Origin: Steroidobacter agaridevorans
GTDB lineage: Bacteria > Pseudomonadota > Gammaproteobacteria > Steroidobacterales > Steroidobacteraceae
Reading direction: 5' to 3'
DNA: 64,000 nucleotides
Assembly (NCBI RefSeq): GCF_009932555.1
Contig: NZ_BLJO01000001.1
Location: 1-64,000, forward strand
The notes under the pieces were generated by a model. The model was not told the DNA's origin and searched no databases. It saw only the letters and a program-made list of their open reading frames with translations. Every line of letters starts with the position of its first letter. The stretch's first letter is position 1. The position numbers and the translations under genes are program-made. Shown piece by piece: positions 1 through 64,000 of this stretch.

Positions 1-294
1 GGCCGTCGTCAGCTGAGCACGAGTCCAAACCAACCAGAACTCACGACTCGTACACCACTTCCAGGGACGCGATCATCTCAAAAATCGACCTTTCTCAAGC
101 TAGCAGCTGACCGAACATCCGTACCAGGCGAAGAGCTGCGCCGCCGAACTGCTCTTGAAGCTCATGCCATCTTGTACGCCTCGATGCCTTTGTGAAGCCA
201 CCACCCGCTTCGCACAAAAATCGGCGATTCTTCGGCTAGTGTTTCTGGGTTCCGGGAGTGGACCGCGTCAGGATCCTGCAAAGATCGGCTCATC
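1..294. other. No gene recognised at left edge
   Basis: I see no convincing coding region, RNA gene or terminator in this stretch. The open frames crossing it have no Shine-Dalgarno sequence and no recognisable protein character. It may be the distal intergenic region of a gene outside the window. Confidence 0.5.
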
Positions 295-555
295 TCATCT
301 GAAGATTGTGCGACGATGATGATGCGGCCTGTCCATGAAGGCGTGCAGTCTAAGCAGGTGCCTCTCCTGCAACCCAACGCTTCGCCACCGAGCACGAATG
401 CTCCTGAGCATTACCACCAACCATGCACCGGCGATGGCAAGTGTAAGTATCAACGCGATCGGATCAAAGGAAAGCTCCGGGCGCAACACCTGAAACGCCG
501 CCGGAAGAAGCGCAACTGCTGTAAAGACAATTCGAGTCTTACATCGGGGTTTCAT
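295..555 (-). CDS. Possible small membrane protein (hypothetical)
   Basis: This frame of 86 codons starts at an ATG (555) and could encode a small protein with two hydrophobic stretches, near residues 9-24 and 34-52. Arg/Lys residues flank the second stretch and the C-terminus is His/Arg-rich. It lies downstream of, and on the same strand as, the sigma factor gene at 642-1202, with an 86-base gap. It could therefore be co-transcribed and might be a membrane partner of that sigma factor; this is only inference. There is no clear Shine-Dalgarno sequence and I recognise no family. It may be a chance frame. Confidence 0.3.
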   Translation of the reverse strand: MKPRCKTRIVFTAVALLPAAFQVLRPELSFDPIALILTLAIAGAWLVVMLRSIRARWRSVGLQERHLLRLHAFMDRPHHHRRTIFR

Positions 556-641
556 GCGCAACGTGCTGTCTTCTATACGTCACTCGCAGCTACGACGGCG
601 GCATCGATCCGACAACTCGAGTAACAACGCAACGCTAGAAC

Positions 642-1202
642 TCAAGAAAGAATCCCACTCCCCCTCTCCCCAATCTCACACCTCACCCTCGCATACGCCC
701 TCACCAACTCCCTCCTCACAATCACCGGCGACATCCTCACGCGCTGCGCGATCTGCTCGTACGTCAGCCCCTCATTCACATGCATCAACAACACTTGCCG
801 CTGCCTCAACGGCAACTTGTCGACGGCCGCCTGCAACTGCTTCGCGACCGCCTTGTTGACCGACTTTCCTTTTTCTTTCCGAGCTGCACCGCCCTGCTTC
901 TCAGCAGATTCTTCTTCATCCTCCAGCCACTCATTCCCCGGCACCCCGCACCACTCATCCACCACGTTCGCCGCGACCTTCAGCACGAACGTTTGCGGAC
1001 ATTTCATCAAGGTCTCATCGGAGTAACCCGAGAAGCGGATGAAGACTTCCTGTGATACGTCCCCCAAGTTGGTCGAGGAACGGCCCCAGAGCCAGCGGCG
1101 TACCGCGCTCTCCCAAGTGGACGTGAAGGACCGCTTCGGCGCGGCGGCAGGGGCGGCGGCCACGGTGACGGGCGCACGCACGCTTACGACATTGAGTTTC
1201 AT
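642..1202 (-). CDS. ECF-type RNA polymerase sigma factor
   Basis: The 186-residue protein has the two domains of an extracytoplasmic-function sigma factor. A sigma-70 region 2 segment lies around residues 30-90 (containing DVSQEVFIRF and the helix ending VAANVVDEW). A region 4 helix-turn-helix follows at about 125-175 (LPLRQRQVLLMHVNEGLTYE, then IAQRV). They are joined by a Lys/Glu-rich linker. Region 2 resembles FecI-like sigma factors such as the one at 49081-49614. An AGGGGGA ribosome-binding site sits 8 bases before the ATG. No FecR or other recognisable anti-sigma gene is adjacent. The only neighbour on the strand is the doubtful small membrane ORF downstream. The activating signal cannot be deduced here. 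Confidence 0.85.
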   Translation of the reverse strand: MKLNVVSVRAPVTVAAAPAAAPKRSFTSTWESAVRRWLWGRSSTNLGDVSQEVFIRFSGYSDETLMKCPQTFVLKVAANVVDEWCGVPGNEWLEDEEESAEKQGGAARKEKGKSVNKAVAKQLQAAVDKLPLRQRQVLLMHVNEGLTYEQIAQRVRMSPVIVRRELVRAYARVRCEIGERGSGILS

Positions 1203-1234
1203 TGCAGCTGTCCCCCTATCGCATCGCCGCCGAA

Positions 1235-1279
1235 TGAACTTTGTTCAGTTATATACCTCGCGCACTGAACATTAGTCAA
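1235..1279 (-). promoter_or_regulatory. Predicted promoter and TGAAC repeats upstream of ECF sigma gene
   Basis: Read on the minus strand, TTGACT (1279-1274) and TATATA (1255-1250) are separated by 18 bases, a reasonable housekeeping promoter for the sigma gene. Downstream of the -10 element lies a perfect inverted repeat, TGAAC-TTT-GTTCA (1235-1247). A third TGAAC half-site occurs at 1266-1270, in the spacer. The arrangement could be an operator, but no regulator is identified. Confidence 0.35.
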
Positions 1280-1511
1280 ATGAAAGGAGGCCGGTTTGAA
1301 CACGTGCACGGTCGTGTGGCGGGAAGCCCACGGACGCGGCTAAAAGACTGCGACTAATATGCAGTTGGCGACTCAAGGGGAGCGCCTGGCGCGCTGGCGC
1401 AAAGGCGACAGCGCAGGAGAATGGGAGACGGACAGAGTGTCGTCAGCGGGCCAGAGCTGGCCATCGACGCGCCACAAAAAGACGTGGCGCAAGCAGGTTC
1501 AATTCAAACAA
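1280..1511. other. Intergenic region with one hairpin
   Basis: No gene is supported between the sigma promoter and the MerR gene. A perfect 7-bp hairpin, GCGCCAC with an 8-base loop and GTGGCGC, lies at 1469-1490 just beyond the MerR stop. It lacks a T-tract on either strand, so a termination role is unproven. I looked for the proline tRNA that follows ihfA-merR in some gammaproteobacteria and did not find one. Confidence 0.4.
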
Positions 1512-1868
1512 TCAGCGCCGCAGGATCCTCAAGACTTCCTCGAGCTCCACGCGGATCTGGCGCACGATCTGCTGCGCTTGCGTGAGATCGTCCCGCGCCT
1601 CATCGCCCTGCAGCCGATTGCGGGCGCCGCCGATGGTGAAGCCCTGCTCATAGAGAAGAGAGCGAATCTGCCTGATGACGAGCACATCCTGCCGCTGGTA
1701 ATAGCGACGGTTGCCGCGCCGTTTCACGGGCTTGAGCTGCGGAAACTCCTGCTCCCAGTAGCGCAGCACGTGCGGCTTCACGCCGCACAGCTCACTCACT
1801 TCGCCAATGGTGAAGTAGCGTTTGCCGGGGATTGCCGGCAGTTCGCTGTTATTGCCTGCTTCCAGCAT
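1512..1868 (-). CDS. MerR-family transcriptional regulator of the ihfA locus
   Basis: The 118-residue protein has an N-terminal MerR winged helix-turn-helix at about residues 19-86, including [20 protein letters not shown] and the wing RRGNRRYY. A short C-terminal helix follows that could dimerise. There is no cysteine cluster or effector-binding domain, so it is not a metal sensor of the usual kind. It is the last gene of the thrS-ihfA block and its start overlaps the ihfA stop by about 20 bases. A short MerR protein directly after ihfA is conserved in many gammaproteobacteria and generally annotated without known function. Confidence 0.9.
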
Positions 1869-2148
1869 AGGCCTCGACTCGAGCTTTCAGTTTTTGGCCG
1901 GGGCGGAAGGTCACCACGCGACGGGCGCTGATGGGAATTTCTTCGCCAGTCTTGGGGTTGCGCCCGGGGCGCTGGTTCTTATCGCGCAAATCGAAGTTGC
2001 CGAATCCGGACAGCTTCACCTGCTCGCCGGTGGAGAGCGATGCGCGCAGCTCCTCGAAAAACAGGTCCACCAGCTCGCGTGCCTCGCGCTTGTTGAGACC
2101 GAGCTGGTCGAACAATGCTTCTGCGATCTCCGCTTTGGTCAGTGCCAT
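1849..2148 (-). CDS. ihfA: Integration host factor alpha subunit
   Basis: The 99-residue protein is a DNABII-family nucleoid protein and matches IhfA throughout. It starts [18 protein letters not shown], has [20 protein letters not shown] in the middle, and contains the beta-arm with the DNA-intercalating proline ([12 protein letters not shown]). It would pair with IhfB, encoded elsewhere, to bend DNA in replication, recombination and sigma-54 transcription. Its position directly after pheT, with a 15-base gap, is the conserved gammaproteobacterial arrangement. Length is as expected for the family. Confidence 0.98.
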
Positions 2149-2163
2149 GCTGCTGTGTCCCGC

Positions 2164-4545
2164 TCATTGATCCCGGAGGGTGGCGTTCAGCTGTCGGCCC
2201 AGTTGTTCGACGACCTGCGCCACGAGGGCGTCGGCTTCGTTGTCCGTCAGCGTGCGGGAAGTATCCTGCAATTGCAGGCCTAAGGCTATGCTTTTCTTGC
2301 CTTTCTGCAACTGCTGTCCCTGATAGACCGAGAGCACGGTGAGGCGCTTGAGCAGGTTACCCGCGCTCTGCTGCACCACGGCCCGAACGGCCTCCACAGG
2401 GAGGCCTTCGTCGACGATCGCCGCAATATCGCGCCGGATGGCGGGGTATCGGGAGATCTCCTCGAACTCGGGAATGACCGCAGCAAGGCCTGCGGCGGTC
2501 TCCAATTCGAAGACGAACACCGGATATGTCAAATCCAGGCGCTTGGAATGCTCCGGGTGCACCGCGCCCAGCCAACCCACGGGCCGCTCGCCGCGGTAGA
2601 TTCGGGCGGACTGCCCCGGGTGCAGCGCCGGATGGGATTCGGCGACGAAGCGGAATTCCTCCGCGGCGCCGGTGAGTCCGATCAGTGCTTCGACATCAGC
2701 CTTGATGTCGAAGAAGTCGACCTTGCGTGCTTCCGCGCCCCACTGCTCGGGCAACACCGCGCCGGTTGCGACACCCGCGATCACTTCGGTCTCGGCATCC
2801 TTCGAGTAGCGACGGCCCACTTCGAACAGACGCACGCGCGGCTGCTGCCGACGCTGATTGCTGCCGAGCGCTGCGAGCAACCCGGGCCACAGCGACACCC
2901 GCATGACCGCAAGCTCCGCGGAGATCGCATTGCTCAAGGCCACGGCCGGCTCCGGGCACAGCGCCACCTGATACGCCTGATCGGTGAACGCGTAGTTGAT
3001 GGCTTCCTGATAGCCGCGATCGACAAGCAGGTCGCTCGCTCGCTCATTGCGAATGTGCGTTTCGGTCCAGGGCGAAGGCTCGTGCGCGCCGATCTCCGCA
3101 GCTTCCGGAATGTTCTCGAAGCCGTGCAGACGCGCGACTTCCTCGATGAGATCTTCCTCGATGCGAACGTCGAAGCGCCAGGTGGGCGGAGTGACCTGCC
3201 ACTGCCCTGCACTGCCGCTCACCACCATGCCGAGGCGCTCGAGCAGCGACTGCACGATCGACGCATCGATCTTCGCGCCAAGCACATGCTCGACCCGGGC
3301 GTGTCGCAGGCGGATCGGCGCGGGCGCGGGAAACGCGCGCGACGCGCGCGTCACGACGAGGGGCCCTGCCTTGCCACCCGCGCTCGAAAGCAGCAACTGC
3401 GTCGCGCGCTCGATGGCGCGCTCCTGCAATTCGGGATCGACGCCGCGCTCGAAGCGCTGCGAGGCGTCCGTGATCAACCCATAGCGACGGCCGCGACCGG
3501 CCACGTCATTCGGATCGAAGAACGCGCACTCGAAGAACACATCGACCGTGCCATCGGCGATACCGGAGTCTTCACCGCCCATCACGCCCGCGAGGCCCAG
3601 GATCGAGCGCTCATCGGCGATCACGAGCACATCGGGCGTAAGCTCGATCTCGCGTCCATCGAGGAGCTTCAGCTTCTCGTTGGGCTTCGCGAAGCGAACG
3701 TTGATGCCGCTGGCGAGCTTCGCGCGGTCATACGCATGCATCGGCGCGCCGAGCTCGAGCATCACGTAGTTCGTGATATCGACGACCGCGCTAATCGGGC
3801 GCAGGCCCGCGCGACGCAGACGCTCCTGCATCCAGAACGGTGAAGGCACGTTCGGGCGAATGCCACGAATCACGCGGCCGACGAATTTGTAACAGCCCAC
3901 GGGCGCATCCGCGCTCTTGGCCGTCTCGATGCGAACCGGGAACGTATCAGTGATCGTCGCGACCACCGGCTCGATCGCAGGCGGATGCAGCAGCTTGCCG
4001 CGCGCGGCCGCGACTTCACGCGCGACGCCCTGCACGCTCATGGCGTCGCCACGATTCGGCGTGAGGTTCACTTCAAAGATCGTGTCATCAAGTCCGAGCG
4101 CGCCGACCAGATCCTGTCCGGGCTTCAGATCCGCCGGCAGATCGTAGAGGCCCGAGGCCTCCTCGTTGATGCCAAGCTCGCGCGCCGAGCACAACATGCC
4201 GAAGGACTCGACGCCGCGCAGCTTCGCGCGCTTGATCTCCGTGCCATTCGGCAGCTTCGCGCCGATCGTCGCAAGCGGCGCCTTCATGCCGACGCGAACG
4301 TTCGGCGCGCCGCACACGATCTGAAAGTCTTCCGCGCCCGTGGAGACGACGCAGACGTTCAACTTCTCCGCGTCCGGATGTTTAGTCACCGACTTCACTT
4401 CACCGACAACGACGCCAGGCAGCGAGGGTCCCGCCGCAGCGATGCCCTCGATCTCGAGGCCCGCCATCGTCAATGCGTGCGCGAGCGCCGGGACGTCATC
4501 GCCCGTGTCCACCCAATCACGCAACCAGTTCAAGCTGATCTTCAT
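2164..4545 (-). CDS. pheT: Phenylalanine-tRNA ligase beta subunit
   Basis: The 793-residue protein is full length for the bacterial PheRS beta chain. It has an N-terminal EMAP-like tRNA-binding domain (about residues 40-150, around VKHPDAEKLNVC-type sequence) and central B3/B4 editing and B5 domains. A C-terminal ferredoxin-fold anticodon-binding domain includes SRYPAIRRDIAAIVDEGLPV. It forms the alpha2-beta2 enzyme with PheS, and the beta chain hydrolyses mischarged Tyr-tRNA(Phe). It follows pheS by 34 bases and precedes ihfA, consistent with one transcript. Confidence 0.98.
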   Translation of the reverse strand: MKISLNWLRDWVDTGDDVPALAHALTMAGLEIEGIAAAGPSLPGVVVGEVKSVTKHPDAEKLNVCVVSTGAEDFQIVCGAPNVRVGMKAPLATIGAKLPNGTEIKRAKLRGVESFGMLCSARELGINEEASGLYDLPADLKPGQDLVGALGLDDTIFEVNLTPNRGDAMSVQGVAREVAAARGKLLHPPAIEPVVATITDTFPVRIETAKSADAPVGCYKFVGRVIRGIRPNVPSPFWMQERLRRAGLRPISAVVDITNYVMLELGAPMHAYDRAKLASGINVRFAKPNEKLKLLDGREIELTPDVLVIADERSILGLAGVMGGEDSGIADGTVDVFFECAFFDPNDVAGRGRRYGLITDASQRFERGVDPELQERAIERATQLLLSSAGGKAGPLVVTRASRAFPAPAPIRLRHARVEHVLGAKIDASIVQSLLERLGMVVSGSAGQWQVTPPTWRFDVRIEEDLIEEVARLHGFENIPEAAEIGAHEPSPWTETHIRNERASDLLVDRGYQEAINYAFTDQAYQVALCPEPAVALSNAISAELAVMRVSLWPGLLAALGSNQRRQQPRVRLFEVGRRYSKDAETEVIAGVATGAVLPEQWGAEARKVDFFDIKADVEALIGLTGAAEEFRFVAESHPALHPGQSARIYRGERPVGWLGAVHPEHSKRLDLTYPVFVFELETAAGLAAVIPEFEEISRYPAIRRDIAAIVDEGLPVEAVRAVVQQSAGNLLKRLTVLSVYQGQQLQKGKKSIALGLQLQDTSRTLTDNEADALVAQVVEQLGRQLNATLRDQ

Positions 4546-4579
4546 CGCGAGCGTTCCAATGCGTTAACGGGGGCCGTCA

Positions 4580-5664
<1,085 letters not shown>

Positions 5665-5696
5665 AATCAACATTTATCGAGCGTTACGCCCGAGGA

Positions 5697-6065
5697 TCAA
5701 GCCGCTTGCTTCAGCAGACTGTCCCGAGCCTTTTGCGCGATCACTGCAAACGCCGCCGGATCATTCATCGCGATGTCGGCGAGCACCTTGCGGTCGATCG
5801 ACAGACCCGCGAGGTTCAAGCCTGCGATCAGCTTGCTGTACGACAAGCCATGAACGCGAGCTTCGGCGTTGATACGGGTGATCCACAGCGCACGGAAGTT
5901 GCGCTTGTTGGTCTTGCGATCGCGATACGCATACTGGCCGGCCTTGATGACGGCCTGCTTCGCGGCGCGGAAAACCTTGCGACGGGCGTTGTAGTAACCC
6001 TTCGCCTTCTTGAGGATCTTCTTGTGACGGGCGCCCGCAATGACGCCTCTTTTAACGCGTGCCAT
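5697..6065 (-). CDS. rplT: 50S ribosomal protein L20
   Basis: The 122-residue basic protein matches L20: [20 protein letters not shown] at the N-terminus, [16 protein letters not shown], then [21 protein letters not shown]20 binds 23S rRNA early in assembly. In E. coli it also represses its own operon by binding the mRNA leader before rpmI. The gene follows rpmI by 11 bases. Length is normal. Confidence 0.98.
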
Positions 6066-6076
6066 CTCTCATCACC

Positions 6077-6274
6077 TCACTTAGCGTTCGGGAGCAACTG
6101 CTCCATGCGGACCAGATCCTGCTTCGCCACCATCGAAGGCGCGCGCAGCTGACGCTTACGCTTGCTCGGCTTCTTGGTGAGGATGTGACGACGATGCGAT
6201 TGGGCTCGCTTGAACCCTTTGGCAGTCTGGCGAAAACGCTTCGCCGCTGCCCGGTTGGTCTTCAACTTAGGCAT
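6077..6274 (-). CDS. rpmI: 50S ribosomal protein L35
   Basis: The 65-residue, very basic protein has the L35 pattern [14 protein letters not shown], followed by [14 protein letters not shown] and SKRKRQLR. It is a component of the large ribosomal subunit and belongs to the infC-rpmI-rplT set. The ribosome-binding site is weak. The leader between infC and this gene (6275-6413) holds two hairpins that could take part in L20-type feedback. Confidence 0.98.
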
Positions 6275-6317
6275 TGCATTACTCGACTACTTGTTAGCCT
6301 TTGAGGTACGTCTCTTG

Positions 6318-6396
6318 CGAGCGCCCTGTCAGGCGGGACAGCGCTGACCTTTTACTGAGTCGTTGCTGTTCGCTTGTCGTGACCCCGAAGGGTCAC
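6318..6396 (-). promoter_or_regulatory. Structured leader between infC and rpmI
   Basis: On the minus strand this leader contains a perfect GTGACCC-TTCG-GGGTCAC hairpin with a stable UUCG tetraloop (6379-6396). It is followed by an imperfect hairpin made of AGCGC/GCGCT and TGTC/GACA pairs (6320-6345). In E. coli the corresponding region carries the L20 translational operator. I infer a similar role by position only; the L20 rRNA-mimic site was not matched in detail. Confidence 0.4.
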
Positions 6397-6413
6397 TTGT
6401 TTTGTTCGACGAC

Positions 6414-6938
6414 CTACTTCTTCTTAGGTCCGAACATCATCACCATCTGCCGTCCTTCCATGAGCGGGTTCTGCTCGACCGTGGCGTACGGCGCCAGATC
6501 GTTCTGAACTCGCCCAAGCAATTCACGGCCGACTTCCTGATGAGCCATTTCCCGGCCACGGAACCGCATGGTTACCTTGGCCTTGTCGCCCTCTTCCAGG
6601 AAGCGGATGAGATTACGCAGCTTGACCTGGTAATCGCCTTCCTCGGTGCCGGGGCGAAACTTCACTTCCTTGATCTGTATCTGCTTCTGCTTGCGCTTCG
6701 CTGCGTGGGCTTTCTTGTTCTGTTCGAACAAGTATTTGCCAAAGTCCATGATGCGGCAGACCGGCGGCTCCGCCGTCGGGGATACCTCCACCAGGTCGAG
6801 CTCGGCGTCTTGGGCCATCTTCAGTGCGTCGAAGCGGCTCATGACCCCCGCCTGTTCGCCGGCAGCATCGATCACTCGCAACTGTGGCGAGGTGATCTCT
6901 TCGTTGCGACGAACGCGTTTTCCTATAGGAGCAGCGAT
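6414..6938 (-). CDS. infC: Translation initiation factor IF-3 (ATC start codon)
   Basis: The protein matches IF-3, with [37 protein letters not shown] and [14 protein letters not shown]. No ATG gives a full N-terminus. The only sensible start is the ATC codon at 6938-6936. It has GGAGG 8 bases upstream and an in-frame stop two codons before it, and it gives a 174-residue protein beginning with the expected [15 protein letters not shown] region. Rare AUU/AUC-type starts on infC are the known basis of IF-3 autoregulation in E. coli. The Shine-Dalgarno sequence lies inside the last codons of thrS and only 3 bases separate the genes. Confidence 0.95.
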
Positions 6939-6941
6939 GCG

Positions 6942-8867
6942 TTATACCTCCAAACTAGTCCGGCCGCGGCTCGCGACTTCCTCGGCAAGCTTCGCGGCCA
7001 AGGTCTCGACGGGCATTGCCCCGAGATCTTTGCCATTCCGCGTGCGTACGGCCAGAGAATTCGAACCTGCTTCGCGATCGCCCGCCACCAATAGGTAAGG
7101 CACCCGCTGCAGGGTGTGTTCGCGAATCTTAAAGCCGACCTTTTCATTGCGCAAGTCTGAAGTCACGCGAAGCCCCTGATTTTTCAGGACTTCAGTGATG
7201 CTGCGCACGTACTCGGCCTGCCCGTCCGTGATGTTCATCACCACGGCCTGCACTGGCGCGAGCCAGGTCGGCAGCTTGCCCGCGAAATGCTCGATCAAAA
7301 TACCGGTAAAGCGCTCGAGCGAGCCGAACATCGCCCGGTGCAGCATCACCGGCGTGTGCTTCTGGCCATCCTCGCCGATGTAGTGCGCGCCCAGCCGGCC
7401 GGGCATGTTCAAGTCGACCTGCAGGGTGCCGCACTGCCAATCCCGACCAATGGCGTCGCGAAGCACGAATTCAAGCTTCGGCCCATAGAAGGCGCCCTCG
7501 CCCGGATTCAAGGTGTACTCGAGGCCCGCGGCGGTAACGGCCTGTTTCAGCGCGGCTTCGGACTGGTCCCACACCTCATCCGCGCCGACCCGCTTGGGCG
7601 GGCGATCGGAGAACTTGATGCGCACGTCGGTGAAGCCGAAGTCGGCGTAGATGCCGAGGATCAGCTTGGTCAGGTTGACCGCCTCATCGAACAGCTGGTC
7701 CATCGCGACAAAGCTGTGGCCGTCGTCCTGGGTGAACGCGCGAACGCGCATCAGGCCATGCAGCGCGCCCGAGGGCTCATATCTATGCACCTTGCCGAAC
7801 TCGCAGAACCGCAGCGGCAGATCGCGATAGCTGCGCAGGCCCTGGTTGAAGATCTGCACGTGGCCCGGGCAGTTCATGGGCTTCAGGCAGAACTTCCGCT
7901 TCTCCACTTCGGTGAAGTACATGTTCTCGGCGAAGGTCGCGAGGTGCCCCGAAGCATCCCAGAGCTTCACGTCCATGACTTCCGGACCGCTCACTTCCTG
8001 CCAGCCGGCGCGACCCTGGTACTGACGCATGTAGCCGATCAGGGTCTGGAACAGCGTCCAGCCCTTCGGATGCCAGAACACGGCGCCGGGGGCTTCTTCC
8101 TGGAAGTGGAACAGGTCCTGTTCCTTGCCGATCTTGCGGTGATCGCGCTTCTCAGCCTCTTCCAGGCGAGTGAGGTACGCCTTGAGCGATTTCTCGTCGC
8201 CCCAAGCAGTTCCGTAGATGCGTTGAAGCATCTCGTTACGCGAATCGCCGCGCCAATAGGCGCCGGCGACCTTCATCAACTTGAACGCCTTGAGCTTCCC
8301 GGTGCTTGGCACGTGCGGGCCGCGGCACAGGTCGACCCAGTCGCCCTGCCCGTACAGGCTGATGTCTTCCTTCTCCGGAATGCTCGCGATGATCTCGGCC
8401 TTATAGATCTCACCCTGATCCTGGAAGAACTTCACCGCGTCGTTGCGGCTCATCACGCGACGGCTGACTTTCTGATCTGCCTCGGAGAGCTCGTGCATGC
8501 GCGTTTCGATCGCCGTCAGATCTTCGGTCGTGAAGGGCCGCTTGTAGGCGAAGTCATAATAAAAGCCGTCCTCGATCACCGGGCCGATCGTGACTTGCGC
8601 TTCGGGAAACAGCTGCTTCACCGCCTGGGCGAGCAGGTGCGCGGTCGAATGCCGAATGACATCCACGCCCTCGGCGTCGCGGCTCGTGACGATGGCGAGC
8701 TGCGCGTCTTTATCGATGACGTGGGAGGTGTCGACGAGACGGCCATCGACCTTGCCCGCCAGCGCCGCTTTGGCGAGACCGGCGCCGATGTCTGCGGCAA
8801 CCTTCTCGACCGAAACCGGTTCTGCGTAGGTACGCTGGCTGCCGTCCGGCAGGGTGATTACAGGCAT
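6942..8867 (-). CDS. thrS: Threonine-tRNA ligase
   Basis: The 641-residue protein is full-length bacterial ThrRS. It has an N-terminal TGS domain (residues 1-60), an editing domain containing [16 protein letters not shown], and the class II catalytic core. The core has the zinc-binding residues in [10 protein letters not shown] and TQDDGH, motif 2 around [15 protein letters not shown], and a C-terminal anticodon-binding domain. It attaches threonine to tRNA(Thr) and clears Ser-tRNA(Thr). It heads the conserved translation block, and its 3' end carries the infC ribosome-binding site. The 288-base upstream gap could hold a promoter and leader, but I could not define them. Confidence 0.98.
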
Positions 8868-9155
8868 GAGACGAGGGAATTCAAGCCGTTAGCGGCAGGA
8901 AAAAAGGACGCGCAGTATGCCCGGCCGCGTTATGGCAGGCAACCGCACGGACGGCGGGCGCCAGCTTGAACGATAAGCGGTGCCCGGATGAACTTCGAGA
9001 CCAGCGGATCCTGCCATCATCGAGAGAATTACCAAGGTAATTCAATGACTTGCCGATGATGCCTGCGACGCCCCCTCGCCGCCGGGCTATCCCCTCGCTC
9101 CAGCAGCCCCTGCCCAGGTCGTGGCCAATCCCGTCGATGCGACCGGCTTCCTTCT

Positions 9156-10091
9156 TTATTGCTGCCACTTCTCGAACACCAGTTGCGCCGCCGCCAGATC
9201 CTCCAGTGCCGCGCCGACGGACTTGAACAGCGTGATGGCGTCCCGTTGCTGGCCGCGTCCGGCGTGCTTCTTTTGGCAGAGGGCGCTCAGATCGCCCGCA
9301 ATGTCGTGAGCGGTGAGGTGGCCGCCCGCGATGGCCTGCAGCAGATCGCCCGCCTCCTCCCTCGCGCCGGCATGGGTATCGACGAACACGAGCGAGCGCG
9401 AAAAGCACACGCCGTCCGCTTCGCACATGTCGGGCCGAAACGCGCCAATCAAGTCGACGTGCGTGCCAGCCCGCAGGTGCTCGCCGTGGATCAACGGCGA
9501 CGTGGCCAGCGTCGCAGATGACACGATGTCCGCTTCCGCAAGCGCGGCTTGGATATCAGTCACCGCGCTCGCATCGAGACCTCTGGCGTGAGCTTGCGCA
9601 ACCACCGCGGCCACGCTCTGTGGATCGCGGCCCCAGATCATGATCGTTTCAATCGCAAAGGCACTGACATAGGCCTCGATCAGCGCGGGAATCATGGCTC
9701 CCGTTCCCAATAGCAGCAGTCGTCGCGAATCCGGGCGTGCGAGAAACGTCGCGGCAAGAACCGATGCCGCCGCGGTCCGCCGTCTCGTGAGGGTCGCTCC
9801 GTCCAGCACTGCGAGCGGACGGGCGGTTGCCTGATCCAATAAAACGTAGCTCGACTTCACCGACGGTCGAGCCAGGCGATCGACGTTGACGATCTTGACA
9901 CCGAGCCGCGAGTGCTCTTTCCATGCCGGCATGAGCAGAAGCGATGAGGTCTTGCTCATGTCGGTCGCGTATCTCGGCGGCGATTGATATCCGCCGGTGG
10001 CAAATGCCACACGCAACGACTCGATGAGCGCCGGCATGGGCGAGAGTTTTTCGACGGTCGCCGCGTCGATCAGAGGGATGCTGTCAGTCAT
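9156..10091 (-). CDS. Ornithine cyclodeaminase-family reductase, probable delta1-pyrroline-2-carboxylate reductase
   Basis: The 311-residue protein belongs to the ornithine cyclodeaminase/mu-crystallin family. It has a substrate-side N-terminal half (GVKIVNVDRLARPSVKSSYV) and an NAD(P)-binding Rossmann fold with LLLLGTGAMIPALIEAYVSA. Family members range from ornithine cyclodeaminases to reductases of cyclic imino acids. The divergent neighbour at 10288-11325 is a trans-3-hydroxy-L-proline dehydratase. I therefore infer that this enzyme reduces delta1-pyrroline-2-carboxylate to L-proline (LhpI-like) rather than deaminating ornithine. The 196-base divergent gap probably holds both promoters. 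Confidence 0.85.
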   Translation of the reverse strand: MTDSIPLIDAATVEKLSPMPALIESLRVAFATGGYQSPPRYATDMSKTSSLLLMPAWKEHSRLGVKIVNVDRLARPSVKSSYVLLDQATARPLAVLDGATLTRRRTAAASVLAATFLARPDSRRLLLLGTGAMIPALIEAYVSAFAIETIMIWGRDPQSVAAVVAQAHARGLDASAVTDIQAALAEADIVSSATLATSPLIHGEHLRAGTHVDLIGAFRPDMCEADGVCFSRSLVFVDTHAGAREEAGDLLQAIAGGHLTAHDIAGDLSALCQKKHAGRGQQRDAITLFKSVGAALEDLAAAQLVFEKWQQ

Positions 10092-10287
10092 GGGTGTATT
10101 TATCTCATCGGCTCTTGGAACTTTAATCGCTCACGCCACCCAGCGCATGTAGCGCCGCACTGATATAGAGCGGCTATTGGGGCGCGACACCCTCTGGGGT
10201 CCCGCCGGACCACGAACCGGTCTCACACGCTGCCCACTCGTTGCCTCCACCGGCAAGGACAGTGGGCTCAGCAGAGGAAAGGAAGAT

Positions 10288-11325
10288 ATGAGTCTCATCT
10301 TCGATCGGTGGCGCTGGCAGCCGCCCGCGCACGTCCAACGCATCACGACTCTCGAGATGCACACCGGCGGGGAGCCACTGCGCATCTTTACTTCGGGCCT
10401 TCCGGAGCTGCCAGGCGACACCGTCTTGGACAAGCGTCGCCACTTTCGCGACCACTTCGATCATCTTCGTACCGCGACGATGTGGGAGCCGCGCGGGCAC
10501 TCGGATATGTACGGCGCCGTGATCACACCCTCGCGCGACGCCGACCTCGATGTGTTCTTCCTGCACAACGAGGGCTACAGCACCATGTGCGGGCACGCCA
10601 TCATCGCCATCACCACCCTCGCCTTCGAGACCGGGTTGATCGAGCGTTCCGGCGAGCGACGCGAACTGACGCTCAATGTGCCCGCGGGGCGCATCCACGC
10701 CATCGCTCACATGGACGGTGAGCGCGTGAAGTATGTGTCGTTCCGCAACGTGCCTTCCTTCGTCTATCGACGAGACCAGCACGTCGAGGTGCCCGGTTTA
10801 GGCCGGGTGCGATTCGATATCGCCTACGGCGGCGCCTTCTATGCCATCGTCGACGCGGCGCCGCTCGAGCTCACGCTCGCGCCTTCCGAGTTCAATCGCC
10901 TCATCGATTGGGGTCGACGCATCAAGCATGCAGTGATGGCCAGCGTGCCCGTCGAGCACCCGTTCGAGTCGGATCTCGGATTCCTCTATGGCACGATCTT
11001 CACGGGGCCGGCCCAGGAACCCGGTCATCACAGTCGGAATGTTTGTATCTTCGCGGATGGCGAGGTCGACCGGTCGCCCACCGGCTCCGGGGTCAGCGCA
11101 CGGGCAGCACTGCATTACGCCCGAGGTGAGCTGGCGGTTGATACATCCATCACGATTGAAAGCATTCTGGGCAGCACAATGGCCGTTCGCATCGCGGAAG
11201 CGACGCAGTTCGGTCCCCACGCCGCGGTGGTTCCAGAGGTGAGCGGCACGGCGCACATCACCGGTCGCAACGAGTTGTATCTCGATCCGGACGATCCGCT
11301 CGGGCGGGGCTTCAACTTCCGTTAG
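10288..11325 (+). CDS. Probable trans-3-hydroxy-L-proline dehydratase (proline racemase family)
   Basis: The start at ATG 10288, behind AGGAAAGGAAG, gives 345 residues of the proline racemase fold. Proline racemases and 4-hydroxyproline epimerases use two catalytic cysteines. Here the first is present (Cys101 in STMCGHA), but the second is threonine (Thr265 in DRSPTGSG). The Cys/Thr pair is the established signature of trans-3-hydroxy-L-proline dehydratases, including the human enzyme. They release water to form delta1-pyrroline-2-carboxylate. The divergent reductase gene and downstream AraC regulator complete a likely pathway to L-proline. The open frame extends upstream to 10177, but that part lacks family similarity. 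Confidence 0.9.
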   Translation: MSLIFDRWRWQPPAHVQRITTLEMHTGGEPLRIFTSGLPELPGDTVLDKRRHFRDHFDHLRTATMWEPRGHSDMYGAVITPSRDADLDVFFLHNEGYSTMCGHAIIAITTLAFETGLIERSGERRELTLNVPAGRIHAIAHMDGERVKYVSFRNVPSFVYRRDQHVEVPGLGRVRFDIAYGGAFYAIVDAAPLELTLAPSEFNRLIDWGRRIKHAVMASVPVEHPFESDLGFLYGTIFTGPAQEPGHHSRNVCIFADGEVDRSPTGSGVSARAALHYARGELAVDTSITIESILGSTMAVRIAEATQFGPHAAVVPEVSGTAHITGRNELYLDPDDPLGRGFNFR

Positions 11326-11430
11326 TGTCGCCCGACGGGCACACTGTGGGGAACCGCTAATGGCATTTGTCACTCCACGGTAACAAACTGCGGCGCTTAC
11401 TTAATAAAGCTGCCATCTGCTCCATCATCC

Positions 11431-12426
11431 GTGACCAGGATCGTCTACCAGGATATCGATCAGTTCGCAGAGGCAATGCGCGGCACGGCCGGCTGTTTCG
11501 TTCGGACCGCGCCTGCCGCGACGCATTGGTGGATCGAGGGCATCGATCTCGCCACCTCCTCGATGCAGCAACTGCACACCGGCGGTCCCTTTACGTTCGC
11601 AGGAACGGGCGCCGCAGGAACCCTCACGTTTCAGGTGCCGCTGACGGATCCCGGACGAGTGAGAATCAACGGGCAATCGCTCGCCTCCGATGCCTTCTTG
11701 TTCTTGCACGGGGATTGCCCGCTCGTCTGGACGGGCAGCGATGCCTGCCGATGGGGCACGGTCACGTTTCCTTCCAATCACACATTGGCTGCGCAGGCCG
11801 TCGTGTCGTTCTCCGGCGAGAGCGCCGATCGCACCGTTCATCGACGCACGCCCAAACGTTTCCTGGATGAGGTGAAGCAACTGATCGACTCTGCGCTCGC
11901 CGCGGAGGTCGCCGGCCAGCAAGCCATCGAGGACGCGCTTGCCACGGCGCTCATGCATGCCTTGGAACACAGTCTGCCCGTACATCCGGCCCGCAATGCC
12001 GGCCGTCCCCAATTATCGCGCTCGGCCGTCATTGCACGGTCGCTCGCACTCATCGCCGCCAATCCAAGCCAGCCACTCTTCATCGACGACTTGTGCCGCG
12101 CCACGCAGGTCAGCGAGCGGGCGCTGCGAAATATCTTTCAGGAATATTTCGGTGTCGGGCCGATGCGCCTGTTGAAGATTCGCCAGCTTCACGAGATCCG
12201 CGCGGCGCTGCTCCGCTCGCAGCCGGGTGACGACACCGTCACTCACATCGCCGCCCGGTTTGGTGTGCTCGATCCGAGCCTGCTCGCCCGCAACTACAAG
12301 ATCCTCTTCGGCGAAACGCCCTCGCGAACACTGCACCGGGAGCCCGCCGACTCTCAGGAGCGAATGCACGTCGGCTGGCTTCGCTATGCGTCGCAAATAT
12401 TTCTGGACGATCAGCCGCTTCGCTAG
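11431..12426 (+). CDS. AraC-family transcriptional regulator
   Basis: The 331-residue protein starts at a GTG. The N-terminal 200 residues form a sensor domain I cannot assign. The C-terminal third is an AraC/XylS double helix-turn-helix: SLALIAANPSQPLFIDDLCR, then QVSERALRNIFQEYFGVGPM and HIAARFGVLDPSLLARNYKI. The last helix departs from the usual pattern (LDPSLLARNY in place of DPSHFSRxF-type sequence). It lies 105 bases after the hydroxyproline dehydratase gene on the same strand, so control of that module is a fair inference. Confidence 0.88.
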   Translation: MTRIVYQDIDQFAEAMRGTAGCFVRTAPAATHWWIEGIDLATSSMQQLHTGGPFTFAGTGAAGTLTFQVPLTDPGRVRINGQSLASDAFLFLHGDCPLVWTGSDACRWGTVTFPSNHTLAAQAVVSFSGESADRTVHRRTPKRFLDEVKQLIDSALAAEVAGQQAIEDALATALMHALEHSLPVHPARNAGRPQLSRSAVIARSLALIAANPSQPLFIDDLCRATQVSERALRNIFQEYFGVGPMRLLKIRQLHEIRAALLRSQPGDDTVTHIAARFGVLDPSLLARNYKILFGETPSRTLHREPADSQERMHVGWLRYASQIFLDDQPLR

Positions 12427-12451
12427 ACACGCTGACGCTGCTGCATCTCAT

Positions 12452-13096
12452 TTAAGAGGACCAGGGCGCCCGCAAGATGAGACCGCAGAAGTCTCCGCGC
12501 TGAAAGCTCGGATCCTTATAGGCAAGCACGTCATCGTTGAATGTTCCGTAGGTGCTCTGGGGCCGATGCTTCATGCCCTGATAGAACGCCTCGATCATTC
12601 CCTGCTTGAAGTCCTCGCCGCGCGGATAGGCGGACGTGACCGCCTCGCGCTGCTCCCTCGTCAACATGTCGTAGCCGCGCCCCACGACATCCATGCCCGC
12701 CCCGGCCTGCAACAGCGCGATCTCCGGATGCAGGTGCTCTGGAATCCCTGGAGTCGTGTGTAACGCGATCGCGAGCCAGATTCTTTCGATGTCGGCTGCA
12801 GCGATGCCTTGGACGCGCAGATAGTCGCGAGCGGCGTTTGCACCATCGACTTCGAATCGCAGTTGACTGCTTCCATACGTCGAGGTGAGACCAATGTCAT
12901 GAAACATAGCCGCGATATAGAGCAGCTCGACATCGAACGTGAGGCCCTTGCGCTCACCCAGCAGCGCGGCCCAGAAGTAAACCCGCACTGAATGCTGGAA
13001 CAGCAGCTCGCTTTCGCAATCGCGAATGAGCTGCGTCACCTCGCGCGCCATGGTGCCATCGGGAATACGTACGCCGGCAATATTGTCGGACTTCAC
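12452..13096 (-). CDS. HD-domain phosphohydrolase-like protein
   Basis: The 214-residue protein carries an HD metal-dependent hydrolase domain. A first histidine is in LLFQHSVRVYFWAALLGER, the HD pair is in AAMFHDIGLT, and a further His is in AIALHTTPGIPEH. The pattern resembles small stand-alone HD proteins such as fungal cyanamide hydratase-like enzymes, more than (p)ppGpp hydrolases. The natural substrate is unknown. It is transcribed toward the AraC gene and ends 26 bases from it. It lies 15 bases downstream of the AhpD-like gene on the same strand, so the two are probably co-transcribed. Confidence 0.8.
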   Translation of the reverse strand: MKSDNIAGVRIPDGTMAREVTQLIRDCESELLFQHSVRVYFWAALLGERKGLTFDVELLYIAAMFHDIGLTSTYGSSQLRFEVDGANAARDYLRVQGIAAADIERIWLAIALHTTPGIPEHLHPEIALLQAGAGMDVVGRGYDMLTREQREAVTSAYPRGEDFKQGMIEAFYQGMKHRPQSTYGTFNDDVLAYKDPSFQRGDFCGLILRAPWSS

Positions 13097-13111
13097 GTCT
13101 GTTCTCCCATC

Positions 13112-13582
13112 TCATCTCGGGGAAGTCGAAGTCTGCTTGGCGGCCGCGGGCGGCGCACGAAAGCCGATCGCCATCCGGTTATAGAGATTCATCAGACCGA
13201 TTGCGATCGTCAGATCCGCAAGCGTCTTCGGATCGAAGACGGCGGCGGCCGCTTCATAGTCCGCATCGGGCACGCCGGTCTGGGCAACCCGGGTGACGGT
13301 CTCGGCCCAGGCCAGTGCGGCCCGCTCGGTCTCGTCGAACAGCGCTCCCCCCTCCCGCCAGGCCGGAACCAGGACCAGCTTCTCAATCGCGAGGCCATCT
13401 TTGAGCAGGTCACGCGAGTGCAGGTCGATGCAGTACGCGCAGCCGTTGATCTGCGAGACCCGAAGGAAGACGAGGGTCACCAGCTCCTTAGGCAAGCCGC
13501 TTTGCATGATGTAACCATAGACGCCGCCCAATGCCTTCATGCCGGCCGGCGCCACCGCGTTGTAGTCCAAGCGTTGAGTCAT
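13112..13582 (-). CDS. AhpD-like carboxymuconolactone decarboxylase family protein
   Basis: The start at ATG 13582, behind GGAGGTGTGAG, gives 156 residues. The AhpD/CMD motif is complete: Cys48 and Cys51 of INGCAYCIDLHSRDL with a following His55, the proton-relay arrangement of thiol-peroxidase reductants. It is probably a small alkylhydroperoxidase or disulfide reductase of the cytoplasm. It is divergent from a MocR-type regulator, a pairing common in proteobacteria, which suggests the MocR protein controls it. The frame runs upstream to 13726, but that part overlaps the divergent regulator. Confidence 0.88.
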   Translation of the reverse strand: MTQRLDYNAVAPAGMKALGGVYGYIMQSGLPKELVTLVFLRVSQINGCAYCIDLHSRDLLKDGLAIEKLVLVPAWREGGALFDETERAALAWAETVTRVAQTGVPDADYEAAAAVFDPKTLADLTIAIGLMNLYNRMAIGFRAPPAAAKQTSTSPR

Positions 13583-13673
13583 CTCACACCTCCAATGAAG
13601 TGACTCCAAGATGCTCCGTGCATGGGCCAGGGAACAGTACCAAGATTGGCGTTTCCGGCTGTACCATCCGCGC

Positions 13674-15089
13674 ATGCCGGACCTGCGCATCGAGCTCGAT
13701 CGCGGCAGAGCGATGCCGCTGGCCACACAGATTTACGAGGCGATTCGAGACGCCATCGAGAGCGGACACCTCACCTCGGGGGCGAAGTTGCCCTCCTGGC
13801 AGGACCTCGCCTCACAGCTCGGCGTCTCTCGCGGTACCGTGCGCGGTGCGTACGAGCGGCTGATGGATGAGCAGTTCGCGATCGGCAGGGGCGCGGCAGG
13901 CACACGTGTCGCCGAACGGCCCCGTACATCGTCGACGCCCGGCCGACCGGCCGAGGCGACGCCGGTGGCGGAGCTGTTCCACGACTTCGGCACCGTGCCG
14001 CTGACGTTCCAGATGGGCGTCCCCTCGCAGGCCGCCTTTCCTTTCAAGCTTTGGTCGCGCGTACTGACCCGCGCGAGTCGGGCAGCCGCCGCCGCACCAG
14101 TTTCCTATCCCGATCCGCGCGGCGAGCCGGAACTGCGCAAGGAGATCGCGGGCTATCTCGCCATTGCACGCGGACTTCACTGCAAGCCCTCTCAGATCCT
14201 GATCACGACTGGATTCTCCGGCGCACTCGGGCTGGCACTGCGTACGCTTCAGCTCGAAGGCAAGCAAGCCTGGATGGAAGATCCAGGCTTTCCGCTCACT
14301 CGCACCGCGCTTCGGCTCGCGGGAGTGAGCGTGACTGGCGTGCCCGTCGATGCGGAAGGCCTGGACGTGACTGCCGGTGTTCGAAGCGCACCCGAGGCGG
14401 CGCTCGCGATCGTGACGCCCGGTCAACACGCGCCGCTCGGCATGACGATGTCGCTCCCCCGCCGCCTGGCACTGTTGGAATGGGCCGGGCGCTGCGGTGC
14501 CTGGATTATTGAGGACGATTATCTCAGCGAACTGCAGTTGCATGGGCGCGCCGCGCCCGCGCTCGCCTCCCTGGATACTCAGGAACGAGTGCTGCACATT
14601 GGCACTTTCAGCAAGACGATCAGTCCGGCGTTGCGCCTGGGCTTCCTGGTGGTGCCATCGCCCTTGGTCAACAGATTTGCCGATGTCGCGGCTTCACTTG
14701 CACCGGCGCCACCTGCCACCGTCCAGCGCGCGGTTGCTGCATTCATGCGCGAAGGTCACTACCTTCGCCATCTGCGCCGTATGAAGCGCTTGTATCGCAC
14801 TCAAAGAGAATCGTTGCTCCGATGCCTGCGGGAACTGTCCTCGAACGCGGTGACCGTGCAAGCGAGCGCGGGCCTTGCGATCGTGACCTTGCTGCCTCGA
14901 TCGCTCTCCGATATCGATGTGGCATTACGCGCCCTGCCCTTCGGCCTTGCGCCCACACCGCTCTCGCCATGGTCGATACAAACGCCGGCGTCGCGCGGAC
15001 TGCTGCTCGGCGTGACCAACCTCGATGAGCGACGATTGGCGGCAGATTGTCGCCGCCTGATCGACTTAGCCGAGCAGGCCCAGCGCTAG
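13674..15089 (+). CDS. MocR-type PLP-dependent transcriptional regulator (GntR family)
   Basis: From ATG 13674 the protein has 471 residues. The N-terminal GntR winged helix (about residues 5-75, with LASQLGVSRGTVRGAYERLM) is fused to a fold-type I aminotransferase domain. The PLP-lysine segment is GTFSKTISPALRLGF and the domain also contains IIEDDYLSEL. MocR regulators sense PLP or an amino-compound adduct and usually act on a divergent gene. Here that is the AhpD-like gene 91 bases away. The ORF extends to 13611, but the domain begins at MPDLRIELDRG, so the internal ATG is preferred. Confidence 0.9.
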   Translation: MPDLRIELDRGRAMPLATQIYEAIRDAIESGHLTSGAKLPSWQDLASQLGVSRGTVRGAYERLMDEQFAIGRGAAGTRVAERPRTSSTPGRPAEATPVAELFHDFGTVPLTFQMGVPSQAAFPFKLWSRVLTRASRAAAAAPVSYPDPRGEPELRKEIAGYLAIARGLHCKPSQILITTGFSGALGLALRTLQLEGKQAWMEDPGFPLTRTALRLAGVSVTGVPVDAEGLDVTAGVRSAPEAALAIVTPGQHAPLGMTMSLPRRLALLEWAGRCGAWIIEDDYLSELQLHGRAAPALASLDTQERVLHIGTFSKTISPALRLGFLVVPSPLVNRFADVAASLAPAPPATVQRAVAAFMREGHYLRHLRRMKRLYRTQRESLLRCLRELSSNAVTVQASAGLAIVTLLPRSLSDIDVALRALPFGLAPTPLSPWSIQTPASRGLLLGVTNLDERRLAADCRRLIDLAEQAQR

Positions 15090-15105
15090 CCTGCCGACGC
15101 GACCT

Positions 15106-16026
15106 CTACAAAGCCGCGTCGATCGCGACGTACGACTCGATGCAGGCTCGCTCACCTGCCTTATCTGCCTTCCACGGACCATGCTCCATGCCAAAGATGA
15201 ACTCTCGGCCGCTCTCTCGCATCTTGTTCGCGGCGTGCTTGAAGATGTTGCCGTAGTTCATCTCACCCGTGCCCGGCCAGAGCCGGCCCGGCACATCGCC
15301 CATCTGGAAGTAGCCGATCTCGCTCCAGGTCTGATCGATGCTCGCGATGATCGAGCCCTGGTTCTGCTGCAGGTGATACATGTCGAAGAGGATCTTGCAG
15401 GCGGGACTGTTGACGGCGCGACAGAGCTCATAGGCCTGATCCGCCGTGCGAAGGAACAGATCGGGCGAATCGGCGAGCGGCTCGAGCACCATCACGAGCT
15501 TCTCGCGCTCGAACACCTCGGCGCCCGCGCGCAGCACGTCGATCGCATTGGCGGTTTGGATGCCGATCGGCAATCGGGGCGTGAACACGCCCGGCACCAC
15601 GGTCATCCACTTGGCATTGACGCGCTTTGCGACGGCCACCGCGTCCTGGCACGCTTTGACAAACGTCTTCGGATTGTCCTTCTCGCCCGTCGTAAACAAC
15701 TTGTTTTGGTTGCCACCGACGGCGACGACAAACACGCCTAGCGACATGCCCAATTGCTCCAGCGTGCGAGCGATCGTTTCCTGCTCGGCGATCGGACGCT
15801 GCATCATCGAGTTGTCTTCGAGCGCCGTGAAGCCCTCGTCCGCCATGAACTTCAGCTGGTCCACGACGCCCGCGCCGGCATGCGCCGTGAACTGACCCAG
15901 GTGGGGAGCAAGCTTCAGCTTGAACCTGCGCTTGGCTGACGCACCCGATAGCGAAGGCGCCGCTCCCACTGCGAGGGCGCCAAGCGCGGTATGTACAAGG
16001 GTGCGGCGTGTAATCATGAGCATCAC
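15106..16026 (-). CDS. Exported TIM-barrel sugar isomerase/epimerase-like protein (hydroxypyruvate isomerase family)
   Basis: The 306-residue protein starts with an arginine-pair signal peptide (ITRRTLVHTALGALAVGAAP). This looks like a Tat signal, so the enzyme probably acts in the periplasm. The body is an AP-endonuclease-2-type TIM barrel, as in hydroxypyruvate isomerase and sugar-phosphate epimerases. Metal-ligand-like positions occur in VLEPLADS, LFDMYHLQ and FGMEHGPW. The substrate is unknown. It ends 16 bases before the convergent MocR gene end, with no obvious operon partner. Confidence 0.78.
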   Translation of the reverse strand: MMLMITRRTLVHTALGALAVGAAPSLSGASAKRRFKLKLAPHLGQFTAHAGAGVVDQLKFMADEGFTALEDNSMMQRPIAEQETIARTLEQLGMSLGVFVVAVGGNQNKLFTTGEKDNPKTFVKACQDAVAVAKRVNAKWMTVVPGVFTPRLPIGIQTANAIDVLRAGAEVFEREKLVMVLEPLADSPDLFLRTADQAYELCRAVNSPACKILFDMYHLQQNQGSIIASIDQTWSEIGYFQMGDVPGRLWPGTGEMNYGNIFKHAANKMRESGREFIFGMEHGPWKADKAGERACIESYVAIDAAL

Positions 16027-16204
16027 CAGCTGTCGTGAGTTCGTTCGGAGGACGCAAATCGAGGCAGTTGCACAGTTTTGCCGGCAACGCGTCTGAAATC
16101 AGGCTGTGCAAGTCTGCACACGCCGAGTGCACAACTTCAAGTTGTAAGCGCCATCGGCCAATCCATCATGGGTGCACTTACTTTCCGATGGAAGGCACTC
16201 GAAG

Positions 16205-16528
16205 ATGGCATGGCTTCTTCTCTTCGCCGCGGGCATCGCCGAGATTGTCATGGCGATGTCGCTCAAATCCGCGCAAGGCTGGACTCGCCTGGGCCCAAGC
16301 ATCGTTGGATTGGGCGCGGCGCTCGCAAGCGTCGTCCTCCTCACCTTTGCCGTCACGCGACTGCCAGTGACCACGGCCTACGCGGTATGGACCGGATTCG
16401 GCGCCATCGGCGTCTCGCTGATCGGCATTGCCCTGTATGGGGAAAGCGCGCATCCCGTGCGCCTCGCGTGTCTTGCCGCGATCTTCGCCGGAATGATCGG
16501 GCTGCACCTGATCGACGCCAAGGCTTGA
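16205..16528 (+). CDS. sugE: SMR-family transporter, SugE/Gdx type
   Basis: From ATG 16205 the protein has 107 residues and four transmembrane helices. It follows the SugE subfamily closely: IVMAMSLKSAQGWTRLGPS, VTTAYAVWTGFGAIGVSLI and LYGESAHPVRLA. The essential glutamate lies in helix 1 (AGIAEIV). SugE/Gdx proteins are guanidinium/proton exporters, distinct from EmrE-type multidrug pumps. I found no recognisable guanidine riboswitch upstream. The gene is 12 bases before the azoreductase and probably co-transcribed with it. Confidence 0.85.
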   Translation: MAWLLLFAAGIAEIVMAMSLKSAQGWTRLGPSIVGLGAALASVVLLTFAVTRLPVTTAYAVWTGFGAIGVSLIGIALYGESAHPVRLACLAAIFAGMIGLHLIDAKA

Positions 16529-16540
16529 ACGGTGCCACCC

Positions 16541-17167
16541 ATGAGCAAGCTTCTGTATATCGAGTCCGCGCCGCTCAAGAGCCGATCGCACACCATCGCG
16601 GTGTATCGTGCGTTCGAGCAGGCCTATCGAGCGGCGCACCCGAGCGATGAGATTGAGATGCTCGATCTCTGGCAGATGAGCCTGCCGCCCTTCGATGAGC
16701 AGACCATCGAAGCCAAGTTCGCGGTCTTGAGAAAGAATGAGTTCACCCCGCAGCAGCTCGAGCGATGGCAAGCCGTGCGAAACGTGTCGCGCCACTTCAA
16801 CGCGGCGGATAAGTATGTCTTCGGCGTGCCGATGTGGAATTTCGGCGTGCCGTACGTGCTCAAGCACTACATCGATGTGGTGACTCTGCCGGGCGAGAAC
16901 TGGACTTGGTCGCCTGCGTCCGGCTATGGAACGTTGCTATCGGGCAAGAAGGCGCTTGCCATTTACGCCAGCGCTAATCTCCACGCCGAAGTCGGCGCTG
17001 GCGCCGAGGACTTTCAGAAGCCCTTCATGCGCCGCTGGCTGCAATTCATCGGCATCGAGCGCGTGGAGGAGATCACGGTCGCGCCGACACTCTCGGACCC
17101 CGCGACGTTACAAGGCTTGCGAGCGGAGGCGATCCGGGCCGCGACGGAACTGGCCTTGCATTTCTGA
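16541..17167 (+). CDS. FMN-dependent NADH azoreductase-family flavoprotein
   Basis: From ATG 16541 the product has 208 residues with a flavodoxin-like fold. The family pattern is clear: an N-terminal beta-strand and phosphate-binding loop (LLYIESAPLKSRSHTIA), then FGVPMWNFGVPYVLKHYIDV, the signature FMN contact of AzoR. Such enzymes reduce quinones and azo compounds with NADH. It sits between the SugE-like gene and a LysR regulator on the same strand and looks like a small detoxification cluster. Confidence 0.9.
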   Translation: MSKLLYIESAPLKSRSHTIAVYRAFEQAYRAAHPSDEIEMLDLWQMSLPPFDEQTIEAKFAVLRKNEFTPQQLERWQAVRNVSRHFNAADKYVFGVPMWNFGVPYVLKHYIDVVTLPGENWTWSPASGYGTLLSGKKALAIYASANLHAEVGAGAEDFQKPFMRRWLQFIGIERVEEITVAPTLSDPATLQGLRAEAIRAATELALHF

Positions 17168-17181
17168 GGTAGTCTTCCCCA

Positions 17182-18102
17182 ATGGGAAAACGACTCTCGC
17201 CGCACAGGCCCATCGATTGGGATGACTTCCGGTATGTGCTCTCGCTCGCCGACTCGGGCTCATTGAGCCAGGCCGCGAGCGCCCTGCGAGTCAACCGCAC
17301 GACCGTTCTGCGGCGGATCAACGCCTTCGAGCGCAAACACGGTGTTCGGCTGTTCGAGCGTCTGCCCACGGGCTATACGTTGACCGAGGCGGGCAATGAG
17401 TTGCTAGCGGCCGCACGCGGCTTTGAGAGCGCCCTCATGCAGATCGAGCGCAAGCTTGCGGGCCAGGACCTGCGGGCTGAAGGCTTGGTGCGAGTGACGA
17501 CGACGGACACACTCCTCGCCTCGGTGTTACAGGGGCCACTCGCGACGTTCCAGCGCAAGCACCCCGGCATCACGCTCGATGTGGCCACGTCGAATGAAAT
17601 CGCGAATCTCTCCAAGCGCGATGCCGATGTCGCCATCCGCCCCGTGGCCGAGGCGCCGGAGTTTCTGGTCGGCCGGCGCATCGGCGCGGTCGCATTCGCG
17701 GTGTACACGGCATCGACGGCAGAGGAACCACGATCAAGCGTCAAGACACCTGGCGATCGTTGGGTCGGGCCGGATGAAACGCTCGCGAGCACGAGCGTTG
17801 CCCGGTGGATGCGGGCCGAGATGCCGTCTGTTCGACCAGAGATTCGAGCAGACTCGCTCGTGTCGCTGCGTGAACTGTGCGCGGCGGGCGCCGGCTTCGC
17901 CGCGCTGCCTTGTTACCTCGGTGATTCCGACGCACGACTCAAGCGTGTTCGCCCGCCCATTCCCGCGATGACGACCGCGCTGTGGGTGCTCACCCATCCC
18001 AACCTCGCTCGTACGACGCGCGTGCGTTTGTTGATGGATCATTTGTCCGCAGAGCTCGGTCGCCAACGACCGCTCCTCGAAGGACAGCGACCGAGAATGT
18101 AG
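17182..18102 (+). CDS. LysR-family transcriptional regulator
   Basis: The 306-residue protein has an N-terminal LysR winged helix (residues 11-70: DWDDFRYVLSLADSGSLSQA, then RVNRTTVLRRINAFERKHG). A periplasmic-binding-like effector domain follows (about 95-295). It starts 14 bases after the azoreductase gene on the same strand. Regulation of that gene and the SugE-like transporter is plausible, though LysR regulators more often control divergent genes. Confidence 0.9.
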   Translation: MGKRLSPHRPIDWDDFRYVLSLADSGSLSQAASALRVNRTTVLRRINAFERKHGVRLFERLPTGYTLTEAGNELLAAARGFESALMQIERKLAGQDLRAEGLVRVTTTDTLLASVLQGPLATFQRKHPGITLDVATSNEIANLSKRDADVAIRPVAEAPEFLVGRRIGAVAFAVYTASTAEEPRSSVKTPGDRWVGPDETLASTSVARWMRAEMPSVRPEIRADSLVSLRELCAAGAGFAALPCYLGDSDARLKRVRPPIPAMTTALWVLTHPNLARTTRVRLLMDHLSAELGRQRPLLEGQRPRM

Positions 18103-18105
18103 CGC

Positions 18106-18492
18106 CTACAGCAGCGGCAATCCGCCGGTGATTGCATCCACACGGTCCTCGCGATCGGGACCGACGGCGACAGCGGTGTACGTGGGAACATTCCCAAACT
18201 CAGTGAGCCCGGCATCCTGGATCAGAGCGGTAATGAGCCCAGCGGCTCTTGCGGCATCGTGCACGGCCAGGAGCTCCGCCTCGGAGTTCACCGAGACGCA
18301 GATCTTCTTGAAGCGCCCGAGCAGCCACGGCTCGATCCGAGTATCGAGCGGAATGACGAAGTTTCCCTGCGCCGCATGGCCCAGCTGCAGGATGGCGCGC
18401 ATCGACGCATGCGCGCCCTGCGCGACCATCTTGCCCTTGCGCATGTTCAGGTCCTTGCGCAGAACGATTACTTGTTTATGTTCCACACCCAC
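18106..18492 (-). CDS. pth2: Peptidyl-tRNA hydrolase, Pth2 family
   Basis: The 128-residue protein follows the Pth2 pattern of archaea and eukaryotes: VIVLRKDLNMRKGKMVAQGA with HAS, CVSVNSEAELLAVHDAARAA, and LIQDAGLTEFGNVPTYTAVA with VGP near the end. Pth2 releases peptides from tRNA after drop-off and is unrelated in fold to bacterial PthA. Bacterial copies are sporadic and usually coexist with Pth1; a Pth1 gene is not in this window. It converges on the LysR gene with a 3-base gap. The upstream region holds no recognisable promoter. Confidence 0.88.
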   Translation of the reverse strand: MGVEHKQVIVLRKDLNMRKGKMVAQGAHASMRAILQLGHAAQGNFVIPLDTRIEPWLLGRFKKICVSVNSEAELLAVHDAARAAGLITALIQDAGLTEFGNVPTYTAVAVGPDREDRVDAITGGLPLL

Positions 18493-18573
18493 ACCTCGAC
18501 ATCTGAATCACGCCGGTAGCTCGTGAGTCTTGATCTCGGCGGGGCACCCGCGAAGCCAATGGCTGCGAGCTGA

Positions 18574-18897
18574 CTAGAACTGCATGATCTCGGCCGAGAC
18601 GACTTCGAGCTTCGACGCGCAGCCAATGGCTCTGGAGGAGCCTGGCGAAAGAATGAACTCTTCCTGCATCTCTTTGGCCCCGACCGCCGACCACCGGACC
18701 TGCACCTTGATGCTCAAGTAGGTGTGGCGACTGGTGACGACCCAAGAGCGATTGAACTCATCGCACTGTCGATCCGTCGTTGGCTCAACGAAGTCCGCGG
18801 CCGCAGGCTCTTGGGCCGCGCACAGCCCGGCCAGCGTGATTCCGAATGCAAGCACCGCGGCCAGTAACGGCCGAGTGACCCCCAGAGCTTTCTTCAT
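18574..18897 (-). CDS. Hypothetical exported protein
   Basis: From ATG 18897 the product has 107 residues with a Sec signal peptide (MKK, a hydrophobic core to about residue 26, then Ala-rich cleavage). The mature part has two cysteines about 50 residues apart that could form a disulfide in the periplasm. It is rich in beta-strand-like alternation (HTYLSIKVQVRWSAVG). I recognise no family. The frame begins earlier at 18924, but the signal peptide fixes the likely start. Confidence 0.6.
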   Translation of the reverse strand: MKKALGVTRPLLAAVLAFGITLAGLCAAQEPAAADFVEPTTDRQCDEFNRSWVVTSRHTYLSIKVQVRWSAVGAKEMQEEFILSPGSSRAIGCASKLEVVSAEIMQF

Positions 18898-19163
18898 GGT
18901 GCAGTCCTGTTGCGCCTGGCGCAAATGAGACGGCTAATTGTTCGAACGTTCTGCCCGAGCATGTGCCCGGCGAGCCGCGGGACGTGTTACCTACTTCTCA
19001 GTTGTGAGAATCCGCAGGGGTACCTTGATTGATAATTGCGAAGCCCGTCAAGTGACGAGCCGGAACAAACATGCGCCGCGCTCCTGAATGCGCGCCCCTG
19101 CCATGTCAAAAGCACAATTTGCGAGACCAGGACAGAGATCGGCCGGATGCGACGCCAACGTCT
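18898..19163. other. Intergenic region with an inverted repeat
   Basis: No gene is supported here. A TTCTCA-GTTG-TGAGAA inverted repeat near 18996-19011 lies about 100 bases upstream of the exported protein gene and could be an operator. A TTGATTGATAATTG stretch just beyond it resembles promoter elements, but I could not pair -35 and -10 sites with confidence. Confidence 0.3.
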
Positions 19164-19736
19164 CTATGCTGGTCTCAGTCGCTCCTGCCGCTCACGAGCG
19201 GCCTCGAGTTTGATACATAGCCTGACAGGCTCGGACCACATCACCCAATTCATCAACACGAGACCGAATACGAGCTGAGAAAAGGATATCGGCGCAAGGA
19301 CACCGAGGTTATGAATCAAATGCAGACTCAACACTGTACTCATTGCCGCTAACGCGAATGGCACGATCCTGCTTAGTGCTCGGCGCCGGCATTTCCAAGA
19401 AGAACAAGCCAGGTCCCAAATCACCGGTGTGGCCGGCTGCTGTTTGGATCGCCATGTTGGATCCGGTGCAATCCTGTGGGGTTCGACGGGCTTCTCTCGG
19501 AGGATCTGCTCCACCTCCTTGATAGTCAGCAGCTGAATCTTCGCATCCTTGGGCGGCTCTCGATCGAGCTCGCGCTTCATGAGCTCAATCTCCAGCATCA
19601 ACTTCTGGCGCTCCAGCCGAAGGTTCTCCATTTCCTGGATCATCTTCAAATATGCGGCCACCGCCACGATGACGCTCGCCGCTGCCGCTGCGTACGGCCA
19701 GTAGGATTGGATGAATTCCAGAAAGTGATCGACCAC
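19164..19736 (-). CDS. Hypothetical membrane protein with coiled coil
   Basis: The 190-residue protein has an N-terminal transmembrane helix (about residues 12-30, YWPYAAAAASVIVAVAAYL). A charged segment of roughly 30 residues follows that should form a coiled coil (QEMENLRLERQKLMLEIELM). After a linker come two hydrophobic segments near residues 120-165. Membrane-anchored coiled-coil proteins of this kind are usually unassigned. It has no close neighbour on the strand. A frame of this length with such periodic composition is probably real, but the function is unknown. Confidence 0.6.
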   Translation of the reverse strand: MVDHFLEFIQSYWPYAAAAASVIVAVAAYLKMIQEMENLRLERQKLMLEIELMKRELDREPPKDAKIQLLTIKEVEQILREKPVEPHRIAPDPTWRSKQQPATPVIWDLACSSWKCRRRALSRIVPFALAAMSTVLSLHLIHNLGVLAPISFSQLVFGLVLMNWVMWSEPVRLCIKLEAARERQERLRPA

Positions 19737-19890
19737 TCCGCCGTCCCCCGATGTGCTTTAGAAGCATGACGGGATGGAGTCGAGGCGTAGCCCACCGAAG
19801 GCCAATCGAAAGCGGAGCTGTCAGGTGTGGCCACCAAGAGCCCAGGCACCGGTCCCAGTGGTCGTGAACAACAAATCGACGCATTGTTGC

Positions 19891-19919
19891 TTGCACCCAT
19901 CACTGCACGCCGCTATCCT
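19891..19919 (+). promoter_or_regulatory. Predicted promoter of tRNA-Val
   Basis: TTGCAC (19891-19896) and TATCCT (19914-19919) are 17 bases apart and would start transcription about 20 bases before the tRNA. Both hexamers are 4-5 of 6 matches to the housekeeping consensus. Confidence 0.5.
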
Positions 19920-19945
19920 TCCGCCCCCTTCGATTCGCCACGGAT

Positions 19946-20020
19946 GCGCGCGTAGCTCAGCGGTAGAGCACTACCTTGACATGGTAGGGGTCACAGGTTC
20001 GATCCCTGTCGCGCGCACCA
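19946..20020 (+). tRNA. tRNA-Val (GAC)
   Basis: The 75-base cloverleaf is complete, with acceptor stem GCGCGCG/CGCGCGC, D-arm GCTC/GAGC and anticodon loop TTGACAT giving anticodon GAC. The T-arm is ACAGG-TTCGATC-CCTGT and the CCA is encoded. It is preceded by a good promoter and converges on the uvrB gene end 24 bases later. Confidence 0.97.
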
Positions 20021-20044
20021 ACTAAATCAATAACTTGCCCTTCT

Positions 20045-22081
<2,037 letters not shown>

Positions 22082-22271
22082 GGTTTGCAACGAGCGAGGT
22101 GCGAGGGGCATAGCGATCCGGAGGGTTGGGGGCCGAACGGCGAATTTCCAGGCCGTAACGTCAGCGCCCGGCCATGCGTATAGAGCCGGAGGCTGAATCA
22201 CTCTACAATCGCACGAAAACATCCCGGCGCTTGTCAGGGATTTTCCGTTTTCGAAGTCACTCGGTGTCGCC

Positions 22272-23468
22272 GTGAGTCTACCAGTTTCAAAGCGCGTCCA
22301 ACGCGTGAAGCCCTCCCCGACCGTGGCCCTCACCGGCCGGGTCGCGCAGCTGAAGGCCGAAGGCAAGGACATCATCAGTCTCGGCGTCGGCGAGCCGGAT
22401 TTCGACACGCCGGTGCATATCGCGGATTCCGGCGTCGACGCCATTCGCAAGGGCTTCACTCGCTACACGCCGGTCGAGGGCGTGGCCGAACTCAAGGACG
22501 CGATCATCACGAAGTTCAAGCGCGAGAACGGGCTCGACTACAAGCGCAATCAGATCCTCGTGTCCACCGGCGCGAAACAGACCATCTTCAACCTGATCCT
22601 CGCGGTCGTCGATCCGGGCGATGAGGTCGTCGTGCCGGCGCCCTACTGGGTGTCGTATCCGGACATGGTGCTGCTCGCCGATGGCGTTCCCGTGATGCCC
22701 TACGCCGGGCCCGAGCAGGGTTACAAGCTCACGGCGAAGCAGCTGGAAGCTGCGATCACGCCGAAGACGCGACTCTTCATTCTCAACAGCCCGAGCAATC
22801 CGACCGGTGCGGCCTACAGCGCAGCCGAGTTGCGTGCGCTTGGCGATGTGCTCATCAAACATCCGCAGGTCATCATCTGCACCGATGACATGTACGAGCA
22901 CATCTACTGGGGCAAGGAGCCGTTCGTGAGCCTCGCGCAGGTGTGTCCGGAGTTGTACGACCGCGTCGTGACGACCAATGGCGTGTCGAAGGCGTATGCG
23001 ATGACGGGCTGGCGCATTGGCTACTGTGGTGGGCCGATTGAGCTCGTCACCGCGATGTCGACGATTCAAAGTCAGAGCACGTCGAATCCCTCTTCGATCG
23101 CGCAGAAGGCCGCGATCACGGCGTTGAACAGCGATCAGAACTGCGTGCGCGAGATGAACAAGTCGTTCAAGGAGCGTCACGACTTCGTCGTCGCGGGCTT
23201 GAACAAGCTGCCGGGCGTCACCTGCCTCGAAGGCGCGGGCACGTTCTACGCGTTCGCTCACGTGGAAAAGGCGATGAAGATCGTCGGCGTGAAGGACGAC
23301 AACGCGTTCGCCGAGCATCTGCTCGTTCACGGCGGCGTCGCGGTCGTTCCGGGCAGCGGCTTCGGTGCGCCGAATCACATGCGCCTGTCGTTCGCGACCA
23401 GCATGAAGAATCTGGAAGAGTCGCTGAAGCGCATGGAAAAGACGCTGCGCGCCGCGCAAGCCGCTTGA
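22272..23468 (+). CDS. Class I PLP-dependent aminotransferase, probable aspartate aminotransferase
   Basis: The 398-residue protein starts at a GTG. It matches aspartate aminotransferases of the I-gamma/1-beta type, with the N-terminal [16 protein letters not shown], substrate segment [14 protein letters not shown], and PLP-lysine in [17 protein letters not shown]-terminal arginine segment ([10 protein letters not shown]) binds the carboxylate. It probably interconverts aspartate/2-oxoglutarate and oxaloacetate/glutamate, though some relatives act on prephenate or aromatics. Divergent from uvrB and separately expressed. Monocistronic, with a MerR-type promoter directly after its stop. Confidence 0.9.
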
Positions 23469-23495
23469 TCTAGAGCGCGCTCTAGCCGTTAGAAC
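23465..23495 (+). promoter_or_regulatory. MerR-type promoter/operator with 19-bp spacer
   Basis: TTGATC (23465-23470) and TAGAAC (23490-23495) are separated by exactly 19 bases. The spacer region carries a perfect 16-base palindrome, CTAGAGCGCGCTCTAG (23470-23485). An over-long spacer holding a dyad is the hallmark of MerR-family activation. The downstream operon (23523-24388) includes a MerR regulator, so this is probably its own autoregulated promoter. Confidence 0.6.
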
Positions 23496-23522
23496 TAGGT
23501 CGCAACCTTAAGGAGGCGACCC

Positions 23523-23948
23523 ATGACGAGCGTTACAGAAAGCAATCGGGCCATCGTCACCGGCATCATGGAGGCGCTCTCGCGCGGCGAGCGCCAGCCC
23601 TTCGCCGACGCGATGGCGGAAGACTTCACCTGGAACATGATCGGCACGACCGCCTGGTCGGGCAAGTACCGGGGCAAAGCCGATGTACGGCAGCGGTTGT
23701 TCACGCCGCTGTTCAGCCAGTTCGGCAGTCACTACACGAACACGCCCAAGCGCATTCTTGCCGATGGCGACTTCGTCGTGGTGGAGAGTTGGGGCAACGT
23801 GACGACCAAGCTGGGCAAGCGTTACTGCAACACCTACTGCCTGGTCATACGAATGCGTGACGGCAAGATGGCGGAGCTGACCGAGTATCTCGACACGGAG
23901 CTCGTGACCTCGGCGCTCGAGCCACCTGCCTGGGCCAAGAGCGCATGA
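23523..23948 (+). CDS. SnoaL/NTF2-like protein
   Basis: The 141-residue protein has the compact alpha+beta pattern of SnoaL-like, ketosteroid-isomerase-related proteins: an N-terminal helical part (IVTGIMEALSRGERQPFADA), MAEDFTWNMIGTTAWSGKYRG, then strands with FVVVESWGNVTTKLGKRYC. It could be an isomerase, hydrolase or binding protein for a small hydrophobic ligand. AAGGAGG precedes the ATG. Its stop overlaps the start of the MerR gene by 4 bases, so the two are translationally coupled. The ligand sensed may relate to this protein's substrate. Confidence 0.85.
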   Translation: MTSVTESNRAIVTGIMEALSRGERQPFADAMAEDFTWNMIGTTAWSGKYRGKADVRQRLFTPLFSQFGSHYTNTPKRILADGDFVVVESWGNVTTKLGKRYCNTYCLVIRMRDGKMAELTEYLDTELVTSALEPPAWAKSA

Positions 23949-24388
23949 GCCCGAAAAGCACGCGCTTTCACATCGGCCGGCTCGCTCGCGAGACCGGCCG
24001 CAGCGTGCACACGATTCGCTGGTACGAAAAGCAAGGCCTGATGCCGGGCGTGACACGCGATCCCGGCGGCCGACGCGTCTACGTCACGCAGCACATCGGC
24101 TGGCTGCTGTTTCTCGATCGGCTGCGGTACGCCGGCATGACCGTGCGCGAGATGCGTCGCTACGCAAGCCTCGCTGTCCAGGGTAAGAAGACCATCCGCC
24201 AGCGACTGGAACTGCTCGAGGCGCACCATGCCCGCACGACGGCGCATATCGCCGAGCTTCAGGCCGCCTTGCGCTTCGTCGAGCGCAAGCAGGCCTACTA
24301 CCTGAAATGGCTGACCGAGGACCGCCGCCCCGGCGACTTCGACCTCGGCGAGCGCCCTCGTCGACCGGTCCGTGCGGCGCTTCCGTAG
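23945..24388 (+). CDS. MerR-family transcriptional regulator
   Basis: The 147-residue protein has a MerR helix-turn-helix at residues 7-75 (HIGRLARETGRSVHTIRWYE, then PGGRRVYVTQHIGWL). A long C-terminal dimerisation helix follows. It lacks the cysteines of metal-sensing members, so it probably senses an organic compound or stress. It overlaps the SnoaL-like gene (ATGA) and is presumed to act on the dyad-containing promoter at 23465-23495. Confidence 0.9.
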   Translation: MSPKSTRFHIGRLARETGRSVHTIRWYEKQGLMPGVTRDPGGRRVYVTQHIGWLLFLDRLRYAGMTVREMRRYASLAVQGKKTIRQRLELLEAHHARTTAHIAELQAALRFVERKQAYYLKWLTEDRRPGDFDLGERPRRPVRAALP

Positions 24389-24485
24389 GCCGTTGTCAGC
24401 CGACGCCGACGCGCCGCAACGCACCCGTCAGGTTTCTGGAAAAGATGTCAACTCAAAAAGTTGCGACCGAAATCACCCCGATTCC

Positions 24486-24515
24486 TTGACACGGCCGCGG
24501 CGCATTACGCAAAAT
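24486..24515 (+). promoter_or_regulatory. Predicted promoter of tRNA-Asn
   Basis: A perfect TTGACA (24486-24491) is followed after 18 bases by CAAAAT (24510-24515). This would initiate about 20 bases before the tRNA-Asn gene. Confidence 0.45.
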
Positions 24516-24542
24516 CCCGCGCCTTCGATTTGACCCACCTGT

Positions 24543-24617
24543 TCCCCGGTAGCTCAGTGGTAGAGCGACGGACTGTTAATCCGTTGGTCGCTGGTTCGAG
24601 TCCGGCCCGGGGAGCCA
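24543..24617 (+). tRNA. tRNA-Asn (GTT)
   Basis: The 75-base cloverleaf has acceptor stem TCCCCGG/CCGGGGA, D-arm GCTC/GAGC and anticodon loop CTGTTAA with anticodon GTT. The T-arm is CTGG-TTCGAGT-CCGG, with discriminator G and an encoded CCA. No duplicated 3' end or integrase was found beside it, so there is no evidence of an integrated element. Confidence 0.97.
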
Positions 24618-24727
24618 CCTAATCATCCCGCAGCGTTCCGCAAGCACGACTTCGCCTCGGACGCCCTCTTTCTGCGGATACGCCCCACAGGCGCTACTGA
24701 CGCATGAGGCCCTCTTCGTGGGTCGGG

Positions 24728-24874
24728 TCAATGATGCACCTCCTTGATCTTCGTGACCCACACTCCATCCGGGTCCAGCTTGCCCACGTCAATCCAGATG
24801 ACATCGACGGCCTGCGTGGGAGCAACGTAGTTCCGTTTGCGAAGAGTGCTTGACGGAACCTGTGCCGCGTTCAC
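24728..24874 (-). CDS. Possible small or decayed protein-coding segment
   Basis: From a GTG at 24874 this frame encodes 48 residues with natural-looking protein character (VAPTQAVDVIWIDVGKLDPD, then WVTKIKEVHH). The same frame continues to have protein-like codons for about 60 bases further upstream (SPFWGTPSREQSRITAEKV) before a stop. No ATG is available. It may be the 3' remnant of a longer gene that lost its start, or a small gene with a non-standard start. No family recognised. Confidence 0.35.
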   Translation of the reverse strand: MNAAQVPSSTLRKRNYVAPTQAVDVIWIDVGKLDPDGVWVTKIKEVHH

Positions 24875-24963
24875 TTTTTCCGCTGTAATGCGCGATTGCT
24901 CCCGGGACGGCGTTCCCCAGAATGGGCTAAACAGGAGCCGGCGAAACTACACGGAGTCGATCT

Positions 24964-25212
24964 TTGGTCGAACAAAAGCTGCGTCTTAGCGAGATCAAAG
25001 AGCGTTGCGATCGAGGGTGCGACGAATCAGCGAGCTGCGAGTTCTACTTGAGCGCTCCGAGTTACGCGTTGCATGTCCGGAATTGGTGTCCTGTCGGCCA
25101 CTTCAATCTCGTCGGGCCCGTGGACGAACGCGATGTGCTCGCCATCGCGGGGTTGATGTGCCTCAAGGCGCATCAGGCCATTGAGGCGACGGAGCGCAGG
25201 CACGAGGGATGA
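24964..25212 (+). CDS. Possible small hypothetical protein
   Basis: An 82-codon frame opens with TTG, preceded by CGGAG. The product has three cysteines in CDRGCDESASC near the N-terminus and a helical C-terminal half (RDVLAIAGLMCLKAHQAIEA). It has no recognisable family. The region is gene-poor and the opposite strand has an unconvincing overlapping frame. I list it as a candidate only. Confidence 0.35.
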   Translation: MVEQKLRLSEIKERCDRGCDESASCEFYLSAPSYALHVRNWCPVGHFNLVGPVDERDVLAIAGLMCLKAHQAIEATERRHEG

Positions 25213-25325
25213 TTCTGGGATTGCACCGAGAAATAGAAGAGCATTCGCTGCGACTCGAAGCATAGTTTTGAATCCACGGTCTACTCGATCATGGAATAGT
25301 CAGCTAACGCGAGGAGATTGAATTG

Positions 25326-25457
25326 GTGAAGCCACGGAACAAACCCATGAAACCCGATCCGGACGACGATAGCGGCCGTTTCGCCGCATGGGTCGGAACG
25401 GGGATCGTGCTGGCCCTGATCGCACTCGTCCTCTACGTCGATAATTACGGCAGGTGA
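25326..25457 (+). CDS. Small single-pass membrane protein (43 aa)
   Basis: A GTG at 25326, nine bases after GAGGAG, opens a 43-residue frame. A charged head (MKPRNKPMKPDPDDDSGRF) is followed by one strong transmembrane helix (about residues 20-38, WVGTGIVLALIALVLYV) and a short polar tail. The architecture is typical of real bacterial small membrane proteins. An alternative ATG lies 21 bases in. It has no recognised family. Confidence 0.55.
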   Translation: MKPRNKPMKPDPDDDSGRFAAWVGTGIVLALIALVLYVDNYGR

Positions 25458-25841
25458 AGCCACGCGAAGCGGGTCCGGCGCGAGTTCGGCGATTCTAATA
25501 AATCCATCCGCCAACTCGAGCACCAAGTTAGTACGTTCGTGCGACCGCTGGATGACGCCCTCGCCGCGCGGATGTTTGCAGCCCTCTCGAGGGCTCGATC
25601 GCTTTCGGCCAACGCCCGCCGACGTGATGACGGTGCTGGTCGAAACATTGCTCTGATCAGTGAACGAGAACGCGTTCGGCGTACTGTCTGTCGAGACGAC
25701 AGGCCGCCGCTGTCAGGATTATCGACAGCGGACAAACCATGAATTTTTGTAATTTATGGAAATTCATCTCAATTCTGGGCCGATGAGCTAGCTATCATTT
25801 GCTAAGGGGAATCCAGGATAGCGGGAACAGGGAACAAACAA
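25458..25841. other. Intergenic region with two hairpins
   Basis: No gene is supported. CTGTCG-AGA-CGACAG (25688-25702) and CCGCTGTC/GACAGCGG with a 9-base loop (25707-25731) are adjacent hairpins, about 110 bases before the acyltransferase start. They share the CTGTC/GACAG core, so an operator or an RNA structure is possible. The end of the region is AT-rich compared with its surroundings and probably holds the acyltransferase promoter. Confidence 0.35.
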
Positions 25842-26897
25842 GTGCGAATAACGCATATCGATGGACTGCGCGGCATGGCCGCACTGCTCGTGATGACCTT
25901 TCATTTGACGACCCGGTACGGCCAGCTCTACGGCCATACAACCGAGCTTCCCGTCACTCTTCCCTGGGGCAACCTCGGGGTGCAAATGTTCTTTGCCATC
26001 TCCGGCTTCGTGATCCTGATGACGCTGCGGAATCTGCATTCGCCGCTCGATTTCGTCGTCGGTCGCTTCAGCCGGCTTTACCCGACCTATTGGGCCGCCA
26101 TGCTGCTGACCGCACTGTTGCTGGCCATCTGGCCACTGCGAGGCCATGACATCAGCGCCGGACAGGTCGTTTGGAACGTTCTGATGTTCCATGAGCTGTT
26201 CGGCGTCGGGTCTGTATCCGGCGCCTACTGGTCGCTCAAGGTGGAGATCATCTTCTACGTCCTGATGTTTCTGCTCTGGACGCTCGGATACCTGCGCCGG
26301 CCTTTCATCGTGCTGGGCGGCTGGCTGCTCATCAGCATCGCCTCCAAGTTCGTGGCGACGCCGTGGGTAATCACGCAGCTCGGGCTGCTCGGATTCATTC
26401 CATGGTTCGCGCTCGGGATCAGCGTCTTCGTCGCCGTCGGCAAGCACGAAGACCACGCGTGGTGGCCTGCGATCGCCGCGCTCTCGATCGTCGATATCGC
26501 CATCGACGAGGGCGCGCTGCGCACGATCTGGGCGGTTGCCGTGCTCGGCATTATGTTCGTCGGCGCCAAGGGGGCGTTCTCCGCCCTCGCGTCCAAGCCG
26601 TTGCTGTTCTTGGGCGCCGTCTCATACCCGCTCTATCTGCTGCACGAGCCGCTGAGCTATACGTTCATGCTCCGAGCCGAGCACGCTGGCCTTGCGCCGG
26701 TCGCTGCGGTTCTGATGGCCGCCGGCGGCAGCATCCTGCTCGCCTACGGGGTGCACGCCTGGGCTGAGACACCCTCGATTGCCTGGATCCGCGAGCGCTA
26801 CTCGAAGCGACCGCCGCCGGCCACACTGGTCCCGTGGACCGTTGGTCTTGCCGGTCTCATGGGGCTGGCGTTCCTTGGCACCAGGCTGGCCGGATAG
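25842..26897 (+). CDS. Acyltransferase 3 family membrane protein
   Basis: The 351-residue integral membrane protein begins with the family signature RITHIDGLRGMAALLVMTFH, where the histidine is the proposed catalytic base. It continues with GVQMFFAISGFVILM and FVVGRFSRLYPTYWAAM (arginine motif), and has about ten hydrophobic helices in all. Such enzymes O-acylate extracellular carbohydrates (OafA-like) or other exported substrates. It starts at GTG with a weak ribosome-binding site. No polysaccharide genes are adjacent, so the acceptor is unknown. Confidence 0.9.
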   Translation: MRITHIDGLRGMAALLVMTFHLTTRYGQLYGHTTELPVTLPWGNLGVQMFFAISGFVILMTLRNLHSPLDFVVGRFSRLYPTYWAAMLLTALLLAIWPLRGHDISAGQVVWNVLMFHELFGVGSVSGAYWSLKVEIIFYVLMFLLWTLGYLRRPFIVLGGWLLISIASKFVATPWVITQLGLLGFIPWFALGISVFVAVGKHEDHAWWPAIAALSIVDIAIDEGALRTIWAVAVLGIMFVGAKGAFSALASKPLLFLGAVSYPLYLLHEPLSYTFMLRAEHAGLAPVAAVLMAAGGSILLAYGVHAWAETPSIAWIRERYSKRPPPATLVPWTVGLAGLMGLAFLGTRLAG

Positions 26898-27142
26898 GAG
26901 CTCCTCCGCGCGCATCGTTACCGCGATCTGAGCATTCGGCTGCTGGCGGAGACATCCACCGTTTACCGCCACAACGGACGCGACGTTCGTTCCTATCGAT
27001 TCGTCGGCGCGCCGGCTGGCGACGCTCTTGCGCCCGCTGGTAAGATGCGGGATTCAATAGTTTCACGCCTCGTTTAGCGCCTGGCCCGGAGCCACTTATC
27101 TCAGCCGAAACGGCACAAGCGCGGAGCGCATCACGCGGTCCC

Positions 27143-29098
27143 ATGGCTAGAACCGATCCCGCGTTGTACCTGCCCATCAGCGAACAAGCGCTGAGTCGGG
27201 TACTGAACGAAGCGCACAGCCTCGCGACCACCCTCACCGGCTTGAAAGTGCCTGAGCTCGCGGCGCTCATGCTCCTGCAAGCCTTGCCCAAGATCGTGCG
27301 ACACGGCTCGGTGTTCGCCGAGCGCATCCTCATGGAGGCGATCAGCGCCAGCCAGGCGAAAGTCGAGCGCGATGGCGCGACCGCCTTGGTCGACGAAGCG
27401 ATCGAGTCCCTCGATCGAGCGAAGATCCGCGCCGGTCACGGCCTGCTCGCCGATCTGGGCATCTGCCTTCTGAGCGATGAGCAGATCGGTCAGCAGCATT
27501 ACCTGATGGACGATGGCGCTTGGGACAGCGGCAGTCGCGATCGCTATCACGCACGCGATCACGAGGCACGCCAGCAGATCCTGTTGCCGTCGGGTGCGAT
27601 GAGCTTCCTGACGCGCGAGCAGACCCGCATCTATCGTGAGATCTCGGCGCAGACCGACGATCACATCCATGTGCAGGGCTATGCCGGGACGGGCAAGTCC
27701 TATCTGATCAAATCGCTGCTCGGCACGTTGAGCGGCGCGCGAGTGCTGGTACTGGCGGAGCGACAGACCCAACTGCAGGCCTTGCTCGCAGGCGTCGCCA
27801 ACCTGCCCCACGTCTATCCTCGGCGCTTCGATGTGTTGGCGCGCGAGATGGTGCCGGCGGATCTGACCGATCCCACCAACCTTCGCATGAGCCAGCCCTA
27901 CTCCGCGGCCGCGCCGATTCCCGATGAGCTGGTGATCCGGCATCTGGGCATCCGTGCGAGCGGAACCCTGCTGGAGCGCGATCTTGTCGCGATCGTCCGA
28001 CGCACGGTCGCGCGCTTCTGCGCGAGCAGCGATGCCGAGATCGACGATGTTCACATTCCGATTCGCAATCTTCCCTCGCTCGAGCCGACTGAACGGCAAC
28101 TCGTGCTTCACTACGCAACCGAGTTGTGGAAAGCGATCGTGCTGCCGACATCACGCGACTTTGCCCCGCCCATTCGCCGCGAGCACCGAATCAAATGGGC
28201 GGCGCTGCGCGGCTGGCGAATTCCAGCGCGCTACACGCATGTGCTCATCGACGAATGTCACGACCTGAAGAAGCCGATGCTGCAGATTCTCGATAGCAGC
28301 CCGCAGGCCGTGATCAGCTTGGGCGATGAATATCAGAATCTGCAAGGTTTCCCGCAGCGACGCACCCATGTCGTGAGACAGCGAGCCGTCACCTCATCGG
28401 TGCGCTCGGGGCGATTGCTCGAAGCCGTCGTCAACCCGATCATCGTCGCGCACCCGGGCGCGACGAAAGATCGCTTTGTCGGCAACCCGCTGCAGCGGAC
28501 CGAGATCGCTTATTACGATCGCCCGCGCATCCCGGAGCACCCCGCGGCGATCCTGGTGAGCGACACCTGGGGCCTGTTCGAGTGGGCGCAGCGGCTGGCC
28601 GCCGAGAATCTCGATGTAGAACTGTTGAGTAACGAGAAACAGCTGCACATGTTTGTCAGCGACTGCATCGAACTGCGTCGGAATGGCGTCCGCCCGCGGC
28701 ATGGTGAGATCTTTCGCTACGGTTCGTGGCAGGCGCTCGCCGAGAACAATCAAAAGAGTCCGGGCTTTCAACGCATCGATCGCATGCTCCAGCGTGGCTA
28801 TGACTTGAAGGACTGGGCGAGGACGGCCGATCGTTTCGTCGCGCAAGGCAGGTTCGCGCTCGGCTTGATCGAAGATGTTCGCAACCGCGAATTTCCCGGT
28901 GTGATGCTGGTGCCCGAACTGGTCGATGGCGTCTGGGACGCGCGCAAAGAAGACTACGCCGCCGCGAGCGCCGCGCTTTACGTGGCGGTCACCCGAGCCC
29001 AGCACCGACTGATCGTGCCGGAGCGACTGCGACACTGGCTCGAAGAAATATCCGGTCGAGACCGTGCTTCGCGGCCGCAACTCTCGTTCGGTCGTTAA
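27143..29098 (+). CDS. Divergent SF1 (UvrD-like) helicase/ATPase
   Basis: The 651-residue protein keeps the main superfamily 1 motifs. Motif I is GYAGTGKS (179-186), motif II is DECHD (370-374), motif III is GDEYQNLQGF (from 395), and a C-terminal motif VI is YVAVTRAQ (about 613-620). The N-terminal 170 residues are unassigned and the 2A/2B region is short compared with UvrD/Rep. I do not see the usual motif IV/V pattern. It could be an orphan DNA repair or conflict-related helicase. No nuclease or restriction partner is adjacent. It is 247 bases upstream of the OxyR-like gene. Confidence 0.75.
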   Translation: MARTDPALYLPISEQALSRVLNEAHSLATTLTGLKVPELAALMLLQALPKIVRHGSVFAERILMEAISASQAKVERDGATALVDEAIESLDRAKIRAGHGLLADLGICLLSDEQIGQQHYLMDDGAWDSGSRDRYHARDHEARQQILLPSGAMSFLTREQTRIYREISAQTDDHIHVQGYAGTGKSYLIKSLLGTLSGARVLVLAERQTQLQALLAGVANLPHVYPRRFDVLAREMVPADLTDPTNLRMSQPYSAAAPIPDELVIRHLGIRASGTLLERDLVAIVRRTVARFCASSDAEIDDVHIPIRNLPSLEPTERQLVLHYATELWKAIVLPTSRDFAPPIRREHRIKWAALRGWRIPARYTHVLIDECHDLKKPMLQILDSSPQAVISLGDEYQNLQGFPQRRTHVVRQRAVTSSVRSGRLLEAVVNPIIVAHPGATKDRFVGNPLQRTEIAYYDRPRIPEHPAAILVSDTWGLFEWAQRLAAENLDVELLSNEKQLHMFVSDCIELRRNGVRPRHGEIFRYGSWQALAENNQKSPGFQRIDRMLQRGYDLKDWARTADRFVAQGRFALGLIEDVRNREFPGVMLVPELVDGVWDARKEDYAAASAALYVAVTRAQHRLIVPERLRHWLEEISGRDRASRPQLSFGR

Positions 29099-29345
29099 CG
29101 CGCCCTCGGCCAACCGATCGACCTGCTCGCGGACGATGCGGCAGCTCGCGGCCAAGCCCGGGCGCTGTCGCCAAGCTTAAACGCCGGCATGGAACCGGCG
29201 GTGCGCCGACGAATTGATGCGGCAGACGCAGGACGCCCGGCGGCCGCGAAGAAACCCACGCCGCCGTCGGCAAAAGCCCGTAGTAGCACGAGATCGTTCC
29301 GGGCAGGATTGCTATGATCCGGCGGCCCCACCCACGATCTCGGCC

Positions 29346-30317
29346 ATGACGCTCACCGAACTTCGTTACATCGTCGCCCTGGGACAGGAACAGCACTTTG
29401 GCCGCGCGGCCGAGCGCTGCAATGTCAGTCAGCCGACCCTGAGCATCGCGGTGAAGAAGCTCGAGGACGAGCTCGGCGTCAGTTTGTTCGAGCGCGCCAA
29501 GCAAGGCGTGCTGGTCACCCCGCTCGGCGCACGCATCATCGCGATGGCGAGCGCCGTCCTGGAGCGCACCGCCGAGATCAAGGACGTGGCCGCGGGCGAC
29601 GCCAATCAGCTGCAAGGGCCGCTGGCCTTAGGAACGCTGCCGACCGTCGGGCCTTATCTGCTGCCCCAGTTCATTCCGTTGTTGCGAGAAATGGCGAGCG
29701 GCATGCCGCTGTTCGTCGAAGAGGCCGCTCAGCAAACATTGGCGGCGAAACTGCGCAACGGCGATCTCGACGTCTTGCTGATCACGGCGCCCTTCAGCGA
29801 GCCGGACATCGTGACCCAGCCGCTCTTCGATGAGCCCTTCACGGTCATGCTCCCGGCGAGGCATCGCCTGGCAAGCCAGGCCAGCATCCATGTGAACGAT
29901 CTGGATCCATCCGAAGTGCTGCTCCTGGATGAGGGCCACAGCTTTCGCGAGCAGGTGCTCGCGGCATTTCCACAACTTCGCCCCGCCGACGCCGAGCCGA
30001 ATCTGCGCGGCTCGATGAGGGGCAGCACGTTTGAAACACTGCGCCACATGGTGGCCTCGGGCCTGGGCGTGACCCTCCTGCCCCAGGCGGCCGCGCATGC
30101 CCCGCTCTACTCGCCCGATATATTGGTGACGCGGCCTTTTACAGAACCCGCCCCGAAGCGCACGCTGGTGCTCGCCTGGCGGGTGAGCTATCCGAGGCAC
30201 AAGGCCATCGACGTGCTCCGAAGGGCAATTCAGGCCAGCAGCGCCGCGTATTGGAATTACAATACGGCCCGCGAGCCGGCGACGCCCGGCGTCATGATCG
30301 AGAATCGGGACTGGTAA
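29346..30317 (+). CDS. OxyR-like LysR regulator lacking the redox cysteines
   Basis: From ATG 29346 the product has 323 residues and follows E. coli OxyR in its helix-turn-helix (FGRAAERCNVSQPTLSIAVK) and in GTLPTVGPYLLPQFIPLL. At the redox loop, the E. coli DGHC(199) segment is EGHS, so Ser199 stands in for the peroxidatic Cys199; residue 208 is Phe instead of Cys. The only cysteine is Cys25, in the DNA-binding domain. It therefore cannot form the OxyR disulfide and probably senses something else. The halogenase gene begins 6 bases after its stop, so the two form one operon. Confidence 0.88.
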   Translation: MTLTELRYIVALGQEQHFGRAAERCNVSQPTLSIAVKKLEDELGVSLFERAKQGVLVTPLGARIIAMASAVLERTAEIKDVAAGDANQLQGPLALGTLPTVGPYLLPQFIPLLREMASGMPLFVEEAAQQTLAAKLRNGDLDVLLITAPFSEPDIVTQPLFDEPFTVMLPARHRLASQASIHVNDLDPSEVLLLDEGHSFREQVLAAFPQLRPADAEPNLRGSMRGSTFETLRHMVASGLGVTLLPQAAAHAPLYSPDILVTRPFTEPAPKRTLVLAWRVSYPRHKAIDVLRRAIQASSAAYWNYNTAREPATPGVMIENRDW

Positions 30318-30323
30318 CGCCGG

Positions 30324-31814
30324 ATGCGACCGTTGTCCAAAATCGTGGTGGTGGGAGGCGGCACCTCGGGCTGGCTGGCCGCGGCCATGCTTCGTCATCA
30401 CTTGAAGCGCGAGCTGTGTGAGATCGAGCTGGTCGAGTCCGAGGACATCGGCACGATCGGCGTGGGCGAATCCACCGTGCCGCCGTTCGTCGGGCTGATC
30501 CATCGCCTCGGCATCGATGAACAGGAATTCATTCGAGCGACCGACGCCACCTACAAGCTCGGCATCCAGTTCGTCGGCTGGCAGCGGCGCACGGACACCT
30601 ACTTCCATCCGTTCGGCGCCATCGGCAGATCGATCGGCACGCAGGACTTCTATCAGTGCTGGCTCAAGGCGCGTGCTCAAGGCGACACCTCCGCTCTGCA
30701 GGATTTCTCACCATGCAACGTCATGGCGGAGAATGGCCGTTTCTTTCCTCCGGCCCGCGCACGTAATACCCCGATCGGCGGCGCGAACTACGCGCTGCAC
30801 GTGGATGCGAACCGGGTCGCCCAGTACCTGCGCCGCTTCAGCGAAGAGCGTGGTGTCAAACGCACCGAAGGTCTCGTCACCGATGTCCACCGGCGCGAGG
30901 ACGGCTTCATCGATCACATCGTGCTCGCCGATGGCACGAAGGTCCACGGTGATTTCTTCATCGACTGCTCGGGCTCCCGCGCGTTGCTGATTGGCAGGGC
31001 GCTCGGCGTCGAGTCGATCGACTGGGCGCAGTATCTGCCGTGCGATCGCGCCGTCACGGTCAGAACGGAAAACAGCGGACCGCTCGTCCCCTACACTCGC
31101 GCCACCGCGCAGAAGTCGGGATGGATGTGGCGCATTCCGCTGCAATCCCGGGTCGGTCAGGGCTATGTCTATTCCAGTCGGTTCTGCACCGATGCGGACG
31201 CACGATCCACGCTCTTGCGCACCGTGGACACGGCCTGCCTGGACGAGCCCAGGATCGTTCCTTTCACGACCGGACATCGTCGTGAGTTCTGGAAGGCGAA
31301 CTGCCTGTCGATCGGTCTTGCCGGCGGGTTCATCGAGCCGCTGGAAGCCACCGCCATCCATCTGATGGCGCGGGGCATCGATTTCTTCCTGCGTTACTTC
31401 CCGAATCTCGAGTGCGATCCGGCGCTCTCGCGCGAGTACAACCGTCGCATGACGGCCGATTACGAAGAGGTGCGCGACTTCATCGTGCTCCACTACAGCG
31501 CAACGACGCGCGACGATTCGCCCTTCTGGCAGGCTTGCCAGCACCTGCCCTTGCCCGACTCGCTGCAAGAGCGCATCGAGCTCTTCAAGAGTCAGGGCGC
31601 CATGCGCGAAGGCGTCGATGAGCTGTTTCGCGCCTCGAGCTGGCAGTCGGTGTTCGAAGGCATGGGCATTCGGCCCCGCGCCTACTCGGCGCGCGTCGAT
31701 AACATCGAGTACGCGCACATCGAAGCGACCCTGCGCACGGCCAAGGCAGCCATCGCTGGCATGGTCGAGCACTTGCCGACTCACGAGCAGTTCCTGGGCG
31801 GTCGGATCAGCTGA
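30324..31814 (+). CDS. Flavin-dependent (tryptophan-type) halogenase
   Basis: The 496-residue protein has all marks of the family: FAD-binding GGGTSGW (11-17) and GVGEST (47-52). It also has a lysine equivalent to PrnA Lys79 (Lys78 in TYKLG), the WxWxIP motif (Trp267 and Trp269 in WMWRIP), and FIEPLEAT with the catalytic glutamate. Such enzymes use FADH2, oxygen and chloride or bromide to halogenate an aromatic. They need a separate flavin reductase, which is not in the window. The substrate may be tryptophan or another indole or phenol. No natural-product genes flank it. It is co-transcribed with the OxyR-like regulator. Confidence 0.9.
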   Translation: MRPLSKIVVVGGGTSGWLAAAMLRHHLKRELCEIELVESEDIGTIGVGESTVPPFVGLIHRLGIDEQEFIRATDATYKLGIQFVGWQRRTDTYFHPFGAIGRSIGTQDFYQCWLKARAQGDTSALQDFSPCNVMAENGRFFPPARARNTPIGGANYALHVDANRVAQYLRRFSEERGVKRTEGLVTDVHRREDGFIDHIVLADGTKVHGDFFIDCSGSRALLIGRALGVESIDWAQYLPCDRAVTVRTENSGPLVPYTRATAQKSGWMWRIPLQSRVGQGYVYSSRFCTDADARSTLLRTVDTACLDEPRIVPFTTGHRREFWKANCLSIGLAGGFIEPLEATAIHLMARGIDFFLRYFPNLECDPALSREYNRRMTADYEEVRDFIVLHYSATTRDDSPFWQACQHLPLPDSLQERIELFKSQGAMREGVDELFRASSWQSVFEGMGIRPRAYSARVDNIEYAHIEATLRTAKAAIAGMVEHLPTHEQFLGGRIS

Positions 31815-31944
31815 CCCGCGCCGCCATAGCGAGAATCAATCAGCCTTCGATTGAGCGCCCCGGCGCCGCTCTTCTATAAAACCCGCCTCCGAGGGCGTGC
31901 CGCCGACTGGCCTGCGCTCCACCAATAACGATGACGGGGCGTGC

Positions 31945-33231
31945 ATGTCGGTTGCGAAGCTGTCGGTTGCCTTCTTCCTGCAGATGTTTTTCATCCTGGC
32001 GACCTGTCGCGTGGTCGGCTGGATCGGCCGCCGCTATCTGAAACAACCGCAGGTCGTCGGCGAGATGATCGCGGGCGTCATTCTCGGTCCGTCGCTCTTC
32101 GGGCTGTTCCTGCCCGAGCTGCAGAAAGCGGTCTTTCCTGCCGAGACGAAGGGCGTGTTGTACGTCGGCGCGCAGCTTGGCGTCGGGCTCTATATGTTTC
32201 TGGTCGGCCTCGGCTTCCGGACGGATCATTTCCGGCACAGCCTGGGCAAGGCCGCGGCGGTTTCCATCTCCGGGATGGCGGCGCCGTTTCTGATCGCAAT
32301 CATCGGCACGCCGTGGCTGATGACCGTGCCGGGCCTCTTCGCCGAGAACGCGACGCGCTTCGATGCCACGTTATTCATGGGCGCGGCGATCGCGATCACC
32401 GCGTTTCCCATGCTCGCTCGGATCATTCACGAGCGGGGACTGAGCCACACCTCGCTCGGCACGTTGTCTCTCTCCGCCGGTGCGATCGATGACGCCGCCG
32501 CCTGGTGCGTGCTTGCGATCGTGCTCGCAAGCTTCGGCGCGGGCTCGGGGGTTGCGATCACCGCCATCGCAGGCGGCATCGTGTTCGCCGCCTGCCTGCT
32601 CCTGATCGCGCCGAAGCTGCTCGCTCCGCTTGGGCGCATGGCCGAGCGCGAACAGGCGATCACTCAGTCGCTGAGCCCCACCCTGCTCTCGATCGTGCTG
32701 ATGCTGTTCATGCTGTCGGCCTATACCGCCGACTTCATCGGCCTGCATGCGGTGTTCGGCGGGTTCCTGCTCGGCACCGTCATGCCTCGCGGCGCTCTGG
32801 CCGATAATTTGCGACGCCTGCTCGAACCGTTCACGGTCGTGATGTTGCTGCCGATGTTCTTCACCTACTCCGGCCTCAACACCCAACTCGCCATGGTCAA
32901 TAGCGTCGAGCTGCTGCTCATGGGCGTCGTGATTCTCGCCGCCTCCATCCTTGCGAAGTTCGGCGCCTGCTGGGCGGCCGCGCGCCTGTCCGGTCAGGAC
33001 AACAGCACGGCGCTCGGCATTGGCGCGCTGATGAATGCTCGAGGGCTCATGGAGCTGATCATCATCAACATCGGCTTGCAGGCCGGCGTCATTGGTCCCG
33101 CGCTGTTCTCCATCCTCGTGCTCATGGCCATCGTCACGACGCTGATGGCATCGCCGCTCTTCGAGTTCGTCTACGGTCGCGACGCTCGCGCGCGTGGCGA
33201 GCTCGACGCTCTACAGAACGCAGCCAACTGA
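31945..33231 (+). CDS. Cation/proton antiporter, CPA2 (KefB-like) family
   Basis: From ATG 31945 the product has 428 residues and about twelve transmembrane helices. Features of CPA2 are QPQVVGEMIAGVILGPSLFG and SAGAIDDAAAWCVLAIVL, in which the paired Asp of the ion site sits, together with LHAVFGGFLLGTVMPRG. There is no cytosolic TrkA-N (RCK) domain, so it is shorter than KefB/KefC. It probably exchanges Na+ or K+ for protons at the inner membrane. The 3' end overlaps the convergent peroxiredoxin-like gene by about 60 bases. Confidence 0.9.
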   Translation: MSVAKLSVAFFLQMFFILATCRVVGWIGRRYLKQPQVVGEMIAGVILGPSLFGLFLPELQKAVFPAETKGVLYVGAQLGVGLYMFLVGLGFRTDHFRHSLGKAAAVSISGMAAPFLIAIIGTPWLMTVPGLFAENATRFDATLFMGAAIAITAFPMLARIIHERGLSHTSLGTLSLSAGAIDDAAAWCVLAIVLASFGAGSGVAITAIAGGIVFAACLLLIAPKLLAPLGRMAEREQAITQSLSPTLLSIVLMLFMLSAYTADFIGLHAVFGGFLLGTVMPRGALADNLRRLLEPFTVVMLLPMFFTYSGLNTQLAMVNSVELLLMGVVILAASILAKFGACWAAARLSGQDNSTALGIGALMNARGLMELIIINIGLQAGVIGPALFSILVLMAIVTTLMASPLFEFVYGRDARARGELDALQNAAN

Positions 33232-33686
33232 CGCGACTGCCCCCGAGCGCGTAGACCCGCGGCGGTCTGCGCCAGATCGATCGGCGAAGGCACCGCCGTT
33301 CCTGCTGCATACACGATCGTGCGACGCGCACGCATGTCGGCGTCCAGGATCGTCACGAAGTGCTCGTAAGGGTTCACGTGCCAGTCGCCCGGCAATAGCT
33401 CATCCACTTCGTGAAACGGAATGAAACGTCCGCCTACGTGCGAGACCCAGCTGCGACGATAGCTTCCCCCCGAGGCGACCACGGCGAGATCCAATTGTTC
33501 GAGCTCCTCGGACAGACACGACACCCAGCGATCTGCCTCGAAGCCGTGCGACGCGAAGTCCTCCGGATGTGAGAACAGCAGCGACCAGCGTCCGCCCAAC
33601 CAGTGGTGCAAACGCTCCGTCGAAGACAACGCGATCGCATGGATGGCATCCAGTCCGTATTCACGGTTGACTGACATTTGCAGCAT
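33171..33686 (-). CDS. Peroxiredoxin-like protein without catalytic cysteine
   Basis: The 171-residue protein begins behind GGAGGAGCGAG. Its segment GGRWSLLFSHPEDFASHGFE aligns with the 1-Cys peroxiredoxin active-site region (FSHPxDFTPVC). The motif Thr is replaced by Ala45 and the peroxidatic Cys by Gly48, so the enzyme cannot be an active peroxidase by the normal mechanism. The thioredoxin-fold body and C-terminal FVTILDADMRARRTIVYAAG are retained. It may be a sensor, a chaperone or a decayed enzyme. The only Cys (residue 57) is in a different position. Convergent with the antiporter. Confidence 0.6.
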   Translation of the reverse strand: MLQMSVNREYGLDAIHAIALSSTERLHHWLGGRWSLLFSHPEDFASHGFEADRWVSCLSEELEQLDLAVVASGGSYRRSWVSHVGGRFIPFHEVDELLPGDWHVNPYEHFVTILDADMRARRTIVYAAGTAVPSPIDLAQTAAGLRARGQSRQLAAFCRASSSPRARASRP

Positions 33687-33854
33687 CTCGCTCCTCCAAT
33701 CATCGCTTCGGCAGTGCGTTCAGGATGCGTCGAGGCGGCATCTCATGTCAGTCGGATCGCGGTTATGTAGTGGTCATCATTGCGGCCCTCGGGTGACAGG
33801 ACGTACGCGATGTCTTCATTCGCTTAAGGCGATGTCGGCAAACTTCTGCAGTTA

Positions 33855-33882
33855 TTGACACCACGCCGCTGCCGAGTAATAT
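33855..33882 (+). promoter_or_regulatory. Strong predicted promoter of the rtcB leader RNA
   Basis: A perfect TTGACA (33855-33860) and TAATAT (33877-33882) are 16 bases apart. Transcription would begin near 33889, about 200 bases before the rtcB start codon. I found no sigma-54 (GG-N10-GC) element, so this differs from the RtcR/sigma-54-controlled E. coli locus. Confidence 0.55.
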
Positions 33883-33921
33883 GCGCGCCCCCGGTTCAAC
33901 CCGGGTCTACCGGAGTCGGAC

Positions 33922-33969
33922 ATGCTCGCACCCCAACATCTTGAAACGAATATGAACAACGCGCGTTGA
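33922..33969 (+). CDS. Candidate 15-codon leader peptide of rtcB
   Basis: A GGAG 6 bases before an ATG opens the short frame MLAPQHLETNMNNAR, ending in TGA at 33967-33969. It lies between the predicted promoter and the alternative hairpins, where a leader peptide would sit in translational attenuation. It has three Asn codons, and no run of one amino acid otherwise. It may be chance. Confidence 0.4.
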   Translation: MLAPQHLETNMNNAR

Positions 33970-34033
33970 TCCGCAAGATGACTTGCGGAGCACGCCTGCT
34001 CCCCAAGTCAGGTGCGTAGCTTAGGCTCCGCTT

Positions 34034-34073
34034 AAAAGCCCCTGGCCGGGAAACCGACCAGGGGCTTTTTCAT
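34034..34073 (+). terminator. Intrinsic terminator before rtcB
   Basis: GCCCCTGG and CCAGGGGC pair perfectly around an inner CGG-GAAA-CCG stem-loop. A-tract and T-tract flank it (AAAA before, TTTTT after). The rtcB ATG follows at 34090 with AGGAAG just upstream. Confidence 0.85.
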
Positions 34074-34089
34074 TTCAGGAAGAAACGTC

Positions 34090-35298
34090 ATGCCAGTACA
34101 AATTACATTGAACAAAGCTCGGGTGCCGGTGAAGGTCTTCACCCAGGACATCGAGCACGACGCCATTCAGCAGTTGCTCAACGTGGCGCAGCTGCCCATC
34201 GTTCACGGCCATGTGGCCGCCATGCCTGACGTTCATCACGGTATCGGCGCGACCGTGGGCAGCGTGATCCCGACCAAGCAGGCCATCATTCCTGCAGCGG
34301 TCGGCGTGGACATCGGCTGCGGCATGAATGCCGTTCGCTTGACGCTGCACGCAAAGGATCTGCCGGAGAGCCTCGCGAAGCTGCGCAGCGCCGTCGAGGC
34401 GCGCGTGCCGGTGGGCTTCAACCAGCACGACTCGGACAAGGTGCGTGGCAGCTCGCATGCACGACAAGGCCGCGTGCTCGACGATCGGCTCGACAAGATC
34501 GTCGGCAAGCATCCTGGCGTGATGAAGATGCAACGCAGGTTCGCGCAGACCTGGGTGTGCCAGCTGGGCACGCTCGGCGGTGGCAATCACTTCATCGAGC
34601 TGTGCCTGGACGAGGAGCAGCGCGTTTGGGTGATGTTGCATTCCGGTTCGCGTGGCGTGGGCAATGTGTTCGGCCGTTACTTCATCGAGGCCGCGCGCAA
34701 GGACATGCGTCGTCATCAGGTCAATCTGCCGGATCGCGACCTCGCCTACTTCAGCGAGGGCTCCGATCTCTTCGACGACTACGTCGAGGCGGTCGACTGG
34801 GCACAGGACTACGCGCTCTTGAATCGCAGCATGACGATGAAGCTGGTGCTCGAGGCACTGGCGCCGCATCTGCCGCCCTTCAAGCTCGACGGTGAGGCGA
34901 TCAACTGTCACCACAACTACGTGGCGGTAAAACATCACTTCGGCGAGAAGCTGTTCATCACTCGCAAGGGTGCGATCAGCGCACAGGAAGGACAGCTCGG
35001 CATCATCCCGGGCAGCATGGGGGCGAAGTCGTACATCGTGCGCGGGAAGGGCAATCCCGAGTCGTTCTGCTCCTGCTCGCACGGCGCGGGCCGTCGCATG
35101 AGTCGCACGCAGGCGAAGCGTCGTTTCAACCGTTTCGATCTGGCCAAGCAGACCGAAGGCGTGGAGTGCCGCAAGGACGGCGGCGTGATCGATGAGATTC
35201 CGGCGGCCTACAAGGACATCGATGCGGTGATGACCAACCAGTCGGATCTGGTCGAGGTCGTGCACACGCTGAAACAGGTGATGTGCATCAAGGGATAG
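34090..35298 (+). CDS. rtcB: RNA 3'-terminal-phosphate ligase RtcB family
   Basis: The 402-residue protein has the conserved metal- and guanylate-binding motifs of RtcB: AMPDVHHGIGATVGSVIP, GVDIGCGMNAVRL, TLGGGNHFIELC, HSGSRGVGNVFG and SCSHGAGRRMSRTQAK, where the histidine carries the GMP intermediate. RtcB seals 2',3'-cyclic phosphate (or 3'-phosphate) RNA ends to 5'-OH ends, acting in tRNA and rRNA repair or splicing. No rtcA, rtcR or archease gene is adjacent. It is preceded by a structured leader with terminator. Length is within the bacterial range. Confidence 0.95.
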   Translation: MPVQITLNKARVPVKVFTQDIEHDAIQQLLNVAQLPIVHGHVAAMPDVHHGIGATVGSVIPTKQAIIPAAVGVDIGCGMNAVRLTLHAKDLPESLAKLRSAVEARVPVGFNQHDSDKVRGSSHARQGRVLDDRLDKIVGKHPGVMKMQRRFAQTWVCQLGTLGGGNHFIELCLDEEQRVWVMLHSGSRGVGNVFGRYFIEAARKDMRRHQVNLPDRDLAYFSEGSDLFDDYVEAVDWAQDYALLNRSMTMKLVLEALAPHLPPFKLDGEAINCHHNYVAVKHHFGEKLFITRKGAISAQEGQLGIIPGSMGAKSYIVRGKGNPESFCSCSHGAGRRMSRTQAKRRFNRFDLAKQTEGVECRKDGGVIDEIPAAYKDIDAVMTNQSDLVEVVHTLKQVMCIKG

Positions 35299-35304
35299 CA
35301 AAAG

Positions 35305-35335
35305 GGCTGGCTCCGGCCATCGGAGCCAGCCGCAC
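35305..35335 (-). terminator. Terminator of the DUF885 gene (possibly bidirectional)
   Basis: GGCTGGCTCCG (35305-35315) pairs perfectly with CGGAGCCAGCC (35321-35331). Read on the minus strand it is followed by CTTTT, so it mainly ends the DUF885 transcript. On the plus strand an AAAA tract precedes it and it lies just after rtcB, so it may serve both. Confidence 0.7.
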
Positions 35336-35342
35336 AAACGGG

Positions 35343-37193
35343 TCAACCTGACGTTTGTTTGCTCGCGACCCACTCATCGACCAGACGCTCCAGCACGGCG
35401 AGCGGCACGGTGCCCTGAGCGAGCGCGATGTCGTGAAACTGACGAATGTCGAAGCGTGCGCCAAGTTTCTGCCGCGCCCGTTCGCGCAGCTGCAGCCACT
35501 GAGTCTGGCCGATCTTGTAACTCGTCGCCTGGCCGGGCCAACAACAATAGCGCTCCACTTCGGTGGTGATCGTCGATGGCAGCTCGCCGAGCGATTTCAC
35601 CATGTAGTCGACGCCCTGCTCCCGCGTCCAGCGCTTGTGATGCAGGCCACTATCGACGACGAGTCGCGCCGCGCGGAACATATAGGACTTGATGTAACCA
35701 ATCTGGCCGAACGGATCGCCCTCGTAGACACCCATCTCGTCCGCCAGCTGTTCGGCGTACAGACCCCAGCCCTCGCTGTATGCGATGAACCAACCCAAGC
35801 GCCGCACCGGATGAACTGCCGTGGATTCCTGCGCGAGCGCGATCTGATGATGATGCCCGGGCGATGCTTCATGCGCCGTGAGCGTCATGAGGCCCCACTT
35901 CGGCGTTTCCGCTGTGTTGCGAAGGTTGATGTAGTAGGCACCGGGCCGCGAGCCGTCGAGCGCGGGCGCCTGATAGTAACCGGCGGTCGCACCCGCCTCG
36001 ATATCCGGCGGGACGCGTCGAATCTCCACTTTCGCTTTGGGAATGCGACCGAAGTACTGCGGCAGCTGGCCCTGGATCCTGACCATGCCGGCATTCAGAT
36101 AATCGAGCAGTTCCTGCTTGCCCGCATCGGTGTTGGGATAGATGAAACGTGGGTCGGCCGCGAGCGCCCGCAACCGCTCGCCCACCGAGCCCTGTGTCAT
36201 GCCCTGACTCTTCAGGATCTTGTCCGCGCGCGCATTCAACTCCGCCATCTGCTCGAGCCCGAGGCGATGGATCTCTTCGGCATTGAGCGACGTGGTGGTC
36301 GCGTACTCCAACGCATATTTGTAGTACGCATCTCCCTTGGGCAGCTTCCAAACGCCGGCGTCGCTGGTCGCCTTCGGCCGAATGCCAGCCATGCACTCGC
36401 GCTGTCGCTTCAAGGCGGGGTGAACCTGCTGCTCGACGATGCGCGTCACCTGCGCGGCCCAGTCACCGGAGATGTTCTTGGCACGCGCACGCGTATCGAT
36501 GGAGGTCACGAGTTTCGTTTCTGCCGGCTTCTGCGCCAGCATGCCGTCCATCAACGCGACCGTGCGATCGACGACAAAATTGGGCGGAATCACGCCCATT
36601 GCATACTCGGACTTCAGCCGCCCCGTCTCATTGTCGAGCTCCTTCGCGAACGCGATGACACGGGAAACATACGCCTCCGCGTCCTCGCGCGTCTCGATCG
36701 TGTGCTGGTTGTGCAGGAAGTCCGGAATGCTTCGGTACGTGCCGCCGAGCTGATGCACGCTGTACGGCTCCGGCCAGCTGAAGGTGCCGTAGTTGAAATT
36801 GTCGTATCCGCTCACGATCACGCGACACAGATACTCGAAGGAGTCGTAGTCGGCTTTGGACTGCGCGGACAATGCGTTGCGATCGATTGCCTGCAATCGA
36901 GCGAAGGCGGTGCGAACGACCTTGTGATCCTGGTCGATGCCCGCGGGTGAGCGATCGAGCAATCTTCGCTTCGCACTCGCATGCTCGCCTTTGTCCGTAC
37001 CGTACGTGGTGCGTGACTCCGGATTGGCCATCACTTCTTCCTCATAGATGTAATCCATGAGGGCCTGCAGCTCGGCCTCAGCTTTTTTATCCCGGGTCTG
37101 CGAAAGTGCGACGCAGGGTAAGTTGGCTGCGAATGCAGTGTATACAGCGGACCTCAAAAACGAACGTCGGTCGCTCAACGCAAGGCTCCTCAT
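35343..37193 (-). CDS. DUF885-family predicted exported metallopeptidase
   Basis: From ATG 37193 the protein has 616 residues. The N-terminus has a twin-arginine-like signal (DRRSFLRSAVYTAFAANLP), so it is probably exported. The core is DUF885, with the zinc-like motif HEASPGHHHQ and a downstream YSEGWGLYAEQLADE. The family is predicted to contain gluzincin-like metallopeptidases, function mostly untested. A TTG 7 bases after AGGAG is an alternative start (MSDRRSFLR). It heads a run of three peptide-directed enzymes. Confidence 0.82.
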   Translation of the reverse strand: MRSLALSDRRSFLRSAVYTAFAANLPCVALSQTRDKKAEAELQALMDYIYEEEVMANPESRTTYGTDKGEHASAKRRLLDRSPAGIDQDHKVVRTAFARLQAIDRNALSAQSKADYDSFEYLCRVIVSGYDNFNYGTFSWPEPYSVHQLGGTYRSIPDFLHNQHTIETREDAEAYVSRVIAFAKELDNETGRLKSEYAMGVIPPNFVVDRTVALMDGMLAQKPAETKLVTSIDTRARAKNISGDWAAQVTRIVEQQVHPALKRQRECMAGIRPKATSDAGVWKLPKGDAYYKYALEYATTTSLNAEEIHRLGLEQMAELNARADKILKSQGMTQGSVGERLRALAADPRFIYPNTDAGKQELLDYLNAGMVRIQGQLPQYFGRIPKAKVEIRRVPPDIEAGATAGYYQAPALDGSRPGAYYINLRNTAETPKWGLMTLTAHEASPGHHHQIALAQESTAVHPVRRLGWFIAYSEGWGLYAEQLADEMGVYEGDPFGQIGYIKSYMFRAARLVVDSGLHHKRWTREQGVDYMVKSLGELPSTITTEVERYCCWPGQATSYKIGQTQWLQLRERARQKLGARFDIRQFHDIALAQGTVPLAVLERLVDEWVASKQTSG

Positions 37194-37288
37194 CAACGGT
37201 ATCGACCACAAATAGCACGTTGCTGAGTTCGACGCACGCGCGCCGCAGTTCGTTTAAAGGAGACTCACGTTGTCGACGAGGCGCCAGG

Positions 37289-38884
37289 TCACTCTCGCGC
37301 GCGGCTCAGCACTCGCCCACCGCGTTCTTGGGTGACCCGACCCTCGCTCACGGCAACCACTCCGTTCACCACGACGAACGTCACGCCCGTTGAGAGCTGT
37401 CTCGGATTCTCATAGGTCGCATTGTCCCGAAGCGTCTTCGGATCGAAGACGACGAGATCCGCTCGCGCGCCCACGCGAATCACGCCGCGGTCACGCAATC
37501 GCATGATCGACGCCGTCAAGCCCGTCATCGAATGCACCGCCTGCTCGAGCGTGAGCACGGGATCGTCGATGGCGTAGCGCCGCAGCTTCTTTGGAAACGT
37601 TCCGTAGGCGCGCGGATGAGGCATGCCGTTGTCCTCGGATAACAGCGATCCATCCGTCGATGTCATCGTCCACGGCTGCGCCATGAAGGCGCGCACGTCG
37701 GTTTCATTCATGTTGAAGGAGAAGATGGTCGGCGAGCCCCGGGCGATCAGCTCGATCGCCACATCCACGGCGTCCGCCTTGCGCTGTTTCGCGATGGCAT
37801 CGAGCCGCAGACCTTCGAGCCTTTTGTCGGCGCGGTTCGAGCTGATCAGAATCGACTCCGCGCCGCCCCGGTTCTCGAGATTCTCCGCGACGCTCGCACG
37901 AATCTTCGCTCGCAGCGCCCGATCCTTCAGGCGCTGTCTCAATTTGCTCTCGCCGCCTTCCATGGCCCAGCCCGGGATCACAGCCGCGGACAATGACGTG
38001 CCGGAGGCATCATAGGGATACTGATCGGCAAACACCTCGACGCCCTCGGCTCTGGCGGCATTGATGATGCGAATGACTTCGGCGGACATGCCCCAACACG
38101 CCCGCGTGCTCGCTTTGATGTGAGTCACGATACCGGGCAATCGGGCTTCACGCGCGACTTGAATGACTTCATCGACCGCGGCGATCAAGCCGATGTTGTA
38201 TCGGCTCTCATCGCGAATGTGACTGGTGTAGATGCCGTCGAACTGCGCGGCCACGCGCGCGAGTGCGATGTGCTCATCGGTTTTGGAAAAGTTGCCGGGT
38301 GGATAGAACGGGCCGGCCGACAATCCCAGCGCACCCGCCTCCATGCCCTCGCGCACCAACGATTGCATCCGGACCAGTTCTTCCGCAGTCGGCGCGCGAT
38401 TCTGATAGCCCAGCACCTGAATGCGAATCGAGTTGTGGGGCACGAGCAGCGCAACGTTCACACCCGGTCTCGCCTGTTCGATCCTGAGCTGCTGAGTCGC
38501 AAGATCCACCGGCCCAGTGCCATCGGGATTCAGGACCACGGTGGTAATCCCTTGCGTCAGCAGCGGCTCGGCGCTCGCAAGCGCCTCCTCGCCGATGGCG
38601 GGCCACGCATGCGAGTGGGGATCGATGAAGCCGGGCGCCAGGTACTGACCGTTCGCCTCGAAGGTTCGTTTCGAGGCGGCATTCGCCGGCAGCTTGCCGA
38701 CCGCGACGATCCGATCGCCCGTGACCGCGACGTCCGCGTAGTACCAGGGCGTGCCCGTGCCATCGAGCACGCGGGCCCCACGAATCAACAAATCATAGAC
38801 AGGCGCCTCATCCGAGGCGCGCGCCCCGGTCCCAAGCAGCAGGCAGCCGATGGCGAGCGCGAACCGGAATGTCATCGATTGCAC
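37289..38884 (-). CDS. Exported N-acyl-D-amino-acid deacylase-like amidohydrolase
   Basis: The 531-residue protein has a signal peptide (residues 1-23, GCLLLGTGARA). The amidohydrolase metal-binding pattern is seen in GQYLAPGFIDPHSH and GIVTHIKAS. It also has D-aminoacylase hallmarks such as YTSHIRDESRYN, LGLSAGPFYPPG and SILISSNRA. D-aminoacylases cleave N-acyl-D-amino acids; the signal peptide suggests a periplasmic place. It is transcribed with the DUF885 gene (95-base gap) and is divergent from the M55 peptidase, starting 130 bases from it. Confidence 0.85.
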   Translation of the reverse strand: MQSMTFRFALAIGCLLLGTGARASDEAPVYDLLIRGARVLDGTGTPWYYADVAVTGDRIVAVGKLPANAASKRTFEANGQYLAPGFIDPHSHAWPAIGEEALASAEPLLTQGITTVVLNPDGTGPVDLATQQLRIEQARPGVNVALLVPHNSIRIQVLGYQNRAPTAEELVRMQSLVREGMEAGALGLSAGPFYPPGNFSKTDEHIALARVAAQFDGIYTSHIRDESRYNIGLIAAVDEVIQVAREARLPGIVTHIKASTRACWGMSAEVIRIINAARAEGVEVFADQYPYDASGTSLSAAVIPGWAMEGGESKLRQRLKDRALRAKIRASVAENLENRGGAESILISSNRADKRLEGLRLDAIAKQRKADAVDVAIELIARGSPTIFSFNMNETDVRAFMAQPWTMTSTDGSLLSEDNGMPHPRAYGTFPKKLRRYAIDDPVLTLEQAVHSMTGLTASIMRLRDRGVIRVGARADLVVFDPKTLRDNATYENPRQLSTGVTFVVVNGVVAVSEGRVTQERGGRVLSRARE

Positions 38885-39014
38885 GAATTACCCCGTGACG
38901 GATCCCAGCATGCTAAACGCTGCCACCCCTGGAGATGTGCCCGCGGGCCTGTCCTTTTATGATGAGGGGCTCCAGCGGCCATCAATAATGAACGAACCGC
39001 ATCGAGGTCCGACA

Positions 39015-39923
39015 ATGAAAGATCGCTCATCGCTATACGCTGTCCTGGCCATGCTTGCATTCGGCCTGCTGCCCGGCCTCGCGGCCGCGCAGACGCCCTT
39101 CAAACTTTACATTTCGGCCGACATGGAAGGCGTCGCGGGCGTCGTCTCCGACCAGCAGATCCTGCCGAGCGGCTTCGAATACTCGCGCTTCCGCGAATTC
39201 ATGACAGCCGAAGTGAACACGGTCATCGAGGCGGCCTTTGCCGCCGGCGTCACCGAGATCGTCGTGAGCGACTCCCATGGCAACGGGCAGAACCTACTGA
39301 TCGAGAAATTTCCAAAGAAGGTGTCGGTCGTGCGCTCCTGGCCGCGGCCGCTGATGATGATGGAAGGCATCGATGCCTCCTTCGCAGGCGTCGTGCTGCT
39401 CGGCTATCACACGAGCACGCACAATGAGGCGGGCGTGCGTGCCCACACACTCTCGAGCGCTCGGCTCGCGGATGTGCGCATCAATGACAAACAAGTGGGC
39501 GAAGGTGAGATCAGCGCCGCCATCGCCGGGCACTTTGGCGTGCCCGTCATCATGGTCACCGGCGACGATCAGCTCGTGAAAGAGTTGCAGGGCTCCCTCG
39601 GCAACGTCGAAGGCGCGGTCGTGAAATGGGCGCATGGCTTCCACTCCGCCCGCACGCTGACGCCCGCCGAAGCGAACGATGCGATTCGAGCGGCAACGGC
39701 GCGCGCGCTCGGACGGCTCAAGAGTTTCAAGCCTTACAAGGTCGCAACGCCGGTGCGCTTCGACCTGCGCTTCAAGAGCTATCGCCAGGCCGACATGCTG
39801 AGCTATCTGCCCATCGTCGAGCGCATCGACTCGCACACAGTTCGTTACGTCGCGAAGGACATGCCCACCGCATCCAAGTTCGTCGAGTTCGCGGTGACGT
39901 ACGAAGCCGACATGGATCCATGA
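39015..39923 (+). CDS. Exported M55-family D-aminopeptidase-like protein
   Basis: From ATG 39015 the product has 302 residues, with a signal peptide (MKDRSS and a hydrophobic core to AAAQ). It matches M55/DppA: FKLYISADMEGVAGVVSDQQ, EIVVSDSHGNGQNL and GYHTSTHNEAGV, where His and Glu/Asp would bind zinc. B. subtilis DppA is a D-aminopeptidase that releases D-Ala. With the divergent D-aminoacylase and DUF885 genes it suggests a periplasmic system for peptides holding D-amino acids, possibly peptidoglycan-derived. The frame extends upstream to 38850 with no similarity. Confidence 0.88.
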   Translation: MKDRSSLYAVLAMLAFGLLPGLAAAQTPFKLYISADMEGVAGVVSDQQILPSGFEYSRFREFMTAEVNTVIEAAFAAGVTEIVVSDSHGNGQNLLIEKFPKKVSVVRSWPRPLMMMEGIDASFAGVVLLGYHTSTHNEAGVRAHTLSSARLADVRINDKQVGEGEISAAIAGHFGVPVIMVTGDDQLVKELQGSLGNVEGAVVKWAHGFHSARTLTPAEANDAIRAATARALGRLKSFKPYKVATPVRFDLRFKSYRQADMLSYLPIVERIDSHTVRYVAKDMPTASKFVEFAVTYEADMDP

Positions 39924-40032
39924 TGGCCGTGTAAAAATCTCCAGTCGTGCAGCTGCAAGCCGCGTGTAACGCGAGCGACATGTTTGCTGCATGACATGTG
40001 CGCTCCCCCGCCCCTGTCACAGGAAGCCAGGC

Positions 40033-41661
40033 ATGACCGACAACTCTCCGCTCTCACGTCGCACGTTCTTGCAGCAAGCCGCGCTCGGCGGCGTCGCGCT
40101 CACCGGTATCGGCGGCATTCTGTATTCGAAGCAGGCGCCGGCCATCGTCACGTCCGACTCGGTGCGCCCGATGGCGAACTGGGGTCTGCAGATCGGCGAT
40201 GTGATCGACGGCCGCGCGATCGTCTGGAGTCGCGCCGACCGGCCCGCGCGCATGATCGTGGAATGGTCGCTCGATGAGACTTTCAAACGCTCGAAGAAGA
40301 TTCGTGGCCCGCATGCGCTCGAGGTGAGCGACTTCACCTCGCGTATCGATCTGACCCGACTGCCGGACGACTCGGAAATCTTCGTGCGAGTGAGCTATCA
40401 GGACCTGGACTCCGGGCGCGCCACGAGCGAGCCGCTGGTGGGCCAGTTTCGCACGCCACCCTCCAGGCGTCGTGATATTCGCTTTGTTTGGTCGGGCGAC
40501 ACCGCAGGTCAAGGCTGGGGCATCGACCTCGGCTTCGGCGGCATGAAGATCTACGAGGCCATGCGCCAGGTGCGGCCGGACTTCTTCATTCATTCGGGCG
40601 ACACCATCTATGCCGACGGCCCGATGGTCGAGCACGTCAACGACGCCGCCGGCAATCTGATCTGGACCAATGCCTTCCTCGATGAGGTGCCCGAGAAGCT
40701 CAAGGTCGCGGAGACCTTGCATGAGTATCGCCGCAACCATCTCTACAACCGCTACGACACGAACATCCAGCGCTTCTCCGCCGAGGTGCCACAGATCTGG
40801 CAATGGGACGATCACGAGGTCACGAACAACTGGTCGGACAGCAAGGTGCTCGATGCGCGTTACACCGAGAAGCGCATTCAAACACTCACCGCTCGCGCAA
40901 CGCGCGCGTTCCTCGAGCACTCACCGATGCGCTGGTACAACCAGGCCGAGGAAGAGCGCATCTATCGCCACATTCCCTATGGCCGCGATCTCGATGTGTT
41001 CGTGATCGATATGCGCAGCTATCGCGGACCGAACTCGCACAACCTGCAAGTGGAATCGAGCGCGGACACGGCTTTCCTCGGCAAGCCTCAGCTGGAATGG
41101 CTGAAGCAGAAGCTCAAGGACTCGCGCACGACGTGGAAGGTCATCGCGGCGGACATGCCGTTGGGCGTTCACATTCCGGACGGCACCGACGAACAAGGTC
41201 GCGCGAAGTGGGAAGGGCCGGCCAACGGCAACGACGGCCCCGCCTCGGGCCGCGAGCTCGAGATCGCCGAGCTGTTGCGCTTCATCAAGCGCGAGGACAT
41301 TCGCAATATTGTCTGGCTCACCGCGGACGTTCACTACTGCGCGGCTCACTACTACGACCCGAACAAAGCGGTGTTCCAGGACTTCGCGCCGTTCTGGGAA
41401 TTCGTCGCCGGCCCACTGAACTCAGGCAGCTTCGGCCCGAACGCCATGGACAAGACCTTCGGCCCGCAGGTGATCTTCCAGAAAGCCCCGCCGGCCGCGA
41501 ACACCCCGCCCAACGGCGGCTTCCAGTTCTTCGGCCAGATCGACATCGACGAGCACAGCAAGGTGCTGAGCGTCGCGCTCAAGGACTTGAACGGCACGAA
41601 AGTGTTCGGCAAACAGCTCGAACCGCGGCCGAACAAGGGCGATCACGACCGGTGGGACTAA
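40033..41661 (+). CDS. PhoD-like alkaline phosphatase (Tat-exported)
   Basis: From ATG 40033 (AGGAAG upstream) the product has 542 residues. A classic Tat signal peptide (SRRTFLQQAALGGVALTG) is followed by a PhoD-type metallophosphatase. Motifs are VWSGDTAGQGWGIDLG, FFIHSGDTIYADGP, QWDDHEVTNNW and WLTADVHYCAAHYY, in line with the Fe/Ca site of PhoD. The substrate may be a phosphodiester or phosphomonoester in the periplasm. It is on the same strand as the M55 gene with a 109-base gap. No Pho box was recognised. Confidence 0.88.
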   Translation: MTDNSPLSRRTFLQQAALGGVALTGIGGILYSKQAPAIVTSDSVRPMANWGLQIGDVIDGRAIVWSRADRPARMIVEWSLDETFKRSKKIRGPHALEVSDFTSRIDLTRLPDDSEIFVRVSYQDLDSGRATSEPLVGQFRTPPSRRRDIRFVWSGDTAGQGWGIDLGFGGMKIYEAMRQVRPDFFIHSGDTIYADGPMVEHVNDAAGNLIWTNAFLDEVPEKLKVAETLHEYRRNHLYNRYDTNIQRFSAEVPQIWQWDDHEVTNNWSDSKVLDARYTEKRIQTLTARATRAFLEHSPMRWYNQAEEERIYRHIPYGRDLDVFVIDMRSYRGPNSHNLQVESSADTAFLGKPQLEWLKQKLKDSRTTWKVIAADMPLGVHIPDGTDEQGRAKWEGPANGNDGPASGRELEIAELLRFIKREDIRNIVWLTADVHYCAAHYYDPNKAVFQDFAPFWEFVAGPLNSGSFGPNAMDKTFGPQVIFQKAPPAANTPPNGGFQFFGQIDIDEHSKVLSVALKDLNGTKVFGKQLEPRPNKGDHDRWD

Positions 41662-41742
41662 GCCCGCCTCGGGCGTCCACCCCCGATCCATGCTAGGATG
41701 CGCGCCCCCGGGCCGACCCGCCCGGGGCTGCGTCATGCGCGT

Positions 41743-41832
41743 GGAAGGGTGGCAGAGTGGTCGATTGCACCGGTCTTGAAAACCGGCAGGCTCTCACGAG
41801 TCTCGTGGGTTCGAATCCCACCCCTTCCGCCA
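41743..41832 (+). tRNA. tRNA-Ser (TGA)
   Basis: The 90-base class II tRNA has acceptor stem GGAAGGG/CCCTTCC and anticodon loop CTTGAAA giving anticodon TGA. A long variable arm (CACGAG-T-CTCGTG) and T-arm GTGGG-TTCGAAT-CCCAC follow, with discriminator G and an encoded CCA. A GC-rich hairpin, CCCCGGG/CCCGGGG (41706-41727), lies just upstream. The 3' half is partly duplicated downstream. Confidence 0.96.
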
Positions 41833-41843
41833 AAAAAACAAAA

Positions 41844-41872
41844 GAGCCCCCTTGCGGGGCTTTTTTGTTTTT
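41844..41872 (+). terminator. Terminator of tRNA-Ser
   Basis: AGCCCC-CTTGC-GGGGCT is flanked by an A-rich tract and followed by TTTTTTG and more T. It lies 12 bases after the tRNA and is a standard intrinsic terminator. Confidence 0.85.
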
Positions 41873-41899
41873 TGCCGTCAGGGTGGGACTAGAGCACCC

Positions 41900-42004
41900 A
41901 CGAGAGTCTCGTGGGTTCGACAAAACGGCAGGACAGCCGTTTTGCACGACCTTTAGGTCGCCCGCAGGGCGAAGTACATGGATGTACTTCGTGCCATCCC
42001 ACCC
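41900..42004 (+). repeat. Partial tRNA-Ser copy interrupted by a four-hairpin insert
   Basis: Beyond the terminator, the variable arm and T-arm of tRNA-Ser recur (CACGAG-AGT-CTCGTGGGTTCGA at 41899-41920, with two extra bases, then ATCCCACCCC at 41995-42004). The two parts are separated in the T-loop by 74 bases. The insert is a chain of perfect hairpins: CAAAACGGC/GCCGTTTTG (41921-41944), CGACC/GGTCG (41947-41960), CGCCC/GGGCG (41959-41971) and GAAGTACAT/ATGTACTTC (41971-41990). It could be a REP-like mobile repeat that landed in a duplicated tRNA end. Confidence 0.7.
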
Positions 42005-42026
42005 CGTGCGCGACAGCGCCAACGCG

Positions 42027-42440
42027 TTAGCGAGCCCGACGCTTGAACGCCATCCCCACGGACGCAGGCGCCGTGTGCACGAACCCGAATTGCGCATAGA
42101 GGTTCCGGGCCTCTCCATCCGCGATGAGACTGACGTAGCCAGTCTCGGGAACGTTGGCTTCCAGGTACTGGACGATCTCCGTCATGATCCGCTTGCCAAT
42201 GCCCTTCCCCTGATGCGCCTTCAGCACGGCGATATCGACGACTTGATAAAAGCAGCCGCCATCGCCGATGACGCGCCCCATGCCCACGGGTGTCGTGCCA
42301 TCCAGCACTTGGACGGCGAAGAGCGAATGAGGCAGGCCGCGCTCTGCGGCTTCGACGGTCTTCGCGCTCAGGCCCGAGCCAGTGCGAAGCGCTCGATAAG
42401 TCTCCACCGAAGGTATTTCGTTGACGCAGGAATATCTCAT
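42027..42440 (-). CDS. GNAT-family N-acetyltransferase
   Basis: From ATG 42440 the protein has 137 residues. The GNAT fold is shown by VVDIAVLKAHQGKGIGKRIM, which contains the acetyl-CoA pyrophosphate-binding Q/RxxGxG/A motif, and by the C-terminal LIADGEARNLYAQFGF. The acceptor is unknown; sequence around the N-terminus resembles the small, stand-alone acetyltransferases that follow many tRNA genes. It is convergent with nothing and sits 69 bases upstream of the hydrolase stop. The frame runs further upstream to 42512. Confidence 0.88.
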   Translation of the reverse strand: MRYSCVNEIPSVETYRALRTGSGLSAKTVEAAERGLPHSLFAVQVLDGTTPVGMGRVIGDGGCFYQVVDIAVLKAHQGKGIGKRIMTEIVQYLEANVPETGYVSLIADGEARNLYAQFGFVHTAPASVGMAFKRRAR

Positions 42441-42508
42441 CACTGAATGCAGGCCGCCGTGCGTATAGAGAGTATGGATCTTAGCGCACCCCAACGCGCG
42501 CCCCCGCC

Positions 42509-45500
42509 TCAATCAGGCAGGGCATCGCCCGCGCCGTGCAGTTTTTTGAAATACACCACAGCATCGAACGCCTCGCGTGGCGACACCTCCATCTCGGTCG
42601 TGTAGTTCGCTCGCAATGATTGGGGCTGCGAAAGCCAGGGGATCTCGGTATGCGGCGCACCCCTCAGATCCAGCATGAAATGCGGCAAGCCGAGGTTGGC
42701 CAGCGCAGCATCCAGTGTCCCCGCCTCCGCCTCGGTCGTCGCCAATCCCGGCCCATTACTCGACGAGCTCGCGCCGATGATCACGAGGTCGTCGCCCAAG
42801 GCGGAGCGCAGATGCTGTCCCATCATCGCCGGCGCCTCGGGATAGGCGTTCCACAGCCCGCCGCGCAAACGACCATTCATGATGTGCGCGTTGTGAGCAA
42901 ACAGCAGCACACGACCCGCGGCCCCCTCTTGCCGCAAAGCCCAGAGCGCATTGTCCGCCATCGCAGCATCTCTCGCCCCGGCCGCCCGATGGAACTCCGC
43001 GACGACGCCGTCCGCCACCTTCGCGGGCGATAGACGAAACAACGTTTCCAATTGTCGCGCGACGATGGCGCTACGAAGCGCCCACTCGTATTGATCCTCG
43101 GAAGAAGCCGCCACCAGACGACGCCGCTGCGATTCGAGCAGCGACACGAGGCTCTCGATCGAGGTCCGCAATCGTACCTGCTCATCGGCCGACAACGATT
43201 TGTAGCCGGCGAGCGTGAATCGCTCCAAAAAAGATTCGACCGCCGCGCGCGCTTGCGCCGACTGCTCGCGATTCACGCGCCCAAGATACGACAGCGCATC
43301 ATCGAGCGCCAGGCGCGCGGTCGCGAAGGCGCTGTCAGCGTCGCCGCCGGTCAGATCGATGCCATAGAACTTCACTTTCCGCCGCCGTCCGGGCTCGGCG
43401 TTGTATTGTCGAATCCAGCGCAGGAGCTCGACATTCTCGGTGAAGGCGCCAAAGCCCCAGGTCAAACCGTCCCGCGCAATCTGTGCCGGATCCCCCGTTC
43501 CACCCAGCACGAACTCATTGACGCGCCGGGCCTCGTTGAAGCCCGATTCGAGTGCGATCGCCGTGAACCCTCGCTCCTCGATCAGGAACTGAAACAATCG
43601 ATTACGAAATTCGAGCGGCTCATGCGCGCCATGCGCCGGCTCGCCCAACGAGACCATGCGGGCGGAGCCCACGATATCGCCGACCCGTTCAGCCTCAGCC
43701 CCAGCAAAGCCTTGCAGAGCAATCGCTTTCGGCTGCGCCCAACTCACAAACGCATCGGATGAGGCCTGCGGTTGACCTATTGGAATGTATAACGCGCTCG
43801 GATGCGCACGATCGTGATACAGCTGCACGGTCACGGTTCGCGCATCGGCACGCGTCTCGGCCGCGACCTCGCCACCGCTGTTGTGATTCTTTTCCCAGTA
43901 AATCGAATCAAGCGGCGCGATCACCAGGCGTAACCGGCTGCCGGCACGAATCTGCCTCGAAACGAAGGTGAAGCGATCGAAGTCATAGCGCAGCGGTGCG
44001 CGGCTCTCGATCAGCTTCGGCGCTCGGAAGCTCTCACGATAGCGTGCCCGCATCAGATCCGTGGACAACAGCACGCTGCCGCCATCGGATGCAACCTCGT
44101 AAACGCTCACCGCGAAGTCAGTATCGGGCTGATCGATGGCAAGCCAGGCGGTCAGCTTGAAAAAGCCGCTGATTTCGGTCGGCGTCGCAAACGGTTCGGT
44201 GTGATAGATCAGCTGCTTGCCGTTGCGCGCGTGGATCAGCCGCTGATCGGTAAGCTCCGGCGCTGGCACCGACTGCAGCGCCGCGGTGCTAGTGTCACGG
44301 GGATCATATCGATACTGATCCGGACGTCCTCGCGACGCCGCCGTCAGCATGCCTGAAGAGAAAACATCGGACGCCGCGCCATTCGATGCAAGGTAGTAAG
44401 GACGCCGTTCGGCGGTCACGGCGTCGAGTGAATCGGCATACCGCCATTGGTCGGCGCCCATCACATAGTAGGCAACGTTCTTTTTCAGGAACGACGGCTT
44501 CGCCCCCTGCCTCATCGTCCATGCGTACCAGTCCAGATGCAGCTGCGGCAGATCGAGCAAGCTCGCGGCCCCAAGCGTGAGGCCGCCGAATTCCGCCTTC
44601 GGCGTTCGAGTGCCCGAATGATCCCAGGGCCCGATCACGAGATAATGCGCGGCGCGAGCTTCGGCCGACGCGTGCTTCATGTGCTCGCGGTAGTGCATGA
44701 GCGCGCCGGGCTGATTCGCATCGTAGCTGCCCGTGATCGTGAGCACCGGCAGCTGCAACTTTGCGTAATCGGCAGCGCTCGGGTTGTATCGATCCCAATG
44801 CGCATCGGGATGCGGATGGCTCAGCCACTTCTGAAAGATCGCCGACGGGTTGCCAGCCCAGGTATCGAAGTCGCGCAGCGACAGGCCGGCTTCGTACCAT
44901 CGCCGCTGTAGAGCGATCCAGAAGCTCGCGTCACCAAAGATACGATCCTGCGCGGCGCGACCGCTGGTGTAAGTCAGCCACTGAACGTCGTAGGGCGTCG
45001 AAATGTTGTTGCGTGAGGGGAAGTCGAGCCCCGCATAGGGCGCCGCCGCTGGCACGATGGTCGCGAGATGCGGCGGCAGCTCCTTGGCCGTGGCCCATTG
45101 GTTATAGCCCGAGTATGAGCCGCCCCACATCGCGACCTTGCCGTTGCAATAGGGCTGCTTCGCCAGCCACTCGACGACGTCATGGCCATCGTGCGCCTCC
45201 TGGATCAGCGGTTGAAACTCGCCATCGGAGTTGCCGCGTCCGCGGACATCGATGGAGAGAAACGGATAGCCATGAGCCGCGAAGTACACGCCGCGATCAT
45301 GATAGGTCTGCGCCGTGTACGGCGTCAGCGTGAACACGCACGGCGCCGGAGCAGTCCGTGGCTTCGGCAGGTAAGCGATGGCGGATAACTGCACGTTGTC
45401 GCGCATGGGAATGCGCACGTTCCATTGGAGCTGCACCTGCGAGGAAGCGATCGGGTCGACCGCGGGTGAGCCCTCGGCATGAGCTGAGGCCCATGCCGCA

Positions 45501-45544
45501 AGACCCAACGTCGCGATCCCTAGGATCAGCGACGCAACCTTCAT
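42509..45544 (-). CDS. Exported CocE/NonD hydrolase fused to an erythromycin-esterase-like domain
   Basis: The ATG at 45544 overlaps the receptor stop (ATGA) and gives 1011 residues with a Sec signal (1-23). Residues 40-590 form an S15/CocE-type hydrolase with a C-terminal jelly-roll domain. The triad is Ser143 (GGSYSG), Asp275 (TGSYDANQ) and His309 (PWDHSG). Residues 612-1011 match erythromycin esterases, with SLGEPAHGAHE (His638), IALESGFNEA and LLFAHNAHIMNG. Two different ester-cleaving domains in one exported chain are unusual. Coupling to an ECF/FecR/TonB operon suggests the product is induced by, and acts on, the receptor's ligand. Confidence 0.85.
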   Translation of the reverse strand: MKVASLILGIATLGLAAWASAHAEGSPAVDPIASSQVQLQWNVRIPMRDNVQLSAIAYLPKPRTAPAPCVFTLTPYTAQTYHDRGVYFAAHGYPFLSIDVRGRGNSDGEFQPLIQEAHDGHDVVEWLAKQPYCNGKVAMWGGSYSGYNQWATAKELPPHLATIVPAAAPYAGLDFPSRNNISTPYDVQWLTYTSGRAAQDRIFGDASFWIALQRRWYEAGLSLRDFDTWAGNPSAIFQKWLSHPHPDAHWDRYNPSAADYAKLQLPVLTITGSYDANQPGALMHYREHMKHASAEARAAHYLVIGPWDHSGTRTPKAEFGGLTLGAASLLDLPQLHLDWYAWTMRQGAKPSFLKKNVAYYVMGADQWRYADSLDAVTAERRPYYLASNGAASDVFSSGMLTAASRGRPDQYRYDPRDTSTAALQSVPAPELTDQRLIHARNGKQLIYHTEPFATPTEISGFFKLTAWLAIDQPDTDFAVSVYEVASDGGSVLLSTDLMRARYRESFRAPKLIESRAPLRYDFDRFTFVSRQIRAGSRLRLVIAPLDSIYWEKNHNSGGEVAAETRADARTVTVQLYHDRAHPSALYIPIGQPQASSDAFVSWAQPKAIALQGFAGAEAERVGDIVGSARMVSLGEPAHGAHEPLEFRNRLFQFLIEERGFTAIALESGFNEARRVNEFVLGGTGDPAQIARDGLTWGFGAFTENVELLRWIRQYNAEPGRRRKVKFYGIDLTGGDADSAFATARLALDDALSYLGRVNREQSAQARAAVESFLERFTLAGYKSLSADEQVRLRTSIESLVSLLESQRRRLVAASSEDQYEWALRSAIVARQLETLFRLSPAKVADGVVAEFHRAAGARDAAMADNALWALRQEGAAGRVLLFAHNAHIMNGRLRGGLWNAYPEAPAMMGQHLRSALGDDLVIIGASSSSNGPGLATTEAEAGTLDAALANLGLPHFMLDLRGAPHTEIPWLSQPQSLRANYTTEMEVSPREAFDAVVYFKKLHGAGDALPD

Positions 45545-47943
45545 TCGAAGCTGCCGCCGAGGCGTACACCGAGCACGCGTGGACGCGGGCGAGCGCCGAA
45601 GCCGAACCCGCCATTGGGATCCTGCAGCCGGTCTTCGCTGGTCAGATTGGAGCCATACAGCTCGATGGTCCAGCGATTCCACTGCAAGCCCAGTCGCGCG
45701 TTCACCAGATCGTTGACGTCGGACTCGTAGAGAATCGGCACCGAACGATCGGTGATGTGCGACGGCCCGAGCCGGTTGTAGTCGAGCCGCACGAACCCGG
45801 GCAGTCCGGTCGCCCAGGAAAAGCTATAGGTGCCCGCCACGCTGCCGGCATACTCGGTCGTGTAGTCCACCGGATCGCCTTCGATCACCGCAGCCACGCC
45901 GGGCGCGAGCGCGACGATCTCGGTATCGGTGTAGTTGCCGCTCAACTGCAGCAGCAGCCGTTCGGTCATCTGCCAATCGAGCGAGGCGTCGATGCCCTTC
46001 ACGCGCGCATCGCCGCCGTTGTCGACCGAGCCGAGATTGTTGGCATCGAGACGAAACATCTGGATGTCTTCATAGTCGCTCAGGAACACCGCCGCCTCGA
46101 GCGACAGGCGACGCTCCAGCAGCGCGGCCTTCACGCCCAGCTCGTACGAGCGCACCTTCTCGGGATCGAAGGTCGTCTGCTCGCCATTCTCGGTATTGAA
46201 GCCGCCGCTACGAAAGCCCTCCGCGGCACTGACGTAGACGCGCACATCCGGCGTGAAGCCATACGAGAAATACAGTCTTGGATCCACCGAATGAAAACTG
46301 CCATCGCGATGCTCGACGCCGTCGAAGGCTGTCAAATCGTCGGTGAAGTAGCGGATGCCGGCGCCGATTTCGGCGCGCTCGGTCAGCGCATAGCTCACAT
46401 CGCCGAACAACGACCCGGACTTCGACTGTTCCTCGGTGAATATTGGGATCGAGCCCAGATCCTCCCCGCCCATCGCCAGCTCGAGGAAATTCCGATTCCG
46501 GTAGTTCACATCCTTGTAGAACACCCCAGCGGTCCAGTCGACGCGACCCGCCTCCCCGTTCAGGCGGATCTCCTGGGTGAAGACGCGCGTGTCCGTGGTG
46601 TTGTTGGAGAGCGCCTCGAACAATGGCGCGGGCGGCGGCGCGATCGCGTACTTCTGACTCAGCGAGACCAGCGCCGAATTGTCGACGTACGTGGAGCTGC
46701 TCAGCACGGTGACCGACGGAAACTCATAAGTCGCCGTCAGGTTGTAGATATCGAAGTCCGTCGCGAACGGCAGGCGCCGCGCCGGGTCGGCCGCGGCGAC
46801 CAGTTGATACTCCGCATCGGTGCTGCTCGCGATGCCATCGCCCTCGTTACGATGCAGGTACACCAGGCCCTTGACGGTCAGATCCTCCAGCGGCTTCCAC
46901 AGGCCCTTGACCCGAACCTCCCGCAGCTGCTGATCGTTGACGTTCGAGCCGCCGGCGTCGGGCTGATCCACCCAGCCGCCGAGATCGCCCACGTTGCCCA
47001 CCATGCGCAGGCCGAACACATCCTCGACGACCGGCACGTTCACGACCGCGGACACGGACTGGCTGGAATCGCCGCCGTCGGTGAAATAGACATCGAGATC
47101 GCCTTCGGCCGTGAAGCGATCGAGCTGCGGATCGCGCGTGATGAAGCGGATCGTGCCGCCCGAGGAGCCGGCGCCATACAACGTGCCTTGCGGCCCTTTC
47201 AGCACTTCGACGCGCTCGATATCGTTGGCTCGCAGATCCAGCTGACTGCTGGCGCTGCCCGTCACATCCGCCTCATCCAGATACACACCGACGAGCGCCG
47301 TCGAGGAAGAACCGTAGACGTTGCCGACACCGCGAACGTAATAGCGAATGAATCCGCCGCCGGCGTCGGAGACCACCAACCCCGGCACGGCGTGCGACAT
47401 GTCGAGCAGCGTGTCGATGCCCGCGCGCTCCAGCGTCTCGTTGCTCAACGTGGCGACGGTGAGCGGCACGTCGATCAGGCGTTGCGCACGCTTCTGCGCC
47501 GTGACGATGACTTCTTCCAACGCGATGTCACGCTCACTGCTTTGTCCCGCCGACGCACCCAGGGCTTGTGCCGGCTCATTCGCTTGCGCCAATTGCCAAC
47601 CCGGCTGCGCGCGCACCGCCGACTGGGAATCGCGCCGATCGGTCACGACCGCGATGGTGTTGTCATTCACGACGCGATAGCTCAAGCCGCCCGCTTTCAA
47701 CAGCTCGCGCAGCGCCTGCTCGACCGACAGATCGCCGGCCACGGGGCCGACCATCATGGTGCCATCGATGGTGTCGCTGAAACGCGCGACCTGCAGGCCG
47801 GTCTGATGCGCGAACTCCTTCAACGCGGTATCCAACGACTGACGCGGAATGTTCAGGTCATAGCGCTGCGCGATCGCCTGCGCGCCCGCCGGAACGATGG
47901 TGGCGCACAACGCCAGTGCAACTGACAAGCAGGCTGCTCTCAT
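45541..47943 (-). CDS. TonB-dependent outer-membrane receptor with STN signalling domain
   Basis: From ATG 47943 the protein has 800 residues: a signal peptide, an STN (secretin/TonB N-terminal) domain (about 30-95, with SLDTALKEFAHQTGLQVARF), a plug with TonB box EEVIVTAQKR, and a C-terminal barrel ending in SFE. The STN domain passes the ligand signal to a FecR protein, which fits the genes directly upstream. Barrel hallmarks include GAGSSGGTIRFITRDPQ. The ligand is unknown, but the coupled hydrolase argues for an esterified or amide-bonded organic compound rather than iron. Confidence 0.92.
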   Translation of the reverse strand: MRAACLSVALALCATIVPAGAQAIAQRYDLNIPRQSLDTALKEFAHQTGLQVARFSDTIDGTMMVGPVAGDLSVEQALRELLKAGGLSYRVVNDNTIAVVTDRRDSQSAVRAQPGWQLAQANEPAQALGASAGQSSERDIALEEVIVTAQKRAQRLIDVPLTVATLSNETLERAGIDTLLDMSHAVPGLVVSDAGGGFIRYYVRGVGNVYGSSSTALVGVYLDEADVTGSASSQLDLRANDIERVEVLKGPQGTLYGAGSSGGTIRFITRDPQLDRFTAEGDLDVYFTDGGDSSQSVSAVVNVPVVEDVFGLRMVGNVGDLGGWVDQPDAGGSNVNDQQLREVRVKGLWKPLEDLTVKGLVYLHRNEGDGIASSTDAEYQLVAAADPARRLPFATDFDIYNLTATYEFPSVTVLSSSTYVDNSALVSLSQKYAIAPPPAPLFEALSNNTTDTRVFTQEIRLNGEAGRVDWTAGVFYKDVNYRNRNFLELAMGGEDLGSIPIFTEEQSKSGSLFGDVSYALTERAEIGAGIRYFTDDLTAFDGVEHRDGSFHSVDPRLYFSYGFTPDVRVYVSAAEGFRSGGFNTENGEQTTFDPEKVRSYELGVKAALLERRLSLEAAVFLSDYEDIQMFRLDANNLGSVDNGGDARVKGIDASLDWQMTERLLLQLSGNYTDTEIVALAPGVAAVIEGDPVDYTTEYAGSVAGTYSFSWATGLPGFVRLDYNRLGPSHITDRSVPILYESDVNDLVNARLGLQWNRWTIELYGSNLTSEDRLQDPNGGFGFGARPRPRVLGVRLGGSFE

Positions 47944-48038
47944 CACGACTCTCCCCGCCCCGTGTAAAGTAATTTGTGTGGGCGGGCGTAAGACCGTGCT
48001 TGTGAGCAAACGGGACACTCCGATCATGAGCATTCCCG

Positions 48039-49094
48039 TCAGGGCGGCGACGAAATGACGATGTGACCTCCGGGCTCGCGACGGATCTGCACCGCCGCGC
48101 CGGCTTGAATGAAATCGATGAACGCTTCCGGATTGGCGGCGTTGAACACGCCGCTGACCGGGCGCGCCGCCAGACGCGCATCCTGCACCTGGATCTGGAT
48201 GCTGTTATAGCGATTGAACTGCGCCACCACGTCGGCGACCGGCGTGTCTTCGAAGATGAGCCGGCCTTCGGCCCAGGCGAGCGCGCGGCCGCTATCCACC
48301 TTGCGAACCTGCGGTGTCGACGCCGCCACCTGCAAGGTCACCTGCTCGTTCGCAACCAGCACGATCCCATTCGCACCGGACAGCACCCACTGGCCCGATG
48401 AAGATTCGACCGTCTGCACGGCGCCGTCCTCACGCGGACCATCGACGGCCACTTTGCCTTCGGCGACCGTGACGACGACGCCCTGCGATCGTCGCTCGAC
48501 GCCGAACGCAGTCCCGATCGCTCGCACCGTGGTCGCATCCGCATGCACGATGAAGGGTCGGGTCGGATTCTTCGCCACCCGGAACAATGCGCGTCCGGTG
48601 TCGAGATGGATCTGGCGGGAATGCTCATCCATCTTCACGCGCAGCCGTGTCTCGGGATCGATCTGCACGACGCTGCCATCGGCGAGCGCGACTTCCCTGC
48701 GCTCGCCCCGATCGGTTTGAATCACCTGACCGCGCCAGCTCATCGCGAGGAAGCCGACAATCACAGCAATGCATGCGATGCCCGCCGCTGCCAACCATCG
48801 CGCGCCGGAACGTTTCTTCGCCGGCACGGCCGGCCCCTGCCGAGCAGCGATCAGGGGCACGACGACATCATCGTGCTCGGCCCCGCTCGTCGCGATGCCT
48901 GTCCAGTGTTCGAACTGTTCGAGCGCACCGTGCACGCTCGCCATGCGCAGCAGCTCCGCCACGTGCACCGGCGACTCGCGCAACCAATCGACGAGCGCTT
49001 CGCGCTGTTCGCGAGGCAGCTCACCGGCCTGCAGACGTAGCAGCCACTCCCCGGCCTCCTCGCTGGCCCGGCTACGGCGATCAGTCGGCGCCAT
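48039..49094 (-). CDS. FecR-family anti-sigma regulator
   Basis: The 351-residue protein has an N-terminal cytoplasmic DUF4880-like segment (EEAGEWLLRLQAGELPREQR) and a transmembrane helix near residues 102-122 (WLAAAGIACIAVIVGFLAM). A periplasmic FecR domain (with VVQIDPETRLRVKMDE and IGTAFGVERR) and a C-terminal DUF4974-like STN-interacting region (SGVFNAANPEAFIDFIQ) follow. It holds the sigma factor until the receptor signals. Its start overlaps the sigma gene stop by 14 bases. Confidence 0.92.
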   Translation of the reverse strand: MAPTDRRSRASEEAGEWLLRLQAGELPREQREALVDWLRESPVHVAELLRMASVHGALEQFEHWTGIATSGAEHDDVVVPLIAARQGPAVPAKKRSGARWLAAAGIACIAVIVGFLAMSWRGQVIQTDRGERREVALADGSVVQIDPETRLRVKMDEHSRQIHLDTGRALFRVAKNPTRPFIVHADATTVRAIGTAFGVERRSQGVVVTVAEGKVAVDGPREDGAVQTVESSSGQWVLSGANGIVLVANEQVTLQVAASTPQVRKVDSGRALAWAEGRLIFEDTPVADVVAQFNRYNSIQIQVQDARLAARPVSGVFNAANPEAFIDFIQAGAAVQIRREPGGHIVISSPP

Positions 49095-49614
49095 GGATGA
49101 CCTCCAACAGCGCCGGATCCAGCTCCTCGCGCAACTTTCGATAGCTCCTGATGACGATGCGCTTGACGTTGCGCCGGCTGGTGCCGAGTCGCTCGGCGAT
49201 CTCGGCGTGACCCAGTCCTTCGAAGAACTGCTGCTTCAACACTTCACGTTCCCTCGCTGCAAGCGTGTTGAGCGCCCGCTCGATTTCCGCCTGGGCGGCG
49301 GCCCGCGCCACAGTGTCCGGCGGTCGATCCTCCGCGCGCAAATCCTCCAGCCAGCGCGACTCGTGCGGCCGGGAGTGCCGGATCCGCAAGGCCCGCTCGG
49401 CGGCGACGTTGGAGGCGATCTTGAACAGATAGGCCTGCGGATGCTCGACCAGATCCTCCCGGGAGTAGCGCATCAGGCGCAGGAACACCTCCTGGGCCAC
49501 GTCATCCAGATCGGATGCCGGAACGGCGCTGCGCGAGGCGAGAAATTTGAGCAAAGGGCGCCGCCACTGGCGGAACCAGTCGCTCAAGCGATTGCTGCTG
49601 GGCTGAAGGGTCAT
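49081..49614 (-). CDS. FecI-like ECF sigma factor
   Basis: From ATG 49614 the product has 177 residues. Region 2 is seen in DLDDVAQEVFLRLMRYSRED with the following VEHPQAYLFKIASNVAAERA. Region 4 is LAAREREVLKQQFFEGLGHAEI, then RRNVKRIVIRSYRK. It heads the operon sigma-FecR-receptor-hydrolase and would direct RNA polymerase to the receptor and hydrolase genes when the ligand binds. It is homologous in layout to the orphan sigma at 642-1202. Confidence 0.93.
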   Translation of the reverse strand: MTLQPSSNRLSDWFRQWRRPLLKFLASRSAVPASDLDDVAQEVFLRLMRYSREDLVEHPQAYLFKIASNVAAERALRIRHSRPHESRWLEDLRAEDRPPDTVARAAAQAEIERALNTLAAREREVLKQQFFEGLGHAEIAERLGTSRRNVKRIVIRSYRKLREELDPALLEVIHGAD

Positions 49615-49707
49615 GCACTCGAGGCCGGGCACACCGTGGACGGCCCCTAAGACCGTATCAGCCTACCACCGGGACCCTCCCCCGGCCGAAGCCGGCGCGA
49701 AGAATCC

Positions 49708-50745
49708 TCAGGGCAAGCCGATCCGCGAGGGGCTGCCCGTGGGGACACCGAACTCCGGATCGCCCTTGCCCTCGAGCGGCGATCCCGCCTGGGCGCGATA
49801 CTCCGCATCCAGCTTCGGATCCTGCTCGATCACGTTCGCGCCCTTCCGCACGACCGCCGCATCCTTCGCGAACAACCCGCCCTCGTTGCCAAACAGCGCG
49901 CTGTAGCCCACCCAGATCCTGCTGTTCTCGGTCGCCCGCGCCACGTACGGTTTGTTGTTCAGAAAGATTGAATTGGTCGCGTAGATGGTCGCGTCCTGCT
50001 CGCCGTAGAGCCCGTCGTCGAGATTGCGATCGAACACCGAGTTCGCGACATGGGCCGAGGCGTTGTTGTACGCCGCGATGCCGGCCGAATCGTTGCCTCG
50101 GATGAGCGCGTTGGTGAGGCGCAGATGCGCATGCTCATCCAGCCAGATCGCGACGTGGCCATCGAGAACGCGGAGGTTCTGCGCATCGATATCGGTGTTG
50201 CCGCGGCCGGTGAGACCCATCTTTTGATACTTCTCGATCGTCACATCGCGAACGCGCACGCGACTGTCGATGGCGAAGATGCCGTGGCCTTCGTAGATCT
50301 CATCTTCCTCGACATCGAACTTGAAGCCGGTGAACGTGAGCCCCTGCACGTCGACGTTCGCGCGATGGATCACGAGCCCCGTGGTTCGGGGACCCGCGCT
50401 GCCGTCGAGCACGGCGCCCGGCTCGCCGATCAGGCTCAGCCGTTTGCCATCGACGACGACGAACCCCCGGATCGTGTGGATCTTGTAGGGCACATCGCGC
50501 ACGCCGGCGGGCGTGTAAGTGCCCGGCCGGATCCGAATGGTGTCGCCATCGGTGGCGGCATCGATCGCCGCCTGGATGCCGCTGCCACCGGAGAATGCGC
50601 AGTCCGGAGCGAGCGCCTGGGTCGGGCAGACGACGTGGGTTTTCGGGCCCGATGAGCTCGGCGGCGTGCTTGCCTGCGGGCTGCGGGCGCAGCCAGACAA
50701 CACGCCGACGAACACGAGAGCGAACAGGCTGAAGCGCACAGGCAT
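49708..50745 (-). CDS. Parallel beta-helix lipoprotein
   Basis: The frame opens at GTG 50757 or ATG 50745 (345 residues from the ATG). It has a lipoprotein signal with lipobox LSGC (FVGVLSGCARS). The body is a right-handed parallel beta-helix of pectate-lyase or NosD type: IQAAIDAATDGDTIRIRPGT, LTFTGFKFDVEEDEIYEGHG, and successive rungs such as IRGNDSAGIAAYNNASAHVA. No catalytic residues are identifiable, so it may bind or cleave a polysaccharide. It is 75 bases from the sigma gene on the same strand, upstream of it, and possibly separate. Confidence 0.78.
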   Translation of the reverse strand: MPVRFSLFALVFVGVLSGCARSPQASTPPSSSGPKTHVVCPTQALAPDCAFSGGSGIQAAIDAATDGDTIRIRPGTYTPAGVRDVPYKIHTIRGFVVVDGKRLSLIGEPGAVLDGSAGPRTTGLVIHRANVDVQGLTFTGFKFDVEEDEIYEGHGIFAIDSRVRVRDVTIEKYQKMGLTGRGNTDIDAQNLRVLDGHVAIWLDEHAHLRLTNALIRGNDSAGIAAYNNASAHVANSVFDRNLDDGLYGEQDATIYATNSIFLNNKPYVARATENSRIWVGYSALFGNEGGLFAKDAAVVRKGANVIEQDPKLDAEYRAQAGSPLEGKGDPEFGVPTGSPSRIGLP

Positions 50746-50972
50746 GCGGATTCTCACTACGTTGGTGAGTCAAGTATGTTGGCAACATGCCGATGCTCGT
50801 AGATGCGTAGTTGGCCCCGCCTGGTGCCGCACCCACACCAGTCCATCCGTCGATGTCAGGTCTTGGTCAGCCCCGCGGCCCTATGCTGCTCGTTTCCGCC
50901 AGCCTGTGTCGCCAGCGAAGTTGAGAATGAATCGCGATTCCCTCCCCGTCGGCCGATGCCGTTGCTCGTGCC

Positions 50973-51647
50973 ATGCGCCTGCTGCTCGTTGAGGACAATC
51001 CGCAGCTCGCGGAACTCGTGCACGATGGCCTGACCCGACAGGGATTCGCCATCGACCGCTGCGGCTCGCTGAAAGAGGCGCTCGCCGCGCGCGCGGCCGC
51101 GAGCTACGACCTCATTCTGCTGGATCTCGGCCTACCGGACGGCGATGGCATGACCCTGGTTCGCGAGCTGCGTCAGGGCAACGATTCGACACCGATCCTG
51201 ATCCTCACCGCGCGCGGCGGACTCAACGACCGATTGATCGGGCTCGACGGCGGCGCCGACGACTACCTCGTGAAGCCGTTCGAGATCGCGGAGCTGGCGG
51301 CTCGCTGCCGCGCGCTGTTGCGTCGGCCCGGCGCGAGCCTCGGCGTCGTTCTGCACCTGGGCAACGTGGCCCTCGACACGACGACGCGCACGGTCACGGT
51401 CAACGAGCAACGCATCGAGGTTCCGCCGCGCGAAGTCGCCCTGCTCGAACAATTGCTCCGACGCGCCGAGCAAGTCGTCCGTCGCAATCAGCTCGAGGAG
51501 TCGCTGTACTCCTTCGGCGAGGAAGTCACACCGAATGCGCTCGAAAGCGCGGTGTCGCGGCTGCGCAAGCGCCTGACCGCCGCCGACGCCAACGTCGTGG
51601 TGCGCACCGCGCATGGCATCGGCTACGCCATCTTTCCGCAGCCCTGA
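50973..51647 (+). CDS. OmpR-family response regulator
   Basis: The 224-residue protein has a receiver domain with phosphoacceptor Asp51 (ILLDLGLPDGDG) and the conserved Lys in DYLVKPFEIAEL. A winged-helix output domain of OmpR/PhoB type follows (VPPREVALLEQLLRRAEQVV, then RKRLTAADANVVVRTAHGIG). It most resembles the QseB/PmrA subgroup. The histidine kinase gene starts 3 bases after its stop, and the porin follows, so the operon encodes a complete signal pathway with its target. The ATG is the first base of a clear frame. Confidence 0.93.
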   Translation: MRLLLVEDNPQLAELVHDGLTRQGFAIDRCGSLKEALAARAAASYDLILLDLGLPDGDGMTLVRELRQGNDSTPILILTARGGLNDRLIGLDGGADDYLVKPFEIAELAARCRALLRRPGASLGVVLHLGNVALDTTTRTVTVNEQRIEVPPREVALLEQLLRRAEQVVRRNQLEESLYSFGEEVTPNALESAVSRLRKRLTAADANVVVRTAHGIGYAIFPQP

Positions 51648-51650
51648 CAG

Positions 51651-52985
51651 ATGCAGCCCGGTCCGAGTCTCCTCCGGCAGATCTCTGTTCGCCTGGTCGC
51701 GGCGGCGGTGCTCGTCTCGTTGATCGAGATCATCGGCGTGCTCGCGATCTACGCGAGCAACCGACCCAAGCTCGCCGCGGAGCTGGTCACGACGGAAGCC
51801 GACCGCGTCTTCGACGCACTGACGAGCGATGATCCCCATCGAAGCCTCGCGCAGCTCGCTGCGCCTCGCGGCGCCGATGACTGGACGTTCACGGTTCACG
51901 ACAGCAGCCGCAAGCTGATCTTCGAGCGCGCGCCGAAGAGTCCGAATCTCTTCCAGCCCCTGCCCGCGCCCATCGATCACGAATGGACGCGCCTCGAGCG
52001 CGAGAGTGGCCCGGTGATCGTCTCGGGCGCGCGTCACCTTCCCAACAACGCGTGGGTCACGATGACGGTGAGCGGCGAGTCGCTGCCGCTCTTCGGATTG
52101 GTGTTCGTCCGCGAAGCGTACGCGCACGTGATCGTGCCCGTCGCGCCCGTCACGATTCTGCTGCTGGTGCTGAATGTTTATATCGTCCGACGGATGCTGG
52201 CGCCGCTCGAGGCATCCGCCGCCGAAGTCGATGCGCTCGACCCATCGCGGATGGAGACGCGCCTGTCCGTGCCTGCGACGCCCAGAGAAGTTCGGGCGCT
52301 GGTCCTCGCGATGAATCGCGCTTTGGATCGGCTCGAGCAGGCGATGCACACGCTGGAATCTTTCACAGCGGACGCCGCTCATGAGATGCGCACGCCGCTG
52401 TCGATTCTGAAGCTACGCGTCGAGGCGCTCGAGGCGGGTCCTGCGAAGGATGCGCTGCGCGAGGATGTGTCGGCGATGACGCGGCTCGTGAATCAGATGC
52501 TCGATCTGGCGCAGGCCGACACGCTCGATTCGCAGATCACGCAAACCGTGGATCTCGCGACGCTCGCGCGCGATGGGGTCGAACGCATGCTGCCCGTCGC
52601 GGTCGCGCGCGGATGTGACATCGCCCTCATCGATCACGGCGGCGGCACGGTGAAAGGTCATGCCGAAGCGCTCGCGCGCGTGCTCGCGAACCTGATCGAC
52701 AACGCCATCGCCCACTCGCCACGGGATCGCAGCATCGACGTCATCGTCGGCCCCGGCACGCGGCTGGTGGTTCGCGACCGCGGTCCGGGCTTCTCGCCAG
52801 AGAACGCGGAGCTCTTGTTTCGACGATTCTGGCGCGGCGCCGCGCCCGGCCGCGCGGGCGCAGGCCTGGGACTTGCCATCGCGCAAAGCATCCTCGCCCG
52901 ACACGGCGCCACGATCGCGGCCGACAACGCGCCCGACGGCGGCGCCGTCTTCACCATTGAATGGACCACAGAGAGCGTTTCATGA
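51651..52985 (+). CDS. Membrane sensor histidine kinase
   Basis: The 444-residue protein has an N-terminal transmembrane helix (12-33) and a periplasmic sensor of about 120 residues. A second transmembrane helix (near 160-180) is followed by a HAMP-like linker. The HisKA domain has the phosphoacceptor His in ADAAHEMRTPLSIL, and the ATPase domain has N, G1 and G2 boxes (LIDNAIAHSP, DRGPGFSPEN, GAGLGLAI). The sensor domain is unassigned. Its stop overlaps the porin start by 4 bases. Confidence 0.92.
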   Translation: MQPGPSLLRQISVRLVAAAVLVSLIEIIGVLAIYASNRPKLAAELVTTEADRVFDALTSDDPHRSLAQLAAPRGADDWTFTVHDSSRKLIFERAPKSPNLFQPLPAPIDHEWTRLERESGPVIVSGARHLPNNAWVTMTVSGESLPLFGLVFVREAYAHVIVPVAPVTILLLVLNVYIVRRMLAPLEASAAEVDALDPSRMETRLSVPATPREVRALVLAMNRALDRLEQAMHTLESFTADAAHEMRTPLSILKLRVEALEAGPAKDALREDVSAMTRLVNQMLDLAQADTLDSQITQTVDLATLARDGVERMLPVAVARGCDIALIDHGGGTVKGHAEALARVLANLIDNAIAHSPRDRSIDVIVGPGTRLVVRDRGPGFSPENAELLFRRFWRGAAPGRAGAGLGLAIAQSILARHGATIAADNAPDGGAVFTIEWTTESVS

Positions 52986-54169
52986 GAACTGCGGCGGTGC
53001 CGGCAATGATCGCGGCACTGGGATTGCCGATGTGCGTCGAGGCCGCCGAGTCGCCGGATGGCGAGCCGGCGCTGCTGCTCGATGCGGCGTACACGGGCGA
53101 AGTCTGGCGCAACGTGAGCGGTGGCGTGCGTCAGGACGGCACCTATCTCGATAACATCGACCTCATCGCGACCCTCGATGCCGAGCGCGCCTGGGGCTGG
53201 ACGGGCACAACCTTCGCCGTCTCGGGACTGCACAACAATCGCCCGACGCTGTCGGATCGCATCGTCGGCGATATTCAAACCGTCAGTAACATCGATACGG
53301 ACGGAGCGACGCGGTTATATGAGGCGTGGGTGGAACGCGCGTTCGAGGCAGGCGCGATCAAGCTCGGCCTGATCGATCTCAACAGCGAGCTCGATGTGAA
53401 CGAAACCGGCGCGCTGTTCATCAACAGCTCGCATGGCATCGGCCCGGATTTCAGTCAGGTCGGCGAGAACGGTCCCTCGATCTTTCCCATCACGGGCCTG
53501 GGCGGAGTGATGCGCTGGGATTACAGCGAGCGCGTGCAAGTGCGCCTCGGCGCGTTCGAAGGCACGGTCGGCGATCCCACGCATCCTCGACGCACGACCC
53601 TCGATCTGCAAAGCGGTGAAGGCACGCTCTTGGTGGGCGAAGTCACACTGCGCCCCATCGACGCCAATCGCACCCTCCTCGGCGTGTGGCGTCACACCGG
53701 ACGATCGACCGACTTCGCCAATGAAGAAGTGCTGCGACGAACCGAATCGTTGGGCGTCTATGCGCTCACCGAGGGAACCTTGATGGAGCGCGGCGAAGGC
53801 TCGCTTTCGGGCTTTCTTCGCGTGGGCTTCGCGGACTCCGATGTGCATCAGATCTCCCGCTACCTCGGCGCAGGTCTCGTCTGGTCGGCGCCGATGCTCG
53901 CGAGTGCCGACTACGAGGAGCAACTCGGCCTCGCGGTGGCCAGCGTCACCAATGGCGATGCGTTCCGCCGCGCTCAAGCGGATCTGGGCCTCGCCTACGA
54001 GCGGCACGAGACCGCGATCGAGCTGACCTATCGAGTGCAAGCTTTGTCATGGCTCGCGCTGCAGCCGGACCTGCAATACATCATCAATCCCGGCACGGAT
54101 CCTGCGCTCGATGACGCCTGGGTCGTGGGCCTGCGCTTCGAGCTCACCTGGAGCAACGAGCCGGGCTGA
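52982..54169 (+). CDS. OprB-family carbohydrate-selective porin
   Basis: From ATG 52982, overlapping the kinase stop (ATGA), the protein has 395 residues. It has a signal peptide (up to VEAAES) and the OprB pattern: TGTTFAVSGLHNNRPTLSDR, EAWVERAFEAGAIKLGLIDL and a C-terminal strand ending LRFELTWSNEPG. OprB porins form outer-membrane channels for sugars. Direct coupling to its own two-component system is the main point of interest: the kinase probably senses the transported compound or an outer-membrane state. Confidence 0.85.
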   Translation: MRTAAVPAMIAALGLPMCVEAAESPDGEPALLLDAAYTGEVWRNVSGGVRQDGTYLDNIDLIATLDAERAWGWTGTTFAVSGLHNNRPTLSDRIVGDIQTVSNIDTDGATRLYEAWVERAFEAGAIKLGLIDLNSELDVNETGALFINSSHGIGPDFSQVGENGPSIFPITGLGGVMRWDYSERVQVRLGAFEGTVGDPTHPRRTTLDLQSGEGTLLVGEVTLRPIDANRTLLGVWRHTGRSTDFANEEVLRRTESLGVYALTEGTLMERGEGSLSGFLRVGFADSDVHQISRYLGAGLVWSAPMLASADYEEQLGLAVASVTNGDAFRRAQADLGLAYERHETAIELTYRVQALSWLALQPDLQYIINPGTDPALDDAWVVGLRFELTWSNEPG

Positions 54170-54171
54170 AG

Positions 54172-54795
54172 CTACTGCAGATATTTGACGATCAGGTGCG
54201 TGGCCTCATCGACGAGCCTGCCCGCGACCTCCTCCGAGAGCATCTCCGATCGATGCAGGACCGCGTTGTGAGTCAGCGCCTCGATCGAGGTCACGCACAC
54301 ATAAGCCGCCATATCGAGATCGAGGTTGCGAAGCTCGTCGCGATGCGAGTCGAGATAGCGTTTGAAGAGCGTGTAGAACTCGCGATTGAAGACGTCGATG
54401 TTCTCAAGACGCCCGGTGCGCGGCAGCTGCTCCGCGAGCACCCGATGGAGCTTGGGATCGACGCGATGCGCCTCGATCGCGACTGCGACGAGCCTGCGCA
54501 CCGCCTTCGGAATCGGTAGCGAGGCCACTTCCGCCAGCGCGTCGCGCGCGATCTGCATCAGCTCCTCCTGGTGACGAGCGATGACCGCGACCACGAGCGA
54601 TTCCTTGCTCGGAAAATATTGGTAGAGCGAGCCGACGCTCACCCCCGCCGCCTCGGCGATCCGATTGGTGCTGGCCTTATCGAAGCCTTCCCGGACCAGG
54701 ATGCGCGCGGTCGCTTCGATGAGCGCGTCGACCGTCGCGCGGGATCTGTCCTGGGAGGCGTGCTTGCGAGGCTTGGTCAGAGGTTTGCGAGCCAT
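54172..54795 (-). CDS. TetR-family transcriptional regulator
   Basis: From ATG 54795 the product has 207 residues. The N-terminal helix-turn-helix is IAEAAGVSVGSLYQYFPSKE (about residues 45-64). The ligand-binding half is helical and unassigned. It lies 15 bases downstream of the PepSY gene on the same strand and its 3' end converges on the porin gene with a 2-base gap. An alternative ATG is 9 bases upstream. It may control the PepSY gene. Confidence 0.9.
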   Translation of the reverse strand: MARKPLTKPRKHASQDRSRATVDALIEATARILVREGFDKASTNRIAEAAGVSVGSLYQYFPSKESLVVAVIARHQEELMQIARDALAEVASLPIPKAVRRLVAVAIEAHRVDPKLHRVLAEQLPRTGRLENIDVFNREFYTLFKRYLDSHRDELRNLDLDMAAYVCVTSIEALTHNAVLHRSEMLSEEVAGRLVDEATHLIVKYLQ

Positions 54796-54810
54796 GGCTC
54801 GCATTATAGA

Positions 54811-55953
54811 TCAGGCGGTGGCGGCGCTTTCCGCCTGACGCTTGCGGGCGCGCTCCTCGACGCGTCGACGGTCCAGATACATCATCCAGCCGGTGATCAT
54901 GAAGAGCGGCAGCGCAAGGCTCGAGAGCATCAGCAGCAGCGAACCCACGACGCCGAAGTACGCGCCTTTGTGAATGGAGAGCATGCTCGCGAGCAGCCGG
55001 GCGCCGGTCTGCTTCTGCGCATAGCGCTCGTGCGAGAGCACCTGCGAATTCGTCGGGTCGATCTTGACCGTATTGAACGCCGTGACGTGGGGCGCATCGG
55101 CCATCAGATATTGAATCCGCAGCGGCTCTTCGTCCTCTTTCGGAAAGCGCACGGCGATCTGGCCGTGAGATTCCGAGGCGGTGGCCTGCTCGAATGACGC
55201 CCACACCTTGGCGATGTCCGGCGCCACCAGAAGCTTGCCCTTCATGTTTTCTTCGGCGACGGGCGGCACACCGGCGAGCCGCTCGAGAATGTCGCCGTAC
55301 CACCCGTAGGCGAAATACAAACCGGTCAGCGCGGAGAGTAACAACAGCGGCAGCACATACGTGCCGATGACGGCGTGCAATGAGTAGAGAAAGCCGCGCC
55401 CGCGCAGCTTACGATCGATCACGAACCAGGCTCGCCAGTTGGTCGTGCGCCTGGGCCAACGCAAGTACAGGCCCGTCGCGACCATCGCGATCAAACAGAT
55501 CGCCGCGATGTCGACGACGCGGCGGCCGACATACTCACCGGCCAGTCGATCGGTGATCAGGCCGCGATGCACTTCTTCGATGAGCTCGAAGAATTTTTCA
55601 CCCCGCGCGCCGCCGGCGAGCCAGTCGCCCGTGTAGGGATTCAAGTAGCGCACGATCTCGCCCGGGCCCGACAGAAACAGCACCCGCACGGCCCCGTCCG
55701 CCTCGCCCGGCACCGTCACCGTGCGCACGCGCGCGCCCATGCGCTGCGCTTCGGCTTGCGTGCGATCGAGTAGCGCCGGCATGGTCAGGCGCTCGGCCTT
55801 CACGGCGACCGTGCGCGTGTCCGCGTTCAACGCCGCGAGGATGGGATCCTGAAACGACATCATCGCGCCGGTGAAGCCCATGATCGCGAGCAAGACACCG
55901 ACGGTGATGCCGACCAGCCAGTGGGCCTGGAACCAGAACCTGCTTTTAGCCAT
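54811..55953 (-). CDS. PepSY-associated transmembrane protein
   Basis: The 380-residue protein has four main transmembrane helices. They are at the N-terminus (FWFQAHWLVGITVGVLLAIM), around residues 148-165, near 195-215, and at the C-terminus, with PepSY-type periplasmic loops between them. The family is called iron-regulated membrane or PiuB-like protein and often accompanies siderophore receptors. Conserved His residues occur in the first helix and in HRGLITDRLAGEYVG and SLHAVIGTY. It may be a ferric-siderophore reductase-like protein, but no receptor is next to it. Confidence 0.85.
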   Translation of the reverse strand: MAKSRFWFQAHWLVGITVGVLLAIMGFTGAMMSFQDPILAALNADTRTVAVKAERLTMPALLDRTQAEAQRMGARVRTVTVPGEADGAVRVLFLSGPGEIVRYLNPYTGDWLAGGARGEKFFELIEEVHRGLITDRLAGEYVGRRVVDIAAICLIAMVATGLYLRWPRRTTNWRAWFVIDRKLRGRGFLYSLHAVIGTYVLPLLLLSALTGLYFAYGWYGDILERLAGVPPVAEENMKGKLLVAPDIAKVWASFEQATASESHGQIAVRFPKEDEEPLRIQYLMADAPHVTAFNTVKIDPTNSQVLSHERYAQKQTGARLLASMLSIHKGAYFGVVGSLLLMLSSLALPLFMITGWMMYLDRRRVEERARKRQAESAATA

Positions 55954-56214
55954 GCGCTTGGAGAGAGGGACGATAAAGACGGACGGCGGGGAGCCTAGCC
56001 GGTTCTGCCTGACGGAGACCTGACACGGGCCGTGGATTTCGGCTGAAAAATCGCAGACGCGGACTGAAGCAGTCTCGCGCCTACAGCATTGTTCGCTTCA
56101 AGAACGCAACTGTAAGGAATTGTGCCCCCTCCGTGGAGGGGCGCGAGCCCGCCCCGCGAGCGCGTACAGTCCGGTCCGTTCACACAACGGATTGAACTGG
56201 CCACGGAGAGAACC
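55954..56214. other. Divergent intergenic region between PepSY and diheme genes
   Basis: No gene is supported. A CCCCTCC-GT-GGAGGGG hairpin (about 56125-56140) lies 80 bases before the propeller/cytochrome start and would be in its leader. I could not place a confident promoter for either divergent gene. Confidence 0.3.
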
Positions 56215-59019
56215 ATGCTCAAACGTTCAGGGGGGACTGCCCGGCTCGGGCGCTGGCTGGCGGCGAGCGGCGCTTTGTTTCTAGCCTCGATGCTCGCGCC
56301 CGCGGTGCAGGCGGCGCCATCGTTCGTCGCTTTCGAAAGCGGTCAGGTCCGGCCGCTCGCCTTGTCATCCGACGGTAGCAGGCTGTTCGCCGTCAACACA
56401 CCGAACAACACGCTGGTCATCTATAACGTCACGCCCGCCGGCATTTTCAAGCATGCCGAGGTGTCGGTCGGCCTCGAGCCCGTCGCCGTCGCCATCCGCA
56501 ACAGCAATGAAGTGTGGGTGGTGAATCATCTTTCCGACAGCGTCAGCGTCGTCAGTTTGTCGGGCACGCCCCGGGTCACACGAACGTTGCTCGTGGGCGA
56601 TGAGCCGCGTGACATCGTCTTCGCCGGCAGCACCGGCCGTGCGTTCATCACGACCGCGCATCGCGGCCAGCACCGCACCGATCCGTCCATCGCGTCGGTC
56701 TCCGGCGCCGGCGATCCGCAGCTCACGACGCCTGGTGTCGGCCGCGCCGACGTGTGGGTGTTCGATCCGGCGAATCTCGGCACGAGCTTCGGCGGCACCC
56801 CGCTCAAGATCATGACGTTCTTCAGCGATACGCCACGCGCGCTCGCCGTGAGTCCCGATCGCAAGACCGTCTATACCGCGGCCTTCAAGTCCGGCAATCA
56901 AACGACGACGGTGTTCGAGCTGATGGTCTGCGACGGCTTCGATCCGAACACGCCGTGCACGTTCGCCGGCAACACCCTGCCCGGCGGCAATCCGGGCCCG
57001 ATGACGAACTTCGAAGGCAAGCGCGCCCCGGAGACCGGCTTGATCGTGAAGTTCAACCGCGCCAGCGGCCATTGGGAGGACGAGCTGGGCCGCAACTGGG
57101 ATGCGGCGGTTCGTTTCCAATTGCCCGACCAGGATGTGTTCTCGATCGACGCCAACGCGCTCACGCAGAAGGCCTCGTTCTCGCACGTCGGCACGACGCT
57201 CTTCAACATGGCGACCAACCCGCGCACGGGCAAGTTATATATCTCCAATACCGAAGCCATCAACAACGTGCGCTTCGAAGGCCCGGGCGTGGTCGGCGGC
57301 TCGACGGTGCAAGGCCGGCTCGCCGAGACTCGCATCACCGTGATCTCCGGCACGACCGTCGCCTCCCGGCATCTGAACAAGCACATCGACTACGATCTGC
57401 TGGCGCACGATCCGGGCTTCGATCCGACCGTGAAGAATCACAGCTTGTCCACGCCCTTGGAAATGGCCGTCAGCCGCGATGGCCGCAAGCTCTACGTCGC
57501 GGCGTTCGGCTCGAGCAAAGTCGGTGTGTTCGACACGGCGGCGCTGGAAGCGAACACGTTCAATCCCGTCAGCTCGAGCCCGAATTACATCACCGTGAGC
57601 GGTGGCGGTCCGAGCGGGCTTGCGCTCGATGAAAGCCGCAATCGGCTGTATGTGATGACGCGCTTCGACAACGCGGTGAAGGTCATCAACCTGTCGACCA
57701 AGGCGGAAATCGCCGCCCTGCCGCTGTTCAACCCCGAGCCCGTGCAGGTCGTGACCGGCCGGCCGCTGCTGTACGACGCCGTCGATATGTCCGCCAATGG
57801 CGAGGCGGCGTGCGCGAGCTGTCACATCTTCGGCGACAACGACGAGCTGGCCTGGGACCTCGGCAATCCCGATGATCTCGTGACCAGCAATCCCATTCCG
57901 ATCCGCCTGGGCTTCGCGGCGCTCAACACGCAACCGCGCATCAACGGCACGGGCGTCGTGACCGACTTCCATCCGATGAAGGGACCGATGACGACGCAGA
58001 CGCTGCGCGGCATGCGTCATCACGGCGCCATGCACTGGCGCGGCGATCGCTCGCACGGCTTCTTCGGCACCGATGCGTTCGATCCGGAGCTGTCGTTCAA
58101 CAACTTCGTGGTGGCCTTCGATGGATTGATCGGCCGCTCGACGCTGCCGGATCTCAACACCATGCAGCGCTTCACCAACTTCCAGCTCGAGGTGCAGTTG
58201 CCGCCGAACCCGGTGCGCAATCTGGATAACTCATTCACGGCGGCTCAACAGCGCGGTCGCGATTTCTATCTCGGCTCCCGTCGATCCGACGGCGCACCGC
58301 CCGCCGCGGGTCCCGGCACAGGCTTCACGTGCGAGGGCTGTCATCGCCTGGATGCCTCGCAGGGCTTCTTCGGCACCGACGGTCAGGCGAGCTTCGAAGG
58401 ATTGCCGCAGATCGTGAAGATTCCTCACCTGCGCAATGCCTATACGAAGGTCGGCATGTTCGGCTTCCCGGGCATGCCGTTCTTCACGACGCCCGACACC
58501 GGCAACACCGGCAATCAGATTCGTGGCTTCGGCTATCTGCACGACGGCTCGATCGACACGGTGTTCCATTTCCTCTCGGCGGTGCTGTTCGCGCCGACGC
58601 CGGAAGTGGGCTTCCCGGCGGCGACCTACGAGCAAACCCGACGTGACATGGAGCAGTTCATGCTCGCGTTCGATTCCGACATCGCGCCCATCGTCGGGCA
58701 GCAGATCACCTTGACCAAGACCAACGCCGCGGCGGTGGGACCGCGCATCGATCTGTTACAGGCCCGAGCGGCCGCGCCGTTTACCTCGAAGACGCTCGGC
58801 GGCGCCGTCACCGAATGTGACCTGGTCGCGAAGCTCACCCTCGCGGGCACGCCGCGTGGCTTCCTCTACAACGCGGCTTCCGATTCCTTCGTGCACTCGG
58901 GCAGCGGCATCGACGTACCCGATGCGTTGTTCCGCGCGCTGGCGCTGATCTCCGGACAGGAAATCACATTCACCTGCGTGCCTCCGGGCTCGGGTGCACG
59001 CATCGCTGCCGTTCCTTAA
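56215..59019 (+). CDS. Exported beta-propeller / diheme cytochrome c protein
   Basis: From ATG 56215 the protein has 934 residues with a signal peptide (to VQAAP, about residue 33). Residues 35-510 form YncE-like beta-propeller repeats (VRPLALSSDGSRLFAVNTPN, TPRALAVSPDRKTVYTAAFK, LEMAVSRDGRKLYVAAFGSS). The C-terminal 400 residues carry two c-type heme motifs, CASCH (533-537) and CEGCH (706-710), with GMRHHGAMHWRGDRSHG between. The layout resembles periplasmic MauG/YhjA-type diheme enzymes fused to a propeller. It may be an oxidase or peroxidase. A terminator follows directly. Confidence 0.82.
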   Translation: MLKRSGGTARLGRWLAASGALFLASMLAPAVQAAPSFVAFESGQVRPLALSSDGSRLFAVNTPNNTLVIYNVTPAGIFKHAEVSVGLEPVAVAIRNSNEVWVVNHLSDSVSVVSLSGTPRVTRTLLVGDEPRDIVFAGSTGRAFITTAHRGQHRTDPSIASVSGAGDPQLTTPGVGRADVWVFDPANLGTSFGGTPLKIMTFFSDTPRALAVSPDRKTVYTAAFKSGNQTTTVFELMVCDGFDPNTPCTFAGNTLPGGNPGPMTNFEGKRAPETGLIVKFNRASGHWEDELGRNWDAAVRFQLPDQDVFSIDANALTQKASFSHVGTTLFNMATNPRTGKLYISNTEAINNVRFEGPGVVGGSTVQGRLAETRITVISGTTVASRHLNKHIDYDLLAHDPGFDPTVKNHSLSTPLEMAVSRDGRKLYVAAFGSSKVGVFDTAALEANTFNPVSSSPNYITVSGGGPSGLALDESRNRLYVMTRFDNAVKVINLSTKAEIAALPLFNPEPVQVVTGRPLLYDAVDMSANGEAACASCHIFGDNDELAWDLGNPDDLVTSNPIPIRLGFAALNTQPRINGTGVVTDFHPMKGPMTTQTLRGMRHHGAMHWRGDRSHGFFGTDAFDPELSFNNFVVAFDGLIGRSTLPDLNTMQRFTNFQLEVQLPPNPVRNLDNSFTAAQQRGRDFYLGSRRSDGAPPAAGPGTGFTCEGCHRLDASQGFFGTDGQASFEGLPQIVKIPHLRNAYTKVGMFGFPGMPFFTTPDTGNTGNQIRGFGYLHDGSIDTVFHFLSAVLFAPTPEVGFPAATYEQTRRDMEQFMLAFDSDIAPIVGQQITLTKTNAAAVGPRIDLLQARAAAPFTSKTLGGAVTECDLVAKLTLAGTPRGFLYNAASDSFVHSGSGIDVPDALFRALALISGQEITFTCVPPGSGARIAAVP

Positions 59020-59060
59020 AGCCCGTTCCCACAAAAACCAAGTGCTGCAGACGTTTCGAC

Positions 59061-59100
59061 AGGTCGCCGTCATCCCACTCTGACGGCGACCTTTTTCTTG
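59061..59100 (+). terminator. Terminator of the propeller/cytochrome gene
   Basis: AGGTCGCCGTCA (59061-59072) pairs perfectly with TGACGGCGACCT (59081-59092) over an 8-base loop, followed by TTTTCTTG. It lies between convergent genes and can serve both; the plus-strand T-tract is the clearer. Confidence 0.88.
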
Positions 59101-59109
59101 TTCGGTCTG

Positions 59110-61788
59110 TCAACGCGCCGGCAGCGAGGGCGGCCGCCCATCGACGAGCCGCAGCTCCTGCGCCCGAAACACCGCTTCCATGCGGGTGCTCACACCGAGC
59201 TTCGCGAACACGTTCTTCAGGTGCCACTTCGTGGTCAGCAGCGTGATGTTGCTTCGCTCGCTGATGTCCTTGTTGGTCAGGCCCAGCGATACGAGCTTCA
59301 GCAGATCGAGCTCGCGCTGGGTCAGTAGCGGCGTCGGCTCGGCCGGCGGATGGCTCTCGTAGGGATCGAAGGCCAGCACATCGCGAAAGCGCTTGAAGTA
59401 CTCGGCCGGGGGCAGGTTCGGCACGCGCGACATCTTGATCGCGGTCGCAAACATCTTTGGCAGACCGAACACATCGTCGAACACCGCCCGGCTGAAGCCT
59501 CGGTGCCCGGTAAGCGTCAGGGCACGATTCATCCAGCGAAACGCCGCGTCTTCCTCGTGCGCCTGCCAGCTGCAGGTCGCAAGCGCCGCCTCGAGCCGCA
59601 CCCGGCCGTAGACATCGCCCGCCACCTCCGCGCGCTCACATAGCCGCTGCAGCTCACTCGCCGCCGTATCGAACAGCCCGCGATGAATCAGGATCGCGAC
59701 TCGCGATAAAGCAAACTCTTCCCACTGCGGCTCGGCGGTATTGCTTGCATCGACATGGAATGACTGTCCGCAGTCGGCAAGCACCCGCAACGCGCGCAGC
59801 GGCTGCTCCTGCAACAGCCACAGGCGGACCTTCTCGAAGCAGACCCGCGCCAACAGCCGCTGGCAGTTGCTGGCCTCGAGCACGCTGTGCAGATAGTCCA
59901 GCAACCTGAGCGCATCGCCGTACTTCCCCGATGCGCACTTGAGCCTCGCGGCGACCACATGCGCCACGGTGAGGTTCTCCAAGGACGGCGCCATCGAGAG
60001 CAGCGGCAAGACTTCACTGCATAGCGCTTCGGCCTGTTGCAGTCGATTGTGATGATAATGAACCGATGCCGCGGCGGTGGTGGCCGTCACCCAGATCGGA
60101 TTGCGTCGCCCGCCTCGGGTGCGCGCATACAGATCCATGCAACCCTCCGCGGCTTCTCTCGCGTGCCCCTCGGCCCGATCGATCAATATCAGCACGACGG
60201 CGGCTTGCGCCAACGCATAGAGGTGCGGCGTTCCCTGCAACAGCTCCTTGCCTCGCAGCGCCAGTCGACGCGCGGCATCGAACTGCTTATCGACCAGCAA
60301 TTGATAGGCCGCGACGTTGAACAGATTGGTGGTGAGATAAGGATCCTCGGGCACGCTCAGCGCCTCCACGTCCGGCACGACGAACTGCACCCCGGCGTCG
60401 GTCATGATCTCCAGCATCAATTGCAGCGGCGGCAACGCGCGTCGCTCCGACTCATCACGCGCCAGTTGCCCCGCGAGGCGCAGCTCCTGACGCGCCCGAT
60501 CGAAATGTCGCAGAAAGATCAGGCTCATCAGGTGCGCATCGCGGATCACCGGGCAGCTCATGATCTCCGTCAGCGTCAGTCGTCCGGACCATTGCAGGAC
60601 TTCGGGGAACTCACCGGTGCGCAACCACACCGGCACACAGCGCGTGAGCACGTGCAGCGACCACGGACGATCCGCCGTCGCGAACGCATGCTGTAAGGCT
60701 TCGCCCGGTCGCTCGTGCTCGATGAACCATTCACTGCAGACTCGATGCAGCTGCGCGATGCGCGCCGATCCGAGCTTCTTCAGCTGCGCGAGCAGGAACT
60801 CCCGATACAACCTGTGATAGCGAAACCACTGATGCGAGCCGTCGAGCGCGCGCACGAAGAGCTGCAACTGCTCGAGCTCATCCAGATATCGCGTGGCTGC
60901 ATCGTCCTTGAGCAACGCCACCGCAAGCTCGCCGCAGAATTGCTCGGGAATGCAGGTCGCGAGCAGGAGCTCACGCAATCGATCCGGCACCTCCTGCCAG
61001 GCCTCGGCCTTCAGATAGGCGCCGATGTCGTGATTGAGTCCGTCGACCCGCTCGCCGCTCTCGAGCAGCGTGAGCTTCACGCCCGCGATCCAACCTTCCG
61101 TCCGCTGACAGCATTCGGTCGCATCCCGCAGCGATAGCGGGGTGGCGCGAAGGAGCATCGACAGCTCGCAGATCTGCTCGGGGCGAAACGCGAGGTCTGC
61201 GGCGTCGAGCACCGTCAACGCATCGTCGAGCTTCAGTCGCTGCAGATCGAATCGCGGCACGCGCCGCGTCGCGAGGATCCAGCGCACGCTCGGGGATGAC
61301 TGCAAGATCAAGGACAGCAGGACCCGCTCGCCCTCGGGGCAATCGAACCATTGCAGGTCATCGATGACGATGACCAACGATTCGTCGAGCGCTGCGAGCT
61401 GATCGCGAAGGGTATCGGCGATATGCTCGGCCGAGCACTGCGTGCAGGCGCTCGCGCCGACGAAGCGCACGATCGATGTATCGAGCGCCCGATCGATGCT
61501 GGCCGCGAGACACGCAAAAAAATGCACCGGCTCGCAATCGCGTCGTTCGCATAGCAGCCAGGCGACGCGTCGATCCGGCCCGAGCGGGCCGTGCCACTGA
61601 GTGAGGAGCGATGTCTTTCCGGCGCCGGGCGGCGCGAGCAGGAGTACGAGCTTGCCGCCTCTTTCGATGCGGGCTTGCAAGGCGATGCGGGGAATGAGTG
61701 CTGGAGTACTGCGTGGCGGGCTGAGCTTGGCCGAGTGCGTGGCCATGCCGACGATCTGCGCCATGTCGCGGTTCCGTGCCGTGCGCAT
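59110..61788 (-). CDS. MalT-like LuxR-family ATPase regulator
   Basis: The 892-residue protein is a large STAND-type regulator. A P-loop lies at residues 52-59 (APPGAGKT), Walker B in LVIVIDDLQWFD, and a sensor arginine in SVRWILATRR. TPR-like helices follow in the middle, and a C-terminal LuxR helix-turn-helix is at about 825-885 (LTQRELDLLKLVSLGLTNKD, then WHLKNVFAKLGVSTRMEAVF). It probably activates transcription on binding an inducer, as MalT does. It converges on the propeller/cytochrome gene, which may be its target. Confidence 0.92.
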   Translation of the reverse strand: MRTARNRDMAQIVGMATHSAKLSPPRSTPALIPRIALQARIERGGKLVLLLAPPGAGKTSLLTQWHGPLGPDRRVAWLLCERRDCEPVHFFACLAASIDRALDTSIVRFVGASACTQCSAEHIADTLRDQLAALDESLVIVIDDLQWFDCPEGERVLLSLILQSSPSVRWILATRRVPRFDLQRLKLDDALTVLDAADLAFRPEQICELSMLLRATPLSLRDATECCQRTEGWIAGVKLTLLESGERVDGLNHDIGAYLKAEAWQEVPDRLRELLLATCIPEQFCGELAVALLKDDAATRYLDELEQLQLFVRALDGSHQWFRYHRLYREFLLAQLKKLGSARIAQLHRVCSEWFIEHERPGEALQHAFATADRPWSLHVLTRCVPVWLRTGEFPEVLQWSGRLTLTEIMSCPVIRDAHLMSLIFLRHFDRARQELRLAGQLARDESERRALPPLQLMLEIMTDAGVQFVVPDVEALSVPEDPYLTTNLFNVAAYQLLVDKQFDAARRLALRGKELLQGTPHLYALAQAAVVLILIDRAEGHAREAAEGCMDLYARTRGGRRNPIWVTATTAAASVHYHHNRLQQAEALCSEVLPLLSMAPSLENLTVAHVVAARLKCASGKYGDALRLLDYLHSVLEASNCQRLLARVCFEKVRLWLLQEQPLRALRVLADCGQSFHVDASNTAEPQWEEFALSRVAILIHRGLFDTAASELQRLCERAEVAGDVYGRVRLEAALATCSWQAHEEDAAFRWMNRALTLTGHRGFSRAVFDDVFGLPKMFATAIKMSRVPNLPPAEYFKRFRDVLAFDPYESHPPAEPTPLLTQRELDLLKLVSLGLTNKDISERSNITLLTTKWHLKNVFAKLGVSTRMEAVFRAQELRLVDGRPPSLPAR

Positions 61789-62093
61789 AGGTCCCCATGC
61801 AATCGTTGCGATGGACGAGCCACCACAACAACCGATGCGGCGGCGATCGATCGGAGGAATCTACGAGTCTGCTGACAAAGGTGTCAATGCGCATGCAGCA
61901 CCGCCGCAGCTCCGCTTATGACAGCATTTCTGACAGCGCGGTAAGGTTCATCCCCTTGCAATTCAAAATCTTGCAATCACATAGACGCCAGTTCGCCCGG
62001 CCGCTGTAGAATGCCGGGCAAGGCGCGTCGGCCTGCAACTCGCGGGACGGAACGCGGTCCAACTGGACGACATTCCGGAGGAGTTCGAAAGTC
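61789..62093. other. Divergent regulatory region upstream of LuxR and BI-1 genes
   Basis: No gene is supported. A direct repeat TTGCAAT spaced by 15 bases occurs at about 61958-61981. A TAGAAT-like -10 element lies near 62008 before the Bax-inhibitor gene, but I could not assign a matching -35. The divergent LuxR gene probably starts from the left part of the region. Confidence 0.3.
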
Positions 62094-62765
62094 ATGGCCT
62101 CTTACCCAAGCACAGTCGCAAGTACCCGCGGCTCGGCGCTCGCGACCAACAAGGTTCTGCGCAACACCTATCTGTTGCTGGCGGCCACGCTCGGCTTCAG
62201 CGCGCTGACCGCAGGCGCCGCGATGATGCTCAATGTGGCTCCGCTGAATCCGTGGATCACGCTGATCGTCTACTTCGGCCTGCTGTTCGGCGTCTCGAAG
62301 ACCGAGAACAGCTCCATGGGTCTGCTGTTCATTTTCCTGTTGACCGGCTTCCTGGGCTTCACGCTCGGCCCCATCGTCAACGTCTATCTGAAGTTCCTGC
62401 CGAACGGCGCGCAAGTCGTGACCACGGCGCTCGGCATCACGGCCGCGACGTTCGTGGGCCTCTCAGCCTATGCGATCAAGAGCGAGAAGGACTTCAGCTT
62501 CATGGGTGGCTTCCTGACGGTGGGCATCATCGGCGCCTTCCTGTTGGGCCTGGTCGCGATGATCTTCCAGCTCTCGACGCTGTCGCTGGTGGTCTCCGGC
62601 GTGTTCGTGGTCGCGATGGCCGGCCTGATGCTCTATCAGACCAGCGCCATCATCCACGGCGGCGAGACGAACTACATCCGCGCGACGCTGACGCTGTACG
62701 TGAGCATCTACAACATGTTCATGAGCCTGCTGCACCTGTTGGGCGCGGCCTCGAGCGACGACTGA
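62094..62765 (+). CDS. Bax inhibitor-1 / YccA family membrane protein
   Basis: The 223-residue protein has seven predicted transmembrane helices and the BI-1/TMBIM features (NKVLRNTYLLLAATLGFSAL, LGPIVNVYLKF, LYVSIYNMFMSLLHLLG). In E. coli the homologue YccA interacts with the FtsH/HflKC protease. A GGAGGAG ribosome-binding site precedes the ATG. It is monocistronic with its own terminator. Confidence 0.93.
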   Translation: MASYPSTVASTRGSALATNKVLRNTYLLLAATLGFSALTAGAAMMLNVAPLNPWITLIVYFGLLFGVSKTENSSMGLLFIFLLTGFLGFTLGPIVNVYLKFLPNGAQVVTTALGITAATFVGLSAYAIKSEKDFSFMGGFLTVGIIGAFLLGLVAMIFQLSTLSLVVSGVFVVAMAGLMLYQTSAIIHGGETNYIRATLTLYVSIYNMFMSLLHLLGAASSDD

Positions 62766-62790
62766 TCGCATCGTCAAGGTCTGAAACGAC

Positions 62791-62825
62791 AAAGGGCGCT
62801 GCCACAAGCAGCGCCCTTTTTGTTT
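62791..62825 (+). terminator. Terminator of the BI-1 gene
   Basis: AAAGGGCGCTGC (62791-62802) and GCAGCGCCCTTT (62808-62819) form a perfect 12-bp stem with a 5-base loop and a T-tract. Confidence 0.9.
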
Positions 62826-62837
62826 GAGCCATGGAAC

Positions 62838-62860
62838 ATCCGCGGTTACGAGCCGCGGAT
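62838..62860 (-). other. Hairpin downstream of the PhyH gene
   Basis: ATCCGCGG and CCGCGGAT form an 8-bp stem 17 bases after the PhyH stop. No T-tract follows on the minus strand. It may aid 3' end processing or termination. Confidence 0.4.
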
Positions 62861-62876
62861 CGTCGGCAAGTAGTCT

Positions 62877-63650
62877 CTAAAGCATCTTCACCTTGTCACG
62901 GTAATAGGCGCGGTGGATTTCGATGTCCTTCGTCGCTACGTAGTAGTTGGTCAGTGCGAGGCGCTCATGGCCCTCTTTGATCGGGATCCCGGTGTGGATC
63001 GCCGAGGTGTCGAACAGGACCAGCGTGCCGGCCTTGGCGCGGATGGCGTGATAGCCCAAGCGCTCGCCAGCATCTTTCAAGCGGGTCGGGTCTTTCACGC
63101 CCCACAGCGCCATGCGCAAGGTGTCGATGAAGATCCGCCCATTGCCGCTCGAGCGCTTGACCAGGGCGAACGGCCCATCCGCGTCCGTGACATCGGTCAG
63201 ATAGATCAGGGCCTTCAATTCTCGCCGGAAGCTATCGCGGTGCCACTCACCGCCGCTGCCATAACCGCCACGGTAAGTCACGTGGTTAGCCATGCAGTAG
63301 AACAGTGTTTCCGCTCCGCCCGCGTACATCTCCGCAAGCCGCAGAAGAAGCGGGTCTTTCGCGAATTCGTGCGCATACGGGGAAAGTTTCTCAACGCCGA
63401 CGATGCGAGTGTCTTCCAGCTGGGGCGTCGTGACGCTGCGGTCAGCCATGTGCTTCAGGACATCGGCGCGCGCGCGCTCGCACCACTCCGCGGATTTGTA
63501 TCCGTCGAGGACCGTAAAGCCCTCCCGCCGTATCGTCGAGTAGATGCTGTACTGCTGCTCCTCTTTACCGAGGTCTGACTTGCTAAACCACCGTCGCTGG
63601 CGCAGGAAGAAGTAGGCGGATCTCGACAAGTACTTCAGAGAGTTCAGCAT
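62877..63650 (-). CDS. Phytanoyl-CoA dioxygenase (PhyH) family oxygenase
   Basis: The 257-residue protein has the Fe(II)/2-oxoglutarate facial triad: His and Asp of GEWHRDSFRRE and a distal His in TSAIHTGIPI, with a nearby Arg (HERLALTNYY) for 2-oxoglutarate. Family members hydroxylate lipids, antibiotics or amino acids. It sits between serS, about 40 bases away and upstream on the same strand, and the BI-1 gene. Whether it is co-transcribed with serS is not shown. The substrate is unknown. Confidence 0.85.
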   Translation of the reverse strand: MLNSLKYLSRSAYFFLRQRRWFSKSDLGKEEQQYSIYSTIRREGFTVLDGYKSAEWCERARADVLKHMADRSVTTPQLEDTRIVGVEKLSPYAHEFAKDPLLLRLAEMYAGGAETLFYCMANHVTYRGGYGSGGEWHRDSFRRELKALIYLTDVTDADGPFALVKRSSGNGRIFIDTLRMALWGVKDPTRLKDAGERLGYHAIRAKAGTLVLFDTSAIHTGIPIKEGHERLALTNYYVATKDIEIHRAYYRDKVKML

Positions 63651-63690
63651 AGCGGAACATCTTACAACAGCAGGCTATCTCTGCAGCTCG

Positions 63691-64000
<310 letters not shown>

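Follow-up and report, generated by a model that had tools for sequence, protein, structure and literature searches.

Upstream of the RNA ligase gene rtcB in Steroidobacter agaridevorans, we identified what is probably a stand-alone gene for a structured small RNA (sRNA) of about 185 nt, with rtcB reached by read-through without a dedicated switch. The element was analyzed in a 64,000-nucleotide stretch of contig NZ_BLJO01000001.1, called the window here, and positions refer to that stretch. The initial annotation had described a promoter, a short ORF with its own ribosome-binding site, two overlapping stems, and a terminator before rtcB, and had read them as an attenuator-like leader, with a stand-alone sRNA as its last option. 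The sequence contains all of these parts, with shifts of only a few bases. The element is real, structured, and conserved, and the last option is now our best reading. The features are:

33855..33882, forward strand: sigma-70-type promoter TTGACA-16-TAATAT, then the GCGCGCCCC discriminator (read from sequence; in 14 of 14 copies)
33889..34070, forward strand: structured sRNA of about 182 nt, candidate stand-alone gene (5' end predicted; fold and copies)
33890..33905, forward strand: 5' hairpin CCCGG/CCGGG (fold; read from copies)
33911..33917, forward strand: P1 5' strand CGGAGUC, which contains the GGAG of the ORF; partner 34024-34030 (fold, covariation)
33922..33969, forward strand: 15-codon candidate ORF MLAPQHLETNMNNAR with TGA stop; GGAG at 33912-33915
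33924..33932, forward strand: P2 5' strand; partner 34011-34020 (fold, covariation)
33938..33943, forward strand: P3 5' strand AUCUUG; partner 33974-33979 (fold, covariation)
33974..33979, forward strand: P3 3' strand (fold, covariation)
33980..34009, forward strand: P4 hairpin GACUUGCGGAGC/GCUCCCCAAGUC (fold, alignment, covariation)
34011..34020, forward strand: P2 3' strand (fold, covariation)
34024..34030, forward strand: P1 3' strand GGCUCCG (fold, covariation)
34034..34070, forward strand: intrinsic terminator GCCCCUGG..CCAGGGGC with U run (folds)
34090..35298, forward strand: rtcB, RNA ligase, 402 aa (PF01139 match)

The -35 (TTGACA, 33855-33860) and -10 (TAATAT, 33877-33882) boxes are separated by a spacer of 16. 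The terminator stem spans 34034-34069 and its T run ends at 34070. The rtcB ATG (34090) follows after 19 bases; the terminator thus lies just 5' of rtcB as annotated, and the spacing of 17 bases given earlier is corrected to 19. The identity of RtcB was confirmed by a profile search (PF01139, E 8.4e-131). The 187-nt element folds with -85.8 kcal/mol, compared with -57.0 (sd 4.2) for shuffled sequences (z -6.8), and none of the 200 shuffles folded as well. A DNA search found a second copy of the RNA in the same genome, besides that before rtcB.

Using a covariance model, we found 14 copies of this family of about 185 nt in 11 of the 14 genomes of the genus (Steroidobacter/Peristeroidobacter). 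The model was built from 13 copies; the 14th, in G013, did not contribute to it and scored 69.8 bits. Three genus genomes (G004, G005, and G009) gave no copy, nor did the remaining 203 of 217 genomes of the family, in a lossy model search limited to 16 candidates per genome. With an exact pattern of the P4 region, which misses variant copies, matches in the order came from 9 of 396 genomes, every one a member of the genus. Given the limits of both searches, restriction to the genus is provisional rather than proven. A DNA search of 60 related genomes gave matches in 12 and recovered copies in the genus; left uncounted were matches to the terminator only (G016 and G000:C7), to 44 bases of the 5' end (G041), on the reverse strand (G008:C563:6457-6491), and to rtcB only (G007, G010). 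Reverse-strand matches of 30 nt in other searches reflect the P4 hairpin read in the opposite direction. No family in Rfam 15 reaches its gathering score for the RNA, and among the papers listed in our literature search none, by title, describes this RNA or sRNAs of the genus Steroidobacter. The plasmid and phage collections held no match to the RNA, and mobile carriage was rejected on that basis. Judged from sequence, this appears to be a structured RNA family that is new relative to Rfam 15 and so far known only from this genus. The genes 3' of the 14 copies are rtcB (6), an AAA ATPase gene (3), a transporter gene (1), and the pilin/Tad locus (4).

To characterize the structure, we analyzed pairing and covariation in the helices P1-P4. 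In the model-guided alignment of 14 copies, which is biased toward its own structure, 91.2% of the cells were paired, 8 of 32 pairs were changed on both sides, a count that shuffles (3.8) reached once in 500, and the covariation score exceeded all 500 shuffles. Four of five measures were reached by 0 or 1 of 500 shuffles, while the number of further pair types was not above the shuffle level (213 of 500 as high). Sliding the P1-P4 partners lowered pairing to 28-40%. A MAFFT alignment of 13 copies gave 89.9% pairing, 6 double-changed pairs (4 of 500 shuffles as high), and again a score above all 500 shuffles. P4 has compensatory changes in two copies, and P3, with AUCUUG as its 5' strand here, appears as AUCUCG/CGAGAU in other copies. 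The 5' hairpin takes the form CCGAG/CTCGG or CCAG/CTGG in some other copies, as read by eye.

We also folded each copy singly from promoter to terminator. P1 (with at least 5 of 7 pairs) formed in 13 of 14 copies, P2 together with P4 in 13, and P3 in 8. The fold of G000b had P1 only and that of G012 lacked P1; P3 was absent from the folds of the three AAA-linked copies and from those of G006, G012, and G013. On these single folds, support for the three-way junction is strongest among the copies linked to rtcB and in G001 and G003. G002a, when given extra 3' flank, folds preferentially with the CCGCAAG hairpin, which it does not when cut at the terminator. In some copies, a real alternative fold is possible.

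The two stems that had been proposed to compete fared less well. CCGCAAG (33971-33977) pairs with CTTGCGG (33982-33988) and overlaps GCGGAGC (33985-33991), which pairs with GCTCCGC (34025-34031). The CCGCAAG hairpin (33971-33988) was paired in 86.6% of the cells, a level reached by 318 of 500 shuffles, and its covariation was at the shuffle level (470 of 500 as high). The long GCGGAGC:GCTCCGC stem is present, with 81.6% of the cells paired (25 of 500), and its covariation is weak (46 of 500).

A promoter of the form TTGAC-16-TA...T precedes all 14 copies. A promoter scan of positions 33000-36000 on both strands found 1 site against 0.6 in shuffles; the site alone is therefore near chance, but its form recurs before every copy. 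Searching the genome for the motif TAGNATGCGCGCCCC with one mismatch allowed gave 14 sites, compared with 1 for its reversed control. Four of the sites are followed by a tRNA gene within 75 nt (L182, L188, L192, L194), a fifth has a tRNA 240 nt away, two belong to the RNA copies, and no tRNA occurs in the 3-kb loci of the other seven. The motif was derived from the RNA copies and the tRNA-Ser gene at 41743, so that 3 of its sites are expected and only three of the tRNA sites are independent. The -10 and discriminator of the RNA thus resemble those of some tRNA genes. GC-rich discriminators are a mark of stable-RNA promoters under growth control. In the window, the tRNA-Ser promoter region (41694-41708) has the -10/discriminator and the CCCCGGG start in common with the RNA. 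Separately, another small RNA may begin at a promoter-like stretch TTGACA...TAGTATACGCGCCCC at about 1480-1600 of L189, a locus in which neither a tRNA nor an Rfam RNA is present.

The terminator is worth -22.7 to -27.5 kcal/mol across the 14 copies and is present in all of them, also where genes other than rtcB follow. It was not listed by a terminator scan; the folds give it. In minimum-energy folding, no antiterminator was found in any of the 14 copies: the 5' arm of the terminator gains 0.1 to 5.6 kcal/mol from upstream partners and sits in the terminator in all 14 folds from promoter to terminator. With a simple consensus, no promoter-like site was found in the 420 bases past the terminator stem of the 14 copies. 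In G008, one terminator and a decayed second one precede rtcB. An observation in its own right is a set of three near-identical tandem terminator hairpins between the RNA and rtcB in G010 (L128 6730-6925, minus strand).

These results bear on whether the element is an attenuator controlling rtcB. It resembles terminator attenuators and riboswitches in having a Shine-Dalgarno (SD) sequence with an ORF, stems, and a terminator before a gene, but differs from them in that no antiterminator was found in the 14 copies and in the variety of its downstream genes. The RNA is not tied to one gene, since rtcB stands behind 6 of the 14 copies, and 5 of the 11 RNA-bearing genomes are without this rtcB type. 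Attenuation by competing stems was rejected, as folding gave no antiterminator and the named stems covary poorly, P1-P4 covarying instead. The initial reading as an attenuator of rtcB is not upheld.

We then analyzed the neighboring genes. The rtcB type of the window was found in 6 of the 14 genus genomes (86-100% identical), each time directly behind the RNA, and starts 25-165 nt after the first terminator stem. The AAA ATPase gene was found in four of the 14 genomes, the match in G002 having one in-frame TGA, and three of these genes start 36-44 nt past the terminator stem of a second RNA copy. Profile searches with the AAA protein gave general AAA matches and a weak, partial match to PADLOC mad8. 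At the mnmE/Tad locus of G007 (L136 5340-7676, minus strand), the order is RNA-rtcB-AAA, with 7 bases between the rtcB stop and the start of AAA. Five genomes carry the RNA but neither this rtcB type nor the AAA gene: G001, G003, G006 (75% complete), G012, and G013. In the last four the RNA lies between yidC/mnmE and the pilin/Tad locus; in G001, whose contig starts 1.6 kb before the RNA, it is followed by a transporter-like gene, which we take to be of the AEC type, and then by pilin/Tad genes. The five larger genomes (G000, G002, G008, G010, and G011) have the Tad locus with no RNA copy in the stretch searched (that of G000 being without mnmE), and their copies stand before separated rtcB or AAA genes.

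Further searches around these loci gave no additional copies. A remnant of the RNA at the mnmE/Tad locus of the five larger-genome species was rejected (best 13.4 bits, E 0.23), as were copies next to rtcB genes of the second type (12.6 bits at best, E 0.18). At 12 Tad loci of other genera, the best match (L176, 23.9 bits, E 1.6e-4) lies within the span of a Tad-like gene and was therefore taken as chance. Two of 80 rtcB loci from named genomes, some with little upstream sequence, matched the RNA model at E up to 1, both from this genus, and no AAA relative was found in the same 80 loci, some of which have little flank. Inheritance of a leader together with rtcB from outside the genus was rejected on these two results. 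The RNA tree broadly agrees with the tree of Tad proteins, although G002 is placed differently (short alignment, midpoint rooting), and it groups the five rtcB copies with the three AAA copies of the larger genomes, at a node without a support value. The RNA may have been first at the mnmE/Tad locus, with rtcB-AAA arriving behind it later. In the larger-genome clade, the block would then have moved and doubled, one copy with rtcB and the other with AAA.

Ten of the 14 copies keep the short ORF intact, at 15-16 codons and with its ATG, SD, and stop in register; three different stop codons are in use, and the length changes once, by 3 bases. The ATG is missing in G003, G006, and G013, and the G012 frame continues beyond the core with no stop (the ORF list gives 99 codons). 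Among 2000 dinucleotide shuffles of the 187-nt leader, 3.55% contain an SD-like word followed by ATG and an ORF of at least 12 codons. The ORF is intact in all 9 copies that precede rtcB or AAA, and also in G001; the intact-ORF copies before rtcB or AAA group with G001 and G003 in the tree and are therefore not independent evidence. Between G000a and G001, 4.5 of 9.0 synonymous and 7.5 of 33.0 nonsynonymous sites differ, and pairs between groups are relatively richer in synonymous change, while close pairs differ almost only in amino acids (synonymous/nonsynonymous: G000a/G011a 0/1, G002a/G008 0/2, G001/G007 1/2, G000b/G011b 0/1, G011b/G002b 0/3). Several conserved residues coincide with the P2 and P3 strands. 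The ORF and its ribosome-binding site are thus present in the window as annotated but poorly conserved, three copies having no ATG and one another frame, and the sequences lean against clear coding constraint. Conservation in relatives, on which the initial annotation had made its proposal depend, is divided: the terminator and other stems are conserved, the named stems and the ORF poorly.

We compared the RNA with known systems. The sX13 RNA of Xanthomonas (RF02232) has its own promoter, hairpins, and a terminator and is conserved within its clade, and the present RNA is like it in these respects; a relation was rejected, as RF02232, whose gathering score is 50, reached 11.4 bits (E 7.1) and two other copies were unmatched at E up to 3. 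6S RNA (RF00013) is similar in length, near 185 nt, but the RNA has no RF00013 match and a separate 6S gene lies at C1:1370008-1370194 (76 bits). Identity with tRNA or tmRNA was also rejected. In Salmonella, rtcB belongs to an rsr-yrlBA-rtcBA operon with RtcR and sigma-54, in which noncoding Y RNAs lie beside rtcB (PMC9879122). The likeness is a noncoding RNA adjoining rtcB; the difference is that the present RNA has no Ro protein in company (TROVE/Ro in 0 of 6 genomes searched), no Rfam Y RNA match, and occurs without this rtcB. Identity as a Y RNA was rejected on the first two grounds. That no RtcR is seen here, as annotated, was borne out by a profile search (PF06956) of the window's genome; one of the 6 genomes searched has RtcR. 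In that genome (G011), RtcR lies at C10:1110884, about 2 kb from a second rtcB (about 60% identical) at C10:1113659 (C10:1110884-1114834; L151, L181), and so away from the rtcB type of the window.

As a stand-alone sRNA gene, the element would work as follows. RNA polymerase would start at a promoter whose sequence is like that of some tRNA genes. The transcript would form the 5' hairpin and a body of P1, P2, P4, and in many copies P3, as covariation and folding indicate, and transcription would stop at a strong terminator with no competing partner in folding. The product may be a stable regulatory RNA acting in trans by pairing or protein binding, with contact perhaps at the A-rich loop of P3. 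rtcB would be transcribed by read-through of the terminator, because its start is separated from the U run by 19 bases in which no promoter-like site was found. Consistent with such a gene, the promoter and terminator are conserved with the body in 14 of 14 copies and the structure has compensatory changes, P3 being weaker. Against it, all 6 rtcB and all 4 AAA genes stand behind a copy, which chance neighborhood predicts poorly. This steady linkage is why a cis role or a partnership is kept as a possibility.

A cis-acting leader could set read-through into rtcB or AAA without a base-paired antiterminator, for example through a protein or a translating ribosome on the stems. We consider this unlikely, although several findings point to it: among the 14 genomes rtcB is always directly behind the RNA and AAA behind the RNA or RNA-rtcB, G007 has all three at mnmE/Tad while the larger genomes keep copies before the separated genes, and the 420 bases past the terminator stem hold no site of the simple promoter consensus. 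The terminator nevertheless has no competing fold, is kept where other genes follow, and is joined by extra terminators in G010 and G008, and the model matches among the 80 rtcB loci, some with little upstream sequence, are confined to this genus. That the 15-16-aa peptide is made and matters, so that the RNA has a dual function, seems distinctly improbable. The ten in-register ORFs, with their varied stops and the length change, and the synonymous change between groups speak for a peptide, but the lost ATGs, the other frame in G012, the amino-acid changes in close pairs, and the overlap of conserved residues with P2 and P3 speak against it.

The linkage to rtcB and AAA, and the precedent of noncoding RNAs beside rtcB in Salmonella (PMC9879122), would also fit an RNA that is a partner or substrate of the RtcB/AAA pair, by analogy with the Y RNAs of rsr-yrlBA-rtcBA. 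We give this only the slightest chance, given the missing TROVE/Ro protein and Y RNA match and the five RNA-bearing genomes without both genes. A bolder and very doubtful proposal makes the RNA a functional component of an RNA-repair module. It would have travelled with rtcB and AAA and been kept before each after their separation, because it would guide or sequester RtcB or be sealed by it, while the AAA protein would remodel the complex.

The stand-alone sRNA gene, our preferred reading, would add a structured RNA family with a tRNA-like promoter to Steroidobacter-type bacteria. Its lasting link to one rtcB type and an AAA ATPase may offer a handle on RtcB expression where RtcR is not found (PF06956).
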